From positions 248,001 through 312,000 of the forward strand of contig NZ_JACVBX010000004.1 in the NCBI RefSeq assembly GCF_014852585.1: a stretch of DNA of 64,000 nucleotides, given 5' to 3'. Below, piece after piece: positions 1 to 64,000 of the stretch. Position 1 is the stretch's first letter, and each line of letters starts with the position of its first letter. Under the pieces are notes generated by a model, which saw only the letters and a program-made list of their open reading frames with translations, was not told the DNA's origin and searched no databases. Source of the stretch: Pseudomonas sp. PDM18. Lineage in GTDB: Bacteria; Pseudomonadota; Gammaproteobacteria; Pseudomonadales; Pseudomonadaceae. Both the position numbers and the translations under genes were made by a program.

Positions 1-4
1 CGCG

Positions 5-628
5 ATGCGGATCACCCTGATCGACGGCCTGGGCTGGGACCTGGACGAGCACGGCACTGGCGGCCTGATCAATCGGCGCGGCGAGAAGGTGCACCTGCGC
101 CAGGGCGACATGGACGGCGCCTGCGGGCCCTACTGCCTGGTGATGGCCATGCTCGCCCGCAACCAGCTGGCGCGGCGTCAGGCCAAGGGGCTGGCGCCGG
201 TGGATTCGCGGACCCGCTACGGGCGGTTGATGGAGGCGCTGAACCAGCACGAGACACTGGTGCGCGTCGGCACCACGGGCGCCGACCTGCTGGAACTGCT
301 CAAGGTCATCAGCGACAAGGAATACCGCGTCGAGCGCGGCAATGGCGCGCGGATGATCGAACTCACGCGCCGCCACCTGGAGGAGAATATCCCGGTGGTG
401 CTCGGCTTCCACGGCCGCAAGGACAGTGACATCCGCCACTGGTGCCTGGCGGTGGGGATGAGCGACGACGCCTTCTTCCTCCTCGACCCGGCCCACGACC
501 TGCAGCGCGGGCTGGCCTGGAACGCGGTGCTGACCACCCAGGCCAACGGCTCGCGCTTCGGCTATCGCTACCTCAACGCGAAAGGCACCTGGGCGGTGAC
601 GCTCAAGGAGATGGTGGCGCTGCTCTGA
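5..628 (+). CDS. C39-like (papain-fold) cysteine peptidase-like protein
   Basis: Probable papain-fold protein of the C39-like group; substrate unknown. The 207-residue product shows the expected catalytic pattern: Gln33 seven residues ahead of Cys40 in GACGPYC, His145 in DIRHWCLAVG and Asp161 in LLDPA. No signal peptide, membrane segment or ABC-transporter domain is attached, so it is not a bacteriocin exporter-peptidase. It may be a cytoplasmic peptidase or an inactive relative. Only four bases precede the ATG, so no ribosome site can be seen and the true start may lie outside the window. The next gene converges on it from the other strand. Confidence 0.6.
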   Translation: MRITLIDGLGWDLDEHGTGGLINRRGEKVHLRQGDMDGACGPYCLVMAMLARNQLARRQAKGLAPVDSRTRYGRLMEALNQHETLVRVGTTGADLLELLKVISDKEYRVERGNGARMIELTRRHLEENIPVVLGFHGRKDSDIRHWCLAVGMSDDAFFLLDPAHDLQRGLAWNAVLTTQANGSRFGYRYLNAKGTWAVTLKEMVALL

Positions 629-650
629 GCCTTTCCTGGCGAGAGTGGGC

Positions 651-1268
651 TCAGCGGGTGAAGCGGAACAGGTTGTAACCCCCGAGCTGCTCGGGCACCA
701 GCAGCACGAAGCCGTCGTACGAATTGCGCACGACGCCGACCACGTCGGTCTCCCGTGCTGCCGCCTGCTCCAGCCCGCTGTAGCCGACCTGTGGATCGTC
801 GTTTACCGACGCGCCGCCGACGAATACCAACTGCTTTTCATCCAGGCGTTGCAGGTAGCCGCTGATGCGCTGCGAACCGCTGGTCTTCTCAAGGAACAGT
901 CCCTTGGGCGTCTGTCGCACCGAGCACTTGAAGTTCGGGTAGCCGTACAGCGCTTGCGCTTCGAGCTGAACAGAGCGGCACTTCCAGTTGCCGGTGAGGG
1001 CCGAATCGGCGAGCGGTTCCGGGTCTTCCAGCACGATGCGGTAGAGGTTCAGCGCCTCGTTGCGGGTAGTTTCGTCCTCGCTCTGCTGGAGCTGGTCGAG
1101 CAGTTGCTTCACCTGCGCGTCGAGGGTGGTCAGGCGTTGCTGGTCGGCGGCATTGACCACGGCCGGCCAGACGACGGCGGCCTCTTCGGCGAAGGCCAGT
1201 GGGGAGAGCAGTAGCCCGGCGGCGAGCAGGGCGGCGGTGAGGGAGCAGCGTTTGGGCATCGGGTGCAT
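651..1268 (-). CDS. DUF4893-type exported protein
   Basis: Exported protein of 205 residues, most like the DUF4893 family; function not known. Residues 1-27 form a Sec signal peptide (basic MPKRC, then a Leu/Ala core, likely cleavage after AFA). The mature part starts with a short helical stretch (TTLDAQVKQLLDQLQQ), followed by a beta-rich region with a Cys pair (WKCRSV and NFKCSV) that could form a disulfide in the periplasm. A second ATG three codons in is an equally good start; no clear Shine-Dalgarno separates them. It lies 45 bases downstream of the AI-2E family gene on the same strand and may be cotranscribed. Confidence 0.6.
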   Translation of the reverse strand: MHPMPKRCSLTAALLAAGLLLSPLAFAEEAAVVWPAVVNAADQQRLTTLDAQVKQLLDQLQQSEDETTRNEALNLYRIVLEDPEPLADSALTGNWKCRSVQLEAQALYGYPNFKCSVRQTPKGLFLEKTSGSQRISGYLQRLDEKQLVFVGGASVNDDPQVGYSGLEQAAARETDVVGVVRNSYDGFVLLVPEQLGGYNLFRFTR

Positions 1269-1313
1269 TCCATTGCGGGTGAACGCCCGCGGTCTGAGCC
1301 GCGGGCGAGGGGA

Positions 1314-2423
1314 TCAGGGCGAGGTCTGTTCGGAGGATTCGACCGGCGGCGCGACCGGCGCCTCGCGTTCGTGGACCCAGGACATGAACAGCTCGTAGCC
1401 CAGGGCCAGCACCACCGGGCCGACGAACAGGCCGATGATGCCATTGCTGAGCATGCCGCCCAGCGCGCCGATGAGGATCACTGCCATCGGCACCTTGCTG
1501 CCACGGCCGAACATCAGCGGCTTGAGAACGTTGTCGGAGAGACCGCCGGCCACCGTCCAGACGGTGAACAGGATGGACACCAGCAGCGAATCGTTGGTCA
1601 TGAACACATAGGCGATCGCCGGCAGGGTGATCAGCACCACCGGCAGTTGGGTGATCCCCAGCAGCAACACGCCCAGAGCCAGTAGGCCGGCGCCGGGGAT
1701 GCCCATGACGATGAAGCCCAGGCCGAGGATCAGCGTCTGGATGAAGGCCACGCCGACCACGCCCTGTGCAACCGCGCGAATGGTGCCGGTGCATAGCTCC
1801 GCCAGGCCCGCGCCACGGTCGGGGCCGGAGATGCGGATGGCGATGTCACAGGCGGTACGGCTGCCCAGCTTGCCGTAGGCCATGATCACCCCGGCGATGA
1901 CAAAGGCGGCGAGGAACTGCATCAGCCCCATGCCGACGCCCGCTGCCTGCCCGGCGACCTTCTTCGCCACGCCCTGCAGGTGCGGCGCCAGTTGCTGCGC
2001 GACGCCCATGAAGTCGGTGGCGACGCGGTGCCAGAAGGGATAGATGTACTGCCCGATCACCGGCCAGTTCTGCACCGAGTCCGGCGGCAGCGGGATTTGC
2101 AGGGTGCGGTTCTGGATGGCGTGCACCAGGTCGCGCACCGAATCGGCCATGGACAACCCGATCACCACCACCGGCACCAGCAGGATTACCAGGCCCAGCA
2201 CCACGATCAGGCTCGCGGCGCTGTTCGGGCGCTCGCCGAGCCAGCCGCTGAGCAACTGGTGCATGGGGTAGAGGGTAATGGCGAGGATCACCGACCAGAG
2301 CATCAGGTCGAGGAAGGGATGGAAGATGCGGAAGCAGAAAACGGCCAGCAACAGGATCAGGCCGGCGCGGATCAGCACATCGAGCAGGTTGCGCGACAGC
2401 AGCTTTTCCGGAGAGGGCAGCAT
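1314..2423 (-). CDS. AI-2E family transporter (PerM/YdiK type)
   Basis: Integral inner-membrane protein of 369 residues, the usual length for the AI-2E exporter (UPF0118/PerM) family. Hydrophobic segments are visible near residues 15-35 and 38-60, a pair around 65-90, and a cluster of about four from residue 155 to 330; the central soluble stretch (about 95-150) is typical of the family. Blocks such as GIPGAGLLALGVLLLGITQ and PLMFGRGSKVPMAVI match family-conserved regions. Members have been linked to export of autoinducer-2 or to ion transport; the substrate cannot be inferred here. The C-terminus is charged and Glu/Pro-rich. Confidence 0.85.
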   Translation of the reverse strand: MLPSPEKLLSRNLLDVLIRAGLILLLAVFCFRIFHPFLDLMLWSVILAITLYPMHQLLSGWLGERPNSAASLIVVLGLVILLVPVVVIGLSMADSVRDLVHAIQNRTLQIPLPPDSVQNWPVIGQYIYPFWHRVATDFMGVAQQLAPHLQGVAKKVAGQAAGVGMGLMQFLAAFVIAGVIMAYGKLGSRTACDIAIRISGPDRGAGLAELCTGTIRAVAQGVVGVAFIQTLILGLGFIVMGIPGAGLLALGVLLLGITQLPVVLITLPAIAYVFMTNDSLLVSILFTVWTVAGGLSDNVLKPLMFGRGSKVPMAVILIGALGGMLSNGIIGLFVGPVVLALGYELFMSWVHEREAPVAPPVESSEQTSP

Positions 2424-2594
2424 GGGGTGCTCCTTGCGAGTGGCCTGGGATAGGCCAAGTCCTGACTATGGGCGGACTCTGCCCGAGTGCAAGGCGCACA
2501 GGCAACACAGGATCGACGGAATTGCGGAGGCTTTGGTGTAAAGCGGGGTATCAGGGAGGGGGAACGCAGGACGGGCGAAGCGAGGGAGGCGGGC

Positions 2595-2617
2595 AGCCTG
2601 CCGGGAACCGGCAGGCT
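2595..2617 (-). terminator. Perfect 10-bp hairpin downstream of the small Ala-rich gene
   Basis: AGCCTGCCGG and CCGGCAGGCT form a perfect 10-bp stem around a 3-base loop, beginning 13 bases after the stop of the gene at 2630-2821. It sits where a minus-strand terminator would be, but no U-run follows, so it may instead be a 3'-end stabilising hairpin. Confidence 0.45.
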
Positions 2618-2629
2618 TGCCTGCAGATA

Positions 2630-2821
2630 TTACTTCTTGCCGAGACTGATGTGGCGGCTCGGTGCGCCGTAGTTCTGACCGGTCACGCCCTTGGCGATTT
2701 GCTGGATCTCACCGCCGGAGTTCAGGAAGGCCGCGATCTGGGCTTCCAGAGCTTCGCTGGTCGCGGTAGCGGCGGGAGCCTTGGGGGCTGCTTTCTGGCG
2801 GGTGGAGGGCTTGGTAGTCAT
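2630..2821 (-). CDS. Small Ala/Lys-rich hypothetical protein
   Basis: Product of about 63 residues starting MTTKPSTRQKAAPKAP. The first 22 residues are a low-complexity basic Ala/Pro/Lys tail; the rest is a compact helical piece (ALEAQIAAFLNSGGEIQQIAKG) ending NYGAPSRHISLGKK. I recognise it only as a small cytoplasmic protein of the kind conserved in Pseudomonas; the helix with IQQIAKG hints at nucleic-acid or RNA-polymerase contact, but that is a guess. Start choice: ATG at 2821 has AGG about 10 bases upstream; in-frame ATGs at 2830 and 2857 are alternatives. It is divergent from the ABC exporter at 2988. Confidence 0.55.
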   Translation of the reverse strand: MTTKPSTRQKAAPKAPAATATSEALEAQIAAFLNSGGEIQQIAKGVTGQNYGAPSRHISLGKK

Positions 2822-2987
2822 ATCTGCCATACCTGTCTGCGCAAATTGGCCGCCCATTGTACATCAAACGAGCAGCTTTCGGGGCGGTTATGGAGCGAAC
2901 GGTCCCATTAGCCTGCCTGAATCGTCCTTCACGCGGTGCGCCGCGGCGGTGCTACCCTCTGCCCATTCCGGCCGTTCAGAGCCCGCC

Positions 2988-4757
2988 ATGTCCCTGTTGT
3001 CGTCCCGCCAGCGCAATGCCCTGCGCTTGGCTCGCTCGTTTCTCGCTCCCTATCGCTGGCGCGCCTTCGGCGCACTGCTGGCGCTGTTGTTCACCGCCGC
3101 CATCACCCTGTCCCTGGGGCAGGGCATCCGCCTGCTGGTGGACCAGGGCTTCATCACCCAGTCCGAGCAACTGCTCACCCGCGCCATCGGCATTTTCTTC
3201 CTGCTGGTGCTGTGCCTGGCGGTCGGCACTTTCGTGCGCTTCTACCTGGTGTCGTGGATCGGCGAGCGCTTCGTCGCCGATATCCGTCAGCGCGTGTTCG
3301 ACCATCTGATCGAGCTGCACCCCGGTTTCTACGAGAACAACCGCGCCTCGGAGATCCAGTCGCGGCTGACCGCCGATACCACGCTGCTGCAATCGGTGAT
3401 CGGCTCCTCACTGTCCATGGCGCTACGCAATGTGCTGATGCTGCTGGGCGGGGTAATCCTGATGTTCTTCACCAACGCCAAGCTGACCAGCATCGTGGTT
3501 GCCTCGTTGCCGCTGGTGATCGCGCCGATCCTGCTGTTCGGCCGCCGCGTGCGTAGCCTGTCGCGGCTCAGCCAGGACCGCGTGGCGGACGTCGGCAGCT
3601 ACGTCGGCGAATCCCTCGGCCAGATCAAGACGGTGCAGGCCTACAACCACCAGGCGCAGGATCGCGCGCGCTTCGGCCGCACCGTGGAAGACGCTTTCGA
3701 CACCGCGCGCAAGCGCATCATGCAGCGCTCCTGGCTGGTCAGCGTGGTCATCCTGTTGGTGCTCGGCGCGGTTGGGGTGATGCTCTGGGTCGGCGGCATG
3801 GATGTGATCGCCGGACGCATCAGTCCGGGTGATCTCGCGGCCTTCGTGTTCTACAGCCTGATCGTCGGCATGGCCTTCGGCACGCTGAGCGAAGTGATTG
3901 GGGAGTTGCAGCGTGCGGCCGGTGCCGCCGAGCGCATCGCTGAGCTCTTGCGCGCGCGCAGTGAAATCCATGCCCCCGCCAGCGACCTGCTGCAGCTGCC
4001 GGAGCGGATCAGCGGCAGCATCGAATTGCAGGCCGTGCGTTTCGCCTACCCGTCGCGCCCGGAACAGTGGGCCATCGACGCTATCGACCTGCGCGTAGAA
4101 CCGGGCGAGACCTTGGCGCTGGTCGGCCCGTCGGGTGCCGGCAAGTCCACCCTGTTCGACTTGCTGCTGCGCTTCTACGACCCGCAGCAGGGACGCATCC
4201 TGATCGACGGCCAGCCCATTGCCCAGCTCGACCCGACGGACCTGCGCCGCAGCTTCGCGCTGGTGTCGCAGAACCCGGCGCTGTTCTTCGGCACGGTGGA
4301 AGAGAACATTCGCTACGGCCGCCCTGATGCCAGCGATGGGGAAGTCGAGGCCGCCGCCCGCGCGGCCCATGCCCACGAATTCATCCTACGTCTGCCGCAG
4401 GGCTACCGGACGCATCTGGGGGAAAGCGGCCTGGGCTTGTCCGGCGGCCAGCGCCAACGCCTGGCGATTGCCCGCGCGCTGTTGGTGGATGCGCCTATTC
4501 TGCTGCTCGACGAAGCGACCAGCGCGCTGGATGCCGAGAGCGAACACCTGATCCAGCAGGCGCTGCCGGGACTGATGCGCGACCGCACCACGCTGGTGAT
4601 CGCCCATCGCCTGGCCACGGTGCTAAACGCCGACCGCATTGCGGTGATCGAGCATGGTCGCTTGCTGGCGCTGGGGCGGCACGCCGAGCTGGTGCTCAGC
4701 AATCCGCTGTATGCGCGCCTGGCAGAGTTGCAGTTCGGCCAGGCGGACCACTTTTAG
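2988..4757 (+). CDS. ABC exporter, fused permease/ATPase (MsbA-like)
   Basis: Half-size ABC exporter of 589 residues that would work as a homodimer in the inner membrane. An N-terminal six-helix membrane domain (about 20-310) is followed by a nucleotide-binding domain with Walker A GPSGAGKST (380-388), signature LSGGQ (484-488), Walker B ILLLDEAT (504-511) and the switch His in VIAHRL. The coupling region GQIKTVQAYNHQ resembles lipid and drug exporters, so lipid A/phospholipid or drug efflux is possible; the substrate is unknown. The longer reading frame upstream runs through the small gene on the other strand, so the start was put at ATG 2988 (MSLLSSRQRNALRLARSFLAPY). The TAG stop is the first base triplet of a REP-like repeat. 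Confidence 0.88.
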   Translation: MSLLSSRQRNALRLARSFLAPYRWRAFGALLALLFTAAITLSLGQGIRLLVDQGFITQSEQLLTRAIGIFFLLVLCLAVGTFVRFYLVSWIGERFVADIRQRVFDHLIELHPGFYENNRASEIQSRLTADTTLLQSVIGSSLSMALRNVLMLLGGVILMFFTNAKLTSIVVASLPLVIAPILLFGRRVRSLSRLSQDRVADVGSYVGESLGQIKTVQAYNHQAQDRARFGRTVEDAFDTARKRIMQRSWLVSVVILLVLGAVGVMLWVGGMDVIAGRISPGDLAAFVFYSLIVGMAFGTLSEVIGELQRAAGAAERIAELLRARSEIHAPASDLLQLPERISGSIELQAVRFAYPSRPEQWAIDAIDLRVEPGETLALVGPSGAGKSTLFDLLLRFYDPQQGRILIDGQPIAQLDPTDLRRSFALVSQNPALFFGTVEENIRYGRPDASDGEVEAAARAAHAHEFILRLPQGYRTHLGESGLGLSGGQRQRLAIARALLVDAPILLLDEATSALDAESEHLIQQALPGLMRDRTTLVIAHRLATVLNADRIAVIEHGRLLALGRHAELVLSNPLYARLAELQFGQADHF

Positions 4758-4777
4758 GAGCGGGCCATGCCCGCGAT
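4755..4777 (+). repeat. REP-like element, class TAGGAGCG...CCCGCG
   Basis: TAGGAGCGGGCCATGCCCGCGAT overlaps the stop codon of the ABC exporter. GCGGGC and GCCCGC form a hairpin around CAT. Related copies with the TAGGAGCG edge occur near 11711, 41121 and 46711. Confidence 0.6.
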
Positions 4778-4871
4778 GCGCGCCGATGACGCGCACCCGA
4801 TCCGGCAACCGGCGGCAGCCATAACGCGCCAATCCGCGTAGAATGCTCGCCCCGTTCACGAGGTAAGCGTC

Positions 4872-5708
4872 ATGGCAGTCATAGGTCGGTTCAATTCGTT
4901 GCAGGTGGCCAAGCACACCGATTTCGGTCTCTACCTGGATGGCGAGAGCCACGGCGAAATCCTCCTGCCCAAGCGCTATGTGCCGAAGAACGAACCCACC
5001 GAAGTGGGCGACTGGCTCAACGTGTTCATCTACCTGGACAGCGAAGATCGCCTGATCGCCACCACCCAGAAGCCCAAGGTGCAGGTCGGCGGCTTCGCCA
5101 GTCTGAAGGTGGTGGAGGTCAACCGTGTTGGCCTGTTCCTCGACTGGGGCCTGCCCAAGGACCTGCTCCTGCCGCACTCGGAAGAGAAGCGCCCGCTGCA
5201 GGTCGGTGATTACTGTGTGGTCCACGTCTACCTCGACGAGCGCAGCCGCCGCATTACCGCCACCGCGCGTCTGGATCGCTACCTGGACAACGTCCCGGCC
5301 AACTACAAGGTCGGCCAGCAGGTGGACCTGCTCGTCGTCGAACGCACCGACCTGGGTTACAAGGCCATAATCGATGGCAAGCACTGGGGCCTGATCCACA
5401 AGAACGAAGTCTTCAAGTTCATGCGCAACGGCCTGCGCGAGACCGGCTACATCAAGGAAATGCGCGCCGACGGCAAGATCAGCCTGAGCCTGCAGCCCGC
5501 TGGCGCCGGCCTGTCCGATGCGCTGAGCGAGCAGATCCTCAAGGCCCTGCGCGAGGCCGGCGGCCAGCTGGCGCTCAGCGACAAGAGCCCGCCGGAGCTG
5601 ATCGCGCAGCAGTTCGGCGTCAGCAAAGGCAACTTCAAGAAGGCCATCGGCGGCCTGTTCAAGCAGGGCTTGATCGTCATCCACGACGACGGCATCGAAC
5701 TGGTCTGA
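4872..5708 (+). CDS. CvfB/YitL-like S1 RNA-binding protein
   Basis: RNA-binding protein of 278 residues with the CvfB layout: tandem S1-like OB domains followed by a C-terminal winged helix. The first OB domain covers about 1-60 (VAKHTDFGLYLD, GEILLPKRYVP), the second about 65-135 (EVNRVGLFLDWGLPKDLLLP), the third about 140-215 (ERTDLGYKAIIDGKHWGLIH), and the winged helix about 225-278 (ALSDKSPPELIAQQFGVSKG). In Gram-positive bacteria CvfB affects virulence gene expression; its Pseudomonas role is unclear. ATG at 4872 follows GAGGTAAGCGTC, a good ribosome site. It stands alone and converges with the following gene. Confidence 0.8.
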   Translation: MAVIGRFNSLQVAKHTDFGLYLDGESHGEILLPKRYVPKNEPTEVGDWLNVFIYLDSEDRLIATTQKPKVQVGGFASLKVVEVNRVGLFLDWGLPKDLLLPHSEEKRPLQVGDYCVVHVYLDERSRRITATARLDRYLDNVPANYKVGQQVDLLVVERTDLGYKAIIDGKHWGLIHKNEVFKFMRNGLRETGYIKEMRADGKISLSLQPAGAGLSDALSEQILKALREAGGQLALSDKSPPELIAQQFGVSKGNFKKAIGGLFKQGLIVIHDDGIELV

Positions 5709-5713
5709 CCACC

Positions 5714-6127
5714 TCAGCCGCGCCCGCGGACGATGGACTCGGCTACCGCGCAACGCGGCTCGGCCGGAGCCAGCGAACCCATGCGCTGCAGGTCGACCGG
5801 CGTGCCCGGCTCGGCCTTCAGCCGACGGCGCAGGTCGTCGAACACCCGGTCATGCTCCTTGCGAAAGCGCAGTACCGGCCCGCGGCAGACCCGCAGGCCG
5901 TGGCGGCGCAAGATGCGCGTGGCGCTGCCGGCGAAGTTGAAGGCGAGGTCGCCGGGCAGATCGAAGCTGTCCTTGAACGGCTGGCCGTCGATCTCGCCGT
6001 CCAGTTCGAATTTCACCAGGGCATCCCGGCTATTGGCGTTATCCACCGTGTAGCTCAGGCGGATGCGGTACTGCTGGCGGTCGAGGCCGGTGCTGGAATG
6101 GATAGTGACCTCGGTGGGCGTGGTCAT
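5714..6127 (-). CDS. DUF5064-like hypothetical protein
   Basis: Cytoplasmic protein of 137 residues that resembles the Pseudomonas DUF5064 family by its shape: an N-terminal beta-sheet (YRIRLSYTVDN, VKFELDGEIDGQPF) followed by DLAFNFAGSATRILRRHGL and a charged helix. No function is known. The open frame extends 30 codons further upstream, but ATG at 6127 is preceded by AGGAGGAAGGC, an excellent ribosome site, and was chosen. It ends only 5 bases from the stop of the CvfB-like gene, which it faces tail to tail. Family assignment is from memory and moderate. Confidence 0.5.
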   Translation of the reverse strand: MTTPTEVTIHSSTGLDRQQYRIRLSYTVDNANSRDALVKFELDGEIDGQPFKDSFDLPGDLAFNFAGSATRILRRHGLRVCRGPVLRFRKEHDRVFDDLRRRLKAEPGTPVDLQRMGSLAPAEPRCAVAESIVRGRG

Positions 6128-6317
6128 GCCTTCCTCCTGACGGATCGATGTGGCAGGTCGGCGAGCGTTAGGCTCAGTCTCGAACCTGTCGACGCCCGGA
6201 CGCCTGATGTGCATCAAGAGTAGGACTTTTCTGTAGGAATCTGGTGCATGACAAGCACTCCCGCGCCGTGACGGACGGCGCGGTGGGAGTTCCCGGCGAT
6301 GTCCGCGGCCGGCGGCG

Positions 6318-6872
6318 TCACATCATGTGGCGGAAGCGGTTCCAGGCGTGCTCCATGGAAAGCCACCAGGCCGGCGCGGCGCTGCCGAAGCCGGCGATCT
6401 CCAGGCGCGGATGGTGGCGCACCACCATGTCCAGCACCGGTTCCTGGTCGGGCTTCACGTCGACGAAGAACACATGGCGGCCTTCCTGCAGGTTGTCCTG
6501 GAAGCGGAGTACGTCACCGCTGGGGCGCTGCAGGCCGAAGAAGCTGCTTTCCCATAGGCTGAAGCCCAGCAATACCGCAGCGAGGAATATCACCGGAATC
6601 CAGCCGGCCGCTGTCTGCGTCCAGCCGCTCAGGTAGCCGACCACCAGTACCAGCACGGCCAGCGCGGCGCCGATCATCAGGCCGATCTTGCCCCAGTGCA
6701 CCACGTCCTTCTTCATCATTGAGGGCACTTCGTGGAGGCGGTGCTCCTGCATTTCCGCGTCGCTGTCGCTGAGCACGTGCATCTGCTCGATGCCGATGCC
6801 GCTTTCGGAGAGCTCCTGCTCGACCTGCTCCAGGTCGTCCAGGTTGTCGCTGATGTAGTAATGCCTGTTCAT
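6318..6872 (-). CDS. Membrane protein with two transmembrane helices and cytoplasmic ends
   Basis: Inner-membrane protein of 184 residues. The N-terminal soluble part (MNRHYYISDNLDDLEQVEQELSE, about 1-65) resembles a small ferredoxin-like alpha/beta domain. Two hydrophobic helices follow (about 71-93 and 99-118), then a soluble tail ending HAWNRFRHMM. The tail contains GRHVFFVDVKPDQE, again with a ferredoxin-like beta-alpha look, so the protein may have two related soluble halves flanking a hairpin. I do not recognise the family with certainty. The start was moved to ATG 6872 because TGAGG lies just upstream, whereas the longer frame lacks a ribosome site. Confidence 0.6.
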   Translation of the reverse strand: MNRHYYISDNLDDLEQVEQELSESGIGIEQMHVLSDSDAEMQEHRLHEVPSMMKKDVVHWGKIGLMIGAALAVLVLVVGYLSGWTQTAAGWIPVIFLAAVLLGFSLWESSFFGLQRPSGDVLRFQDNLQEGRHVFFVDVKPDQEPVLDMVVRHHPRLEIAGFGSAAPAWWLSMEHAWNRFRHMM

Positions 6873-7111
6873 GACGAACCTCACGCCCCTCGGAATGAAA
6901 GCTCCCCCCAGGGTTCGACCGCCATCTGCCGTGGAATTCGGCAAATATCCGTCGCTCGATGGTTGGCGTCGCAGCTCAGTCTAACACTGCGGCGCTGCGG
7001 TCTCCGGGGTGCTGCCCGGCGGTCGTGGGCTTGCCAGACCGGTTGCAGGGGCCGAGGATGCAGCTCTCATTGAAAGCATGCCGCTTTCACGCAACGGCGA
7101 GCGAGGCACAG

Positions 7112-7651
7112 ATGATCCGCGAGATTCTCAAGATGGGCGACGAGCGCCTGCTGCGCATCGCCCCACCGGTGCCCGAGTCGATGATCGGCAGCGCTGAGCT
7201 GAGCCAACTGATCGACGACATGTTCGAAACCATGCACCACATTGGCGGCGTCGGCCTGGCCGCCCCGCAGATCGGTGTCGACCTGCAACTGGTGATCTTC
7301 GGCTTCGAGCGCAGCGAGCGCTATCCGGATGCGCCGGCGGTTCCGCCGACCATCCTGCTCAACCCGCTGATCACGCCCATCGGCGATGGGCTGGAAGAGG
7401 GCTGGGAAGGGTGCCTGTCCGTGCCGGGCCTGCGCGGGGCGGTGAATCGCCACCAGCGCATCCGCTACCAGGGCGTCGACCCCCAAGGCCAGCCCATCGA
7501 TCGCACCGTGGAAGGCTTCCACGCCCGCGTGGTGCAGCACGAGTGCGACCACCTGATCGGCCGTCTGTATCCATCGCGCATCACTGACTTCAGCAAGTTC
7601 GGCTTTACCGAGGTGCTGTTCCCCGGGCTGGATCCGGCGGCGGATGATTGA
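7112..7651 (+). CDS. def: Peptide deformylase (second type)
   Basis: Metallo-hydrolase that removes the N-formyl group from nascent proteins. All three family motifs are present in the 179-residue product: [10 protein letters not shown] (46-55), EGCLSVP (99-105, metal ligand Cys101) and HECDH (143-147, two metal His and the catalytic Glu). The insertion around residues 66-78 ([14 protein letters not shown]) is typical of the longer YkrB-like/type I paralogs. It is not next to fmt, so this is probably a second deformylase in addition to the usual def-fmt copy. ATG 7112 is favoured over the longer frame since homology begins at [10 protein letters not shown]. Confidence 0.92.
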
Positions 7652-7689
7652 ACTGGCGTGGTTTTTAGCCACCGTTCTCAAAGTTCGGG

Positions 7690-7745
7690 GCGGGGATGTC
7701 CCTCGCCTTGAAGGGAGAGGGCGAGGCCCTCGCACAGGGGGCCAG
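7690..7745. repeat. Short repeat-like element rich in CCCTCGCC/GGGCGAGG
   Basis: Between def and hexR, CCCTCGCC is followed by GGGAGAGGGCGAGG and GGGGGCC, giving an imperfect hairpin. The words resemble the GGGAGAGGG element seen at 21704-21827 and near 63090, so this is probably a dispersed intergenic repeat rather than a gene-specific site. Confidence 0.4.
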
Positions 7746-7755
7746 GTAGAGGCGT

Positions 7756-8613
7756 TCAGTCTTCCTCGTCAAGCTGGTAGCGCGTCGGCACCAGGCTCTC
7801 CTTGATCTTGCGCAGGTGCGGCTGGAAGTCCACGCCCCGGCGCAGGGTCACGCCGGTGGCGAGCACGTCGAGCACGGTCAGCTGGATGATCCGCGAAGTC
7901 ATCGGCATATAGATGTCGGTATCCTCGGGCAGCGGGATGTCCAGGCTCAGGGTGCTGGCGCGGGCCAGCGGCGAGTCCGCGGCGGTCAGGCCGAGTACCG
8001 AGGCGCCGTTCTGTCGCGCCAGGTGCGCCACGTCCACCAGCTCGCGGGTGCGCCCGGTATAGGAAATCACCACGAACAGGTCGCCGGTGTGCGCCACCGA
8101 AGCGATCATCCGCTGCATCAGCACATCGCTCTGCGCCGAGACCGCCAGGTTGAAACGAAAGAACTTGTGCTGCGCGTCCAGCGCTACGGAGCTGGAGGCG
8201 CCGAGGCCGAAGAAGTGAATCTGCCGGGCCTGGATCAGCAGGTCCACGGCGCGGTCGATCACTTTCGGGTCGAGCTGCTTGTGGGCGCTGTCCAGCGAGG
8301 CAATGGTGCTGCTGAAGATTTTCCGCGTGTAGGCCTCGGGGCCATCTTCGGCGGCGACCGCCTGGGTCACGAAAGCCGCGCCGCTGGCCAGGCTCTGGGC
8401 CAGCTGGATCTTCAATTCCGGGTAGCCGCTCATACCGAAGGAGCGGCAGAAGCGGTTCACCGTCGGCTCGCTGACGCTGGACGCCTGCGCAAGCGCGGCG
8501 ATGCTGAAGCGCGTGGCCTGCTGCGGGTCGCGCAGGATCACTTCGGCGACCTTGCGCTCGGCCTTGTTCAGCTCTTCCAGACGGCTCTGGATCTGCTCCA
8601 GCAGGTTTTTCAT
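7756..8613 (-). CDS. hexR: HexR, RpiR-family repressor of central glucose catabolism
   Basis: DNA-binding repressor of 285 residues. The N-terminal RpiR-type helix-turn-helix (about 1-77, with [25 protein letters not shown]) is followed by a SIS sugar-phosphate-binding domain (about 125-260, with [20 protein letters not shown] and [14 protein letters not shown]). In Pseudomonas, HexR binds KDPG and represses zwf-pgl-eda, edd-glk-gltR and gap; its divergent position next to zwf fits this. It starts at ATG 8613 after GGAGCACGG. The 186-bp gap to zwf holds an inverted repeat that could be the shared operator. Confidence 0.95.
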
Positions 8614-8719
8614 CCGTGCTCCTTGGGCAATCGACGGTTGACCGGTTGGCTACGGTCAGCGGCGCTATCCTAACGTCAGGCCGGCAGGCGACCAACAACG
8701 GCGCGATGCGGTAAAAATA

Positions 8720-8737
8720 TGTTGTTTAATTACTACA
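8720..8737. promoter_or_regulatory. Candidate HexR operator between hexR and zwf
   Basis: TGTTGTTTAATTACTACA is an imperfect inverted repeat (TGTTGT / ACTACA, 5 of 6 positions symmetric) with an AT-rich centre, midway between the divergent hexR and zwf genes. It matches the TTGT half of the known Pseudomonas HexR consensus TTGT-N7/8-ACAA, but the other half is degenerate. The call rests mainly on position. Confidence 0.5.
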
Positions 8738-8799
8738 TATTTGTCTTAATGTCGGCGTAGAAGGCTAACTATCGTTCAAAATTTGGTTGGTAACAACAA

Positions 8800-10269
8800 A
8801 TGCCTGAAGTCCGAGTTCTGCCCTGCACCCTCGCATTGTTCGGCGCGCTGGGTGATCTCGCCCTGCGCAAGCTGCTGCCAGCGCTCTACCAGCTCGACCG
8901 CGAAGATCTGCTGCACCGCGATACCCGCATTCTCGCCCTGGCTCGCGACGACGGCGCCAGCGAAGAACCCCTGGCGACCATCGAGCGCCGCCTGCGTCAG
9001 GCCGTACCGGCGAAGGAGTGGGACGAAACCGTCTGGGCCCGCTTCCAGGCGCGCCTGCATCACCTGAGCATGGATTTCCTCGACGCCGGTTCGTACCAGG
9101 CGCTGGCCGAGCTGGTGGGGGACGATAAGACCCTGGTCGCCTACTTCGCCACCGCCGCCTCGGTATTCGGCGGCATCTGCGAGAACCTTGCCGCCGCCGG
9201 CCTCGCCGAGCGCACCCGGGTAGTCCTGGAAAAGCCCATCGGTCACGACCTGGAATCGTCCCGCGCGGTGAACGACGCGGTGGCGCGCTTCTTCCCGGAA
9301 AACCGCATCTACCGGATCGACCACTACTTGGGCAAGGAGACGGTGCAGAATCTCATCGCGCTGCGCTTCGCCAACAGCCTGTTCGAGACCCAGTGGAACC
9401 AGAACCACATCTCCCACGTGGAGATCACCGTGGCCGAGAAGGTCGGCATCGAAGGCCGCTGGGGCTACTTCGACAAGGCCGGCCAGTTGCGCGACATGGT
9501 GCAGAACCATCTGCTGCAGCTGCTCTGCCTGATCGCCATGGACCCGCCGGCGGACCTCACCGCCGACAGCATCCGCGACGAGAAGGTGAAGGTGCTACGC
9601 GCGCTGGAACCCATCGCGCCCGGGCAGCTGGCGACCCGCGTGGTGCGCGGCCAGTACACCGCCGGCTACATCGATGGCAAGGCGGTGCCCGGCTACCTCG
9701 ATGAGGAGAACGCCAACCCTAACAGCGATGCCGAGACCTTCGTCGCCCTGCGCGTGGATATCCGCAACTGGCGTTGGTCCGGCGTACCGTTCTACCTGCG
9801 CACCGGCAAGCGCATGCCGCAGAAGCACTCGCAGATCGTCATCCACTTCAAGGAACCGCCGCACTACATCTTCGCGCCGGAGCAGCGCTCGCTGATCAGC
9901 AACCGGCTGATCATCCGCCTGCAGCCGGACGAGGGCATTTCGCTGCAGGTGATGACCAAGGACCAGGGGCTGGGCAAGGGCATGCAACTGCGCACCGGTC
10001 CGCTGCAACTGAATTTCTCCGAAACCTTCCAGACCGCCCGGACGCCGGATGCCTACGAGCGACTATTGCTGGAAGTCACGCAAGGCAACCAGAACCTGTT
10101 CGTCCGCAAGGATGAGATCGAGGCCGCCTGGACATGGTGTGACGGCCTGATTGACGGCTGGGGGCGCCTGGGTGAGGAGCCCAAGCCTTATCCGGCCGGA
10201 AGCTGGGGGCCGCAGGCCTCGGTTGCCCTGATCGCACGCGACGGGAGGGACTGGTATGGCGATCTTTGA
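8800..10269 (+). CDS. zwf: Glucose-6-phosphate 1-dehydrogenase
   Basis: Oxidises glucose 6-phosphate to 6-phosphogluconolactone with NAD(P)+, the entry to the Entner-Doudoroff route. The 489-residue product has the full family length. Visible motifs are the N-terminal Rossmann start [18 protein letters not shown], the EKPIGHDL block, and the active-site signature RIDHYLGKE near residue 172-180. The start ATG at 8800 lies after GGTAACAACAA, a weak ribosome site. It is the first gene of zwf-pgl-eda, and its last 14 bases overlap pgl. HexR control is likely from the divergent neighbour. Confidence 0.97.
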
Positions 10270-10972
10270 ACCCCAACTGGCTGAAGGCATGGCCTGGAAG
10301 ACCTGGAACAACGCCGCCGAGCAGGCTCGCGGCCTGGCCGAAGCGGTAGCCGATGCGCTGCGCGAGGCACTGACCGAACGCGGCCGTGCCTTGCTGGTGG
10401 TTTCCGGCGGGCGCAGTCCGGTGGCTTTCCTCGAAGCCCTCAGCGGCGCGGTGCTGGACTGGTCGAAAGTGGCCGTCAGCCTTGCCGACGAGCGCTGGGT
10501 GCCCGAGTCGCATCCGGACAGCAACGCCGGCCTGCTACGTCGTCACCTGTTCAAGGGGGCGGCGGCGAAGGCGCAGTTCATCGGTATCTACCAGCCGGCG
10601 GCCAGCCTGGAAGAGGCGGCCGACAAGGCCGACCGCTACCTGCACGAACTGATGCTGCCCATCGATGTGCTGGTGCTGGGCATGGGGGACGACGGCCACA
10701 CGGCTTCGCTGTTCCCCGGCAGCAGCAACCTAGTAGAGGCGCTCGACCCGGCCGGTACGCGCCGTTGCCTGCCGATGTGGGCACCGACCGTGCCGCACCA
10801 GCGCCTGACCCTGACCCGCGCCGTACTGCAGGGCGCGCGGGTGCAGATCCTGGCCATCCAGGGCGAGTCCAAGCTCGCTACCCTGAGCCAGGCGCTCAGC
10901 GACAACGACGACCAGCGCATGCCCATCAATGCGTTCCTGCGTTCGCCTCTTTCGATCCACTGGTGCCCCTGA
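10256..10972 (+). CDS. pgl: 6-phosphogluconolactonase
   Basis: Hydrolyses 6-phosphogluconolactone to 6-phosphogluconate in the cytoplasm. The 238-residue DevB/Pgl-type protein shows [15 protein letters not shown], the [16 protein letters not shown] block that contacts substrate, and [16 protein letters not shown] with the catalytic His region. The start overlaps the end of zwf by 14 bases, implying translational coupling, and eda follows after 17 bases, so the three genes form one transcript. Confidence 0.96.
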
Positions 10973-10989
10973 GGCACGGAGTTACCGCA

Positions 10990-11637
10990 ATGTCTGAACA
11001 ACACATCCAGCAGATCGACGCTCTCGCGCAGCGTGCTCGCATCCTGCCGGTGATCACCATCGACCGCGAAGCGGACATCCTGCCCATGGCGGATGCTCTG
11101 GCAGCCGGCGGCATCACCGTTCTGGAAGTGACCTTGCGGACCTCGCTGGGCCTCACCGCGATTCGCCAGCTGAGCGAACAGCGTCCGGAGCTGATCGTCG
11201 GCGCCGGCACCGTGCTCGATCCGGAAACCTTTGCCCAGGCGGAAGAGGCGGGGGCGAAGTTCATCGTCACGCCGGGCTGCACCGATGAATTGCTGGAGTA
11301 CGCCGTGACCCGCCCGGTGCCGCTGCTGCCCGGCGTGGCCACCGCATCGGAAATCATGGCGGCATACCGCCATGGCTTGCGCCGCTTCAAGCTGTTCCCG
11401 GCCAAGGTCGCGGGCGGCGTGGAGGCGCTCAAGGCGTTCGGCGGGCCGTTCCCGGAGGTGCGTTTCTGCCCCACCGGCGGCGTCGGCCCGGACAATCTCA
11501 ACGACTACTACCGGCTGGCCAACGTGATGTGCGTGGGCGGCAGCTGGATGCTGCCCAAGGCCGCCATCGACAGCGGCGACTGGGCCACGGTCGAACGCCT
11601 GAGCCGCGAGGCGCTGGCGTTGCTGGACACACACTGA
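10990..11637 (+). CDS. eda: KDPG/KHG aldolase
   Basis: Splits 2-keto-3-deoxy-6-phosphogluconate into pyruvate and glyceraldehyde 3-phosphate, the last step of the Entner-Doudoroff pathway. The 215-residue protein is a class I aldolase: Glu46 in VLEVTLRT and the Schiff-base Lys134 in RRFKLFPAK match the catalytic pair of the family; CPTGGVG binds phosphate. ATG 10990 is preceded by CACGGAGTTACCGCA, a clear ribosome site. A strong intrinsic terminator begins 20 bases after the stop, closing the zwf-pgl-eda operon. Confidence 0.97.
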   Translation: MSEQHIQQIDALAQRARILPVITIDREADILPMADALAAGGITVLEVTLRTSLGLTAIRQLSEQRPELIVGAGTVLDPETFAQAEEAGAKFIVTPGCTDELLEYAVTRPVPLLPGVATASEIMAAYRHGLRRFKLFPAKVAGGVEALKAFGGPFPEVRFCPTGGVGPDNLNDYYRLANVMCVGGSWMLPKAAIDSGDWATVERLSREALALLDTH

Positions 11638-11656
11638 GCTGTCCTGATCTGGACAT

Positions 11657-11682
11657 GCCCGGCCTCAGCGCCGGGCTTTTTT
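11657..11682 (+). terminator. Intrinsic terminator of zwf-pgl-eda
   Basis: GCCCGGC - loop CTCAGC - GCCGGGC followed by six T: a 7-bp GC stem with a U-run, 20 bases after the eda stop. Confidence 0.9.
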
Positions 11683-11710
11683 ATGTGCGCAGGATAAAAC
11701 GGCGCACCCT

Positions 11711-11760
11711 GTGGGAGCGCCCCATGGGCCCGATCGCGGGCATGGCCCGCTTGTATCCTC
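11711..11760. repeat. REP-like element with GTGGGAGCG edge
   Basis: GTGGGAGCGCCCC is followed by CCCGATCGCGGGCATGGCCCGC and ends TATCCTCCC, giving nested hairpins (CCCG/CGGG and GGGC/GCCC). It lies in the gap between the eda terminator and the trkH 3' end, a usual place for Pseudomonas REPs. Confidence 0.5.
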
Positions 11761-11848
11761 CCAAGGTAGCGCCGTGTGCCGGCGTTCCCGGTAAAGCGGT
11801 TTGTAGGACGGCGTGTTCATCCGACAATTTGGGCTGTTGTGGGGGCGA

Positions 11849-13303
11849 TCAATGCCGCCAGAAGGCTGGGGTGAACAGCACCAGGACGGTGATGATCTCC
11901 AGTCGTCCGAGCAGCATGCCGCCGCAGAGCAGCCATTTGGCCGCGTCCGGCAGCGAGGCGAAGTTGCCCGAGGGGCCGATGATCGGGCCCATGCCCGGGC
12001 CGACGCCGGCTACGGTGCTGGCCGCGCCGGTGAGCGAGGTCATCCAGTCCAGGCCGAGGAACGACAGGCCCAGCGCCAGGCCGCCAACGGTGGCGCCGAA
12101 GAAGAACGAGAAGGTCAGGATCGAGCGCACGATCTCTTCGTCCAGGCGGTGGCCGTTGTAGCTCTGCTTGATCACCGCGCGCGGGTGGATCAGCTGGTAG
12201 AGGCTGGCGCGCAGCAGGGTGTAGGCCACCTGGAAGCGGAAGATCTTGATGCCGCCGGCGGTGGAGCCGGAGCAGCCGCCGATGAAGCCCAGGTAGAAGA
12301 ACAGCATGATCGAGAAGTGCCCCCACAGGCTGTAGTCGCCCAGGGCGAAGCCGGTGGTGGTGACCACCGAGGTCACATTCACCGCGACGATACGGAAGGC
12401 GTCCAGCCACGGCAGGCTGGAGGTCACCGAGTACCAGGTGCCCATCACCAGCCAGGTGAACACCAGTAGGGCGAGGAAACCATGCACCTGATGGTCGCGG
12501 ATCAGCGCCTTGCGATTGCCGCGCAGGGTGGCGACGTAGAGCACGAAGGGAATGCTGCCCAGGATCATCACCACCACCGCGACCCAGTGCACCGCCGGCT
12601 GGTGCCACTTGGCCAGTGACTGGTCGGAGGTGGAGAAGCCGCCGGTGGAGATCGCCGACATGGCGTGGTTGAGCGAGTCGAACAGGCCCATGCCGGCCCA
12701 CCAGAAGGCCAGGGTGCCGGCGATGGTGATGGCCACGTAAACCCCGACTATGTACTTGGCCACCATGTGCGAGCGCGGCATGACCTTGTCGGAGCGGTCG
12801 GAGGATTCGGTCTGGAACAGGCGCATGCCACCGATGCGCAGCATCGGCAGGATCGCCACCGCCATCGCGATGAAGCCGATGCCGCCCAGCCAGTGCAGCA
12901 GCGAGCGCCAGATGAGGATGCCGGGCGACATCTTGTCCAGCCCGGAGAGGATGGTCGACCCCGTGGCGGTGATGCCCGACATGCTCTCGAAGATCGCGTC
13001 GGTGAAGCTGATGTGCCGCGCGAACATGAAGGGCAGGGAGGAGAAAAAGCAGACGATCACCCAGCTCGACACGGTGAGCATGTACATGTCCCGCGGGCGC
13101 ATGTGTACCTGCTCCGGGCGGCCGGGAATGACCATGCCCAGCCCGCAGGTGAAGGTGATGATCGCCGACCAGATGAACGGGTGCAGCTCGTTGGCGCGGC
13201 CGTAGTACAGCAGCGTGGCCATGGGGACCAGCATGGCGACCGCCAGCGTGATCACGAAGATGCCGATGATGAAACCGAGGGTGCGTAGAGTCGGCAGGGC
13301 CAT
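11849..13303 (-). CDS. trkH: TrkH-type potassium uptake channel subunit
   Basis: Potassium-translocating membrane protein of 484 residues, the normal TrkH length. The four pore-loop repeats are visible: MSGITATGST, ISTGGFS, SVVTTTGFALGDYS and GCSGSTAGGIKIFR, whose glycines form the selectivity filter. About ten transmembrane helices surround them. It needs the cytoplasmic NAD-binding partner TrkA, which is not in this window. The start MALPTLRTLGFIIGIF at 13303 lies in a 179-bp gap divergent to the nitroreductase. An alternative first Met further in is possible but would remove part of helix 1. Confidence 0.93.
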   Translation of the reverse strand: MALPTLRTLGFIIGIFVITLAVAMLVPMATLLYYGRANELHPFIWSAIITFTCGLGMVIPGRPEQVHMRPRDMYMLTVSSWVIVCFFSSLPFMFARHISFTDAIFESMSGITATGSTILSGLDKMSPGILIWRSLLHWLGGIGFIAMAVAILPMLRIGGMRLFQTESSDRSDKVMPRSHMVAKYIVGVYVAITIAGTLAFWWAGMGLFDSLNHAMSAISTGGFSTSDQSLAKWHQPAVHWVAVVVMILGSIPFVLYVATLRGNRKALIRDHQVHGFLALLVFTWLVMGTWYSVTSSLPWLDAFRIVAVNVTSVVTTTGFALGDYSLWGHFSIMLFFYLGFIGGCSGSTAGGIKIFRFQVAYTLLRASLYQLIHPRAVIKQSYNGHRLDEEIVRSILTFSFFFGATVGGLALGLSFLGLDWMTSLTGAASTVAGVGPGMGPIIGPSGNFASLPDAAKWLLCGGMLLGRLEIITVLVLFTPAFWRH

Positions 13304-13482
13304 TCGCTGAGGTCTGAATCCAATGGGAATCGGCCATTTTACCTGCCGCCTGCCGATAGTAAACCGCGTGACACCGTTCCCCTTTACAAGTGGGGAAGAG
13401 TAGGAGGGCGCCGTCTTTCCCGGACAAATGCGAACCCTTTGCGTCTACAATGGCGGCTTTCGAGATTGACTGGAGGCAGCCC

Positions 13483-14043
13483 ATGGAGGCTCTCGACGCG
13501 TTGCTCAACCGTGTGTCCCACGCCCGCCTGAGCGAGCCGGCACCGTCCGCCGAGCAGCTGGACCGCCTGTTCCGCAGCGCCTTGCGCGCCCCGGATCACG
13601 GGCAGCTGCGGCCCTGGCGTTTCCTCACCGTGGAAGGCGAGGCGCGCAAGGAACTGGGTGAGTTGTTCGCCCGCGCCGTGGCGGCCAATGAGCCCGACGG
13701 CAAGCCCGAGGCGCTGGACAAGGCTCGCGCCATGCCGCTGCGCGCGCCGTTGCTGGTGGTCGCCGTGGCACGCCTGCAGGATCACCCCAAGGTGCCGGAG
13801 ATCGAGCAGTGGCTGGCGGCGGGTTGCGCCGCTCACGGCATCATCCAGGCGGCCTACGTTGAAGGATTGGGAGCGATGTGGCGCACTGGCGCCCTGGCGT
13901 TCGATCCGCTGGTGCGCGAGGGCCTGGGCCTGGCCGAGAACGAGCGCATCGTCGGTTTCATCTACCTCGGCACGCCGGTCGGCGAACTGCGCCGCCCGGC
14001 ACCGCTGGACCCGGCCGGGTTCGTTAGCGCCTGGCGGGGCTGA
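13483..14043 (+). CDS. Nitroreductase family protein (YdjA-like)
   Basis: FMN-dependent NAD(P)H oxidoreductase of 186 residues. The YdjA-type pattern is present: RAPDHGQLRPWRF near residues 30-45 (FMN phosphate contact) and FIYLGTPVGELRRP near the C-terminus; GLGAMWRTG lies in the active-site loop. Physiological substrate unknown. The start is ATG 13483, 7 bases after TGGAGGC; an upstream in-frame ATG at 13450 lacks a ribosome site. The last 20 bases overlap the end of the degenerate HATPase-like gene on the other strand. Confidence 0.85.
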   Translation: MEALDALLNRVSHARLSEPAPSAEQLDRLFRSALRAPDHGQLRPWRFLTVEGEARKELGELFARAVAANEPDGKPEALDKARAMPLRAPLLVVAVARLQDHPKVPEIEQWLAAGCAAHGIIQAAYVEGLGAMWRTGALAFDPLVREGLGLAENERIVGFIYLGTPVGELRRPAPLDPAGFVSAWRG

Positions 14044-14503
14044 GCGGCAGTTCCAGGCGTACCTTCCACCCTCCGTCGCGAGCGCGCCAGAGCAGGTGCC
14101 CGCCCTGCCAGGAGGCCAGGCGCCGCGCCGGCGGCAGCGCTTCCGGCAGCCAAGCCCGCGCCTGTGGGTCGTAGCCTTGCAGGTCTAGGCGCAGCTCACC
14201 GCGTGCTGAACTGAGCGAAAGCTCCAGCGCAGCCTGCGGATGGCGGGCCAGCGCCCCTTCCAGCAAGGCATCCAATGCTTCGCCCAGCGCATCCGGCCAG
14301 CTTTCCAGCGGCCAGGTGCCGCTCTGCGGCAGGCTCAGGCGCAAGCCGGGCCAGCGTGCTCGCCATTGGGTGGCGAGGCGCGCCAGTTCCACCGCCAGCA
14401 CCAGGTACTGCGGATCGTCGCAGGGATCGCTGCGCAGGAGGGCTGACGGCGGCAGCGGTCGTTGCGGGGCGGGAATCGGCGTAGCGAAGGCGGGAAGGCT
14501 CAT
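14024..14503 (-). CDS. Degenerate HATPase-like protein, last gene of the Cpx locus
   Basis: Protein of 159 residues with no assigned family. Its layout follows the ATP-binding domain of the adjacent kinase: ALGEALDALLEGALARHP sits where the kinase has MLERALDNLLRNGLRFNP (N box), LELSLSSARGELRLDL matches the following strands, and GGWKVRLELPLSPARR matches GGFLASIDLPLRRQAA at the C-terminus. The N-box Asn and both glycine-rich G boxes are missing, so ATP binding is unlikely. No His box is present. It starts 26 bases after the kinase stop and is probably cotranscribed. It may act as a structural partner or modulator; this is inference. Confidence 0.6.
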   Translation of the reverse strand: MSLPAFATPIPAPQRPLPPSALLRSDPCDDPQYLVLAVELARLATQWRARWPGLRLSLPQSGTWPLESWPDALGEALDALLEGALARHPQAALELSLSSARGELRLDLQGYDPQARAWLPEALPPARRLASWQGGHLLWRARDGGWKVRLELPLSPARR

Positions 14504-14529
14504 GGTGGCTCTCCGAATGTGCGCTCGGT

Positions 14530-15864
14530 TCAGGCGGCCTGGCGGCGCAGCGGCAGGTCAATGCTGGCCAGGAAACCGCCCTCGGGATGGTTGCTCAGGC
14601 GCAGCCGCCCGTGGTGGCGCTCGACGGCGCGACGGGCGATGGCCAGGCCCAGGCCGTGGCCGGGGCTGCTCTGGTTGGGAGCGCGGAAGAAGGGTTCGCC
14701 CAGTTGCGCCAGGTGTTCTTCGCTGGCGCCCGGGCCGTGGTCACGGATGCTGATGTGCAGGCGTTCGTCGTCGATCCGAGCCTGGATCTCCAGCGGTTGC
14801 TCCGCGGGGTTGAAGCGCAGGCCGTTGCGCAGCAGGTTGTCGAGGGCGCGTTCGAGCATGTCCGGCCAGCCGTCGAGGGCCAGTTGCGGGGCGACGTCCA
14901 GCTGGATGCTCTGTTCCGGATAAAGCAGTTGCGCGTCGCTGCGCAGGCGCTCGAATAGCGGCAGCAGGTCGATGCGGCTGGTCGGGCCCGGCTCGGCGTC
15001 GAGGCGGGCGAGGGCGAGGATCTCGCTGATCAGCGCTTCGAGGCGGTCGCATTCCTGTTCCAGGCGCGGCCACATGGCGGCGCGCTGTTCGGGCTCGGAG
15101 CGTTCGGCCAGCGCCAAGGCGATGCGCAGGCGCGCCAGTGGTGACCGCAGCTCGTGGGACACATCACGCAGGAGCTGGCGTTGGCTGCCGATCAGTCCTT
15201 GCAGGCGGGCACCCATGCGGTTGAAGTCACGGGCCAGCACGCCCAGTTCGTCGCCACGGCGGGAGAGGCGGGCGAGACTGTCCTGTTGGTAGCTGGTCTG
15301 GCCGAGGTCATGCACGGCGCGGCGCAGGCGGTTCAGCGGGCGGGTGATGGACAGCGTCAGCAGCAGGCTGAATACGGTCAGTACCACCAGCGCGATGCCT
15401 AGCGCGCTCAGCGGCCAGAGCAGGCTGCTGCGGTGCCAGGCCTGCAGCGTCGGATGCGGAATGCGGTAGATGAACAGGTAGGTCTGGTCGGTGCGGCTGC
15501 TGGTGTATTCCTGGCTCAGTTGGCGCCAGGGGAAGCGCGGCAGGTTCTCGCGGTCGAAGTTGCCGTGCGGGCGCGGCGGGCGCGGCAGGTAGGTGCCATT
15601 GACCAGGCGCTGGCCGGTCTCGTCGAGCACCTGCACCGAGAGTTCGTATTGCTTGCGGCGGCTCTCCAGCAGTTCTTGCGCGGCGTTCGGGCCTTGGGTC
15701 TCGTAGAGCAGGGTCCATTGCTTGGCGATGTCATGCAGGCCGGGATAGCGGGCGATCACCCAGGTGTCCTGGTTCAGGGCGCGGCCCAGCAGGATCGACA
15801 GTCCGGCCACCAACAGGAGGGCGAGCCAGAAGGCGGCGAGGATCCGCCAGAAGAGTGAACGCAT
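14530..15864 (-). CDS. cpxS: Cpx-type sensor histidine kinase
   Basis: Envelope-stress sensor kinase of 444 residues in the inner membrane. Transmembrane helix 1 is at about 5-28 and helix 2 at 148-173, enclosing a periplasmic sensor domain of about 120 residues. HAMP (about 175-228) is followed by the His box RDVSHELRSPLARLR (phosphorylated His237), N box ALDNLLRNGLRF, DHGPGASEEH and GHGLGLAIA. The order regulator - periplasmic CpxP-like protein - kinase matches the cpx locus described in P. aeruginosa. ATG 15864 is preferred because AGGAAG lies just upstream; ATG 15885 is an in-frame alternative. Confidence 0.85.
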   Translation of the reverse strand: MRSLFWRILAAFWLALLLVAGLSILLGRALNQDTWVIARYPGLHDIAKQWTLLYETQGPNAAQELLESRRKQYELSVQVLDETGQRLVNGTYLPRPPRPHGNFDRENLPRFPWRQLSQEYTSSRTDQTYLFIYRIPHPTLQAWHRSSLLWPLSALGIALVVLTVFSLLLTLSITRPLNRLRRAVHDLGQTSYQQDSLARLSRRGDELGVLARDFNRMGARLQGLIGSQRQLLRDVSHELRSPLARLRIALALAERSEPEQRAAMWPRLEQECDRLEALISEILALARLDAEPGPTSRIDLLPLFERLRSDAQLLYPEQSIQLDVAPQLALDGWPDMLERALDNLLRNGLRFNPAEQPLEIQARIDDERLHISIRDHGPGASEEHLAQLGEPFFRAPNQSSPGHGLGLAIARRAVERHHGRLRLSNHPEGGFLASIDLPLRRQAA

Positions 15865-15955
15865 GGTCTTCCTGTTCAGCCGCATGGTCTATCCATTGTC
15901 AGGGCTCCACGGCAAGGCGCCGGGTAGAACCCGGCGCCTGCGCTTGCTGGAGCTA

Positions 15956-16411
15956 TCAGTTGGTCTTGGCGCCGTCCTTCTGGGCCTTCCAGGTCTGGAA
16001 TTCAGCCCATTCGGCCTTGCGCTGTTCGCGCTGCTTCTTCAATTCGTCGAACTTCTTCTGCTGCTCGGGAGTGAGGATGCCGCGGATACCCGCGTCGGCC
16101 TTGTCACGGTTGGCCTTGAGTTCCTCCTGCATGGCCTTGCGATCGGCCTCGGGCAGCTTGTTCCAGTACTTCTCGGTGATCGCACGGCGATCCTTCATCG
16201 AGTCGCCCATCAGCTTGCCAACTTGCTGGCGCTGGTCCTGGGTCAGGTTCAGTTCGCGGAATGCACCGCCGTGTTCGCCGCGGTGCATGCCCGGGCCGTG
16301 GTCCTTCATGAACGGGGCCGGCGGCGGAGCGTCGGTCGGCGCGGGAGTGGCCGCCAGCGCGACGGTCGGCAGGGCGGCAGCGATCAGCAGGGCGGTCAGG
16401 GTCTTGCGCAT
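15956..16411 (-). CDS. CpxP/Spy-like periplasmic LTXXQ protein
   Basis: Small periplasmic chaperone-like protein of 151 residues. A signal peptide (MRKTLTALLIAAALPTVALA) is followed by a His/Gly-rich segment (KDHGPGMHRGEHGG) that may bind metal, then two LTXXQ-type motifs, LTQDQ near residue 76 and LTPEQ near 117, in a long charged helix. Spy/CpxP proteins dampen the Cpx kinase and bind unfolded proteins. It lies between cpxR and the kinase gene, and a 170-base gap in front contains GTAAA repeats resembling CpxR sites, so it is probably induced by the Cpx system itself. Confidence 0.85.
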   Translation of the reverse strand: MRKTLTALLIAAALPTVALAATPAPTDAPPPAPFMKDHGPGMHRGEHGGAFRELNLTQDQRQQVGKLMGDSMKDRRAITEKYWNKLPEADRKAMQEELKANRDKADAGIRGILTPEQQKKFDELKKQREQRKAEWAEFQTWKAQKDGAKTN

Positions 16412-16491
16412 GGTGTTTCTCCTTTCTGGGGCCGGTCGTTACCGGATGAGCCCAGTCTAGGGTCGGCAAGGTCAAGGGCGGTCAGTCCCAC

Positions 16492-16537
16492 GTAAAGCTT
16501 CGGTAAAGTTTACGTGAAGCCCTGCTGGAATCTTTAC
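16492..16537. promoter_or_regulatory. Candidate CpxR box (GTAAA repeats) upstream of the cpxP-like gene
   Basis: GTAAA at 16492-16496 and 16503-16507 form a direct repeat with 6-base spacing (GTAAAGCTTCGGTAAAG), close to the CpxR consensus GTAAA-N5-GTAAA. Reverse-orientation copies TTTAC are at 16509-16513 and 16533-16537; the middle pair gives the palindrome GTAAAGTTTAC. The cluster is about 80-125 bases ahead of the cpxP-like start codon and downstream of cpxR. Confidence 0.65.
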
Positions 16538-16581
16538 GAGGTCCGGGCCAGAGCGGCCCGGGCGTTCTGCATGGCGAGGTT

Positions 16582-17259
16582 TCAGACTGCGTAGAAGTAA
16601 CCGCGCCCGCGCAGGGCGAGGATGCGCGGGCGACCATCGGGGTGGCCTCCGAGCTTCTTGCGCAGGTTGCTGACGTGCATGTCCAGGCTGCGGTCGTAGA
16701 GGGTCAGCTTGCGGCCCAGCGCGATCTGCGCCAGCGCCTGTTTGTCCAGCGGTTCGCCCGGCTGGCGCAGCAGGGCTTCGAGGATGCGGCTCTCGGAGAG
16801 GGTCAGGCTGATTTCCTCGGTGCCGATGGTGGCCACGCCGCGCGACAGGTTCAGCGCCAAGTCGCCCAGTTCAAGCTGCGCGGTGGGTTGCGCAGGGTGG
16901 CTGCGGCGCAGCACGGCGCGCAGGCGGGCGGTCAGCTCGCGGGGGTCGCAGGGCTTGGCCAGGTAGTCGTCGGCGCCCAGTTCCAGACCCAGGATGCGGT
17001 CCAGCGGCTCGCCGCGGGCGGAGAGCATCAGTACTGGCAGGTCCGGATGGTCGCTGCGCAGTGACTTGAGCAATTCCAGGCCGCTGCCATCGGGCAGCAT
17101 CACGTCGAGCACGACCGCGTCCGGCGCGCGGCTGCCCAGCGCGGCGCGGGCTTGGGCGCCATCGTGGGCGGCACGGATGCTGAAGCCTTCCTGGGTCAGC
17201 CAGGTGGTCAGCAGTTCGCAGAGTTCGACATCGTCGTCGATCAGCAGCAGTTCACTCAT
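16582..17259 (-). CDS. cpxR: Cpx-type OmpR-family response regulator
   Basis: Two-component response regulator of 225 residues. The receiver domain has the acidic pocket IDDD (7-10), phospho-acceptor Asp52 in VVLDVMLPDGSG and the conserved Lys in DDYLAKP. The stretch ARGEPLDRILGLELGADD is close to E. coli CpxR. The C-terminal winged helix (about 125-225) ends in RKKLGGHPDGRPRILALRGRGYFYAV. It is expected to control envelope-stress and efflux genes and its own locus. It lies 13 bases downstream of the coiled-coil gene at 17273 on the same strand. Confidence 0.9.
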   Translation of the reverse strand: MSELLLIDDDVELCELLTTWLTQEGFSIRAAHDGAQARAALGSRAPDAVVLDVMLPDGSGLELLKSLRSDHPDLPVLMLSARGEPLDRILGLELGADDYLAKPCDPRELTARLRAVLRRSHPAQPTAQLELGDLALNLSRGVATIGTEEISLTLSESRILEALLRQPGEPLDKQALAQIALGRKLTLYDRSLDMHVSNLRKKLGGHPDGRPRILALRGRGYFYAV

Positions 17260-17272
17260 GAAGAGGCTTCTT

Positions 17273-17683
17273 TCAGTTGATCCATTCGCGGCGCGAGCGG
17301 CGGCGGCCGCGGCTCAGCATGCCCAGGATGAACGCCAGCAGGGCGGTCCCGGCGCCGGTCACGTACCAGGTCTGCTGCTCGGTCAGCAGGCGCGGCGGCT
17401 GGTTGGCCTGGGCCTCGCGCAACTGCAGCTTCAGGCGCTGGTTTTCCTGGGTGAGGCGGGCGATACGGGCTTCATCCTGGCTGTTATCCTGCTGTGCCGG
17501 TTGCGCGGCTAGTTCGGTGCGCTGCCGTTCGCTGTCGGCCAGGCGCTGCTCCAGTTCAGGATTGGCGGCCGGCGGTTGAGCTGTTGGTTGGACAGCGCCT
17601 TGCGCCGGTTGAACCATGACGGGCTCTTCGGCGAGGGCGGGCAGTGGCAGGGCGAGGCAGGCGAGCAGAGGCAAACGGCGCAT
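17273..17683 (-). CDS. Exported coiled-coil protein with C-terminal membrane anchor (YgiM C-terminal-like)
   Basis: Protein of 136 residues with a signal peptide (MRRLPLLACLALPLPALA), a Pro/Gln-rich linker, a coiled coil (about 42-92, with RIARLTQENQRLKLQLREAQ) and a C-terminal transmembrane helix (about 104-124, VTGAGTALLAFILGML) followed by a basic tail RGRRRSRREW. This is the arrangement of the C-terminal half of YgiM/TIGR04211 proteins, but the SH3-like domain is missing. It would be anchored in the inner membrane with the coiled coil in the periplasm. Its place directly before cpxR suggests a shared transcript and an envelope role. Confidence 0.6.
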   Translation of the reverse strand: MRRLPLLACLALPLPALAEEPVMVQPAQGAVQPTAQPPAANPELEQRLADSERQRTELAAQPAQQDNSQDEARIARLTQENQRLKLQLREAQANQPPRLLTEQQTWYVTGAGTALLAFILGMLSRGRRRSRREWIN

Positions 17684-17790
17684 CGGGACTCCTTGTTCGA
17701 TGATGTGCCGCCGTCCATGGCCATCCCGGCGCTGTCCGGCTGCGATGCCCCGCGGCGCTCCGTGCCTCGGGGTGCAACGCTCGCGCGCTG

Positions 17791-18090
17791 TTAGGGCAGG
17801 ACTTTCTTGAACGGCTTGACCACGACTTCGGCGTAGACGCCGGCGGCGCGGTACGGGTCGGCGTCGGCCCAGGTCTGGGCGGCGGCCAGGGAGTCGAACT
17901 CGGCGACGATCAGGCTGCCGGTGAAGCCGGCGGCGCCCGGGTCGTTGCTGTCGATGGCCGGGTGCGGGCCGGCGAGGACCAGGCGGCCTTCTTCCTTCAA
18001 CTGCTCCAGGCGTGCGATGTGCGCGGGGCGGGCGGCCAGGCGGCGTTCTTGGGAAGCGGTGATATCACGGGCAATGATCGCGTAGAGCAT
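17791..18090 (-). CDS. yciI: YciI-like protein
   Basis: Small ferredoxin-fold protein of 99 residues ([20 protein letters not shown]) with the family His in [16 protein letters not shown] and Asp in [13 protein letters not shown], the presumed catalytic pair. Family members include dehalogenase-like and muconolactone isomerase-like enzymes; function here is unknown. ATG 18090 was chosen since it is 1 base after the yciB stop and matches the usual family start. It forms a two-gene unit with yciB, as in E. coli and other gamma-proteobacteria. Confidence 0.88.
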
Positions 18091-18091
18091 G

Positions 18092-18685
18092 TCAGTCCTT
18101 GGGTTTTTCGCCGGTAGGCTCATCGTGCATGTGGCGGGCCAGGAACACGCCCTGGCCGATCAGGAACAGCAGGGTCATGCCCAGGCTGCCGAACACCTTG
18201 AAGTCCACCCAGTAGTCCTGGAAGGTGAAGGCGACGAACAGCTGGACACAGCCGCAGATCAGGAAGAACAGCACCCAGGCGACGTTCAGCTTCGCCCAGA
18301 GGGTATCGGTCAGGTGTACCGCATGGCCCATGATGCGCTGGATCAGCGGCTGGCCGCCAATGAAGTGACTGCCGGCGAAAGCCAGGGCGAACAGCCAGTT
18401 CACCACTGGCGCCTTCCACTTGAGGAAGGTTTCGCTGTGGAAGGCCAGGGTCATGCCGCCAAACACCAGGCAGGCGGCGAGCGTCACCCACTGGCCCTTG
18501 TCGAGCTTGCGCTGCTTGATCAGCAGGGCGCCGTAGACCACCACGGAGGCGGCGATCAGCACGGCCGTGGCGCTGTAGATCCCACCGACCGAGAAGCTCT
18601 GGCCAGCCAGTTCGACGTTGCGCGGGTCGAGCTTGTAGACGATGAAGAAGAGGATAAGGGGAATGAAATCGATGAATTGCTTCAT
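18092..18685 (-). CDS. yciB: Inner membrane septation protein YciB
   Basis: Polytopic inner-membrane protein of 197 residues, the normal YciB/IspZ length, with five hydrophobic helices. The N-terminus [20 protein letters not shown] and the C-terminal region [16 protein letters not shown] are family hallmarks. The family is linked to cell envelope synthesis and septation (septation protein A). The start was moved from 18757 to ATG 18685 because this N-terminus is strictly conserved. yciI follows after one base. It is divergent from the RNase AM gene at 18890. Confidence 0.92.
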
Positions 18686-18889
18686 TACGGCAGCCAGAGC
18701 CCAGTAGAGCCGGCATAATACCAACCTGCGGATGAACTGAAAGAGCCATCCGCCCAACGCTGTGTTAGATCATGGTTTCAAGCCATTGCCGCGGGAGCGT
18801 TGGCACAGAAGCGTCTATACAGAAAGCTATCCCGACACGAATCTGCTCCGACACGGACGCAAAGCCACCCTGCATTCCCTGGAAGTCCC

Positions 18890-19765
18890 ATGCGAGTCGA
18901 CCTGCACTGCCACAGCACCGCGTCCGACGGACAGCTCAGCCCGACGGCCCTGGTCGAGCGTGCCCATGGGCGCGGTGTGCGCGTGCTGGCGCTGACCGAC
19001 CACGACACCCTCGACGGCCTGCCCGAGGCGCGCCGCGCCGCGCAGGCGCTGGGCATGGAGCTGGTGGACGGCGTCGAAGTGTCCTGCACCTGGGGCGGGG
19101 CGACCATTCACGTGCTCGGCTACGGCTTCGATGTGACGGCCGAGCCGCTGGTAAAGGCGCTGGACGACCTGCACCGCGCCCGCTGGAGCCGCGCCGAGGA
19201 AATCGGCCGGCGCCTGGAAGCCAAGGGCATGCCCGGCGCCTTCGAGGGCGCGCGGGCGATCCAGGCGGAACTGGGCGATAGCGAGAACGCCCCGGCGCGC
19301 CCGCACTTTGCCGAGTTCCTGCTGCGCCAGGGTTACGTCAAGGACCGCGCCGAGGCCTTCCGCAAGTGGCTGGGCGCCGGCAAGCTGGGCGACGTTAAGC
19401 AGCACTGGCCGAGCCTCGCCGACGCCGTCGGCACGCTGCGCGCGGCGGGTGCCTGGATCAGCCTGGCGCACCCCTACCAGTATGATTTCACCCGTACCAA
19501 GCGACGCAAGCTGGTGGCCGACTTCATCGCCGCCGGCGGTCATGCGCTGGAAGTCTGCAACGGCCCGCAGCCGGCCGAGCAGGTCGGCGTGCTGAGCATC
19601 CTCGCCCGCGAGTTCGGCATGATGGTCACCGCCGGCAGCGACTTCCATGGCCCCAGCGACTGGTCGGAACTGGGCCTTTACCGGAGCGTGCCGGAAGACC
19701 TGGCGCCGCTCTGGCCGCGCTTCGCCAGCGCCGAGAACGCCATCGGGATCAAGGAGACTCCATGA
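18890..19765 (+). CDS. rnm: RNase AM (PHP-domain 5'-3' exonuclease)
   Basis: PHP-domain phosphoesterase of 291 residues, equal to E. coli YciV/Rnm, which trims the 5' ends of rRNA precursors and acts on 3',5'-nucleotide bisphosphates. Metal-binding motifs are DLHCHSTASDG (4-14), TDHDTLDG near residue 40, ARPHFAEFL, SLAHPYQY and GSDFHGPSDW. ATG 18890 is used; the longer frame overlaps the promoter of divergent yciB. The last four bases overlap the start of yciO (ATGA), so the two are translationally coupled. Confidence 0.92.
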   Translation: MRVDLHCHSTASDGQLSPTALVERAHGRGVRVLALTDHDTLDGLPEARRAAQALGMELVDGVEVSCTWGGATIHVLGYGFDVTAEPLVKALDDLHRARWSRAEEIGRRLEAKGMPGAFEGARAIQAELGDSENAPARPHFAEFLLRQGYVKDRAEAFRKWLGAGKLGDVKQHWPSLADAVGTLRAAGAWISLAHPYQYDFTRTKRRKLVADFIAAGGHALEVCNGPQPAEQVGVLSILAREFGMMVTAGSDFHGPSDWSELGLYRSVPEDLAPLWPRFASAENAIGIKETP

Positions 19766-20391
19766 GCCAGTTCTTTCAGATCCATCCGGAAAATCCCCAG
19801 GCACGCCTGATCAAGCAGGCGGTGGAGATCGTCCGGCAGGGTGGGGTGATTGCCTATCCCACCGACTCCTCCTACGCGCTGGGCTGCCGTATCGGCGAGA
19901 AGTCCGCGGTGGAGCGCATCCGCCACATCCGCCGGCTGGACGACAAGCACAACTTCACCCTGGTCTGCCGCGACCTCTCCGAGCTCGGCCTCTACGCCAA
20001 GGTCGACACCGGCCTGTTCCGCCTGCTCAAGGCGCACACGCCCGGCCCCTACACCTTCATCCTCAACGCCACCCGCGAAGTGCCGCGCATGCTGCTGCAC
20101 CCCAAGCGCCGCACCATCGGCCTGCGGGTGCCGGCCTGCCCGATCGCCCTGGCGCTGCTGGAGGAGCTGGGTGAACCGCTCATGAGCGTCAGCCTGATCC
20201 TGCCCGGCGAGACCGAGCCGCTGAACGATCCTTACGAGATGCGCGATTCGCTGGAACATTTGGTCGACCTGATCATCGACGGCGGATTCGGCGGCGGTGA
20301 GGCCTCCACCGTGATCGCCCTGACCGATGAAGACCCGGTGGTCGTGCGTGTCGGCTGCGGCGACCCGGAACCCTTCATGGTCAGCGCCTGA
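19762..20391 (+). CDS. yciO: YciO/Sua5/YrdC-family protein (threonylcarbamoyl-AMP synthase-like)
   Basis: YrdC-fold protein of 209 residues (MSQFFQIHPENPQARLIKQA). The KxR-type signature appears as IAYPTDSSYALGC and RHIRRLDDKHNFTLVCRDLSE, with the nucleotide-binding region KAHTPGPYTFILNATREVPRM (first 20 residues: KAHTPGPYTFILNATREVPR). It is the YciO subgroup rather than the essential TsaC, so it may have weak or no tRNA t6A role. It starts within the stop of rnm and is followed by trpS after 61 bases. Confidence 0.9.
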   Translation: MSQFFQIHPENPQARLIKQAVEIVRQGGVIAYPTDSSYALGCRIGEKSAVERIRHIRRLDDKHNFTLVCRDLSELGLYAKVDTGLFRLLKAHTPGPYTFILNATREVPRMLLHPKRRTIGLRVPACPIALALLEELGEPLMSVSLILPGETEPLNDPYEMRDSLEHLVDLIIDGGFGGGEASTVIALTDEDPVVVRVGCGDPEPFMVSA

Positions 20392-20452
20392 ACAGTCGCG
20401 GCGTGCTGGCTATACTCCCTCGTCCCATCGCCGAACCCGCGAGGTTGACCGC

Positions 20453-21667
20453 TTGACCAGCGTCGAATCCCTGCGCCGTGTGCTCTCCGGTATGCGCCCC
20501 ACTGGGCGCCTGCACCTGGGGCATTACCACGGCGTGCTGCAGAGCTGGGTAAAACTGCAGCACGAGTACGAATGCTACTTCTCCATCGTCGACTGGCACG
20601 CGCTGACCACCGAGTACGACGAGACCGCCAGCATCCGCCAGCACGTGCGCGACATGGCCATCGACTGGCTGGCAGTGGGCGTCAGCCCCAGCGCCGCGAC
20701 GATGTTCATCCAGTCCCAGGTGCCCGAGCACGCCGAGCTGCAGCTGCTGCTGTCGATGATCTGCCCGCTGTCCTGGCTGGAGCGCGTGCCGACCTACAAG
20801 GAACTGCAGGAAAAGCTGGTCCACAAGGACCTCTCCACCTTCGGCTTCCTCGGCTACCCGCTGTTGCAGGCCGCTGACATCCTGATTTACCGCGCCGGCC
20901 TGGTGCCGGTAGGCTCGGATCAGTTCGCCCACGTCGAATTCACCCGCGAGATCGCCCGCCGCTTCAACCATCTTTATGGCGGCGAGGTGGACTTCGAAGA
21001 CCGCGCCCAGACCGCCATCGCCCGCCTGGGCAAGAAGACCGGCAAGCTCTACAGCAGCCTGCGCCGTGCCTGGCAGGAGCAGGGCGATGCCGAGGCCCTG
21101 GAAACTGCCCGCGCGCTGCTCATGGAGCAGCAGAGCTTGACCCTGGGCGACCGAGACCGGCTGTTCGGCTACCTCGAAGGCACCAGCCGCGTGCTGTTGC
21201 CGGAGCCGCAGACCCTCACCAGCCACGCGCCGAAGATGCCGGGGTTGGATGGGCAGAAGATGTCCAAGTCGCACCACAACACCATCGCCCTGCGCGACAG
21301 CCCGGCGCTGATCGAGGAGAAGATCGCGCGCATGCCCACCGACCCGGCACGCGTGCACCGCCGCGACCCGGGCGATCCGGAGCGCTGCCCGGTGTGGCAG
21401 TGGCACCTGATCTACTCCGACGACAGTTGCCGCCAGTGGGTGCAGGAAGGTTGCCGCAGTGCGGGAATCGGCTGCCTGGACTGCAAGCGGCCGGTGATCG
21501 AGGCGATCCTCCACGAACTGGAACCGATCCAGGAGCGCGCGCTGGACTACGAGGACAACCCTGAGTTGGTGCGCAGCATCCTCGCCGAAGGTGCCGAGCG
21601 CGCCCGCGAGGCGGCGCGGGAGACGCTGGTTGAAGTGCGGCATGCCATGGGGCTGTCCTACCGCTGA
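20453..21667 (+). CDS. trpS: Tryptophanyl-tRNA synthetase
   Basis: Class I aminoacyl-tRNA synthetase charging tRNA-Trp, 404 residues. The HIGH-type motif HLGH is at 21-24 (RPTGRLHLGHYHG) and KMSKS at 269-273. The product is longer than the about 335-residue E. coli-type enzyme, with an extra C-terminal cysteine-containing region (CRSAGIGCLDCKRP). The start is taken as TTG 20453, 9 bases after GAGG; no in-frame ATG precedes the conserved N-terminus until Met14, which is inside the ATP-site motif. The long antisense frame over it is a shadow. Confidence 0.93.
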   Translation: MTSVESLRRVLSGMRPTGRLHLGHYHGVLQSWVKLQHEYECYFSIVDWHALTTEYDETASIRQHVRDMAIDWLAVGVSPSAATMFIQSQVPEHAELQLLLSMICPLSWLERVPTYKELQEKLVHKDLSTFGFLGYPLLQAADILIYRAGLVPVGSDQFAHVEFTREIARRFNHLYGGEVDFEDRAQTAIARLGKKTGKLYSSLRRAWQEQGDAEALETARALLMEQQSLTLGDRDRLFGYLEGTSRVLLPEPQTLTSHAPKMPGLDGQKMSKSHHNTIALRDSPALIEEKIARMPTDPARVHRRDPGDPERCPVWQWHLIYSDDSCRQWVQEGCRSAGIGCLDCKRPVIEAILHELEPIQERALDYEDNPELVRSILAEGAERAREAARETLVEVRHAMGLSYR

Positions 21668-21703
21668 CGAATCGTAGCTTTCCCGGCAATCGGTGCCTGC
21701 TAT

Positions 21704-21827
21704 CCCCTCACCCCAGCCCTCTCCCAGAGGGAGAGGGGGCCGTCCGTGCCGGCTGATGCCATGGTTTCCGCCTGCTCCGGCCGGTTCCCTCTCCCGCTTG
21801 CGGGAGAGGGTTAGGGTGAGGGGCTTT
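21704..21827. repeat. Pair of inverted dispersed repeats between trpS and scpA
   Basis: CCCCTCACCCCAGCCCTCTC at 21705 is matched, about 100 bases later, by GAGAGGGTTAGGGTGAGGGG ending at 21823, a nearly perfect inverted repeat of about 22 bp. Each edge also carries its own small hairpin (CTCTCCC...GGGAGAG). This is a common dispersed intergenic element in gamma-proteobacteria. Confidence 0.7.
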
Positions 21828-21954
21828 TGATCTTGTAGGGGCGGACTTCGCACAGGCAGACGGCGGCCCGCGCAAATCCGCCAAAAGCCCCTCGCGCCGC
21901 CGGCAAAAGCAGGGATAATGCCGCCTTCGAACCCCAGCGCCTGACGAGTGGCCG

Positions 21955-22971
21955 ATGAGTGACCTGACCGAGCCGGAAGCCCCCGCCGCCGCCCCTGAAT
22001 ACCAGGTGCCGGTGCAGTTGGCGCTCGTCTACGGCGAGGCCCTGACGGAGATGCCGCAGGACCTGTACATCCCGCCGGATGCCCTGGAGGTCTTCCTCGA
22101 AGCCTTCGAGGGCCCGCTCGACCTGTTGCTCTACCTGATCCGCAAGCAGAACATCAACATCCTCGACATCCCCGTGGCGGAAATCACCCGCCAGTACATG
22201 GGCTACGTCGAATTGATGAAATCGGTGCGCCTGGAGCTGGCCGCCGAGTACCTGGTGATGGCCGCCATGCTCGCCGAGATCAAGTCGCGCATGCTGTTGC
22301 CGCGCTCGGCCGAGGCCGAGGAAGAAGAGGAAGACCCGCGCGCCGAGCTTATCCGCCGCCTGCAGGAATACGAGCGCTTCAAGAAGGCCGCCGAGGACCT
22401 CGACGAGCTGCCGCGCCTGGGCCGCGACTACGTGGTGCCCACCGTCGCCGCGCCGGACGCGCGGGCGCGCCGGCTGCTGCCGGAAGTGGACATGCAGGAG
22501 CTGATGCTGTGCATGGCCGAGGTGCTGCGCCGCGCCGACCTGTTCGAAAGCCATCAGGTCACCCGCGAGATGCTCTCCACCCGGGAGCGCATGACCGAGA
22601 TTCTTGAGCGCCTCAAAGGGGAGGGCTTCGTGCCCTTCATCACGCTGTTCCGCGTCGAGGAAGGCAAGCTGGGCGTGGTAGTGACCTTCATGGCGGTGTT
22701 GGAGCTGGTCAAGGAACAGCTGGTGGAACTGGTGCAGAACGAAGCCTTCGCGCCGATCCACGTTCGCGCCCGCACGGAAGTGCAGGAAGGCGCCGCACGC
22801 TTCGGGGAAACGTCGGAAGAAGTACTCGAAGAGGGCGACGAAGACGTCTTCGAGCCACGCGAGGAGCCGCCGGCCGAGCTGACCTTCGAGGACGGCCACT
22901 TCGACGGCCCGGAAGGCGAGGCAGCGCTCGATCAGGCGCTGGACGGCGAGGCGGAAGACGAGCCGCTCTGA
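21955..22971 (+). CDS. scpA: Segregation and condensation protein A
   Basis: Kleisin subunit of the SMC-ScpAB condensin, 338 residues. The N-terminal kleisin region has FLEAFEGPLDLLLYLIRKQN and INILDIPVAEITRQYM, and the C-terminal winged helix spans about 190-260. Both ends are longer than the about 250-residue Bacillus protein: about 40 residues of N-terminal extension and an acidic tail from about 275 (ETSEEVLEEGDEDVFEPREE). It is probably cotranscribed with scpB, 82 bases downstream. The smc gene is not in the window; MksB or Smc elsewhere would be the partner. Confidence 0.95.
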   Translation: MSDLTEPEAPAAAPEYQVPVQLALVYGEALTEMPQDLYIPPDALEVFLEAFEGPLDLLLYLIRKQNINILDIPVAEITRQYMGYVELMKSVRLELAAEYLVMAAMLAEIKSRMLLPRSAEAEEEEEDPRAELIRRLQEYERFKKAAEDLDELPRLGRDYVVPTVAAPDARARRLLPEVDMQELMLCMAEVLRRADLFESHQVTREMLSTRERMTEILERLKGEGFVPFITLFRVEEGKLGVVVTFMAVLELVKEQLVELVQNEAFAPIHVRARTEVQEGAARFGETSEEVLEEGDEDVFEPREEPPAELTFEDGHFDGPEGEAALDQALDGEAEDEPL

Positions 22972-23053
22972 TCCGCCAGCGTTGCCCTGGCGCCGCGCTT
23001 TGAGTAGCTTTCCCGGCTGAGCCGCTTAACCTTCAACCCGACCCGAGCCCTCG

Positions 23054-24094
23054 ATGAATCTCTCCGACCCGCAAGAATTGGCGACCCTGCTCGAAGGCAT
23101 CCTCCTGGCTGCCGGCAAGCCCATGTCGCTGGAGCGCCTCGGCGAGCTGTTCGAGGAGGCCGAGCGCCCCGAGCCGCAGCAGTTCCGCGATGCACTGGCG
23201 GTGCTGAGCCTGTCCTGCTCCGGCCGGGCCTTCGAGTTGAAGGAAGTCGCCACCGGCTACCGCCTGCAGGTGCGCGAAAAGTTCGCCTCCTGGGTCGGTC
23301 GGCTCTGGGAAGAGCGCCCGCAGCGCTACTCCCGTGCGCTGCTGGAGACCCTCGCGCTGATCGCCTACCGCCAGCCCATCACCCGTGGCGAGATCGAGGA
23401 AATCCGCGGCGTTGCGGTGAATACCCAGATCGTCAAGACGCTGATGGAGCGCGAGTGGATCCGCATCGTCGGCTACCGCGAAGTCCCCGGCCGCCCGGCG
23501 ATGCTGGCCACCACCCGCACCTTCCTCGACTACTTCAACCTGAAAAGCCTGGAAGACCTGCCGCCGCTGGCCGAGCTGAAACTGATGGAACCCGAGCCGC
23601 AGCCGATCCTCGAGGACATGGCGCCGGTGGCCAGCCTGCCGAGCCCCGAGGAATACGATGAGGATTATGTGCCGCCGTCGCTGCAGGCCCTGGCCGACCA
23701 GGCCGTGCGCGATGCAGGTGAGGAGCCCGAGCCCGCGCCGCCGGAGGAGCCGAAGGAGGAAACCAGTTTCCGCAGCCTGCTCGCCGAGCTGGACGAGATG
23801 GAACAGGGGCTGAAGACCGACTTCGACGACCTGATCGACCGCCCGCCGAGCGACGACGAGGACACCGGCGTGGATGCCGACTTCAGCGGCGTGCACGCGC
23901 TGCCGGAGGTCGAGCCGCAGGGCGAAGCCCAAGCGCCTGTCCAGCCTGAAACGCAAGCCGAGCCCGAAGCGTCCGCGCCAACGTCGGCCCCCACGCCGTC
24001 CGCGCCCGCGGAAGATGAATGGGACGAAGAGCGCGCCCTGCGCGAGGCCATGCTCGAGGAAATGGAGTTCAACGCGCGCAATCGCGACCATTGA
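23054..24094 (+). CDS. scpB: Segregation and condensation protein B with long acidic tail
   Basis: ScpB subunit of condensin, 346 residues, with the tandem winged-helix core in about residues 1-185 (RALLETLALIAYRQPITRGE and RTFLDYFNLKSLEDLPPL). From about residue 190 onward it is a low-complexity acidic Pro/Glu/Ala tail (PEPAPPEEPKEE; QPETQAEPEASAPTSA), making it much longer than the about 200-residue Bacillus ScpB. Long tails of this type occur in Pseudomonas. In related genomes rluB usually follows; here a beta-glucosidase gene follows instead after about 200 bases. Confidence 0.94.
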   Translation: MNLSDPQELATLLEGILLAAGKPMSLERLGELFEEAERPEPQQFRDALAVLSLSCSGRAFELKEVATGYRLQVREKFASWVGRLWEERPQRYSRALLETLALIAYRQPITRGEIEEIRGVAVNTQIVKTLMEREWIRIVGYREVPGRPAMLATTRTFLDYFNLKSLEDLPPLAELKLMEPEPQPILEDMAPVASLPSPEEYDEDYVPPSLQALADQAVRDAGEEPEPAPPEEPKEETSFRSLLAELDEMEQGLKTDFDDLIDRPPSDDEDTGVDADFSGVHALPEVEPQGEAQAPVQPETQAEPEASAPTSAPTPSAPAEDEWDEERALREAMLEEMEFNARNRDH

Positions 24095-24296
24095 GCCCGG
24101 CCTTTGGCGCATCTGACCGAGGCTTTCCAGCCGTTCGGTGATTGACTTCCGCCCTCGGCGCGACGACCTTATGTGCCGCGTTCGCAAGGCGCTGGCGGCA
24201 ACACCCGGGGATGCCGCCCGATCGACCGCCCTGACGACGTCTCTCGACAACAATCCACAGTGGCCTGGCGCCTCGCGCAGGCTGCTGAGTACCCAT

Positions 24297-26609
24297 ATGA
24301 AAAGAACTCCAATCAGCCGTATCTGCTGGCTCGGCCTCCTGCTGGGCCTGAGCAGCGCTTCGCTTTCCGCCGCCCAGGCGCCTGCCGCCGCGGCCGCCGT
24401 GCCGCTGGCCGGCCAGTCCAAGGAAGCCTTCCTCGACAGCCTGATGCAGCGCATGACGCTCGAAGAGAAGATCGGCCAGCTGCGCCTGGTCAGCGTCGGG
24501 CCGGACCATCCCAAGCCGGTACTGCTGAAGGAAATCGCCGAGGGCACCACCGGCGCGGTGTTCAACACCGTGGTCCGTCCGGGCATCCGCGACCTGCAGG
24601 ACGCGGCCATGAAAAGCCGGCTGAAGATCCCGCTGTTCTTCGCCTATGACGTGGTCCACGGCCACCGTACCGTGTTCCCCATCGGCCTGGGCCTGGCGGC
24701 GAGCTGGGACATGGCCTCCATCGAGCGCAGCGCCCGCGTCGCGGCCATCGAGGCCAGCGCCGACGGCCTCAACCTGACCTATTCGCCCACCGTCGACATC
24801 GCCCGCGATCCGCGCTGGGGCCGTGTCTCCGAAGGCTTCGGCGAAGACGCCTGGCTGACCAGCAAGGTCGCCGCCGCGGTGGTCAAGGGCTACCAGGGCC
24901 AGGGCCTGAACCAGCCGCAAACCATCATGGCCGGGGTCAAGCACTTCGCCCTTTACGGCGCCGGCGAAGGCGGCCGTGACTACAACACCGTGGACATGAG
25001 CCCGCAGCGCATGTTCCAGGACTACCTGCCGCCGTACCGCGCGGCCATCGACGCCGGTGCCGGCGCGGTGATGGTCTCGCTGAACAGCATCAACGGCGTG
25101 CCGGCCACCGCCAACAAGTGGCTGCTACAAGACCTGCTGCGTGGCCAGTGGGGCTACAAGGGCCTGACCCTGAGTGACCACGGCGCGGTGCTGGAGCTGA
25201 TCAAGCACGGCGTGGCCGCCACCGAGCGCGACGCCACCCAGGCGGCGATCAACGCCGGCGTCGAAATGAACATGAACGACGACCTTTACGGCAAGCACAT
25301 GCCCGAGCTGCTCAAGGCCGGGCTGATCAGCCAGGACGAGATCGATCGTGCCTGCCGCGACGTGCTCGCCGCCAAGTGGGACATGGGCCTGTTCCAGGAC
25401 CCGTACCGCTACCTGCAGGGCCAGGACCCGGTCGACACCGACGCCGAGGAGCGCCTGCACCGTGCCGACGCCCGCGAGATCGCGCGCAAGGGCATGGTGC
25501 TGCTGAAGAACGAAGGAGGCGTGCTGCCGCTCAAGCGTGACGGCGTGATTGCCCTGATCGGTCCGCTGGCCGACAGCAAGCGCGACGTGATGGGCAGCTG
25601 GTCCGCCGCCGGCAAGGCCTTCCAGGCCGTGACCGTGCTCGAGGGCATGGGCGCCGCCACCCGTGGCCACGCTGCGCTGCTCTACGCCAAGGGCGCCAAC
25701 GTCACTGACGATCCGGAGATCGTCAAATACCTCAACGAGTACAGCGAAGACGTCAAGGTCGACTCGCGCAGCCCGAAAGCCATGATCGACGAGGCTGTCG
25801 AGAAGGCGAAGCAGGCTGACGTGGTGGTGGCCGTGGTCGGCGAATCCCAGGGCATGGCCCACGAAGCGTCGAGCAAGACCAACCTGCACATCGCGCAGAG
25901 CCAGATCGAGCTGCTCAAGGCCCTCAAGGCCACCGGCAAGCCGCTGGTGCTGGTGCTGATGAATGGCCGGCCGATGGACCTGCGCTGGGAAAGCGCCAAC
26001 GCCGACGCCGTGCTGGAAACCTGGTTCAGCGGCACCGAAGGCGGCAACGCCATCGCCGACGTGCTGTTCGGCGACTACAACCCGTCGGGCAAGCTGACCA
26101 TGACCTTCCCGCGCTCGGTGGGCCAGGTGCCGATCTACTACAACCACCTGAACACCGGCCGCCCGTTCGACCACGAGCACCCGAACAAGTACACCTCGCG
26201 CTACTTCGACTCGCAGAACGGCCCGCTGTACCCCTTCGGCTACGGCCTGAGCTACACCGACTTCAGCGTCTCGGACGTGAAGATGTCGGGCAGTAAGCTG
26301 AAGAAGGGTGACCAGCTGACCGCCAGCGTGACCGTGAAGAACACCGGCAAGGTCGCCGGCGAAACCACCGTGCAGCTCTACCTGCGCGATGTCGCCGCGT
26401 CCATCAGCCGTCCGGTCAAGGAGCTCAAGGGCTTCAGCAAGATCCTGCTGCAGCCGGGCGAGTCGAAGGTGGTGCAGTTCCCGATCCGCGAGGAAGACCT
26501 GCGCTTCTACGACAGCCAGCTGCGCTACGCCTCGGAGCCGGGCGAGTTCAAGGTCTACGTCGGCCTGGATTCGGACAACGTGAAGGAGCAAAGCTTCACG
26601 CTGCTCTAA
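24297..26609 (+). CDS. bglX: Periplasmic beta-glucosidase BglX (GH3)
   Basis: Exported glycoside hydrolase family 3 enzyme of 770 residues that would release glucose from beta-glucosides and oligosaccharides in the periplasm. A signal peptide spans about 1-25 (ISRICWLGLLLGLSSASLSA). The TIM-barrel domain (about 45-390) has RDPRWGRVSEGFGEDAWLTS and the nucleophile Asp294 in LTLSDHGAV; the alpha/beta sandwich follows, and a fibronectin III-like domain ends the protein (about 660-770). ATG 24297 is in front of the signal peptide. Glucose-uptake genes lie about 5 kb downstream, which may be functionally meaningful. Confidence 0.95.
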   Translation: MKRTPISRICWLGLLLGLSSASLSAAQAPAAAAAVPLAGQSKEAFLDSLMQRMTLEEKIGQLRLVSVGPDHPKPVLLKEIAEGTTGAVFNTVVRPGIRDLQDAAMKSRLKIPLFFAYDVVHGHRTVFPIGLGLAASWDMASIERSARVAAIEASADGLNLTYSPTVDIARDPRWGRVSEGFGEDAWLTSKVAAAVVKGYQGQGLNQPQTIMAGVKHFALYGAGEGGRDYNTVDMSPQRMFQDYLPPYRAAIDAGAGAVMVSLNSINGVPATANKWLLQDLLRGQWGYKGLTLSDHGAVLELIKHGVAATERDATQAAINAGVEMNMNDDLYGKHMPELLKAGLISQDEIDRACRDVLAAKWDMGLFQDPYRYLQGQDPVDTDAEERLHRADAREIARKGMVLLKNEGGVLPLKRDGVIALIGPLADSKRDVMGSWSAAGKAFQAVTVLEGMGAATRGHAALLYAKGANVTDDPEIVKYLNEYSEDVKVDSRSPKAMIDEAVEKAKQADVVVAVVGESQGMAHEASSKTNLHIAQSQIELLKALKATGKPLVLVLMNGRPMDLRWESANADAVLETWFSGTEGGNAIADVLFGDYNPSGKLTMTFPRSVGQVPIYYNHLNTGRPFDHEHPNKYTSRYFDSQNGPLYPFGYGLSYTDFSVSDVKMSGSKLKKGDQLTASVTVKNTGKVAGETTVQLYLRDVAASISRPVKELKGFSKILLQPGESKVVQFPIREEDLRFYDSQLRYASEPGEFKVYVGLDSDNVKEQSFTLL

Positions 26610-26633
26610 GCGTCACGCGCTGCTGCAAACGAA

Positions 26634-26664
26634 ACGCCGCGGCTGGATCAGCCGTGGCGTTTTT
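26634..26664 (+). terminator. Intrinsic terminator of bglX
   Basis: ACGCCGCGGCTG - loop GAT - CAGCCGTGGCGT with one G-U pair, followed by a T-run. It begins 25 bases after the stop. Upstream A residues make it possibly bidirectional, serving the convergent gene at 26668 as well. Confidence 0.9.
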
Positions 26665-26667
26665 CAT

Positions 26668-27447
26668 TCAGGCGGCTTTGACAGCCTTGCGTGAGCGCAG
26701 CCCGATCAGCCAGCGCACCGCCCCTTGCACCAGCACGGAAAGCAGCGCCGCCTCGGCGAAGCTCGGCAGGGTGTCGTTGGCCGGCAGGCGCAGCGCCAGC
26801 CACAGGCAGAACGCCGCGAAGGCCGGGCGGCCGCTGACCATGCCGCGCAGCAGGGCGATGACAAAGCCCGCGCCGTGCAAGCGCTGCGATGACACGCAGA
26901 GCACGATGGATAGCAGCGGAAAGACCGCCAGCAGGCCGCTCCAGCTCGGCCCGGCCCAGCCGGCGAGGGCGGTGACGGCCAGGGTCAGCAGCGCGCCGGC
27001 GAGCATGCGCAGGCCCAGCTCGAAGCGGCCCAGGGCGGCGACCGTGCCCGGCAACTCGGCGCGGGGCATGAACTGCTGGCTGGTCAGCGCGCCCAGTGCT
27101 GCGGCAAGAAGAGCCCAGGCGGGCGCGGCTGGAAATTGCGTCAGGGCCCAGGCAGCCACCAGCCAGGCGAGCATCGCGCCGCTCAGGGCCAGCGTCCAAC
27201 GGTGCTTCCGGCACAGCCAGGCATAGGCGAAGTTGAAGGCTTCCGAGGCGAAAATCGCCGCCAGCGCCAGCAGCGCGGCCTGTGCGCCGAAGTCGCGGCC
27301 GTGCTCCACGGTGATCAGGTACAGGATGGGACCGGCGATGGCGGGCAGGGCGGCGAGGCCGCCGGCAACGGTCGGCCCCCACCAGCGCCCGGAGAGGGAT
27401 ACCAGCAGCAGGAACAACGGAACCAGGGTGAGCTTGAGGGCGAGCAT
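26668..27447 (-). CDS. Polytopic membrane protein of unknown function
   Basis: Inner-membrane protein of 259 residues, almost entirely hydrophobic, with about eight predicted helices (for example LTLVPLFLLLVSLSG, AALLALAAIFASEAFN, WSGLLAVFPLLSIVLCV). I recognise no transport signature. The start was set at ATG 27447 (MLALKLTLVPLF), because the upstream extension is charged and non-hydrophobic. It converges on bglX with a shared terminator region and is divergent from the DUF1289 gene. Confidence 0.7.
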   Translation of the reverse strand: MLALKLTLVPLFLLLVSLSGRWWGPTVAGGLAALPAIAGPILYLITVEHGRDFGAQAALLALAAIFASEAFNFAYAWLCRKHRWTLALSGAMLAWLVAAWALTQFPAAPAWALLAAALGALTSQQFMPRAELPGTVAALGRFELGLRMLAGALLTLAVTALAGWAGPSWSGLLAVFPLLSIVLCVSSQRLHGAGFVIALLRGMVSGRPAFAAFCLWLALRLPANDTLPSFAEAALLSVLVQGAVRWLIGLRSRKAVKAA

Positions 27448-27623
27448 GGGCGAGGCCGGAAGGCGTGGAGGGCGGATTCTAGCAAGGCGCGCAGGCTTCG
27501 ATTGCCCGCTTCGATAACCCGCGTCGATGGCACCGATGGGGAAATCGAGTTGGACCTTGGCGCCGCGCGGGTGTCCATTGTGCAGGCCCACTGACGTTCA
27601 CCCATCGAATCGAGAGGAAGTCC

Positions 27624-27806
27624 GTGAAGAGTCCGTGCATCAAGGTCTGCGAGTTCGAAGAGGGCATCTGCCTGGGCTGCGGCCGCAGTCGTGAGGAAAT
27701 CAAGGCGTGGAAGCGTGTCGACCACCTGGGCCAGGAGGCGATCCTGGCCGAGGCGGACATGCGTCTGCTGGTGCTGGAGGCGCAGGGCAAGCGGCTATAC
27801 CGCTGA
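27624..27806 (+). CDS. DUF1289 small zinc-finger-like protein
   Basis: Protein of 60 residues with four cysteines in the DUF1289 pattern: Cys5, Cys9, Cys16 and Cys19 (MKSPCIKVCEFEEGICLGCG), followed by the conserved REEIKAWKR. The cysteines probably bind a metal. Translation starts at GTG 27624, preceded by GAGAGGAAG. Function unknown; it is widespread in proteobacteria. Confidence 0.9.
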   Translation: MKSPCIKVCEFEEGICLGCGRSREEIKAWKRVDHLGQEAILAEADMRLLVLEAQGKRLYR

Positions 27807-27818
27807 GAGGCGTTAGAC

Positions 27819-27894
27819 GTAGGGCGAATAACCCGGAACGGGTTATCCGTCGCATCCTCCACGGCGGATAACGCTGGCGCGTTATGCGCCCTAC
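27819..27894. repeat. Two REP elements (BIME-like), GGATAAC/GTTAT class
   Basis: Two related hairpins in opposite orientation lie between the DUF1289 gene and gapA. The first, from 27819, begins GTAGGGCGAATAACCC and ends GGGTTATCCGTCGC at 27853. The second, 27863-27894, runs GGCGGATAACGC - TGGC - GCGTTATGCGCCCTAC. A third copy is next to the transposase gene near 60744. Confidence 0.85.
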
Positions 27895-27900
27895 AGAATG

Positions 27901-28905
27901 TCAGCCGCGTGCCGCAGCCATCGCCCGCGCCGTATCCAGCATGCGGTTGGAGAAGCCCCATTCGTTGTCGTACCAGGCCATCACCTTCACCAGCCGGCCA
28001 TTCACCCGCGTGTGGCTGGCGTCGAAGATGGCTGAGCGCGGGTCGTGGTTGAAGTCCACCGAGACCAGCGGCTGGCGGTTGAAGCCGAGGATCGTCGAGC
28101 GCTCGCTGGCGCGCTCCAGCAGTGCATTGACCTCCTGGGCGCTGGTGTCGCGGGCGACCTGCAGCGTGAGGTCCACCAGCGACACGTTGATCACCGGCAC
28201 CCGCACCGCCAGGCCCGTCAGCTTGCCCGCCAGTTCCGGCAGCACCAGGCCAACGGCTTCGGCGGCGCCGGTTCTGGTCGGGATCATCGACTGGGTGGCC
28301 GAGCGCGCGCGGTACGGGTCGCTGTGGTAGACGTCGGAAAGGTTCTGGTCATTGGTATAGGCGTGGATGGTGGTCATCAGCCCATGCTCGATGCCCAGCT
28401 CGCGGTACAGCACCTGGGCCACGGGCGCCAGGCAGTTGGTGGTACAGGATGCGTTGGAGACGATGCGGTGCTCCGCGCGCAGGATGCCTTCGTTGACGCC
28501 GAACACCACCGTGGCGTCCATGTCCTGGCCGGGCGCGGAGATCAGCACCTGGCGCGCGCCGGCCTGCAGGTGCGCCGCGGCCTTGTCGCGGGAGGTGAAG
28601 AGGCCGGTGCACTCCAGCACGATATCCACCCCGAGGGCCTTCCACGGCAACTCGGCCGGATTGCGGATCGCCGTGACGGCGATGCCGTCGCCCTCTACCC
28701 TGAGGCTTTCGGCGTCATGCTCGACGCGGCCGGCGAAACGCCCATGTACGCTGTCGTACTGGAACAGGTGGGCGTTGATCGCGGCGTCACCCAGGTCGTT
28801 GATCGCCACCACTTGCAGGTGCTGGCGGTACGGGCCCGAGTACAGCGCGCGGAGTACGTTCCGACCGATGCGGCCAAATCCGTTGATTGCCAGGCGTATA
28901 GTCAT
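27901..28905 (-). CDS. gapA: Type I glyceraldehyde-3-phosphate dehydrogenase
   Basis: Oxidises glyceraldehyde 3-phosphate to 1,3-bisphosphoglycerate with NAD+. The 334-residue product has the N-terminal Rossmann motif NGFGRIGRN (8-16), catalytic Cys154 in [12 protein letters not shown] and the His in [10 protein letters not shown]. Clustering with edd and the divergent arrangement match the HexR-controlled gap of Pseudomonas used in glucose breakdown. ATG 28905 was chosen because [11 protein letters not shown] is the family start; the longer frame runs through the regulatory region. Confidence 0.96.
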
Positions 28906-28927
28906 GAAGGTCGTCTCTTTTCTTTTG

Positions 28928-28942
28928 TTGTGGTAAAAACAA
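28928..28942. promoter_or_regulatory. HexR box near gapA
   Basis: TTGTGGTAAAAACAA matches the HexR consensus TTGT-N7-ACAA exactly. It lies 22 bases upstream of the gapA start codon in the gapA-edd divergent region. Confidence 0.8.
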
Positions 28943-28992
28943 TTAAATTTCGCCGTCGACGAAAAGTAAACGCCTAGTAATCGATGATTATG

Positions 28993-29007
28993 TTGTAAAA
29001 ACAACAA
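28993..29007. promoter_or_regulatory. HexR box near edd
   Basis: TTGTAAAAACAACAA again fits TTGT-N7-ACAA. It lies 26 bases upstream of the edd start codon. Together with the site at 28928 it would allow HexR to repress both divergent promoters. Confidence 0.8.
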
Positions 29008-29033
29008 CCGATAGTCTGCAGGAGAATGCTGCC

Positions 29034-30860
29034 ATGCACCCTCGTGTGCTTGAAGTCACCCAGCGCATCCAGGCCCGCAGCGCGGCCACCCGCCAGCGCT
29101 ACCTCGATCTGGTCAAGGCAGCCGCCACCAAGGGTCCGCACCGCGGCACGCTGCCCTGCGGCAACCTCGCCCACGGCGTCGCGGCTTGTGGTGATTCCGA
29201 CAAACAGGCGCTGCGGCTGATGAACCAGGCCAACGTCGCCATCGTCTCCGCCTATAACGACATGCTTTCCGCGCACCAGCCGCTGGAGCGCTTCCCGGAG
29301 CTGATCAAGGACGCCCTGCGGCAGATCGGCTCGGTCGGTCAGTTCGCCGGCGGCGTACCCGCCATGTGCGACGGCGTGACCCAGGGCGAGCCGGGGATGG
29401 AATTGTCCCTGGCCAGCCGCGATGTGATCGCCATGGGCACCGCCATCGCGCTGTCGCACAACATGTTCGACGCCGCGTTGTGCCTGGGCGTGTGCGACAA
29501 GATCGTCCCCGGCCTGTTGATCGGTTCGCTGCGCTTCGGCCACCTGCCGGTGGTGTTCGTGCCCGCAGGCCCCATGCCCACCGGTATCTCCAACAAGGAG
29601 AAGGCCGCGGTGCGCCAGCTGTTCGCCGAAGGCAAGGCTACCCGTGAGGAGCTGCTGACCTCGGAGATGGCCTCCTACCACGCGCCGGGCACCTGCACCT
29701 TCTACGGCACCGCCAACACCAACCAGTTGCTGGTGGAAGTGATGGGCCTGCACCTGCCGGGCGCCTCCTTCGTCAACCCGAACACCCCGCTGCGCGACGA
29801 GCTGACCCGCGAAGCCGCGCGCCAGGCGTCGCGCCTGGCGCCGGAGAACGGCCAGTTCGTGCCCATGGCGGAGATCGTCGACGAGAAGGCCATGGTCAAC
29901 TCGGTGGTGGCGCTGCTGGCCACGGGCGGCTCGACCAACCACACCCTGCACCTGCTGGCCATCGCCCAGGCCGCCGGCATCCAGCTGACCTGGCAGGACA
30001 TGGCCGATCTCTCCGAAGTCGTGCCGATGCTGGCGCGCATTTATCCGAACGGCCAGGCCGACATCAACCACTTCCAGGCGGCGGGCGGCATGTCCTTCCT
30101 GATCCGCCAGCTGCTCGATGGCGGCCTGCTGCATGAAGATGTGCAGACCGTGGTCGGCAAAGGCCTGCGCCGCTACCTGCAGGAGCCCTTCCTCGACGAC
30201 GGCAAGCTGGTCTGGCGCGAAGGGCCGGCGGCGAGCCTGGACGAGAGCATCTTGCGTCCGATCGACAAGCCGTTCTCCGCCGAGGGCGGTCTGCGCCTGA
30301 TGGAAGGCAACCTAGGCCGCGGCGTGATGAAGGTCTCCGCCGTGGCGCTGGAGCACCAGATCGTCGAAGCCCCGGTGCGCATCTTCCACGACCAGCCTAG
30401 CCTGGCCGCCGCTTTCAAGGCCGGCGAGCTGGAGCGTGACCTGGTGGCCGTGGTGCGCTTCCAGGGCCCGCGCGCCAATGGCATGCCGGAGCTGCACAAG
30501 CTCACGCCGTTCCTCGGCGTGCTGCAGGACCGAGGCTTCAAGGTGGCGCTGGTCACCGATGGGCGCATGTCCGGCGCTTCCGGCAAGGTGCCGGCGGCGA
30601 TCCACGTGTCCCCGGAGGCGCTCAACGGCGGCCCGCTGGCCAAGCTGCGCGACGGCGACGTGGTGCGCGTCGACGGCACCACCGGCGAGCTGCGCGTACT
30701 GGTGGATGCCGCGGAATGGGATGCCCGTCCGCTCGTGGAAACCCCCGCGCTGGATAACATTGGCATGGGACGCGAGCTGTTCGCCTTCATGCGCAATGCC
30801 TTCAGTTCGGCCGAGCAGGGCGCCTGCAGCTTCACCGCCGAGCTCGACGGCTTGCGCTGA
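29034..30860 (+). CDS. edd: 6-phosphogluconate dehydratase
   Basis: Iron-sulfur dehydratase converting 6-phosphogluconate to KDPG, 608 residues, full family length. Conserved blocks include [50 protein letters not shown] and the [15 protein letters not shown] motif near the C-terminus; cysteines in the first half ligate the Fe-S cluster. ATG 29034 follows CAGGAGAATGCTGCC. It heads the edd-glk-gltR-gtrS run. Two HexR boxes lie just upstream. Eda, which uses its product, is encoded about 18 kb away at 10990. Confidence 0.97.
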
Positions 30861-30977
30861 GACGCAGACCTGATGGAATCTTCCGCGCGGCATTGACTGC
30901 CTGTCCGCCGCGCGGGAGAGCCTTCGGCGCTGTCCTACGCTGAATCTTCTTCCTCCACTTCCAGGCCCGAGCCCGCA

Positions 30978-31976
30978 ATGAATTCCAACAACGCTCAGAA
31001 CGCCTCGAACGGTTTCGCCCTGGTCGGCGACATCGGCGGCACCAACGCCCGCTTCGCCCTGTGGCGCGGAGAAATCCTCGAGTCCATCCAGGTCCTGGCC
31101 TGCGCCGACTACCTGCGCCCGGAAGAGGCCGTGCGCGACTACCTGCAGCGCGTCGGCCAGCCCCTGTCGGCCATCGACAACGTCTGCCTGGCCTGTGCCG
31201 GCCCCGTTGGCGCAGGCGACTTCAAGTTCACCAACAACCACTGGGTGATTCGCCGCGACGCCTTCCGCGCCGAGCTGGGCCTGAGCCACCTGCTGCTGGT
31301 GAACGACTTCAGCACCATGGCCTGGGCGGCTTCGCGGCTGTCGGAAGAGCACCTGGTGCAGGTCCGCCCCGGCAAGGCCCTGGAAGGCCGTGCCAAGCTG
31401 ATCATCGGTCCGGGCACCGGCCTGGGTGTCGGCAGCCTGATGCCGCTGCCGGGTGGCGGCTGGGAAGTGCTGCCCTGCGAAGGCGGCCACGTCGACCTGC
31501 CGGTGACCTCCGAACGTGACTTCGCCCTCTGGCAACTGCTGCGCGAGAAGTACGGCCATGTCTCGGCCGAGCGCGTGCTCTCCGGCAGCGGCCTGGAAAA
31601 CCTCTACCGCATGAGCTGTCAGCTCGATGGCGTGGAGCCGAAATGCGCGACTGCCGCCGAGATCGGCGAGCGCGCCATGGCTGGCGACGCCTATGCCGAC
31701 GCGGTGCTGGAGCACTTCTTCGTCTGGCTGGCGCGGGTCGCCGGCAACGCCGTGCTGACGGTCGGCGCGCTGGGCGGTGTCTACATCACCGGCGGCATCG
31801 TTCCGCGCTTCCTCGAACGTTTCCAGCGCAGCGGCTTCGCCGAAGCCTTCCGCAACCGTGGCAAGACCAGCGGGCCGTACCTCGACCCGGTTCCGGTGTG
31901 GGTCATGACGGCGGATCATCCGGGCCTGTTCGGCGCCGGCGTGGCCCTGGAGCAGGCGCTGCGCAACGAAAGCTGA
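30978..31976 (+). CDS. glk: Glucokinase
   Basis: ATP-dependent glucose phosphorylation to glucose 6-phosphate in the cytoplasm; 332 residues, bacterial Glk (ROK-independent) type. Visible features are the N-terminal phosphate loop LVGDIGGTNARFALW, active-site block LLVNDFSTMAWAAS, GPGTGLGVGSLMP, the EGGHVDLPV motif and the C-terminal YITGGIVPRF. The start ATG 30978 is 117 bases after edd. gltR follows after 47 bases, so one operon is likely. Confidence 0.95.
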   Translation: MNSNNAQNASNGFALVGDIGGTNARFALWRGEILESIQVLACADYLRPEEAVRDYLQRVGQPLSAIDNVCLACAGPVGAGDFKFTNNHWVIRRDAFRAELGLSHLLLVNDFSTMAWAASRLSEEHLVQVRPGKALEGRAKLIIGPGTGLGVGSLMPLPGGGWEVLPCEGGHVDLPVTSERDFALWQLLREKYGHVSAERVLSGSGLENLYRMSCQLDGVEPKCATAAEIGERAMAGDAYADAVLEHFFVWLARVAGNAVLTVGALGGVYITGGIVPRFLERFQRSGFAEAFRNRGKTSGPYLDPVPVWVMTADHPGLFGAGVALEQALRNES

Positions 31977-32023
31977 CGCATCGCTCCACCCCTGAAAACA
32001 ACAAAAAAGAAAGGACGCCCGAA

Positions 32024-32758
32024 GTGAACCAGCCTGCCCGATCCATCCTGCTGGTGGACGACGACCAGGAAATCCGCGAACTGCTGGAAACCTACCTCAG
32101 CCGCGCCGGCTTCCAGGTGCGCAGCGTCGCCGATGGTGAGAGCTTCCGCCGCGCGCTGTGCGACGAGGACGCCGCCCTGGCGATCCTCGACGTGATGCTG
32201 CCCGACGAGGACGGCTTCAGCCTGTGCCGCTGGATTCGTTCGCACCAGCGCCACGCCTGCATGCCGGTGATCATGCTCACCGCCAGCTCCGACGAGGCCG
32301 ACCGCGTGGTGGGGCTGGAGCTGGGTGCCGACGACTACCTCGGCAAACCCTTCAGCCCCCGCGAATTGCTGGCGCGGATCAAGGCGCTGTTGCGCCGGGC
32401 GCAGTTCACCCAGGTGCGCGGCGGCGAGGTCATCGCCTTCGACGACTGGCGGCTGGATACCATCAGCCATCGACTGTTCCACGAAGATGGCGAGGAGCAT
32501 TTCCTCAGCGGCGCCGACTTTGCCCTGCTCAAGCTGTTCCTCGACAACCCCCGGCAGATACTCGACCGCGATACCATCGCCAGCGCCACCCGTGGCCGCG
32601 AGGTGATGCCGCTGGAACGCATCGTCGACATGGCCGTGTCGCGCCTGCGCCAACGCCTGCGCGACACCGAGAAACCGGCGCGGCTGATCCAGACCGTGCG
32701 CGGCAGCGGCTATCTGCTGGCGGCCCAGGTTCGCCCGCACCTCGCCGGCCATGAGTGA
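32024..32758 (+). CDS. gltR: GltR, OmpR-family regulator of glucose transport
   Basis: Response regulator of 244 residues. The receiver domain has VDDD (11-14), phospho-acceptor Asp56 in AILDVMLPDEDG and Lys in LGKPFSPREL; the C-terminal winged helix ends LIQTVRGSGYLLAA. In Pseudomonas, GltR with GtrS controls the gts/oprB glucose uptake genes and, in P. aeruginosa, exotoxin A production. It uses a GTG start with AAGGA about 8 bases upstream. The last 8 bases overlap gtrS. Confidence 0.94.
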   Translation: MNQPARSILLVDDDQEIRELLETYLSRAGFQVRSVADGESFRRALCDEDAALAILDVMLPDEDGFSLCRWIRSHQRHACMPVIMLTASSDEADRVVGLELGADDYLGKPFSPRELLARIKALLRRAQFTQVRGGEVIAFDDWRLDTISHRLFHEDGEEHFLSGADFALLKLFLDNPRQILDRDTIASATRGREVMPLERIVDMAVSRLRQRLRDTEKPARLIQTVRGSGYLLAAQVRPHLAGHE

Positions 32759-34199
32759 ACGCCGTCGCTGGGCCCTGGTGCCGCGATCGCTGCTCGGCCG
32801 CATGCTGCTGCTTACCCTGCTGGCGGTACTGATCGCCCAGGGCCTGTCGAGCCTGTTCTGGATTTCCCACCTGCGCACCAGCCAGCGTGACGGCCTGCTT
32901 ACCAGTTCGCGCAGCCTGGCCTACTCCATGGCCGCCAGCGTCAGCTACTTCCGCTCGCTGCCCATCGGTTACCGCCCGCTGGTGCTCGATCAATTGCGCA
33001 GCATGGGCGGCACGCGCTTCTTCGTCTCGCTCAATGAGCGTCCGTTGAACCTGCGCGCGCTGCCGGACACCACCAACAAGCAGGCGGTGATCGGCATCGT
33101 GCAGGAGGTGCTGCACCAGAAGCTGGGCAAGGACGTCGAGCTGCAGGTGGAGTTCGTCAGCCCTGACGATCTGCGGCTGTTCAACGGCGAGCTGAAACTG
33201 GAGGAGCTGCCGCGTTCCTGGGCGCACTACGCGCTGACCCTGGAGCCGGTGAACCCTCCGGTGCTGGTGACGCAGATCCGCATCGGCGAAAGCGAGTGGC
33301 TGTACATCGCCAGCCTGATGCCCGCGCCCTACGTCACCCTGGAACCCGAAGGCCTGCCGCCGCAGCAGGTCATTTCCATCGCTTTCACCAGCCTGCTGCT
33401 CCTGCTGTTCACCGGCCTGCTGGTGCACTGGCAGAGCCGCCCGCTCAAGCGCCTGGCCCGCGCCGCCCGCGACATCGCGTTGGGCGGTGAGGAGCAGCCG
33501 CTGGAGGAGAGCGGGGCGAGCGAACTGGTGGAGGTCTCCCGCGCCTTCAACACCATGCGCGAGCGCATCGACCGCTACGTCAACGAACGCGCCCAGCTGT
33601 TCAGCGGCATCTCCCACGACCTGCGCACGCCCATCACCCGCCTGCGCCTGCGCGTGGAGCTGCTGGAGGACGACCAGGCGCGGGACAAGTTCAGCCACGA
33701 CCTCGACGAACTGGAGCTGCTGGTGAAGGGCGCGCTGCAATGCGTGAAGGACACCGACATCCACGAGAACGTCGAGCCGGTGGACCTCAACCAACTGCTG
33801 CAATACGTCGCCGGCCCCTACATCGCCGACGGCCGCGTCGAAGTGCTCGGCGCGGCGCTCGAGCCCTATCCGGGCAAGCCCCTGGCGCTCAAGCGCTGCA
33901 TCGGCAACCTGCTGGACAACGCCCTGAAGTACGGCGGCCGCGCCCAGCTGAGCATCGAGGACGATCCCGACGCGGTGGTCCTGCACGTCGACGACCAGGG
34001 GCCCGGCGTGCCGGAACAACGCCTGGAAAAAGTCTTCGAACCGCGCTTCCGCCTTTCCGAACGCGGCCAGGGGTACGGCCTCGGCCTCGGTATCGCGCGC
34101 AACATCGCGCATACCCACGGCGGCGAAGTCACCCTGCAGAACCGCCGTGAGGGCGGGTTGCGGGTGACGTTGAGGTTGCCGCGGCTGGAAGTGGAGTAG
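32751..34199 (+). CDS. gtrS: GtrS sensor histidine kinase for glucose transport
   Basis: Inner-membrane sensor kinase of 482 residues. Transmembrane helices are at about 13-33 and about 205-225, flanking a periplasmic sensor domain of about 170 residues. HAMP is followed by the His box [16 protein letters not shown] with His289, the N box [20 protein letters not shown] and [15 protein letters not shown]. aeruginosa GtrS is reported to respond to 2-ketogluconate and 6-phosphogluconate. Overlap with gltR implies coupling. The gts operon starts 164 bases downstream. Confidence 0.94.
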
Positions 34200-34244
34200 G
34201 GCGCTTCGCGCTCCCGTCCTCTTTCGCCATGAACATTCGCCCAA

Positions 34245-34262
34245 TGTCACCGGCCGGTGACA
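34245..34262. promoter_or_regulatory. Perfect 18-bp palindrome upstream of gtsA
   Basis: TGTCACCGGCCGGTGACA reads the same on both strands. It lies about 100 bases ahead of the gtsA start, in the gap after gtrS. No T-run follows, so it is not an ordinary terminator. It could be an operator for a dimeric regulator of glucose uptake. Confidence 0.55.
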
Positions 34263-34363
34263 ATCGAAGATCGCTTCGTTACCCGGAGAACGGAATGCCT
34301 TGGATAGACTCGGACCATCGCAAGCGAAGACTTGCCTCCAATAACAAGAACAAGGTGCTCCCC

Positions 34364-35626
34364 ATGAATGCGATCCGTCGCCTGTCGGCCGCCATCTGTC
34401 TTTCTTCCTTCTGTCTCTCCCCCCTGCTGGCCCACGCCGGTGAAGTCGAAGTGCTGCACTGGTGGACTTCCCCCGGTGAGAAGCGCGCTGCCGAAACCCT
34501 GAAGAAACTCGTCGAAGCCAAGGGCCACACCTGGAAGGACTTCGCTGTCGCCGGTGGCGGTGGTGAAGCGGCCATGACCGTGCTGAAGACCCGCGCCGTC
34601 TCCGGCAATCCTCCGGCCGCCGCGCAGATCAAGGGGCCGGACATCCAGGAGTGGGGCGAACTGGGGCTGCTCGCCGACCTCAACGACGTCGCCGCCGAAG
34701 GCAAATGGGACCAGCTGCTCCCGCCGCAGGTCGCGCAGATCATGAAGTACAAGGGCGATTACGTCGCCGTGCCGGTCAACGTGCACCGGGTGAACTGGCT
34801 CTACATCAACCCGGAAGTCTTCAAGAAGGCCGGCGCCACGCCGCCAACCACCCTCGACGAACTCTTCGCCGCCGCCGACAAACTCAAGGCTGCTGGCTTC
34901 ACGCCGCTGGCCCATGGCAGCCAGCCCTGGCAGGACGGCACCCTGTTCGAGAACCTGGTGCTCAGCAAGATGGGCCCGGAAGGCTACCGCAAGGCCTTCG
35001 TCGAACTGGACAAGGAAACCCTCACCGGCGCGCAGATGGCTGATGTCTTTGCCGCGCTGAAGAAACTGCACAGCTACGTCGACGCCGACGCCGCCGGCCG
35101 CGAGTGGAACGTCGCCACCGGCATGGTCATCAACGGCAAGGCCGGCATGCAGATCATGGGCGACTGGGCCAAGAGCGAGTTCACCGCCGCCGGCAAGGTG
35201 GCGGGCAAGGACTACCAGTGCCTGCCATTCCCCGGCACGCAGAAGGCCTTCGACTACAACATCGATTCCCTGGTGATGTTCAAGCTGAGCAACGAGGAAA
35301 ACCGCAAGGCCCAGGAGGACCTGGCGCGCGCGGTGCTCGCCCCGTCCTTCCAGAAGGATTTCAGCCTGAACAAGGGCTCGATTCCGGTGCGCCTGGACGT
35401 CGACATGACGCCCTTCGACAGCTGTGCGCAGCAGTCGATGAAGGACTTCAAGGCCGCCTCCGCCAGTAACAACCTGGTGCCGAGCATGGCCCACAGCATG
35501 GCTGCCTCCAGCTACGTGCAGGGCGCGATCTTCGACGTGGTCACCAATTTCTTCAACGACCCCGCCGCCGATCCGCAGAAGGCCGCGCAGCAACTGGGCG
35601 CCGCCATCCAGGCCGCCGCGCAGTAA
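34364..35626 (+). CDS. gtsA: Glucose/mannose ABC transporter substrate-binding protein
   Basis: Periplasmic sugar-binding protein (extracellular solute-binding family 1), 420 residues. A signal peptide spans about 1-25 ([15 protein letters not shown]). The mature protein starts [19 protein letters not shown], typical of GtsA/GltI-type glucose binders, and contains [13 protein letters not shown]. It delivers glucose to GtsBC. Start ATG 34364 is 7 bases after AAGGTGC. gtsB follows after 102 bases, which may contain a processing or attenuation site giving more binding protein than permease. Confidence 0.95.
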
Positions 35627-35728
35627 GGCGTTCGCCGGCTCCGCAGCGGGGCCGGCCTCTCTTCCCAACTGAACGACTCCGGGCCGCCAAGGCAGCCCGG
35701 GTGGGCTCACTCATCCTCGAGAAAGCAG

Positions 35729-36655
35729 ATGGCGACCCGATCTCCGACTTTCACTCCCGCCGCCGCGCCCCGTGCTTCGCTGCTCGATGGCCTTCAGGCC
35801 TGGCTGCCCAAGCTGGTGCTGGCCCCGAGCATGCTCGTGGTGCTGGTCTGCGTGTACGGCTACATCGGCTGGACGCTGCTGCTGTCCTTCACCAACTCGC
35901 GCTTCATGCCGGCCTACAGCTGGGCCGGGCTGACCCAGTACCTGCGCCTGTGGGACAACGATCGCTGGTGGGTGGCGAGCAAGAACCTGCTGCTGTTCGG
36001 CGGCCTGTTCATCGGCACCTGCCTGGCGCTCGGTGTGTTCCTCGCGGTGCTGCTGGACCAGCGCATCCGCCGCGAAGGCTTCATCCGCACGGTGTACCTG
36101 TACCCCATGGCGCTTTCCATGATCGTCACCGGCACCGCCTGGAAGTGGCTGCTCAACCCCGGCCTGGGCCTGGACAAGCTGCTGCGCGACTGGGGCTGGA
36201 CCGGCTTTCGCTTCGACTGGCTGGTGGACCCGGACCGCGTCGTCTACTGCCTGGTGATCGCCGCCGTGTGGCAGGCCTCGGGCTTCGTCATGGCGCTGTT
36301 CCTCGCCGGCCTGCGCGGGGTCGATCCGGCCATCGTGCGCGCCGCCCAGGTGGACGGCGCGAGCCTGCCGACCATCTACCTGCGTATCGTCCTGCCGAGC
36401 CTGCGCCCGGTGTTCTTCAGCGCGCTGATGATCCTCGCGCACATCGCCATCAAGAGCTTCGACCTGGTCGCTGCGATGACCGCCGGCGGCCCCGGCTACT
36501 CCTCCGACCTGCCGGCGATGTTCATGTACGCCCACACCTTCACCCGCGGCCAGATGGGCCTGGGCGCGGCCAGCGCGATGCTGATGCTGGGCGCCGTGCT
36601 GGCCATCGTCGTGCCGTACCTGTACTCCGAACTGCGGGGCAAGCGCCATGCATGA
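35729..36655 (+). CDS. gtsB: Glucose ABC transporter permease GtsB
   Basis: MalF-type inner-membrane permease of 308 residues with six helices. The ABC-permease EAA loop is visible as IVRAAQVDGASLPTIYLRIV (about 207-226), the contact to the ATPase. The N-terminus MATRSPTFTPAAAPRASLLD is cytoplasmic and longer than usual. Its last 8 bases overlap gtsC, so the two permease subunits are coupled. Confidence 0.95.
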   Translation: MATRSPTFTPAAAPRASLLDGLQAWLPKLVLAPSMLVVLVCVYGYIGWTLLLSFTNSRFMPAYSWAGLTQYLRLWDNDRWWVASKNLLLFGGLFIGTCLALGVFLAVLLDQRIRREGFIRTVYLYPMALSMIVTGTAWKWLLNPGLGLDKLLRDWGWTGFRFDWLVDPDRVVYCLVIAAVWQASGFVMALFLAGLRGVDPAIVRAAQVDGASLPTIYLRIVLPSLRPVFFSALMILAHIAIKSFDLVAAMTAGGPGYSSDLPAMFMYAHTFTRGQMGLGAASAMLMLGAVLAIVVPYLYSELRGKRHA

Positions 36656-37493
36656 CTCGACCCTGAAACCGGCGTTCAGCCTGAGCCGCCTGGCGGTGCA
36701 TGCGACCCTCTGGGGCGCCGTTGCGCTGTACGTGATCCCTTTGCTGGTGATGCTGCTGACCAGCTTCAAATCGCCCGAGGACATCCGCAACAGCAACCTG
36801 CTGGCGCTGCCGGATGTCTTCACCGCGATCGGCTGGGTGAAAGCCTGGGGCGCGGTGGGCGACTACTTCTGGAACTCGGTGAAGATCACCGTGCCCGGCG
36901 TGCTGATCTCCACCTTCATCGGCGCCATGAACGGCTACGTGCTGTCGATGTGGCGCTTCCGTGGCTCGCAGTTGTTCTTCGGCGCGCTGCTGTTCGGCTG
37001 CTTCCTGCCGTTCCAGGTCATCCTCCTGCCGATGTCCTTCACCCTCGGCAAGCTCGGCCTGGCCAACACGACCACGGGCCTGGTGATGGTGCACTGCATC
37101 TACGGCCTGGCCTTCACCACGCTGTTCTTCCGCAACTACTTCGTGGCTATCCCGGATGCCCTGGTGAAGGCCGCGCGGCTGGACGGCGCGGGGTTCTTCA
37201 CCATCTTCCTGCGCATCCTGATGCCGATGTCCACGCCGATTGTGATGGTCTGCCTGATCTGGCAGTTCACCCAGATCTGGAACGACTTCCTCTTCGGTGT
37301 GGTGTTCGCCAGCGGCGATGCTCAGCCCATCACCGTGGCGCTGAACAACCTGGTGAACATCAGCACGGGCGTGAAGGAATACAACGTCGACATGGCGGCC
37401 GCGATGATCGCGGCGCTGCCCACGCTGGTGGTCTACGTACTGGCCGGCAAGTACTTCGTGCGCGGGCTCACCGCCGGCGCCGTCAAAGGTTGA
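36648..37493 (+). CDS. gtsC: Glucose ABC transporter permease GtsC
   Basis: MalG-type permease of 281 residues with six helices. The EAA loop is LVKAARLDGAGFFTIFLRIL (about 175-194). It pairs with GtsB to form the glucose channel. The C-terminus YFVRGLTAGAVKG is the family ending. The start ATG overlaps the end of gtsB, and gtsD starts 11 bases after the stop. Confidence 0.95.
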   Translation: MHDSTLKPAFSLSRLAVHATLWGAVALYVIPLLVMLLTSFKSPEDIRNSNLLALPDVFTAIGWVKAWGAVGDYFWNSVKITVPGVLISTFIGAMNGYVLSMWRFRGSQLFFGALLFGCFLPFQVILLPMSFTLGKLGLANTTTGLVMVHCIYGLAFTTLFFRNYFVAIPDALVKAARLDGAGFFTIFLRILMPMSTPIVMVCLIWQFTQIWNDFLFGVVFASGDAQPITVALNNLVNISTGVKEYNVDMAAAMIAALPTLVVYVLAGKYFVRGLTAGAVKG

Positions 37494-37504
37494 GGTAAGC
37501 ACCG

Positions 37505-38665
37505 ATGTCCACCCTTGAACTGCACAACCTGCACAAGTCCTACGGCGCAGGCCTGGCGGACACCCTGAAGTCGATCAACCTGTCGATCGATTCGGGCGAG
37601 TTCCTGATCCTGGTCGGCCCGTCCGGCTGCGGCAAATCCACCCTGATGAACTGTATCGCCGGGCTGGAGAACCTCACCGGCGGCGCCATCCTGGTGGACG
37701 GCCAGGACATCAGCGGCATGAGCCCGAAGGATCGCGACATCGCCATGGTGTTCCAGTCCTACGCGCTGTACCCGACCATGAGCGTGCGCGAGAACATCGC
37801 CTTCGGCCTGAAGATCCGCAAGCTGCCGAAAACCGAGATCGATGCCGAGGTGGCTCGCGTGGCCAAGCTCCTGCAGATCGAGCACCTGCTCGAACGCAAG
37901 CCCTCGCAGCTCTCCGGCGGCCAGCAGCAGCGCGTGGCCATGGGCCGGGCGCTGGCGCGGCGGCCGAAGATCTACCTGTTCGACGAACCGCTGTCGAACC
38001 TCGACGCCAAGCTGCGCGTGGAGATGCGCACCGAGATCAAGCTGATGCACCAGCGCCTGAAGACCACAACGGTGTACGTGACCCATGACCAGATCGAGGC
38101 CATGACCCTGGGTGACAAGGTGGCGGTGATGAAGGACGGCATCGTCCAGCAATTCGGCACACCGCAGCAGATCTACAACGACCCGGCGAACCTGTTCGTC
38201 GCCAGCTTCATCGGTTCGCCGCCGATGAACTTCATCCCGCTCAAGGTCCAGCAGCAGGGCGGCCGGCTGGTCGGCCTGCTGGACAGCGGCCAGGACCGCT
38301 GCGAGCTGCCGCTGCAACTGGAGGCCGGGCTGATCGAAGGCCGCGAGCTGATCCTTGGCGTGCGCCCGGAACAGGTGCAGTTGGCTACCGATGGCGCCAA
38401 CGGCCCGAGCGACCTGCGCGCCGAGGTCGAGGTCGTCGAACCCACCGGCCCGGACACCCTGGCCTTCGTCACGCTCAACGGCGCCAAGGTCTGCTGCCGT
38501 CTCGCGCCGGACCAGGCGCCGCAGCCGGGCTCGTCCCTGCAGCTGCGCTTCGATCCTTCCCGCGCGCTGCTGTTCGACGCGCAGAGCGGCGAGCGTCTGC
38601 GCGCCGAGCCGCGCGGCGACGGCGCGAACAAGGTGACGCCGCTGGCCCGCCAGAAGCATTCCTGA
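37505..38665 (+). CDS. gtsD: Glucose ABC transporter ATPase GtsD (MalK-like)
   Basis: Cytoplasmic ATPase of 386 residues powering GtsBC. Walker [10 protein letters not shown] (about 39-47), Q-loop FQSYALYP, signature [17 protein letters not shown] (about 137-153) and Walker [13 protein letters not shown] are intact, followed by the His switch in VTHDQ. The C-terminal TOBE/regulatory domain (about 240-386) is present as in MalK, so input from enzyme IIA or another regulator is possible. oprB follows after 52 bases. Confidence 0.95.
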
Positions 38666-38717
38666 AACACCCCTGCCTGTAACTACGCTAGAAACCAAGA
38701 CAACGAGGACGCTGGAG

Positions 38718-40076
38718 ATGCACAAGAACAACAAGAACCGGCCTGCAGCAAGAACCCTGGGCTGCCTGCTCGCACTGGGCTGCGCGGGCAACGTCGCCCA
38801 TGCCGCCGATGCCTTCTCATCCGAGTCCAAGTGGGGCCTGGGTGACTGGGGCGGCAAGCGCACCGAACTGCTGGAGAAGGGCTACGACTTCAAGCTCGAC
38901 TACGTCGGCGAGGCCGCCAGCAACCTGGGCGGCGGCTATGACCAGCACACCACTGCGCGCTACTCCGACCAGTTCGCCCTCGGCACCCACCTGGACCTGC
39001 AGAAGATCCTTGGCTGGGACGCCACCGAGTTCCAGCTCACCGTCACCGAGCGTAGCGGTCGCAACCTCTCCAACGACCGCATCAGCGACCCGCGCGCCGG
39101 GCAGTTCAGCTCCGTGCAGGAAGTCTGGGGCCGTGGCCAGACCTGGCGCCTGACGCAGATGTGGATCAAGCAGCAGTACTTCAACGGCGCGCTGGACGTG
39201 AAGGTCGGCCGCTTCGGCGAGGGCGAGGACTTCAACAGCTTCCCCTGCGACTTCCAGAACCTGGCCTTCTGCGGCTCGCAGGTGGGCAACTGGGTCGGCG
39301 GCATCTGGTACAACTGGCCTGTCAGCCAGTGGGCCGCCCGCGTGAAGTGGAACTTCAACGACCAGTGGTACGCCCAGGTCGGCGCGTACAACCAGAACCC
39401 GTCGAACCTGGAAACCGGTAACGGCTTCAAGCTCAACGGCAGCGGCACCAAGGGCACCATCCTGCCGGTGGAGCTGGTGTGGATGCCCAAGGTCGGCGCC
39501 CAGCAACTGCCCGGCGAATACCGCCTGGGCTACTACTACAGCACTGCCGAGGCCGACGACGTGTACGACGACGTCAACGGCAACCCGCAGGCGCTCACCG
39601 GCGAGCCGGCCAAGACCCACAGCGGCAAGCACGGCTGGTGGGTGGTGGCGCAGCAGCAGGTCACCGCCCATGACGGCGACACTTCGCGCGGCCTGAGCCT
39701 GTTCGCCAACTTCACCGTGCACGACAAGGCCACCAACACCGTCGACAACTACCAGCAGCTCGGCGTGGTCTACAAAGGCCCGTTCGACGCGCGGCCCAAG
39801 GACGATATCGGCTTCGGCGTGGCGCGCATCCACGTCAACGACGACGTACAGGATCGCCAGCGCCTGGTGAACCAGGTCAACGGCATCGACGACTACGACA
39901 ACCCGCTGTACCAGCCCATCCAGGACACCGAGTACAACGCCGAGCTGTACTACGGCGTGCATGTGACCAATTGGCTCACCGTGCGGCCGAACCTGCAGTA
40001 CATCCGCCATCCGGGCGGGGTGGACGAGGTCAACAACGCCGTGGTGGCCGGCCTGAAGATCCAGTCCAGCTTCTGA
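38718..40076 (+). CDS. oprB: Carbohydrate-selective porin OprB
   Basis: Outer-membrane porin of 452 residues taking up glucose and related sugars. A signal peptide (about 1-30, LGCLLALGCAGNVAHA) precedes the mature N-terminus ADAFSSESKWGLGDWGGKR. The rest alternates amphipathic strands with acidic turns (for example NWVGGIWYNWPVSQWAARVK) and ends in FKIQSSF-like terminal Phe: VAGLKIQSSF, the BAM signal. It follows gtsD directly and is closed by a strong terminator. Confidence 0.96.
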   Translation: MHKNNKNRPAARTLGCLLALGCAGNVAHAADAFSSESKWGLGDWGGKRTELLEKGYDFKLDYVGEAASNLGGGYDQHTTARYSDQFALGTHLDLQKILGWDATEFQLTVTERSGRNLSNDRISDPRAGQFSSVQEVWGRGQTWRLTQMWIKQQYFNGALDVKVGRFGEGEDFNSFPCDFQNLAFCGSQVGNWVGGIWYNWPVSQWAARVKWNFNDQWYAQVGAYNQNPSNLETGNGFKLNGSGTKGTILPVELVWMPKVGAQQLPGEYRLGYYYSTAEADDVYDDVNGNPQALTGEPAKTHSGKHGWWVVAQQQVTAHDGDTSRGLSLFANFTVHDKATNTVDNYQQLGVVYKGPFDARPKDDIGFGVARIHVNDDVQDRQRLVNQVNGIDDYDNPLYQPIQDTEYNAELYYGVHVTNWLTVRPNLQYIRHPGGVDEVNNAVVAGLKIQSSF

Positions 40077-40096
40077 TTGCTCCCTGGTGCGAACCT

Positions 40097-40123
40097 GGCC
40101 CGTCCTTGCGACGGGCCTTTTTT
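40097..40123 (+). terminator. Intrinsic terminator of the gts-oprB operon
   Basis: GGCCCGTC - loop CTTGC - GACGGGCC followed by six T, 20 bases after the oprB stop. Confidence 0.92.
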
Positions 40124-40256
40124 CATTGGCGCGAGCGCTGCGCGTGACTAGGCTTTGCGGTTAGAATCGCCGCCTTTTCTGTAAGATGTAGTGAAACTAC
40201 AGAGATCTTCACGCCCCGGAATGTCCGGGCAGGGATTGGATCAGGACATCCGGACA

Positions 40257-41093
40257 ATGCTCGAGCATCCGCTGCAGCGTTTTTTTCATTCCATGCGGGG
40301 CAAGCGCCCCTTCGACTGGGTGCGCTTCCAGCGTCGCGACCTGCTGCTCATCGATCATCCGCAATGCCAGGCGGTCTTCAGCCGCCAGGGCGCGCAACTG
40401 CTGCACTTCCAGCCGCGCGGCGCGCGCCCGCTGCTGTGGTGTTCCAGCCAGTGGCCGAGCCTGAGCACTGCGCCGATCCGCGGCGGTATCCCGGTCTGCT
40501 GGCCCTGGTTCGGCAGCCACCCGGTGGAGGCCGACTGGCCTCAGCACGGCTGGGCACGCCAGCGCGAGTGGCGCATGCTCGATGCCTGGGCCGATGACCA
40601 GAAGGCGGTCGTCAGCTGGCAGTTGGATATCGAGGACTGGCACGTGCGCCTGGAAGCGCGCCTGGGCCAGGACCTGGACATCGAACTCTCCAGCTACCAC
40701 GAGGATGACAGCGACTGCCTCTTCAGCTTCGCCCTGCAGCCCTACTGGCGCGTGGGTTCGCTGCGCCGCTCGGTGGTCCACGGGATGGAGTTGGACGGCA
40801 AGGCCAGCGGCCTGCCCAACACTTGGGCGCCCCGTGGCGCGGTCAAGCAGGTGCTCTACAACACCGGTTCCCTGGTGCTGGAGGATGCCGGCTGGCAGCG
40901 CCGCCTGCGCATCGACAAGAACACCAGCGCCGGCAGTGTCATCTGGCACCCCGGCAGCCGCGCGGTGGAGCAGGTGGAGCCGGGTGAAGCGGAGCGCTTC
41001 CTGTGCATCGGCGCCGCCGGCTATCGCGCGGGTGGCCTGATTCTCGCCCAGGGCGAGCGGATGCTGCTGAATCTGCGGGCCGGTCTGGTCTGA
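40257..41093 (+). CDS. D-hexose-6-phosphate mutarotase / aldose 1-epimerase family protein
   Basis: Galactose-mutarotase-fold enzyme of 278 residues, YeaD type, expected to interconvert alpha and beta anomers of glucose 6-phosphate and so feed Zwf. Hallmarks are STAPIRGGIPVCWPWFG, HGWARQREWRM with the catalytic His, and VIWHPGSRAVEQVEPGE. It sits at the end of the glucose-uptake cluster, where a similar gene occurs in P. aeruginosa near oprB. ATG 40257 (MLEHPLQRFFHSMRGKRPFD) has AGGA about 10 bases upstream; an in-frame start at 40191 is possible but its extra residues do not look conserved. Confidence 0.85.
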   Translation: MLEHPLQRFFHSMRGKRPFDWVRFQRRDLLLIDHPQCQAVFSRQGAQLLHFQPRGARPLLWCSSQWPSLSTAPIRGGIPVCWPWFGSHPVEADWPQHGWARQREWRMLDAWADDQKAVVSWQLDIEDWHVRLEARLGQDLDIELSSYHEDDSDCLFSFALQPYWRVGSLRRSVVHGMELDGKASGLPNTWAPRGAVKQVLYNTGSLVLEDAGWQRRLRIDKNTSAGSVIWHPGSRAVEQVEPGEAERFLCIGAAGYRAGGLILAQGERMLLNLRAGLV

Positions 41094-41120
41094 GCAATCA
41101 ACTGCAACGGGATGGCCGGG

Positions 41121-41198
41121 CTGTAGGAGGGGGCTGCCTCTGCTTACCTAGGGAAACCGCGCAATGCCCGCGATCGCGCGCATGGCGCGCTCCTGCAG
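41121..41198. repeat. REP-like element pair, GTAGGAG...CTCCTGCAG
   Basis: Inverted edges CTGTAGGAG and CTCCTGCAG enclose CCGCGCAATGCCCGCGATCG and CGCGCATGGCGCGC hairpins. It is the same class as the repeats at 4755, 11711 and 46711 and sits in the gap after the mutarotase gene. Confidence 0.55.
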
Positions 41199-41263
41199 AG
41201 TCTTGGGAAGAGATGTGAGCGGACAGCCTCACCGAGGCCATCCGCAGAACGAGGGGCGCGCCC

Positions 41264-41392
41264 TCAGGACGGTTGCTGCGGAGTGCCCAGCAGCGACTTG
41301 CCGGTTTTCTTCTGCCGCTTGGCCATGCGCTTTTCATGCGCGGTTTTCAGCGGCTTCTTCTTCGCTTGTTTCTTCGCGTCGAGACCTTTCAT
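41264..41392 (-). CDS. 42-residue very basic protein
   Basis: Small gene encoding MKGLDAKKQAKKKPLKTAHE and 22 further residues, ending GKSLLGTPQQPS. About one third of the residues are Lys or Arg and none is hydrophobic over a long stretch, so it is a soluble, probably nucleic-acid-associated peptide. The ATG is preceded by GGAGGACAGGCGC, a textbook ribosome site, which argues it is a real gene. Similar small Lys-rich proteins of unknown function are common in Pseudomonas. It stands alone between a repeat and the next minus-strand gene. Confidence 0.7.
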   Translation of the reverse strand: MKGLDAKKQAKKKPLKTAHEKRMAKRQKKTGKSLLGTPQQPS

Positions 41393-41466
41393 GCGCCTGT
41401 CCTCCAACGGGACGCCCTCGGGCCGAGAGCTGACTGCTTCAGCATAGCCCCGTGACGGGCGGCCGT

Positions 41467-41655
41467 TCAGCCGGCGGTCAGGCGCTCCAGTTCGCGGCGC
41501 ACCATGTTGGCGTAGTGCGGCGGGCTCAGCCGGTACAGCTCGCCGGCCACCCAGGGTAGCCAGCGGGCGCCGAGCTGCTCACGTTCGGCCAGCAGGCGCC
41601 GGGCTTCGGCCTCGGCGCGCTGGGCGTTTTCCTGGTGGTAGTCGGCACGGCTCAT
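41467..41655 (-). CDS. Small hypothetical protein, 62 residues
   Basis: Short helical protein, MSRADYHQENAQRAEAEARR at the N-terminus, with a strongly charged first half and a C-terminal segment WLPWVAGELYRLSPPHYANM ending in RRELERLTAG. No family recognised. It lies 21 bases downstream of the exported protein gene at 41677 on the same strand, so the two are probably cotranscribed. No strong Shine-Dalgarno was seen (ACCGATGAG). Confidence 0.55.
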   Translation of the reverse strand: MSRADYHQENAQRAEAEARRLLAEREQLGARWLPWVAGELYRLSPPHYANMVRRELERLTAG

Positions 41656-41676
41656 CGGTGGCTTTTCGGTGCAGTG

Positions 41677-42114
41677 TCAGGTCTTGGCGCAGCTCAGAGT
41701 CTGCGGATCGATGGTGATGCTGGCCAGCGGCTTGGCGTCGCTGCCGGCGTACTCGTGGGTGACGCTCAGGTGGTGCTCGCGGAAGCGCTGCAGCAGGTCG
41801 GTCTGCTCGCAGGTGGTGCCTTCGAGCTGCTTCTTCAGGCCGTTCTCGAACTTGGCGCGGGCGCCCAGGTCCATGGCGTCCAGGCGCAGGTTGGAGATGG
41901 CGTAGCGGTAATACAGCATCTTCTTCGCCGGGTCGAGCTGCACGCTGTTGAGGGTGGTCACCTTGTCCACCTGGCGCGGCAGGTTGGACTTGGTCACCTG
42001 GTCGAAATAGTCCGCCGATTCCTTGAGGAATTTCGCTTCTTCGGGGGTGTCTTCGGCGTGGACGGCAAGGCTGGTGAGCAACAGGAAGGGCAGGGCGAGA
42101 CGGGCAAACGGCAT
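41677..42114 (-). CDS. Exported hypothetical protein with a Cys pair
   Basis: Periplasmic protein of 145 residues: signal peptide 1-20 (MPFARLALPFLLLTSLAVHA), then a helical region rich in charged residues (DTPEEAKFLKESADYFDQVT), a beta stretch (LDPAKKMLYYRYAISNL) and two cysteines (TTCEQTD and TLSCAKT) that could pair. No catalytic motif is seen and no family recognised. The start ATG 42114 is preceded by AGGAATCTCCC. Confidence 0.65.
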   Translation of the reverse strand: MPFARLALPFLLLTSLAVHAEDTPEEAKFLKESADYFDQVTKSNLPRQVDKVTTLNSVQLDPAKKMLYYRYAISNLRLDAMDLGARAKFENGLKKQLEGTTCEQTDLLQRFREHHLSVTHEYAGSDAKPLASITIDPQTLSCAKT

Positions 42115-42333
42115 GGGAGATTCCTGTATGGCTGATGGGGGGGCTCAGTAGGTGCGACAGCCAGGGGTTGGCCGGGTTCGGTCGAGTGCGCGATGACGGC
42201 ACGCTCATGGCCTGTGAGTGTAGAGCACCGCCAGCCGCTGGCCGCTCGCGGGGCGATTCTTTTGCGAGTAGGCTTGCCCCCGTTCTTTCCCCCACAGTTA
42301 CCCCACCTTATTCCGCAGGTCCGTAGTCCCGAC

Positions 42334-42768
42334 ATGATCGAACTGACCCAGGTTGACCTCCGCACCGATCCCGCCGCGCAACGAGTGGTGAAGGACGAAA
42401 CCGTCACCGTCGAATTCGCTGCTGCGGCAGGCGAATTGATGAGCCTCGAAGGCCCGAATCGGTATGCCGTCGGCGACGCGATCATCAGTGGCGCGACCGG
42501 CGAGCGCTGGGTCGTCTCCCGCGAGCGTTTCGATCCGAAGTACCGGCCCGCCGACGCCGCGCTCACCCACGGCGAGCCGGGTGCCTACTGCAACATCCCC
42601 AGCCCGGTGCTGGCCCGCCGCATGGACGAACCCTTCACCCTGCTGCGCTCGGCCGGTGGCGACCGCCTCACCGGTGCCGCTGGCGACTGGGTCATGCAAT
42701 ACGCCCCCGGCGACTACGGCGTGGTGAAGGCCGAGCGCTTCGCCAAGGTCTATCGCCTGGCCGACTGA
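42334..42768 (+). CDS. PGDYG-family protein
   Basis: Cytoplasmic protein of 144 residues containing the name-giving motif APGDYGVVKAERFAKVYR near the C-terminus, after SLEGPNRYAVGDAIISGATG and GERWVVSRERFDPKYRPA. The family is small and uncharacterised. The start ATG 42334 (MIELTQVDLRTDPAAQRVVK) gives a compact protein; the longer frame upstream covers the intergenic region. It is divergent from the exported protein at 42114. Confidence 0.75.
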   Translation: MIELTQVDLRTDPAAQRVVKDETVTVEFAAAAGELMSLEGPNRYAVGDAIISGATGERWVVSRERFDPKYRPADAALTHGEPGAYCNIPSPVLARRMDEPFTLLRSAGGDRLTGAAGDWVMQYAPGDYGVVKAERFAKVYRLAD

Positions 42769-42924
42769 AACCGCCCCCGCACTGGCTTCCACGCCCCGCC
42801 AGCGGCTATGGTCTGTGCTGGCGGGCGCTCTGCGTCGCGCTTTTGTTGCAACTTTGCCGGCGTTGCGCAGGTCCACCCTGCAGCCCGCCGGCGAGCGGGA
42901 CGCTCATCGGGAGGACGGTGCGGG

Positions 42925-43830
42925 ATGCGATTCATGGACATGCGCGGGCTCAGTCTGGGGCCCTGGAAGCTGATCAGCCTGACGGTGAAGGAATTCCTCG
43001 ACGACGAGATGCCCACCTACGCCGCGGCACTGGCCTACCAGGGGCTGTTCTCGCTGTTTCCCTTCCTGTTGTTTCTCATCGCCCTGCTGGGCTTCCTGCA
43101 CCTGCCGGAGTTCTTCGACTTCCTCCGCCAGCAGGCCGACTACGTGCTGCCGGCGCAGGCGCTGGATCAGGTCAACCCGGTCATCGACCAGTTGCAGCAG
43201 CGCCAGGGCGGATTGCTGTCTCTTGGTATCGTGGTGGCGCTGTGGTCGTCCTCGGCGGCGGTGCGTTCGCTGATGATCGCGCTCAACGCCGCCTACGACG
43301 TGCGGGAGGCGCGCCCGGCATGGAAGCGCATCCCGCTGTCGCTGTTCTACACCTTCGGCCTGGTAGCGATGCTGATGCTGATCGCCGCGCTGATGATCCT
43401 CGGGCCCCAGGTGATGGGCTGGATCGCCGCCAAAGTGGGCCTGGAGGACTTTGTGGTGATCCTCTGGAGCATCCTGCGCTGGCCGGTCATCGTGCTGCTG
43501 ATGATGATGGCGGTAGCGATCATCTACTACGTCACGCCCAACGTGCAGCAGCGCTTCCGCTTCATCACCCCCGGCTCGGTGCTTGCCGTGGTGCTGTGGA
43601 TTTCCGCATCGCTGGGCTTTGGCTATTACGTGAAGAACTTTGCCGACTACAACGCCATGTACGGCAGCGTCGGGGCGATCATCGTGCTGTTGCTGTATTT
43701 CTACATCTCGTCGGCGGTGCTGCTGCTGGGCGCGGAGCTCAATGCGGTGATTGAGCACCATCTGCCCCACGGGAAGGACGAGGGCGAGAGGACCTTCGAC
43801 CAGGCCGCTCCGGCGCCCGATGAGGGCTAG
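42925..43830 (+). CDS. YihY/BrkB-family membrane protein
   Basis: Integral membrane protein of 301 residues with about six helices. Family features are the N-terminal MPTYAAALAYQGLFSLFPF, LWSSSAAVRSLMIALNAAYD, and YNAMYGSVGAIIVLLLYFYI followed by LLGAELNAVIE near the end. Once called ribonuclease BN, the family now is regarded as a membrane protein of unclear function. ATG 42925 has GGGAGGA 10 bases ahead; Met4 at 42934 is an alternative. Confidence 0.88.
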   Translation: MRFMDMRGLSLGPWKLISLTVKEFLDDEMPTYAAALAYQGLFSLFPFLLFLIALLGFLHLPEFFDFLRQQADYVLPAQALDQVNPVIDQLQQRQGGLLSLGIVVALWSSSAAVRSLMIALNAAYDVREARPAWKRIPLSLFYTFGLVAMLMLIAALMILGPQVMGWIAAKVGLEDFVVILWSILRWPVIVLLMMMAVAIIYYVTPNVQQRFRFITPGSVLAVVLWISASLGFGYYVKNFADYNAMYGSVGAIIVLLLYFYISSAVLLLGAELNAVIEHHLPHGKDEGERTFDQAAPAPDEG

Positions 43831-44378
43831 GGTTGAACCGGCTGGTCGGCGACGGCGGGTGGTTCGCTGAGCAGTGAGTTGACCAGCGCGGTGGCCTTCT
43901 CGAACGATGGGTAGCCGCTCTTGGCGACGTCGAGGTTGCCGTAGTCCTCAAGATACTGCCGGGCCCTGGCCGGGTCGGCCTGCTCGACCAGGAAGGGCTC
44001 GGACCAGATCTTGTAGAGCAGCGCCACGGCGTAGGGCTGACCGGCGTCGGCGGCCTTCTCCAGCAGCGGCAGCACCTCGTCCACCTGCGGGCCTTCCTTG
44101 ATCTTCAGCAGCGCCATGTAGAAGCTCGCCTCGCCGCGCACGTCCTTTTCCATGGAACGGGCGAGCAGCGCCTCGGCCAGCTCGTAGTTGGCCAGGTCGC
44201 CGCTGGCGATCAGCAGCTTTGCCTGCAGCATGTCGTTCTGATAGAGCAGGCGTTCCTGCCGGCAGGCCTCGCCGCTCAGTGGCTCGTCGCAGGGGTTGCT
44301 GGCGTTCGTCGAGCAACCGGCGAGCAACAGCGGCAGGGCCAGGGTGGCCAGCAGGTAAGGTATGTGTTGCTTGCCCAT
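43827..44378 (-). CDS. SEL1/TPR-like lipoprotein
   Basis: Lipoprotein of 183 residues. The signal peptide ends in the lipobox LLLAGC, with the acylated Cys at residue 22. Helical repeat pairs follow, such as YELAEALLARSMEKDVRGEA and VLPLLEKAADAGQPYAVALL, resembling Sel1/TPR repeats for protein contact. No sorting-avoidance Asp follows the Cys (STNASN), so outer-membrane localisation is expected. Its last 4 bases overlap the BrkB-family stop. Start set at ATG 44378, in front of the signal peptide. Confidence 0.8.
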   Translation of the reverse strand: MGKQHIPYLLATLALPLLLAGCSTNASNPCDEPLSGEACRQERLLYQNDMLQAKLLIASGDLANYELAEALLARSMEKDVRGEASFYMALLKIKEGPQVDEVLPLLEKAADAGQPYAVALLYKIWSEPFLVEQADPARARQYLEDYGNLDVAKSGYPSFEKATALVNSLLSEPPAVADQPVQP

Positions 44379-44466
44379 GCAAGTCCCTCGGGAGCGGATG
44401 TCAGGGTTCGACCGGTCGGTGGGCGCGCCGGTTCTGCTCATTGGCGAAAAGCATAGCCGCTGCCCG

Positions 44467-45375
44467 TCAGAGAGCTTCGAAACCAGGCAGGCGCGGCAGG
44501 CGCTCGATGAGAAAGTCGATCAGCGCGCGGGTCCGGGCCGGCAGAAAAAGCCGCGAAGGATACAGCAGGCTGGCCTCCTGCGTAGGCCCGCGCCACTCTG
44601 GAAGGAGACGTTGCAGGCTGCCGTCGGCCAGCAGGTCGGCCACCAGCCAGGCCGGCGTCAGGCCGAAGCCGGCGCCCAGGCAGTAGCTCTCGCGGATCGC
44701 CAGGGAGCTGTTCACCGTGTAGCGGCTGCGGGTGGCGAGGTTCAGCTCGCGCCCGTCGGCGTGGCGCAGCAGCAGGTTCTGCCCGGCGTCGAGCCAGGCG
44801 AAGCGCAGGTAGTCGGCCAGCGGTAGTTCTTCGGGTTCCCGCACTTCGAGCTGCCGCGCAAGCCATGCCGGGGCGGCCACCAGATAGCGCGGCGAGCGGG
44901 CCAGCGGGCGCGCGATCAGCTGTTCCGGCAGTTCGCCGCCCAGGCGCAGGGCGAGGTCGATGCCTTCCTCGGCGAGGTCAACGAAGCGGTCGTTGAGCAG
45001 CAACTCGATATCGACCTCCGGGTGCAATTGCATGAACTCCAGCAGCAGCGCATTCAGACGCAGCACACCCAGGCTCACCGGTGCGCTGACCCGCAGGCGG
45101 CCGCGCACCTGCTCGGTCTCGCCACGGGCCTCGCTGACGCCCTCGGCGTAACTTTCCAACGTCTGCCGGGCATGCTCGTAGAAGCGCCGGCCCTGTTCGG
45201 TGGGCTGCACACGGGTGGTGCTGCGGATCAGCAACTGCGCGCCGACCTGCCGCTCCAGCGCGGCCATGGTCTTGCTCACCGTCGGCTGGCTGCTGCCGGA
45301 TTCGCGGGCCACGGCGGAAAGGCTGCCCAGCTCCACGGCGCGAACGAAACAGTGCAACGCCTTGAGAGTATCCAT
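44467..45375 (-). CDS. LysR-family transcriptional regulator
   Basis: LysR-type regulator of 302 residues: N-terminal winged HTH (1-60, ALHCFVRAVELGSLSAVARE, SSQPTVSKTMAALERQVG) and a C-terminal effector domain starting near residue 90. It belongs to the CrgA/aliphatic subgroup with VSAPVSLGVLRLNALLLEF. It is divergent from the SGNH hydrolase gene, with an ATTCG-N5-CGAAT inverted repeat just ahead of its start, so it probably regulates that gene and itself. Confidence 0.9.
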   Translation of the reverse strand: MDTLKALHCFVRAVELGSLSAVARESGSSQPTVSKTMAALERQVGAQLLIRSTTRVQPTEQGRRFYEHARQTLESYAEGVSEARGETEQVRGRLRVSAPVSLGVLRLNALLLEFMQLHPEVDIELLLNDRFVDLAEEGIDLALRLGGELPEQLIARPLARSPRYLVAAPAWLARQLEVREPEELPLADYLRFAWLDAGQNLLLRHADGRELNLATRSRYTVNSSLAIRESYCLGAGFGLTPAWLVADLLADGSLQRLLPEWRGPTQEASLLYPSRLFLPARTRALIDFLIERLPRLPGFEAL

Positions 45376-45380
45376 GTCCT

Positions 45381-45395
45381 ATTCGTTTATCGAAT
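45381..45395. promoter_or_regulatory. Candidate LysR operator
   Basis: ATTCGTTTATCGAAT is a perfect inverted repeat with arms of 5 bases and fits the T-N11-A pattern of LysR-type sites. It is 6 bases upstream of the lysR start codon and 86 bases from the divergent hydrolase gene. Confidence 0.7.
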
Positions 45396-45480
45396 GACGG
45401 GTCTGCAAATATGCCGTCTACCGCCGTGATTGGGAATGGCCGAGCCTGTGGTCATCCCATCATCGATCTCGAGGAATGCC

Positions 45481-46713
45481 ATGAAACGTTTGCTGCTCGC
45501 CGCCCTGATCACCCTGGCCCTGCCACTGGCGCAGGCGGAAGAAGGACACTGGCAGGCGACCTGGAGCGTCAGCCCGCAGCGCACCTGGGGCAGGGAAGTG
45601 CCGCTGCCGCTGGGTGTGCCGCCGGTGATCGGCAACCACACGCTGCGGCAGAGCGTGAAGCTGAGCCTGGGTGGCCAGCGCGTGCGCATCGCGCTGTCCA
45701 ACGCCTATGGCAGCCAGCCGGTGGCCATCGGCGGTGTCGCCGTGGCACTCGCCGGGTCCGCCGGGCAGCTCGATGGCCAGAGCCGTCGCCTGACCTTCGC
45801 CGGCCAGCCCACGGCGTACATCGCACCGGGTGCCGAGTTGCTGAGCGATCCGCTGGACCTCGCCGTTCCGCCGCTGGGCGAGCTGGCCGTGTCGATCTAC
45901 CTGCCGCAGCCCACTGCCATCGAAAGCTTCCACTGGGACGGCAAGCAGCGCGTCTACGGTGGTCCGGGCGAACAGCTCGACGCCGTGCGCCTGCCGGCGG
46001 ACGGCAAGATGGAAGCGCGACTGTTCCTCGCCGATGTGCTGGTGGAAAGCCCCGCAGCGCGCCCGGTGGTGGCGGTGCTCGGTGACTCGATCACCGACGG
46101 CCGTGGCGCCAGCCTGGACGGCAACCAGCGCTGGCCGGACGTGCTGGCGCAGCGGCTGGCAGCGCGTGACGTGGGCGTGATAAATGCCGGCATCTCCGGC
46201 GCGCGCCTGCTCTCCGACGGCATGGGGCAGAGCGCCCTGGTGCGTTTCCAGCGCGACGTACTGGGCAAGCCGGGCGTGAAGGTGGCCATTGTGGCGCTGG
46301 GGATCAACGACATCTCCTGGCCCGGCAGCACCTTCGCGCCGAACAACCCGCTGGTGCAGTACGAGGACCTGGTCGCCGGTTACCGTCTACTGATCGCCCA
46401 GGCCCATGTGCGCGGCGTGCGCCTTATTGGCGGGACTATCCTGCCGTTCGAGCGCGCGCTCAGCGGGTCGCCTATCGAGAACTACCACGCCGCCAACAAG
46501 GAGGCGCTGCGCCAACGGGTGAACCAGTGGATTCGCGAGAGCGGCGAGTTCGATGCGGTGGTGGACCTGGATGCGCACCTGCGCGATCCCGCCCACCCGC
46601 TGCGCCTGCTGCCGGCCTACGACAGCGGCGACCACCTGCACCCCAACGATGCGGGGAACCGGGCGATGGCTCGGAGCGTGGATATCGATGCGTTGCTCAA
46701 GGGCATCCAGTAG
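45481..46713 (+). CDS. Exported SGNH/GDSL hydrolase
   Basis: Secreted esterase-like protein of 410 residues. Signal peptide 1-19 (MKRLLLAALITLALPLAQA), then an N-terminal beta domain (about 20-190) and an SGNH domain: block I LGDSITDGRGA with the nucleophile Ser near residue 204, block III GINDISWPG, and block V DHLHPND with the catalytic Asp/His. Similar proteins act on carbohydrate esters or lipids; the substrate is unknown. It is read divergently from a LysR gene. The TAG stop is the first triplet of a REP-like repeat. Confidence 0.85.
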   Translation: MKRLLLAALITLALPLAQAEEGHWQATWSVSPQRTWGREVPLPLGVPPVIGNHTLRQSVKLSLGGQRVRIALSNAYGSQPVAIGGVAVALAGSAGQLDGQSRRLTFAGQPTAYIAPGAELLSDPLDLAVPPLGELAVSIYLPQPTAIESFHWDGKQRVYGGPGEQLDAVRLPADGKMEARLFLADVLVESPAARPVVAVLGDSITDGRGASLDGNQRWPDVLAQRLAARDVGVINAGISGARLLSDGMGQSALVRFQRDVLGKPGVKVAIVALGINDISWPGSTFAPNNPLVQYEDLVAGYRLLIAQAHVRGVRLIGGTILPFERALSGSPIENYHAANKEALRQRVNQWIRESGEFDAVVDLDAHLRDPAHPLRLLPAYDSGDHLHPNDAGNRAMARSVDIDALLKGIQ

Positions 46714-46800
46714 GAGCGAACTTGCTCGCGAAGCGTTTTACTCTGTGCCTGCCGGTGAGCTGTGTTCGCGAGCAAGAACTGGGCGTCCCCTCGCTCCTAC
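46711..46800. repeat. REP-like inverted pair, TAGGAGCG...CGCTCCTA
   Basis: TAGGAGCGAACTTGCTCGCGAA at the left is mirrored by TTCGCGAGCAAG and CGCTCCTAC at the right, about 40 bases apart, forming a two-unit palindromic element. It overlaps the hydrolase stop codon. Confidence 0.75.
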
Positions 46801-46819
46801 GAAAAGCAGCCGGGTCAAC

Positions 46820-47935
46820 TCAACTGCCGAACGCCGGCCCGATGCTGTCGTCATCCATGCCGCGTTCCAGTTTGATCTTCAGCGCCAGGTCGGTGCGCGA
46901 ATCGGCGAACTTCAGCGCATCGCTCACGCTCACGCGGCCTTCCTCGAGCAATTTGTAGAGGCTCTGGTCGAAGCTCTGCATGCCGCTTTCCAGCGCGCGT
47001 TCCACCGCGCCCTTGAGCTCGGGCAATTCATCGCGCTGGATGATGCCGCGGATGTGCGGCGTCCCCAGCACCAGCTCCACCGCCACGGCGCGGCGCTGGT
47101 GGGTGCCGGGCACCAGGCGCTGGCCGACCAGCGCGAGGATGTTCTGCGAGAGGTCTGCCAGCACCTGCGGGCGCGCCTCGTCGGGGAAGAAGCGGGTGAT
47201 GCGCTCGATGGCGTGGCGACAGCTGGTGCCGTGCAGGGTGGCAACGCACAGATGGCCGGTCTCGGCATAGTGCAGTGCGTGCTGCATGGTGGCGGCGTCG
47301 CGAATCTCGCCGAGCATGATCACGTCGGGCGCCTCGCGCAGCACGTTGCGCAGGGCGTCCTCGTAGCTGTGGGTGTCCAGACCGACCTCGCGCTGGTCGA
47401 TGATCGACTTCTTGTGCATGTGGAGGAACTCGATGGGGTCCTCGATGCAGACGATGTGCCCGGAGCGGTGGCGGTTGCGGAAGTCCAGCATGCTCGCCAG
47501 GGTCGTCGACTTGCCCGCGCCGGCCGCGCCGATCACCAGGATCAGCCCGCGGTCCTGCATGGCCAGCTTGTCGAGGATCGAAGGCAGGCCGAGGGAGGTC
47601 ACATCGGGGATCACCTGCTTGATCAGGCGCACCACCATGGCCACTTCGCCACGCTGGAAGTAGATGTTCGCGCGAAAACGCCCGATGTCCGGCACGCTCA
47701 GCGCCAGGTTCATCTCCAGGTCGCGCTCGAACTCCTGCGCCTGGGCCGGCGACATCAGTTGCCAGGCGAGGGTCTTCACTTCGCCGTTCTGCAGTACGCG
47801 GTCATCCGCCGGTTGGCTATGGCCCTCGGCTTTCAGATGCGGCGGCGCGCCGACACTGAAGAACATGTCCGAGCCGCCACGCTCGGGCAGCAGGCGCAGA
47901 TACTGGATGACGTCGGGGAGGGGAGTGTCGCTCAT
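46820..47935 (-). CDS. PilT/PilU-family retraction ATPase, orphan paralog
   Basis: Type IV pilus retraction-type ATPase of 371 residues. Walker A GAAGAGKST (136-144), Asp box CIEDPIEF (163-170), Walker B DVIMLGEIRD (204-213) and His box HLCVATLH (228-235) are all present. Across the length it is closer to PilU than PilT in layout (LPERGGSDMFFSVGAPPHLK; GLDTHSYEDALRNVLREAPD). No pilus genes are nearby, so it may be a third family member besides the pilT-pilU pair expected elsewhere. Start ATG 47935 is the only good one; AGGACG lies upstream. Confidence 0.88.
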   Translation of the reverse strand: MSDTPLPDVIQYLRLLPERGGSDMFFSVGAPPHLKAEGHSQPADDRVLQNGEVKTLAWQLMSPAQAQEFERDLEMNLALSVPDIGRFRANIYFQRGEVAMVVRLIKQVIPDVTSLGLPSILDKLAMQDRGLILVIGAAGAGKSTTLASMLDFRNRHRSGHIVCIEDPIEFLHMHKKSIIDQREVGLDTHSYEDALRNVLREAPDVIMLGEIRDAATMQHALHYAETGHLCVATLHGTSCRHAIERITRFFPDEARPQVLADLSQNILALVGQRLVPGTHQRRAVAVELVLGTPHIRGIIQRDELPELKGAVERALESGMQSFDQSLYKLLEEGRVSVSDALKFADSRTDLALKIKLERGMDDDSIGPAFGS

Positions 47936-48049
47936 TGGATCGTCCTTCGATGGCGAGGGTGCACATCTGCATTGAGCCTAGCTGCAATGCCGGACGGGAG
48001 CCTAGGCGAGGCTGTGACACGCCGTGTTGACGTGCCGCAGGGAAGAACC

Positions 48050-49366
48050 TCAGGTCGACAGCTGGTTCGCAAACTGGCCGACGGCGTTGACCACGCGCTG
48101 GGCGCTGTCCTGGATCTCGATGATCACCGTGCCGGCCTGGCCGGATAGCTCCAGCCCCAGCTCGGCCTGTTGCTTGCCGCGGTCGATCATGGCTACAGCC
48201 TGGCCGGCCAGGTGCTGGTTCTGCTCCACCACGCGGGTGATTTCCTCGGTGGCGGCGCTGGTGCGCGAGGCGAGCTGGCGTACCTCGTCGGCGACCACCG
48301 CGAAGCCGCGCCCCTGGTCGCCTGCGCGGGCGGCTTCGATGGCGGCGTTTAGAGCCAGCAGGTTGGTCTGGTCGGCGATGCTGCGGATGCTCTGCACCAG
48401 CGCGCCGATGGCCTGGGACTGTCGGTCCAGCGCCTCGATACCCTGGGCGGCCTCCTGCATGCGGTCGGCCAGCTCGCGCATCACATCCACGGTCTGCTGC
48501 ACCACGGCGGCACCCTTGGTGGCGCTGTTGTCGGTGGTCTGCGAGGTGTCGAAGGCGATGGTCGCCGCTTGCGCGACGGCGTTCTCGCGGTGCACCTGTT
48601 CGGTGATCACGGTGGCGAACTTCACCACTTTGTAGAGGCGATCGTGGGCGTCGATGATCGGGTTGTAGGAGGCCTCCAGCCAGACCTCGTGGCCGCGGCT
48701 GTCGAGACGCTTGAAGCGGCCGGTGACGAACTCGCCACGGCGCAGCTTGGCCCAGAATGCCTCGTAGTTGGACGAGTTGTACTCGGCGGGTTCGCAGAAC
48801 ATCCGGTGATGCTTGCCCTGGATCTGCGTCAGGCTGTAGCCCATGGCGTTGAGGAAGCGGTCGTTGGCGGCGAGCACTTCGCCCTGCAGGTTGAATTCGA
48901 TCACTGCGGTGGAGCGTTGCAGCGCCTCGATGAGGTTCTCGTGCTCGCGGGAATTCTCGATGGTGCGGGTGAGATCGCTGGCGTAGATCGAGAAGCGCTG
49001 AATCTTTCCGGCGCTGTCGTGCACTGGCTGCAGGATAGAGCGCAGCCAGGCTTCTTCGCCGTCGCCACGTAGCAGACGGATCACCCCGGCGAGGTGCTCG
49101 CCGCGCTCGATGGCGTGCTTGACCCTCAGGTGGAAATCCAGTCCGCGCACGTGGTCGGGAATCAGGTCGAGCAGCGGGCGGCCCTTGAGCTGTTCGCCGC
49201 GGTGAAGCATCTCTTTCTCGAAGTTGGCATTCACCGACTCGATGCGCCCTCGGGGGTCGAGGAACAGCACGAGCATTTCCTCGTCGAGACTGGCACGGAT
49301 CTCTTCGAAGGAGGCGAGTTCTTCACGCAGGGCGGCGATTTCCTGCTTCAGACGCGAGTTGAACAT
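48050..49366 (-). CDS. Soluble PAS-PAS chemoreceptor, BdlA-like
   Basis: Methyl-accepting-type signalling protein of 438 residues without a transmembrane segment. A short N-terminal coiled coil (1-30) precedes two PAS domains (about 30-140 and 150-265, the second with [20 protein letters not shown]). A methyl-accepting domain follows with the conserved hairpin [18 protein letters not shown] and [14 protein letters not shown]. The second arm of the hairpin is short. The layout matches BdlA of P. aeruginosa, a biofilm dispersal protein; a redox/oxygen-type role is possible. No che genes are near. Confidence 0.85.
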
Positions 49367-49500
49367 GCGAGGGCTTTCTCTAGTGGTGAGGCACGAAGGC
49401 TGTTGCCGATTCGTTTCACCATTGCATCGGCCGATCCGGCCACGACTTTAGCCCCGGATGAATTGACGTAGCCCCCGTGGTTGAAGGCCTGGCGCCGCTT

Positions 49501-51258
49501 TCAGGCGGTGCTGGTCACTTCCTGACTGCTGGCGATGGCGGCGCGCAGCTGGTCGGCGTCCAGCGGCTTGTGGAGCAACTGGCTGCCGCTGGCGGCAGCC
49601 TCGCGCAGGCGCTCGGGGGAGGTGTCGCCGGTGATGATCAGCGCCGGCACATTGCGCGAGAGGTAGCTGCGGATGCGGCGCACCGCATCGGCACCGGTCA
49701 GGCCTTCACCTAAGCGGTAGTCGCTGAGGATCAGGTCCACCGGTGCGCGGCCAGCGTGGCTGGCTTCGATATGCCGCTGACAGGCAAGCAGTGCGCTGGT
49801 GCCGGGGTAGACGCGATGGCCCCAGACCTCCAGCAGGCTGCACAGCGCGTGCAACACGTCGACTTCGTCCTCCACCACCATGATGCCCAGGCCGGGCTCG
49901 CGCTCGGTCGTCGGCATCGGCAGGGGCGGGGCCTGCAACGGCGTCTCGGCCAGTGGCACGCGCAGACTGAAACAGGTGCCCCGGCCGGCCTCGGAAGACA
50001 GCGCCAGGGGATGTCCGAGCAGCCGCGCGGTGTGGCGCACGATGGCCAGGCCGAGACCGAGGCCCTGCTTGCGGTCGCGCTCGGCGTTATGCAGTTGGAC
50101 GAACTCGTCGAAGATCACTTCCTGCTGGCTGGCATGAATGCCGACGCCGGTGTCGATCACCTGGATTTCCAGCTCGTCGCCGCGCCGCCGGCAGCCCAAC
50201 AGCACGCTGCCCTTGGGGGTATAGCGGAAGGCGTTGCTCAGCAGGTTGTCGAGCACGCGCTTGAGCAGCAGCGGGTCGCTATCCACCCACAGCTGGCTGT
50301 CCTGCACACGCCAGCGCAGGTTGTGCTCGTTGGCGGTGCCGGCGTATGCCTCGCGCAGGTCGGCGAACAGTTTATGCAGCGAGATCGGCTCGCGCGCCAC
50401 CGGCACCACGCCGGCGTCCAGGCGCGAGATGTCGAGCAGGCCGTTGAGCAGGTCGCCCAGATTCCCGAGCATGGCACGCAAGCGCGTGGCGATATCACGC
50501 GCCTGGCGGGCGTCGACGGGGCCGCGCTCGGCAAGGGCGGAGAGGGCGCCGACGAATAGTCCGAGGGCGTGGATCGGCTGGCGCAGGTCATGACTGGCGG
50601 CGGCGAGGAAGCGCGACTTGGCGCGATCTGCGGCACGCGCGAGGTCGCGCTGTTCGCGCAGGTCGTGCACCAGCTCGGAATTCTCCTGGCGCAGGCGGAT
50701 GGTCTCGCACAGGCTGCGGTAGGTCACCCGGCTGTAGTACAGGTTGACCCCGGCCAGGCAGGCGATGAAGAAGCTGTAAGTAGTGTGCTGCTCGTCGGCA
50801 ACGCTCAGGCACAGCACCAGCACGGGCAACAGCATCGCGGTGAGCGAGCCGATATAGGCCGGCGGAAAGGCCGACAGCGACGGCACCGCGCCGCACACCA
50901 GGCCGGTGAGCACGATGCAGGTGAACGCGAACAACTGCGGATCGCCGTGGGCAAAACCGGCCCAGCCCAGCCATCCCCAGAGCAGACTGCTGGCCCAGGA
51001 CAGCAGCGTGTTGCTCCACAGCCAGCCGTGGCCCAGCGCGCGCGCGGGGGCTTGCCGGAAGTACGTGCGTGCCAGGACAATCCGCCCCAGCGTGAGCGCG
51101 TAGAGCGCGACCAACCAGAAGACCATCGTCGTCGGCGACAGGGCATTGCGGAAGATGTACAGCACCGGCAGGGGTATGACCAGGTTGGCAAAGAGCACGG
51201 CGTAGGATTGGCGGAACAGGAGTTCGACCAGATCGCGCTGCTGCAGGCTGTTGTACAT
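49501..51258 (-). CDS. Membrane-bound hybrid histidine kinase with C-terminal receiver
   Basis: Sensor kinase of 585 residues. The N-terminal part (about 15-185) holds six hydrophobic helices as the input region. The His box is AAASHDLRQPIHALGLF with His223, the N box LDNLLSNAFRYTP, then DTGVGIHASQ and GLGLGLAIVRHTA. A receiver domain (about 453-580) has VVEDEVD and the phospho-acceptor Asp in ILSDYRLGEG. The HDLRQPIHALGLF kinase subtype is common in Pseudomonas with divergent LuxR-type regulators; the next gene is one and starts 27 bases away on the other strand, so they are the likely pair. Confidence 0.9.
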   Translation of the reverse strand: MYNSLQQRDLVELLFRQSYAVLFANLVIPLPVLYIFRNALSPTTMVFWLVALYALTLGRIVLARTYFRQAPARALGHGWLWSNTLLSWASSLLWGWLGWAGFAHGDPQLFAFTCIVLTGLVCGAVPSLSAFPPAYIGSLTAMLLPVLVLCLSVADEQHTTYSFFIACLAGVNLYYSRVTYRSLCETIRLRQENSELVHDLREQRDLARAADRAKSRFLAAASHDLRQPIHALGLFVGALSALAERGPVDARQARDIATRLRAMLGNLGDLLNGLLDISRLDAGVVPVAREPISLHKLFADLREAYAGTANEHNLRWRVQDSQLWVDSDPLLLKRVLDNLLSNAFRYTPKGSVLLGCRRRGDELEIQVIDTGVGIHASQQEVIFDEFVQLHNAERDRKQGLGLGLAIVRHTARLLGHPLALSSEAGRGTCFSLRVPLAETPLQAPPLPMPTTEREPGLGIMVVEDEVDVLHALCSLLEVWGHRVYPGTSALLACQRHIEASHAGRAPVDLILSDYRLGEGLTGADAVRRIRSYLSRNVPALIITGDTSPERLREAAASGSQLLHKPLDADQLRAAIASSQEVTSTA

Positions 51259-51285
51259 ATCCGAAATGCCTCAGGGAGACGAAAA

Positions 51286-51945
51286 ATGGATGGGAAGCGC
51301 GAATTTCGGGTGGTCATCGCCGATGATCACGGCATCGTACGGGACGGGTTGCACCTGTTGCTTTCGACCCAGGACGGTATCCAGGTGGTGGGCGAGGCGG
51401 GGGATGGCATGCGCCTGCATGCCCTGCTGGAAGAACAAGGCGCGGACCTGCTCCTGCTCGACCTCAACATGCCCGGCCTCAACCGGCTGCAGTTCATCCA
51501 GGAACTGCGCCAGCGCCGCCCTCGGCTGAAGGTGCTGGTACTCACCGCCAATACAGAAACGGCTACCGTGCGTTCGGTACTCGATGCCGGCGTACACGGT
51601 TACCTGAGCAAAAGCGATGATACCGGCGAGCTGCTCGAAGCCATCGAGGCTCTGCGCAGCGGCCAACTCTACCTCGCGCGCAGCCTGCGCTTCATGCTGG
51701 AAAGCCCGCACGTACGCCCGCAGGGAGATGCTGACCTGCTCTCGGCCGTGGACCTTACCCGCCGTGAACGGCAGATCCTCACACTGGCGGCCCAGGGTCG
51801 CAGCGCGCGGGAGATCGCCGAGCATTTCAGCATCAGCCCGCTGACTGTGCGCAAGCACCGCGAGAACCTCATGCGCAAGCTCGACCTGCACAGCACTGCG
51901 GAGCTGGCGGCGTACGCCGTGCGCCTGGGCGTGCCCAGCGCCTGA
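51286..51945 (+). CDS. LuxR/NarL-family response regulator
   Basis: Response regulator of 219 residues. The receiver domain has ADDH (12-15) and phospho-acceptor Asp59 in LLLLDLNMPG; the LuxR-type HTH (about 155-205) shows LTRRERQILTLAAQGRSARE and ISPLTVRKHRENLMRKL. It is divergent from the hybrid kinase gene with only 27 bases between them, so the start codons share one control region. ATG 51286 follows AGGGAGACGAAAA. An 18-bp palindrome lies about 90 bases after its stop, ahead of lysE. Confidence 0.9.
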   Translation: MDGKREFRVVIADDHGIVRDGLHLLLSTQDGIQVVGEAGDGMRLHALLEEQGADLLLLDLNMPGLNRLQFIQELRQRRPRLKVLVLTANTETATVRSVLDAGVHGYLSKSDDTGELLEAIEALRSGQLYLARSLRFMLESPHVRPQGDADLLSAVDLTRRERQILTLAAQGRSAREIAEHFSISPLTVRKHRENLMRKLDLHSTAELAAYAVRLGVPSA

Positions 51946-52035
51946 GTCGAGCTTGTGCCATGCCTGCGTGCGCATGTCGCGCGTCCTGTCAGTGAGCCGT
52001 TGGACAGAGACTAGCGCCGCGCACCGGCATAAAAA

Positions 52036-52053
52036 ATACGGCAACTGCCGTAT
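52036..52053. promoter_or_regulatory. Perfect inverted repeat upstream of the LysE-type gene
   Basis: ATACGGCAACTGCCGTAT: 8-base arms, 2-base spacer, perfectly symmetric. It lies about 97 bases ahead of the LysE-family start codon and 91 bases after the LuxR-type regulator. A T-run follows on the minus strand only, and no minus-strand gene ends here, so an operator is more likely than a terminator. Confidence 0.55.
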
Positions 52054-52149
52054 GTGCCTGGCGGCCCGCGCTCCCTAACCTTTCCCGACACGGACCAGAC
52101 GCCGCCTCGATGAGCGCCGGCCGATACCCGATCAGGGAAGGATCACATC

Positions 52150-52782
52150 ATGACACTGCCTGCCTACTGGGCCTCGTTCGCCGTGGCGACGCTGGCCTTC
52201 GCCTGCATGCCGGGCCCGGCCATTCTCTACATGACCTCGCAGACCCTCGCCCACGGCCGCCGCGCCGGCCTGCACGCCGCGCTGGGCATTCACTTGGGTT
52301 GCTACGCCCATATCTTCGCTGCCAGTGCCGGCCTAGCCGCATTGCTGCACCACGCGCCGAATCTGTACCTCTCGCTAAAGCTGGCCGGCGCGGCCTACCT
52401 GATCTGGCTGGGCGGCACGATGATCTTCGGCCGACGCCGACCGGGTAGGGATGCTGAAGATCTGGACGAGGCGCGGCCGAAAGTGCTACGCGACAGCATC
52501 ATCGTCGAGGTGCTCAACCCCAAGACGGCGCTGTTCTTCCTGACCTTCCTGCCGCAGTTCGTCGACCCGACCGCGAGCCTGCCGGTGGGCCTGCAGTTCT
52601 TCATCCTCGGGATGATCGTCAACCTGGTGTTTTCCACCGCCGACGTGCTCGCTGTGCTGTTCGCCTCACTGTTGCTGGGCGCACTGGGCAAGGGACGCGG
52701 ACAACGGCTGATGCCGCGTGTGTGCGGGTCTATCCTGATAGGGCTGGGTGTGATGCTGGTGGCGCGGGGCGGGCCGGTGTGA
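52150..52782 (+). CDS. LysE-family amino acid exporter (RhtB-like)
   Basis: Inner-membrane exporter of 210 residues with six predicted helices. The N-terminal signature is FACMPGPAILYMTSQTLAHG, and LNPKTALFFLTFLPQFVDP near residue 120 is the other family hallmark. It probably exports an amino acid or its analogue. Start ATG 52150 is preceded by AGGATCACATC. Confidence 0.88.
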   Translation: MTLPAYWASFAVATLAFACMPGPAILYMTSQTLAHGRRAGLHAALGIHLGCYAHIFAASAGLAALLHHAPNLYLSLKLAGAAYLIWLGGTMIFGRRRPGRDAEDLDEARPKVLRDSIIVEVLNPKTALFFLTFLPQFVDPTASLPVGLQFFILGMIVNLVFSTADVLAVLFASLLLGALGKGRGQRLMPRVCGSILIGLGVMLVARGGPV

Positions 52783-52852
52783 CGCGGGGATCTGGAGCGC
52801 AAAGCAGAGCAGGCGCCGCCCCCGGAAAAGGGCGCGGCGCGGGTGAAGCGGA

Positions 52853-53134
52853 TCAGTCCTCGCGGCTGGTCACTTCCACCAGGTGGTAGCCGAACTGGGT
52901 CTTCACCGGACCCTGGACGACGTTCAGCGGGGCGCTGAACACCACCTGGTCGAACTCGCGAACCATCTGGCCCGGGCGGAAGCTGCCCAGGTCGCCGCCG
53001 CTGCGGCCGGACGGGCAGGTGGAGTTGTCGCGCGCCACCTGGGCGAAGTCGGCGCCGCCTTCGATGGAGGCTTTGAGTTCATTGCACTTGGCTTCGCTGG
53101 AAACCAGGATGTGACGGGCGGATGCACGGGCCAT
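52853..53134 (-). CDS. ppiC: Parvulin-type peptidyl-prolyl isomerase PpiC
   Basis: Small cytoplasmic parvulin of 93 residues. It contains ARHILVSSEAKCNELKA (active-site His8 and Cys17), GADFAQVARDNSTCPSGRSG, and GDLGSFRPGQMVREFDQVVF, and ends FGYHLVEVTSRED with the second catalytic His. It matches E. coli PpiC in length and sequence pattern. Start ATG 53134 is preceded by CAGGAGTTTTCCC. It stands alone. Confidence 0.95.
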   Translation of the reverse strand: MARASARHILVSSEAKCNELKASIEGGADFAQVARDNSTCPSGRSGGDLGSFRPGQMVREFDQVVFSAPLNVVQGPVKTQFGYHLVEVTSRED

Positions 53135-53260
53135 GGGAAAACTCCTGAACAGGCAGTAGGAAAGGGCGAAGCCTAGCCGATTCCAGGCTCGAACCCAATG
53201 CCGTTAGCCAAGCGGTACTGCGTTCCTACAGGTTAAGCCCGGCGCCCGCACTTCGGAATA

Positions 53261-53851
53261 TCAGGCCTTGCCGCCCAGCACTTCACTCAGGTGCTGCTGA
53301 TAGCGCACCACATCATTCGCGATGTTCGGGCGCTTCATCACATCCACGCAGAGGAAGGTCGGCAGCGGGCTCATGCCCAGGAACTGGTTGGCCTTGTGGA
53401 AGGGGAAGTACACCGCGTCCACACCCTTGCCCTCGAAGAAATCGGTCGGATCGTCGAAGGCCTGCTGCGGCGCGTTCCAGGTGGCCGAGATCATGTACTG
53501 CTTGCCCTGCAGCAGGCCGCCGCTGCCGTACTTCTGCGAGGCATCGGAGCGCGTGCGGCCGTCATTGGCGTAGAGGCTGCCGTGGCCGGCGGTGAACACC
53601 TCGTCGATGTACTGCTTGACGGTCCAGGGCGCGCCCATCCACCAGCCGGGCATCTGGTACACGATGATGTCGGCCCAGAGCATCTTCTGCACTTCTTCCT
53701 GGATGTCGTAGCCGCCGTCGATGAAGGTTTCCTTCACGTCGAAACCGGCGTGGTCCAGATGCGCGATGGCGGCTTCATGCAGGGTCGCGTTGTAACGGCC
53801 ATCGGAGTGGGCGAACTGTTTGCCGCCATTGATCAGCAGGATCTTTTTCAT
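53261..53851 (-). CDS. mdaB: MdaB-like NADPH quinone reductase
   Basis: Flavodoxin-fold NAD(P)H-quinone oxidoreductase of 196 residues, modulator of drug activity B type. The N-terminal strand MKKILLINGGKQFAHSDGRY, MPGWWMGAPWTVKQYIDEVF and GKGVDAVYFPFHKANQFLG follow the E. coli MdaB pattern; it uses FAD and reduces quinones in two-electron steps. The start was moved from 53905 to ATG 53851, the conserved N-terminus. It is divergent from a YgiN-like monooxygenase gene; in E. coli mdaB and ygiN are adjacent and cotranscribed. Confidence 0.93.
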   Translation of the reverse strand: MKKILLINGGKQFAHSDGRYNATLHEAAIAHLDHAGFDVKETFIDGGYDIQEEVQKMLWADIIVYQMPGWWMGAPWTVKQYIDEVFTAGHGSLYANDGRTRSDASQKYGSGGLLQGKQYMISATWNAPQQAFDDPTDFFEGKGVDAVYFPFHKANQFLGMSPLPTFLCVDVMKRPNIANDVVRYQQHLSEVLGGKA

Positions 53852-54015
53852 GGTGTGGGCCCTGAAGTGAGAAATTGGATGGCGGCAGAATATCCAGCTC
53901 AGCACGGCGGAAAAACCCGTTTTCGGACAAATGATCCGTGCGTGAGAATCAATAATGCGGCTGATTGATTTGCGTCAGGATTGGGCAATCTTTTCACCTC
54001 CCAGGAGCCCATCCG

Positions 54016-54309
54016 ATGTACGCCTTCATCCTCCAGGCCCACACCCTTCCGGAAAAGTCCCAGGCTTTCGAGGATCTGTTCCGTACCTATCTCACCCCCA
54101 GTCGCGCCGAAGAGGGCTGCATCCAGTACCACATGTTGCGCGATGCCGGCGACCCGACCCTGTTTACCTTCTTCGAGGTCTGGCAGAGCCGCGAGCACCT
54201 GGCCATCCACTCCTCGCTGCCGCACATGCGCGAGTTCCACGAACGGCGCATGGAATACCTGCGCCGCGATTTCGACATCCAGGAAGTCGAGGTGATGCAG
54301 CCGCGCTGA
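54016..54309 (+). CDS. YgiN-like antibiotic biosynthesis monooxygenase (ABM) domain protein
   Basis: Ferredoxin-like ABM-domain protein of 97 residues: MYAFILQAHTLPEKSQAFED, EEGCIQYHMLRDAGDPTLFT and FFEVWQSREHLAIHSSLPHM. YgiN of E. coli is a quinol monooxygenase that works with MdaB; here the two genes are divergent rather than in one operon, but the pairing supports that role. ATG 54016 follows CAGGAGCCCATCCG. Confidence 0.85.
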   Translation: MYAFILQAHTLPEKSQAFEDLFRTYLTPSRAEEGCIQYHMLRDAGDPTLFTFFEVWQSREHLAIHSSLPHMREFHERRMEYLRRDFDIQEVEVMQPR

Positions 54310-54419
54310 GCGAAGGCCGGAATTTCCCTCGGCCGGAAACGGAACCGGAGCGTCTCAGGCGCAGCCAAATGTCGAGAAATCACGCATCATTGAGCCCTTT
54401 TCGACCTTCGGAGCCGTCT

Positions 54420-55268
54420 ATGCCCAGCCCGTCGTTCCTCCTGCGCAGCCTGCCGTTGTCGCTCGGCCTGCTGGCCGCCGCCAATGCCGGTGCGGCCGAC
54501 CAGGATCAACTGCTCGAAGCCATCAACGCCTACCGCGGCGACGTGCAGTCCTGCGGCGGCCAGGCCTCCCAGGTGCTGCCGCCGCTGTCGCCGGACCCGC
54601 GCCTGGCGCTGCCGGCTTCGGCGGGGGAGTGGAAGTCAGCGCTGAACCAGGCCGGCTACCCGATGAGCAGCGTGCGCATGCTCAGCCTCACCGGCCCTCG
54701 CGACGTGACCGCCGCCATGAAGGCGCTGCAGGAGAGCTTCTGCCAGGTGTTGTTGGACCCACAGTTCGTCGATGTCGGCATCGTCCGCGAGGGTGATGAC
54801 TGGCGCGTGCTGCTCGGCCGCCCGCTGCTGCAGGGCAAGCTGGGCACCTGGGAAGCCGAAGGCCAGCAACTGTTGCAGGCGATCAACGCGGCACGCGGCA
54901 AGGGCCGCCAGTGCGGCGGCCAGGCATTCGGCCCGGCCGCTGCGCTGAGCTGGAACGCCACCCTGGGCGGCACCGCCGAAGCCCACAGTCGCGACATGGC
55001 CAACAACAACTATTTCGACCACAAGGGCCGCGACGGCAGCACGCCGGGCGACCGCGCGGAACTGGACGGCTACGCCGGCCAGCGCATCGGCGAGAACATC
55101 GCCGCAGGCCAGGGCAACGCACAGAAGGTGGTGGACAGCTGGCTGGCCAGCCCCGGCCATTGCGCCAACCTGATGAACCCGCAGTACAGCGAACTGGGCG
55201 CGGCCTACGCGGCGGACCCGAAGAGCGATGCGGGCATCTACTGGACGGCCATGTTCGGCTCGCCCTGA
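54420..55268 (+). CDS. Exported tandem CAP-like domain protein
   Basis: Secreted protein of 282 residues with a signal peptide (about 1-25, SLGLLAAANAGA). Two related halves follow: DQLLEAINAYRGDVQSCGGQ (about 29-48) is repeated as QQLLQAINAARGKGRQCGGQ (about 143-162). The second half is a full bacterial CAP/SCP domain with HSRDMANNNYFDHKGRDG, GENIAAGQG and SPGHCANLMNPQYSELG. The first half lacks those motifs and is a degenerate copy. Function unknown. ATG 54420 was chosen ahead of the signal peptide; the longer frame runs through the ABM gene. Confidence 0.85.
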   Translation: MPSPSFLLRSLPLSLGLLAAANAGAADQDQLLEAINAYRGDVQSCGGQASQVLPPLSPDPRLALPASAGEWKSALNQAGYPMSSVRMLSLTGPRDVTAAMKALQESFCQVLLDPQFVDVGIVREGDDWRVLLGRPLLQGKLGTWEAEGQQLLQAINAARGKGRQCGGQAFGPAAALSWNATLGGTAEAHSRDMANNNYFDHKGRDGSTPGDRAELDGYAGQRIGENIAAGQGNAQKVVDSWLASPGHCANLMNPQYSELGAAYAADPKSDAGIYWTAMFGSP

Positions 55269-55272
55269 GCCG

Positions 55273-55794
55273 TCATCGACCGCCGCTGACGGCGTCAGCC
55301 TCGCCGCCCTGGCGCTTCACCTTCGCCGCGAGGATGGCCGACTCGACCGCCGCCAGCGTGCCCGAGGCCGCGGGAAGTTCGAGCACGCGGCTCTCGGCGA
55401 GGGTGGAGACGCGCTCGCCGCTGTCCAGGGTGAATTCCACGAACGCCAGGTGCTCGGACCAGGAGCGGTAGCGCCGCACCATGAACAGGCTGTGGCGGCT
55501 GCGTACCGAGCTGATCTTCTCCAGGGCGATCTTCCGGTGGCTTTCCTGGCCGCACAGCACCAGTTCACCCTTGTCGATGAAGGCCGGTTCCGCCTTCGAC
55601 ACCCGCCGCCACTCCACGGCGAAGCGCCCGCCGAGCAGCAGCAGGCAGAGGGGCAGGGCGGAGAACAGGGGAACGACGCCGCTGAACATCTTGATCAGCG
55701 TGAAGGCGGCCATCGCCAGCAGGATCAGCAGCGTGGCGGCGCGGTAGAAATGGACGTTGTCGAACTCGGTCTGCGGCAAGAACCGGACTTCCAT
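55273..55794 (-). CDS. Membrane protein with two N-terminal helices, unknown function
   Basis: Protein of 173 residues. Two closely spaced hydrophobic segments (about 21-37 and 41-58: LLILLAMAAFTLIKMF, VVPLFSALPLCLLLLGG) are followed by a cytoplasmic beta-rich domain, about 65-150, that resembles a PH-like fold (IDKGELVLCGQESHRKIALE). No family recognised. The start was placed at ATG 55794 (MEVRFLPQTEFDNVHFYRAA), with CAGG a few bases upstream; the longer frame has no ribosome site. It converges on the CAP gene with 4 bases between. Confidence 0.6.
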   Translation of the reverse strand: MEVRFLPQTEFDNVHFYRAATLLILLAMAAFTLIKMFSGVVPLFSALPLCLLLLGGRFAVEWRRVSKAEPAFIDKGELVLCGQESHRKIALEKISSVRSRHSLFMVRRYRSWSEHLAFVEFTLDSGERVSTLAESRVLELPAASGTLAAVESAILAAKVKRQGGEADAVSGGR

Positions 55795-55976
55795 GTACCT
55801 GTTTCCTCGGCGACTGCAAAACATTTCCCAGCCAGACGTTTTAGCAGACCAGGCCATGCTTGCCACGCGAGACCGGTCACGCTACGGGCGACGCGCAAAA
55901 GAAAAACCGGCGCCTGGGCGCCGGTCTTTCGTGTGTAGCTGCGGGAACCGGAGTCAGTTCCCGGCTGACCTGCCAC

Positions 55977-56813
55977 TCAGTGCGGCTGGTTCAGGGTCAG
56001 GCGCATGTGACGGTTCACATCCTTGTACAGCAGGTAGCGGAAGCGACCGGGTCCACCGGAGTAGCAGGCTTGCGGGCAGAACGCGCGCAGCCACATGAAG
56101 TCGCCGGCTTCCACTTCGACCCAGTCCTGGTTCAGGCGGTACACCGCCTTGCCTTCCAGCACGTACAGGCCGTGCTCCATCACGTGGGTCTCGGCGAACG
56201 GAATCACGCCGCCCGGCTCGAAGTTCACGATGTTCACGTGCATGTCGTGGCGCATGTCGGCCATATCGACGAAGCGGGTGGTGCTCCAGCGGCCTTCGGT
56301 GTCCGGCATCACCTTCGGCTCGATGTCCTGCTCGTTGGTGACGAAGGCTTCGGGCAGCGGTACGCCGTCGACTTTCTGGTAGTGCTTGCGGATCCAGTGG
56401 AAGCGGGTGTGCTGGCCGCTGGTGTTGCGCACCTTGTAGTCGGCGCCCGGCGGAATGAACGCATAGCCGCCCGGCTGCATCTTGTGCACTTCACCCTGGA
56501 GGGTCAGGGTCAACTCGCCTTCGACGATGAACAGCACCGCTTCGGCGTTGATGTCCTGCTCGGGCTTGTCGCTGCCGCCCTGGGGCGCGAGCTCGACGAT
56601 GTACTGCGAGAAAGTCTCGGCGAAGCCCGACAGCGGGCGGGCGATGACCCACATGCGCATGTTGTCCCAGAAGGGCAGGTGGCTGGTGACGATGTCACGC
56701 ATCACGCCCTTGGGGATCACGGCATAGGCTTCGGTGAACATGGCGCGGTCGGTGAGCAGCTCGGTCTGTGCCGGGTGCCCGCCGTGCGGCGCGTAATAAG
56801 TGGATTTGGCCAT
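55977..56813 (-). CDS. allE: (S)-ureidoglycine aminohydrolase
   Basis: Bicupin enzyme of 278 residues that converts (S)-ureidoglycine to ureidoglycolate and ammonia in allantoin breakdown. The C-terminal cupin has VIPFAETHVMEHGLYVLEGK (metal-binding Glu/His set) and GDFMWLRAFCPQACY; the N-terminal cupin has EAVLFIVEGELTLTLQG. These match AllE/YlbA. ATG 56813 (MAKSTYYAPHGGHPAQTELL) has GAGG 9 bases ahead, better than ATG 56828. A LysR gene lies upstream on the same strand. No other allantoin genes are in the window. Confidence 0.9.
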   Translation of the reverse strand: MAKSTYYAPHGGHPAQTELLTDRAMFTEAYAVIPKGVMRDIVTSHLPFWDNMRMWVIARPLSGFAETFSQYIVELAPQGGSDKPEQDINAEAVLFIVEGELTLTLQGEVHKMQPGGYAFIPPGADYKVRNTSGQHTRFHWIRKHYQKVDGVPLPEAFVTNEQDIEPKVMPDTEGRWSTTRFVDMADMRHDMHVNIVNFEPGGVIPFAETHVMEHGLYVLEGKAVYRLNQDWVEVEAGDFMWLRAFCPQACYSGGPGRFRYLLYKDVNRHMRLTLNQPH

Positions 56814-57000
56814 GGGGTAATTCCTCATTGTTGTCTTGCTGCCCGGCGCGTGCGGCGCCGTGGTGAGCAATTGGTGCAGAGCGGCGCGCTGTCGGTGCGC
56901 TGGCCGTCGCTGGAAACCACGATATCCAGCGGCGTGTTCATGCACAAATTAAATGTTGGAATCCGCTGTATTCAATTATTGAATGCTACGACGGTGGCGC

Positions 57001-57885
57001 TCAGCCTTTCGTGTCCTGCGCCAGAACCCGCGCCAGCACCCGCGCCAGTTCCTTTACCATCGGGTCCACCGCCGGCCGGTGCAGCATCGCCACCTCGAAC
57101 ACGTCCACCGAGGGTAGCCCGATATTCTTCGGCAGCACGGCGTGCTCCGTCGTTACCGCGCGCTGTGGCAGCAGGCCGATGCCCATGCCGTCGGCGATGG
57201 CCGACTGGATGCCGGACAGGCTCGAACTGGTGAAACTGATATGCCAGCGCCGGCCGATGGACTCCAGGGCGGCGATCATCTCGTCGCGATACACCCCGCG
57301 CGGTGGGAAGGTGACGATGGGCAGCGGGTCCAGTTCGATGCAGGCGTTCTTCGCGCTATCCACCCAACGCGTCTTCTCCGGCCAGCAGGCCACCGCCTCG
57401 CGGGCGTTCTGCCGCTGCTTGAGCAGCACCAGGTCCAGCTCGCCGCGGTCATAGCTGGCGGACAGATCACGGCTCAGCCCGCTGGTGACTTCCAGCTTCA
57501 CCTGCGGATAGCGGCGGTTGAACGCAGCCAGTTGCTCGGTAGTGCGCCCGGTGGCGAAGTCGTCCGGCACACCGATGCGCACCGTCAGCGCCACGGTGGC
57601 GCCGGAAAGCGCCTCGACCATCTCATCATTCAATGCCAGCAGACGCCGGGCGTAGCCCAGCAGCGTGTCGCCGGCATCGGTGGGCAGCACATCGCGGTTG
57701 CCGCGCTCGAGCAGGCGACGCCCGGCCATCTCCTCCAGCCGGCGGATCTTCTGGCTGACGGTAGATTGGGTCGAATGCAGACGTGTGGCGGCCGTGGTGA
57801 AACTGCCGCAATCGGCCACCGTGACGATAGCGCGGAGCAGGTCGAGGTCGAAGAGGCGGGTATTCGGTTTATCACTGTCGTTCAT
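57001..57885 (-). CDS. LysR-family regulator upstream of allE
   Basis: LysR-type regulator of 294 residues: HTH at 10-70 (LLRAIVTVADCGSFTTAATR, STQSTVSQKIRRLEE) and effector domain from about 95. It is encoded on the same strand as allE, 188 bases ahead of it, so it is a likely regulator of allE or of genes elsewhere. The start MNDSDKPNTRLFDLDLL has no visible Shine-Dalgarno; instead one arm of a 9-bp inverted repeat ends one base before the ATG. Confidence 0.88.
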   Translation of the reverse strand: MNDSDKPNTRLFDLDLLRAIVTVADCGSFTTAATRLHSTQSTVSQKIRRLEEMAGRRLLERGNRDVLPTDAGDTLLGYARRLLALNDEMVEALSGATVALTVRIGVPDDFATGRTTEQLAAFNRRYPQVKLEVTSGLSRDLSASYDRGELDLVLLKQRQNAREAVACWPEKTRWVDSAKNACIELDPLPIVTFPPRGVYRDEMIAALESIGRRWHISFTSSSLSGIQSAIADGMGIGLLPQRAVTTEHAVLPKNIGLPSVDVFEVAMLHRPAVDPMVKELARVLARVLAQDTKG

Positions 57886-57886
57886 G

Positions 57887-57916
57887 GCGGTATCGGAAAT
57901 CTGAATGCGATACCGC
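57887..57916. promoter_or_regulatory. Inverted repeat adjoining the LysR start codon
   Basis: GCGGTATCG (57887-57895) and CGATACCGC (57908-57916) are perfect 9-base arms 12 bases apart, ending one base before the ATG at 57885. It may be the autoregulatory operator or a 5' hairpin covering the ribosome site. Confidence 0.6.
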
Positions 57917-57967
57917 TTTCTAGCAGCTCAGCCCGAGCCCCGGCAAATCATCTGGCGCTGCCGACGC

Positions 57968-58240
57968 TCAGAAGTCGACTGTCTTCGCCCAGGGATCGCT
58001 GACGCTGCTGCCGCGACGGTCGCCCTTGCGGCGGTCCTCTTCGAAGCGAATGGTTTGTCGTCGATCGGCGCTGCAACGGCGCTCGTTGTGGCGGGTGTCG
58101 ATCTGGAACTTGGCCTTGGGCTTGGCCGGCATCGCCGCAATAGGCACAGCGGCGGGTTCCATGGGAACCAGGCTGAGTTCGTCACTGTTCAGGTCATCGA
58201 AGTTGAAATCACTGAGGTTGAAATCGTCGTCGAGATTCAT
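57968..58240 (-). CDS. Small hypothetical protein with acidic head and Arg-rich tail
   Basis: Protein of 90 residues. The N-terminus repeats acidic aromatic units (MNLDDDFNLSDFNFDDLNSD), the middle is Pro/Ala-rich, and the C-terminus is highly basic with repeated ERR/DRR units (NERRCSADRRQT and EEDRRKGDRRG). No family recognised; charge-block layouts like this often mean protein or nucleic-acid contact. ATG 58240 was chosen because GGAG lies 9 bases upstream; in-frame ATG 58255 is the alternative. Confidence 0.55.
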   Translation of the reverse strand: MNLDDDFNLSDFNFDDLNSDELSLVPMEPAAVPIAAMPAKPKAKFQIDTRHNERRCSADRRQTIRFEEDRRKGDRRGSSVSDPWAKTVDF

Positions 58241-58352
58241 CACGCGTCGCTCCACTGCAATACCCTCAGAGGTGAGCGTAGAAGCGTAGTGGCGTTGCGC
58301 TTTGGCAGCCGACGGAGTGCACGTCGGACGTGGCCTGCTGCGTGATCCCCAT

Positions 58353-58574
58353 TCAATCCAGCCAGCTATGCCACGCCAAACGGATCGCGCCGTCCTGCAG
58401 GGGCAGTAGGGTCAGGTTGGGTGCCTGGCGCAGGTCGGTGACCAGTTGGCTCCAGGCGGCGGAGTCGTCGCTGGGTTCACGGCGCAGGGTGATGCCGAGG
58501 TTCTTCAGGGTGGTCGGGTCTGCCAGCAGGGCGTTCACGCGGGCGGACAGCTGGTTGTAGGTTGCGGCGTGCAT
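58353..58574 (-). CDS. DUF1654-family protein under a LexA-type box
   Basis: Protein of 73 residues: MHAATYNQLSARVNALLADP, RREPSDDSAAWSQLVTDLRQ and the C-terminal LLPLQDGAIRLAWHSWLD, which fit the Pseudomonas DUF1654 family. Function unknown. The start ATG 58574 is preceded by GGAGGCCTCCC. A perfect 16-bp LexA-type site lies 43 bases upstream, so expression is probably induced by DNA damage. Confidence 0.75.
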   Translation of the reverse strand: MHAATYNQLSARVNALLADPTTLKNLGITLRREPSDDSAAWSQLVTDLRQAPNLTLLPLQDGAIRLAWHSWLD

Positions 58575-58616
58575 GGGAGGCCTCCGGTTCGGGGTGGATG
58601 GAAATACTGTATGTAA

Positions 58617-58632
58617 ATACAGTATTTCTTGT
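58617..58632. promoter_or_regulatory. LexA (SOS) box
   Basis: CTGTATGTAAATACAG fits the proteobacterial LexA consensus CTGT-N8-ACAG perfectly and is 43 bases upstream of the DUF1654 start codon. Confidence 0.85.
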
Positions 58633-58848
58633 AAAGGCCTGGATGATCGTTGGTAGGCTGATTTCTGAAGGACGTGAAATCGGGGGCTCTGGGGCGGTGC
58701 TTGGAGTGATCGTCGGCGTTTGCTCAGCGGCGCAGCCCCTGGGAGCCGTGGGTTTGCGGGGTGTCTTGTTATCGTTCTGAAAATGGAACGCTAGAAGTGA
58801 ATTTTGCCATCTGGTGGATCAAGGGTGTCGAATTTAATCTTTGTTCCA

Positions 58849-58865
58849 TGCAGTGACGCACTGCA
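58849..58865. promoter_or_regulatory. Palindrome upstream of ycaC
   Basis: TGCAGTGACGCACTGCA: perfect 7-base arms around ACG, 60 bases ahead of the ycaC start codon. Candidate operator for an unidentified regulator. Confidence 0.55.
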
Positions 58866-58925
58866 AACGAGTCCAAACCTTCCGGCCCAGCCGGCACCCA
58901 CTGAAAGCAAATCGAGGATTTCACC

Positions 58926-59555
58926 ATGACCAACGCCACCTACAACCGCCTGGACAAAGACAACGCCGCCGTACTGCTGGTCGACCACCAGGCTGGTCTG
59001 CTCTCGCTGGTCCGCGACATCGATCCGGACAAGTTCAAGAACAACGTGCTGGCGCTGGGTGACCTTGCCAAATTCTTCAACCTGCCGACCATCCTCACCA
59101 CCAGCTTCGAAACCGGCCCCAACGGCCCGCTGGTTCCCGAGCTGAAGGCACAGTTCCCGGACGCGCCGTACATCGCCCGTCCCGGCCAGATCAACGCCTG
59201 GGACAACGAAGACTTCGTGAAGGCAGTGAAGGCCACCGGCAAGAAGCAACTGATCATCGCCGGCGTGGTAACCGAGGTTTGCGTGGCGTTCCCGGCGCTG
59301 TCGGCGCTGGCGGAAGGTTTCGATGTGTTCGTGGTGGCGGATGCGTCCGGCACCTTTAACGAGATGACCCGCGACGCCGCCTGGCGCCGGATGGAAGCGG
59401 CCGGTGCGCAGCTGATGACCTGGTTCGGCGTGGCCTGTGAGTTGCACCGCGACTGGCGCAACGATATCGAAGGGCTGGCGGCGCTGTGCTCGAACCACAT
59501 TCCGGATTACCGGAACCTGATGACCAGCTACAACGCGTTTGCTGCTGGCAAGTAA
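58926..59555 (+). CDS. ycaC: YcaC-type isochorismatase-family hydrolase
   Basis: Cysteine hydrolase of 209 residues in the isochorismatase superfamily. The catalytic triad is visible: Asp in VLLVDHQAGLL, Lys in VKAVKATGKKQLIIAGV, and Cys in GVVTEVCVAFPALSA. The C-terminal FGVACELHRDWRNDIEGLAA is typical of YcaC, an octameric enzyme of uncertain substrate. ATG 58926 follows GAGGATTTCACC. A strong terminator lies 16 bases after the stop. Confidence 0.93.
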   Translation: MTNATYNRLDKDNAAVLLVDHQAGLLSLVRDIDPDKFKNNVLALGDLAKFFNLPTILTTSFETGPNGPLVPELKAQFPDAPYIARPGQINAWDNEDFVKAVKATGKKQLIIAGVVTEVCVAFPALSALAEGFDVFVVADASGTFNEMTRDAAWRRMEAAGAQLMTWFGVACELHRDWRNDIEGLAALCSNHIPDYRNLMTSYNAFAAGK

Positions 59556-59570
59556 GCGGTTGCTGAAATG

Positions 59571-59604
59571 AAAACCGGAGCCTCCTTTGGGGGCTCCGGT
59601 TTTT
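59571..59604 (+). terminator. Intrinsic terminator of ycaC
   Basis: AAAACCGGAGCC - loop - GGCTCCGGTTTTT: a 9-bp GC stem extended by A-T pairs, with T-run. The A-run on the other side makes it usable in both directions. Confidence 0.92.
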
Positions 59605-59695
59605 GGCGTTGCGAGTTTGCATGGTGCTCCTACTGGGGAATACCGAGCACCGGAGGGGAAGCAGAGCGATGGGTATTGCTCCGCTCCACACCATC

Positions 59696-60163
59696 CTACG
59701 TCATGCTCTTCGGCCCGAGGCTCAGCTCGGGCCAACTCTGGTATGGCACCCAGGCCACGCCCTGCCACTTCAATACCGGCAACGTCGTCGTCCCTCGCAG
59801 GACCTCGCGTCTCGGCTTGCCGGAATCCACCCGATGCGGGTCCCGCAACGCCGGAATCACATGCAGGGACAACCATTGACGGATGCTGCGGTTCTCCGGG
59901 TGGAAATACAGGATCAGCGCCGCATACACCGCGGACTCGCTGAGGAGTAGTTCATTGACGTAATCGCCGCTGCCATCGCCCACCCGGGCGCGGCGGAATT
60001 GGTCGTCGTTCAGGTTGCGCTCCACGCGTTCGGCCAACCACGGAGCGCCGATCAGCCGGCTCAGGTCGTGGGCGCAGAACCAGCACTGGCCCTCCAGCAG
60101 CACTGCGCGTAGCAGGCGCTTGTGGCGGATGAATTCGGTGGGGATCAGGAACTCTTCAGACAT
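59696..60163 (-). CDS. Bro-N domain (antirepressor-like) protein
   Basis: Protein of 155 residues with a Bro-N-like DNA-binding domain: RAVLLEGQCWFCAHDLSRLI, WLAERVERNL, ELLLSESAVYAALILYFHPE and FRQWLSLHVIPALR-like NRSIRQWLSLHVIPALRDPH. Bro-N proteins are typical of phages, but no phage genes surround this one. The start ATG 60163 overlaps the end of the transposase gene by 8 bases, so the pair is translationally coupled. C-terminal residues WQGVAWVPYQSWPEL are not part of a known domain. Confidence 0.75.
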   Translation of the reverse strand: MSEEFLIPTEFIRHKRLLRAVLLEGQCWFCAHDLSRLIGAPWLAERVERNLNDDQFRRARVGDGSGDYVNELLLSESAVYAALILYFHPENRSIRQWLSLHVIPALRDPHRVDSGKPRREVLRGTTTLPVLKWQGVAWVPYQSWPELSLGPKSMT

Positions 60164-60695
60164 GGCGTACCTCCGCCGCCCGCACATCCAGCGACACATC
60201 CCCCGCCCAGTCTTCGGTGTAAATGCCCTCGGCAACCGCCCGGCGAAAGGTGGAATACGGCCAATCCTTCACCGCCGTCACCAACCCATGTTTCACCGGG
60301 TTGATGTGGATGTAGTCGAAGTGCCGCTGGTAGTCCGTTTCATCACGGATCAGATGTTCCCAATAGCGCGGCTGCCAGATGCCGCGCTGGCTACGCATCT
60401 GTTGCTCGATGCTCCGTGGCTCTCCATGGGGAATGCGCCGCGCGAAACCGGATTTGATGACCTTCCAGCGCGTGGCGAAATCAGCGTCGCCCGGTGGTAG
60501 CGTCCACAGGCAGTGCATGTGTTCGGGCAGCACGATCCAGGCATCGATCTGGAAAGGGTGATTGCGTTTGGCCTGGGCGATGACGCGGCGCAGCAGATTG
60601 ATTTCCTGGGTCAGGAGACTGGAGCGGCGGTCACGTAGCGTGACCGTGAAGAAGTAGGTGCCACCCCGCACCCAGGCGCGTCGGTAGTTTGGCAT
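60156..60695 (-). CDS. rayT: REP-associated tyrosine transposase (RAYT)
   Basis: Y1-type transposase of 179 residues, related to IS200/IS605 TnpA and associated with REP repeats. The HUH motif is His59-Met-His61 in IVLPEHMHCLWTLP; GIWQPRYWEHLIRD (with Tyr111) and YIHINPVKHGLV (with Tyr128) are RAYT blocks, and one of these tyrosines should be the nucleophile. A REP hairpin lies 49 bases upstream of the start. The gene is followed by an overlapping Bro-N gene. It is a domesticated single-copy transposase in most Pseudomonas. Confidence 0.92.
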   Translation of the reverse strand: MPNYRRAWVRGGTYFFTVTLRDRRSSLLTQEINLLRRVIAQAKRNHPFQIDAWIVLPEHMHCLWTLPPGDADFATRWKVIKSGFARRIPHGEPRSIEQQMRSQRGIWQPRYWEHLIRDETDYQRHFDYIHINPVKHGLVTAVKDWPYSTFRRAVAEGIYTEDWAGDVSLDVRAAEVRHV

Positions 60696-60743
60696 TGGGT
60701 CCCTCCGAGCTCGGTTGGAGTCTGGAGGGTACCTTGGGGATTC

Positions 60744-60774
60744 GGCGGATAACGCGGGGCGTTATTCGCCCTAC
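60744..60774. repeat. REP element upstream of the RAYT gene
   Basis: GGCGGATAACGC - GGG - GCGTTATTCGCC then CTAC: same class as the copies at 27819-27894. A partial inverted copy, GTAGGGCA at 60793-60800, follows, after which base composition turns AT-rich. Confidence 0.85.
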
Positions 60775-60815
60775 AGGAATTTCAGCCTCTGCGTAGGGCA
60801 GAACTTGGGATGAGC

Positions 60816-61469
60816 TCAATTTTCTTGTATAGATAGGATGCGCTTTATAAGATTTTTTGCGTCTTCGGAATTTCCAATGGCCTGTGCTATTGCAACTAAT
60901 TCGACGAGAAGCCCATCTGTGTTGTGGTGTAGTATTTTTTTCTCTATTTTCCCTAGTCGAGAAATTAGTTTTTCTTCGGTCTTTCGCTCTTTTGTAGTTA
61001 AATGCACTCCTCCCTTTATGTTGGCTATATATTTTATAACTTCTCTTCTATTGAACTCCTTCCCGTCTACTACTCCGGATAAGGATGAGAGTAATTCGGT
61101 TATGGTAAATTTTCTGTCGAAAGGATATCCGTTTTCACGAATAGGAGGGGGTGGATTATTTCCTACAGGGGTGGAGCCTTTGTTTAGAATTGAACATGCG
61201 GAGTAGATTCCCCGAAAATTTGCCCCTCCTGCCAGTGCGTAAATTACTTTGTCCTTGTCGTTTCCTAATAATGCCGAGAGATCGACTGCAATTGCGGTAG
61301 GTTGAGCTGGTTCGCCTATAGCTCTCCAGGCGTTACCGTATGCGTTTTCCACTAATAATCTTCTAAGGACCGCCGAACCTCTACGTATCTCTGCGTTAGA
61401 TATTTCTGGACCCCATTGGAAAAGATATTCCAAATCTTCCGCAACAGTTATTAGTGCATCTCTATCCAT
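60816..61469 (-). CDS. AT-rich orphan protein, unknown function
   Basis: Protein of 217 residues with no recognised family. Predicted mostly helical: MDRDALITVAEDLEYLFQWG, a middle segment DLSALLGNDKDKVIYALAGG, a Pro-rich break (NNPPPPIRENG), and a C-terminal half rich in Lys/Glu (LTTKERKTEEKLISRLGKIE) that may form a coiled coil, ending LIKRILSIQEN. No signal peptide or membrane segment. The DNA is strikingly AT-rich compared with the rest of the window and codons end mostly in A or T, indicating recent transfer. Ribosome site weak (GCGAGAA). A defence or stress role is possible but only by analogy. Confidence 0.7.
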   Translation of the reverse strand: MDRDALITVAEDLEYLFQWGPEISNAEIRRGSAVLRRLLVENAYGNAWRAIGEPAQPTAIAVDLSALLGNDKDKVIYALAGGANFRGIYSACSILNKGSTPVGNNPPPPIRENGYPFDRKFTITELLSSLSGVVDGKEFNRREVIKYIANIKGGVHLTTKERKTEEKLISRLGKIEKKILHHNTDGLLVELVAIAQAIGNSEDAKNLIKRILSIQEN

Positions 61470-61581
61470 TTTGTTTCTCGCTAAATTATTCTGGACTTTG
61501 CGCGCTTGTCTTGATTGTGGGTGTTAAAATTCGGTGAGTCTAGAGCTGGGTGCCGTATTTTCGTTTCATATTAAAGATAAC

Positions 61582-61605
61582 AAAAAGCCCCGCACTAGGC
61601 GGGGC
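61582..61605 (-). terminator. Intrinsic terminator of nrdAB
   Basis: On the minus strand GCCCCGC - loop CTAGT - GCGGGGC followed by five T. It lies about 90 bases after the nrdB stop and separates nrdB from the AT-rich gene. Confidence 0.88.
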
Positions 61606-61693
61606 TCTTCGCTTTCTAATCACTGCCCCAACATTCCATTTCGGGTTACAGCGTTTCTAATGGTCTTGACTTGCGGTGGTGCTACTACTTCCG

Positions 61694-62941
61694 TCAGTCC
61701 CAGCTCAGCGCGCCGCCGGTCTGGTACTCGATCACGCGGGTCTCGAAGAAGTTCTTCTCTTTCTTCAAGTCCATGATTTCGCTCATCCACGGGAACGGGT
61801 TGCTGGTGCCCGGGTATTCCTCTTTGAGGCCGATCTGGGTCAGGCGGCGGTTGGCGATGAACTTGAGGTAGTCCTCCATCATCGCCGCGTTCATGCCCAG
61901 CACGCCGCGCGGCATGGTGTCGCGAGCGTATTCGATCTCCAGCTGGGTGCCCTGGAGGATCATCTGGGTGGCCTCGTCCTTCATCTGGGCATCCCACAGG
62001 TGCGGGTTTTCGATCTTGATCTGGTTGATCACGTCGATGCCGAAGTTCAGGTGCATGGATTCGTCGCGCAGGATGTACTGGAACTGCTCGGCGGTGCCGG
62101 TCATCTTGTTGCGGCGGCCCATGGAGAGGATCTGGGTGAAGCCGCAGTAGAAGAAGATGCCTTCCAGAACGCAGTAGTAGGCGATCAGGTTGCGCAGGAA
62201 CTGGCGGTCGGTCTCAGGCGTTCCGGTTTCGAACTTCGGATCGGAGATCGAGCGGGTGTACTTCAGGCCCCAGGACGCTTTCTTCGCGACGCTCGGGATC
62301 TCGTGGTACATGTTGAAGATTTCGCCCTCGTCCATGCCCAGCGACTCGATGCAGTACTGGTAGGCGTGGGTGTGGATCGCTTCCTCGAAGGCCTGGCGCA
62401 GGATGTACTGGCGGCACTCGGGGTTGGTGATCAGGCGGTAGACGGCCAGCACCAGGTTGTTGGCGACCAGGGAGTCGGCGGTGGAGAAGAAGCCGAGGTT
62501 GCGCATGACGATTCGGCGCTCGTCTTCGCTGAGGCCGTCCTTGCTCTTCCACAGGGCAATGTCGGCGTTCATGTTCACTTCCTGGGGCATCCAGTGGTTG
62601 GCGCAACCATCCAGATACTTCTGCCAGGCCCAGTCGTACTTGAAGGGTACGAGCTGGTTGAGGTCGGCGCGGGCGTTGATCATCTGCTTGTCGCCGACTT
62701 GTACGCGGGCGGCAGAGCCTTCGAGATCGTCCAGGCCTTCCTGGATGTCCAGGGCGTCGAGGGCCTGCTTGGCGCGGGCGACGGCGTCGGAGTCGTCGGC
62801 GGATACAGCGCGCGCTTCTTCGACGGAGCCGGCGGCGTCGGCGTCGAGTTTGTCAGCGTTCTGCGCAGCGGCCTGGGCGACGGCCGGGGCGGCCTTGGCT
62901 TCGGTGGCGTCTTCTTTGTCGAATTCGTCCCAGCTCAGCAT
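61694..62941 (-). CDS. nrdB: Class Ia ribonucleotide reductase, beta subunit
   Basis: Small subunit of aerobic ribonucleotide reductase, 415 residues, carrying the diiron-tyrosyl radical cofactor. Ferritin-like core motifs are visible: [20 protein letters not shown] and [18 protein letters not shown] with Fe-ligand Glu/His, and [18 protein letters not shown]. Compared with E. coli NrdB (about 375 residues) it has an N-terminal extension of about 60 residues rich in Ala, Asp and Glu. The C-terminus (GGALSWD) would bind NrdA. It follows nrdA after a 345-base gap on the same strand. Confidence 0.96.
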
Positions 62942-63286
62942 GGGTCCTCTCCTGTTCTGGATGGCCGTTCTAGGGCGGCCTGATGTCTGGTGGCGTGTGG
63001 TGCACGCTAAGAGCTTGTGCGTCTTCCGTCCTGCGCGGTGCGCGGCGGAGGAGGCTGTTGTTCGGTCGGGCTGAGGGGCCTTGAAGAGCCCCTCTCGCTA
63101 ACCCTGGCTTCGCGCCCCGCTCCGAAGGGAGAGGGGACTTTGAAGCTGCGGAGTTCTGGCGGTGCCTCGGAGCGAGGCCGCGCTAGGCGCCTGGTAGGTC
63201 GGAGCCCCTGAGCGTACGACTGTACGTGATGGGGGCCGACCTGCCGGGCAACGACGCGCGGACCGTTCCGAGGACCGCTTACCCCC
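62942..63286. other. nrdA-nrdB intergenic region with repeats and a long hairpin
   Basis: 345 bases without a credible gene. Around 63090-63134 CCCCTCTCGCTAACCCT and GGGAGAGGGG match the dispersed repeat also seen at 21704. At 63193-63245 there is a long imperfect hairpin. The rest shows no motif I recognise. Short frames here have no ribosome site or known product. Confidence 0.7.
63193..63245. repeat. Long hairpin between nrdA and nrdB
   Basis: GGTAGGTCGGAGCCCC (63193-63208) pairs with GGGGGCCGACCTGCC (63231-63245) with one bulge and one G-U; inside it CGTAC (63213-63217) pairs with GTACG (63222-63226). Either an RNA structure separating the two cistrons or a repeat unit. Confidence 0.6.
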
Positions 63287-64000
63287 TTATTGGCAGGCTT
63301 CGCAATCAGGATTGTCGATGCTGCAGGCTTGCGGAACCGGAGCCGGCTGCGGCTCGGCAGCAGCGGCTTGCAGGCCTTCGTTGCCACCGGCCGACACGGC
63401 GTTGAGCTTGCCGGTGTTGATGGTGGACTTCTCGGTGCTGGTAGCGGCCAGTGCACGGAGGTAGTAGGTGGTCTTCAGACCACGGAACCAGGCCATGCGG
63501 TAGGTCACGTCCAGCTTCTTGCCCGAGGCGCCGGCGATGTAGAGGTTCAGGGACTGGGCCTGATCGATCCACTTCTGGCGGCGGCTGGCGGCGTCGACGA
63601 TCCACTTGGTCTCGACTTCGAAGGCGGTGGCGTACAGGTCTTTCAGGTCTTGCGGGATGCGCTCGATCTGCTGCACGGAGCCGTCGTAGTACTTCAGGTC
63701 GTTGACCATGACCGGGTCCCACAGGCCGCGCACTTTCAGGTCGCGAACCAGGTAGGGGTTGATCACGGTGAACTCGCCGGAGAGGTTCGATTTCACGTAC
63801 AGGTTCTGGTAGGTCGGCTCGATGGACTGCGATACGCCGGTGATGTTGGCGATGGTCGCGGTCGGCGCGATGGCCATGATGTTCGAGTTACGGATGCCTT
63901 TCTGTACGCGGGCACGTACCGGAGCCCAGTCGAGGGATTCGGTCAGGTCGACGTCGATGTACTTCTGGCCACGGGCTTCGATGAGGATCTGCTGGGAGTC
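63287..64000 (-). CDS. nrdA: Class Ia ribonucleotide reductase, alpha subunit (3' part)
   Basis: C-terminal part (about 237 residues) of the large subunit; the gene continues beyond the window. The frame is open to the edge and reads VRARVQKGIRNSNIMAIAPT and then ATIANITGVSQSIEPTYQNL, the conserved substrate/effector region of NrdA. The last residues SIDNPDCEACQ carry the C-terminal Cys-x2-Cys redox pair that passes electrons from thioredoxin. A Pro/Ala-rich linker precedes it. nrdB follows on the same strand. Confidence 0.95.
   Translation of the reverse strand, partial: DSQQILIEARGQKYIDVDLTESLDWAPVRARVQKGIRNSNIMAIAPTATIANITGVSQSIEPTYQNLYVKSNLSGEFTVINPYLVRDLKVRGLWDPVMVNDLKYYDGSVQQIERIPQDLKDLYATAFEVETKWIVDAASRRQKWIDQAQSLNLYIAGASGKKLDVTYRMAWFRGLKTTYYLRALAATSTEKSTINTGKLNAVSAGGNEGLQAAAAEPQPAPVPQACSIDNPDCEACQ

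Follow-up and report, generated by a model that had tools for sequence, protein, structure and literature searches.

cDHS1 and cDHS2 are core defence hotspots of Pseudomonas aeruginosa with median sizes of 26 and 6 kb, as given in the accessible part of PMC10250203. Integron cassettes are described, in the part of PMC12444791 that we consulted, as stores of phage defence. nrdB is absent from the accessible text of PMC10250203, and the string "nrd" is absent from that of PMC12629846, which concerns defence hotspots on Pseudomonas genomic islands. The literature searched names no nrdB or nrdAB defence slot among the matches listed; this is weak evidence of novelty, since subscription papers and bioRxiv lie largely outside it.

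The locus considered here is an AT-rich gene, with its neighbours, in the window, by which we mean the whole 64-kb stretch of DNA that was analysed. The names nrdA and nrdB for the operon genes are presumptive. The relevant features are as follows.

59696..60163, minus strand: Bro-N-like gene that anchors the slot on the right (E 0.0067 to Pfam Bro-N, which is below the cut-off)
60156..60695, minus strand: rayT, REP-associated tyrosine transposase (NF047646, 202.2 bits against a curated cut-off of 80, E 3.2e-60)
60744..60774, minus strand: complete REP element, old right flank (pattern scan; present at empty sites too)
60793..60800, plus strand: GTAGGGCA, half-REP edge, read in the sequence
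60797..61582, no strand: foreign segment of the slot, approximate (homology limits against genus members)
60816..61469, minus strand: AT-rich gene carried as cargo; its 217-aa product belongs to an unnamed protein family (ORF, composition, relatives and structure model)
61485..61512, minus strand: weak promoter-like site upstream of the cargo gene (1 found against a shuffle mean of 1.7, within chance)
61579..61613, minus strand: hairpin of the nrdAB terminator, marking the slot's left edge (15 pairs, conserved in relatives)
61694..62941, minus strand: nrdB, left anchor of the slot (name presumptive; all 25 genus genomes gave a match to the 3' part)

The first-pass annotation had described an AT-rich gene in GC-rich surroundings, and this was confirmed. 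The cargo gene (ATG start, 217 codons in the ORF list) has a GC content of 0.414 and a GC3 of 0.330, compared with 0.619 and 0.894 for nrdB and 0.613 and 0.756 for rayT. Only three 500-base stretches of the window (step 250) fall below 50% GC, and all of them overlap this gene. It lies between the nrdAB terminator and the REP beside rayT, and is present as a single copy in its own genome. On the nrdB side, homology with genus members stops approximately 97 to 120 bp past the nrdB stop codon, and it is back at or near 60797 in the genus loci that have rayT. The annotation had allowed that the same gene might be present in all close relatives; it was found in none of the 24 other genus genomes and in none of the 397 other family genomes sampled, a set that overlaps with those 24. 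Composition and absence from the genus together support the view of a lone foreign gene, and no result pointed to a plain housekeeping protein. Rfam gave no match on 58500-64000; a megablast against E. coli genomes also gave none and was uninformative.

The elements that the annotation had placed beside the gene were recovered. Past the cargo gene, in its direction, come GTAGGGCA (at 60793, as claimed), the full REP, rayT with its score above the family cut-off, and the Bro-N-like gene. The REP pattern, which was built from the REP at 60744-60774 itself together with general knowledge of such elements, gave 0 matches in 100 shuffles of the window, and the REP has 5 exact copies in the genome. 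On the other side, a terminator consensus scan did no better than chance (2 found against a shuffle mean of 2.7); despite this, the 15-pair hairpin at 61613-61579 is kept in relatives. We also noted that the non-coding DNA separating nrdB from the cargo gene (61582-61693) is unusually conserved, with 80 of 124 alignment columns invariant across 17 genus loci and no Rfam match.

Comparison of the DNA behind nrdB was carried out for all 25 genomes of the genus set, some loci being shortened by contig ends. The first 83 to 120 bp behind nrdB, with the terminator at their end, resembled the window in 18 of the 24 other loci. No match to this stretch was obtained in L068, L070, L072, L074, L080 and L084, and other hairpins lie behind nrdB in L068, L072 and L074. 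After the terminator, homology breaks off and the genus loci carry different DNA. The Bro-N-like region was matched in 18 of the 24 other loci and the rayT block was found in 7 of 25 (own included), with parts of it in L071 and L082. In L073, whose downstream flank is closest to that of the window, the slot holds a SIR2/ThsA-like gene. The proposal that different cargo genes might occupy the rayT-nrdB gap across strains was therefore borne out, and the locus has the conserved flanks and the differing cargo in related genomes by which a chromosomal hotspot is recognised.

The REP junction did not hold up as the defining edge of the insertion. Two empty sites (L069 and L083) have the REP/rayT edge, which lies 43 and 49 bp beyond the point where the left match ends, and most genus loci lack the rayT block. 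Because it borders empty sites too, the REP/rayT edge is best read as an old flank and, as far as the comparison shows, would not be the inserter. The nrdAB terminator is the more constant edge of the slot.

In order to compare the gaps of the region, inserts of at least 400 bp were counted in the 20 genus loci longer than 10 kb (own excluded). The gap behind nrdB contained 13 inserts in 8 clusters with a median GC of 0.44. The gap behind the Bro-N-like gene contained 10 inserts in 5 clusters, and the remaining gaps fewer; median GC in the gaps other than that of nrdB was 0.59 to 0.67. The presence of inserts in several gaps suggests that the region is plastic in general and that AT-rich cargo is the mark of the nrdB gap. 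A separate 1.6-kb GC-rich insert, forming one cluster, occurs in 5 of these 20 loci at the place corresponding to approximately 54311-54337 of the window, which is without it.

Across the family, nrdB was matched in 123 of 148 genomes (E 1e-50). Outside the genus, 40 of 105 loci were sampled; the choice was non-random and mainly took those ranked highest by identity. A first ORF of AT-rich composition (90 aa or more, GC below 0.53, start less than 420 nt past the nrdB stop) was present close behind nrdB in 44 of 65 loci, comprising 18 of 25 in the genus and 26 of 40 outside it; the other 21 lacked one. All but two of the 44 are on the strand of nrdB, and only 7 related pairs were found among the 44 cargo proteins (E 1e-5). 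Five more AT-rich ORFs (GC below 0.50, at least 120 aa) were located at a greater distance from nrdB in the stretches examined. The existence of a compact slot for cargo right after the nrdAB terminator is well supported. In two different genera (L082 and L121) the slot holds a RelA/SpoT-type protein that is 81% identical, suggesting that cargo has been transferred from one genus to another here.

The occupants are mostly unrelated to one another and include NACHT, SIR2, DarTG, dGTPase, RelA/SpoT, AIPR, TIR/SEFIR and Pycsar-type proteins, among others. The PADLOC scan of the genus left out L071 and one ORF of L070, and L077 was searched with Pfam alone, without a match. Cargo matches at E <= 1e-3 were obtained as follows, with one weaker match given last.

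L061: HEC-07
L064: PDC-S60 (NACHT by Pfam)
L066: PDC-M36A
L070, third gene: methyltransferase
L073: ThsA/SIR2
L074: DarT and DarG
L075: PDC-M28B, over a short stretch
L076: dGTPase
L078: methyltransferase and DpdB-like
L082: PDC-S33
L067: NACHT by Pfam (PADLOC at 0.002 only)

Matches at E <= 1e-3 thus occur in 10 of the 15 genus loci scanned, a raw count made without a matched control set, so that enrichment of the slot cargo in defence genes is an impression and not a measurement. At this cut-off there were none in 5 of the 15, and at 0.01 none in L062 (whose cargo is a DUF6216 protein), L063, L065 and L079. For the 26 first proteins from outside the genus, the Pfam result (E 0.001) consists of counts per family, unassigned to individual proteins: AAA_21 in 3, AIPR in 2, and TIR_2, SEFIR, RelA_SpoT, PycTM, NACHT, HD, DUF4062 and 5'-nucleotidase in one each. 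With PADLOC, the best 25 of 154 families each match 3 of these proteins, and the HEC-01A, AriA, Old and GajA models are among them.

Two RNA families were noted in the same loci. sRNA-Xcc1 (RF02221) scored above the gathering threshold in 3 of 4 loci scanned (L073 15159-15241, minus; L079 15688-15770, minus; L076 3218-3300, plus). Its position is the right-hand border of the slot, before the Bro-N-like gene, and similar sequence was seen by eye in further loci. This RNA is known from Xanthomonas integron cassettes, according to the part of PMC12444791 consulted. L061 contains two TwoAYGGAY RNA matches (RF01731) above the gathering score, at 3316-3442 (minus) and 3632-3754 (plus), which face each other.

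The 217-aa protein itself had no match in NCBIfam or PADLOC-DB 2.0.0, and searches against PHROGs, Pfam and PDB gave only chance-level or below-cut-off matches. Single-sequence searches of the plasmids, phages, genome_contigs and viral_contigs collections revealed no relative. A search of class genomes gave matches in 60 of 369 at E <= 0.5 (own included); inspection covered L002, L004, L008, L012 and L018, which were judged to be chance. A presumed motif, Y-V/I-A-N-K-x-G-G-x-H, was then scanned in viral contigs. Four matches were obtained, and two of these are full-length relatives (E 3e-18 and 4e-13 by BLASTP, for a set database size of 1e6); the motif matches in L087 and L089 were not counted as relatives. 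A second variant of the motif found nothing, and a search with the enlarged alignment returned the same two viral loci.

The alignment of the viral relatives led to homologues in Synechococcus sp. SynAce01, Haliea sp., Pleionea sediminis and a MAG, with identities in the alignment of 62%, 64%, 53% and 36%, respectively. A phylum search yielded, besides the own genome, 4 of 397 genomes at E 0.001. Two were accepted as more distant members (L097 and L098, 20 and 17% identity); L099 was left out because only its C-terminal part matched, and L100 because it looked like chance. The description of the gene as an orphan therefore no longer applies. By this count the family is rare. No further relative was found in 289 genomes of the class of G1065 or in 312 class genomes, and searches of plasmids with five of the relatives were also negative. 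Its members come from distant bacteria and from viral contigs, and none of the libraries searched gives the family a name. A family profile matched PDB sequences at chance level, and none of the nine members (the protein and eight aligned relatives) matched PADLOC at E 0.1.

The relatives occur in several settings. Two attC-like sites (L090 6885-6985 and 7640-7729, scores 13.0 and 12.1) flank the Synechococcus relative in a simple scan of our own at threshold 12, for which 5 shuffles gave a mean of 0.2 hits on that strand; this relative is apparently an integron cassette. An integron array suspected at the Pleionea relative (L092) was not supported. The next gene after the Synechococcus relative encodes a 5'-nucleotidase (PF06189; L090 7737-8759, plus), and a protein of the same Pfam family is 1 of the 26 outside-genus slot occupants, by sequence that of L109. 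The two viral relatives lie among genes read by eye as phage type, the L097/L142 relative is near a reverse transcriptase and, by eye, a recombinase, and the L098 relative adjoins an AlbA_2 gene. Directly behind the 36% relative is a gene (L093 7695-8579, plus) that weakly matches a TIR-type model (CAP12-PCTIR_TIR at E 0.02, short of the cut-off) and whose product is a possible partner of that relative. These settings suggest that the family travels as single-gene cargo.

Thirteen columns are invariant in the nine sequences: L13, R36, L38, G82, P116, G136, I145, Y147, A149, N150, G153, G154 and H156. The likely working site would be the cluster of Y147, A149, N150, G153, G154 and H156 together with R36. 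HEPN-type proteins, which combine the HEPN fold with an R-x4-6-H motif, were considered for the 217-aa protein.

We lean towards the explanation that the gene occupies a compact defence slot behind nrdAB and probably encodes an uncharacterised single-gene anti-phage protein. The annotation had called this a classic place for a defence or fitness gene; many occupants in relatives do match defence families, and for the 217-aa protein a defence role is the best bet, inferred from its location. It may act alone, harming the infected cell or blocking it. Occupants would be swapped by homologous recombination in the conserved flanks, a route suggested by the fact that no integrase was seen with the cargo read.

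Many occupants begin a few tens of bases past the terminator and may be transcribed by read-through from nrdAB. Among 32 co-directional cargo genes with a recognised terminator, 25 have their first in-frame start no more than 40 nt past the T tract, a count that is biased by 14 whose frame is open through the terminator; of the other 18, 11 start within this distance. So short a distance leaves little room for a promoter, which makes read-through likely. The window gene starts 112 nt past the T tract, so read-through is not needed, and this leader may carry a promoter of its own. If read-through from nrdAB does drive expression, immune-gene dosage would be tied to DNA-precursor metabolism.

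The rival that survives best, although we regard it as rather unlikely, is that the slot is real and the occupant is a passenger unconnected with defence (metabolic, regulatory or neutral) in a harmless gap between a terminator and the promoter that follows. The gap is intergenic on both sides, the slot also houses a 5'-nucleotidase and proteins of unknown kind, and no defence model matches the 217-aa protein or its relatives. The many occupants that match defence families count against it, as does the occurrence of this protein family in mobile settings and distant phyla. An origin in a phage, with the gene serving the phage in superinfection exclusion or counter-defence before being left in the chromosome, is improbable. 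It would account for the relatives in two viral contigs and for the best viral-library structural match of the modelled protein, an unnamed protein at E 1.6e-4; against this, no phage-type genes were seen beside the window gene, the phage collection held no match to its product, and the nearest relatives (53 to 64%) are in chromosomal contigs, one of them in a cassette setting. That the adjacent rayT/REP system inserted the gene, or that it entered a secondary site as an integron cassette, is very improbable: the REP edge and rayT adjoin the segment and one relative is flanked by attC-like sites, but that edge is also present where the slot is empty and rayT is in few genus loci, and no attC-like site was found in 59600-62000 of the window (both strands, threshold 12) or, at the stricter threshold 13, in the initial 4.2 kb of the 65 loci; this second scan would pass only one of the two Synechococcus sites and so can miss sites.

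A wider form of the favoured explanation, the defence slot behind nrdAB, is speculative and on balance doubtful. It holds that the slot is a family-wide immune site of mostly promoterless genes living on read-through, with expression tuned by the demand for DNA precursors, as in phage replication, and that the 217-aa protein is the first of a new anti-phage family whose fold is absent from the PDB. For small defence candidates, the slot offers a simple rule, namely the first gene behind nrdB. PADLOC matches nothing at E 0.01 for the window gene or for the cargo of L062, L063, L065 and L079, so the slot already supplies a short list of candidates.

With respect to known systems, a complete REP and rayT adjoin the segment as in RAYT/REP elements, but these elements border empty sites as well, and many occupied sites lack them. 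Single-gene cargo is shared with the phage-defence cassettes of integrons (PMC12444791, part consulted), and one relative is apparently such a cassette, but the window gene, unlike those cassettes, has no attC-like site that we could find. As described in the accessible part of PMC12629846, the defence hotspots of Pseudomonas genomic islands are likewise discrete sites with exchangeable defence cargo and, unlike the nrdAB slot, are located on mobile islands. There is also a likeness in layout to cDHS1 and cDHS2, which, in the part of PMC10250203 consulted, also have fixed core flanks, variable cargo of lower GC, many defence systems and no obligatory mobile element. Those hotspots are large and have other flanks, whereas the nrdAB slot mostly holds one or two genes behind a single terminator.
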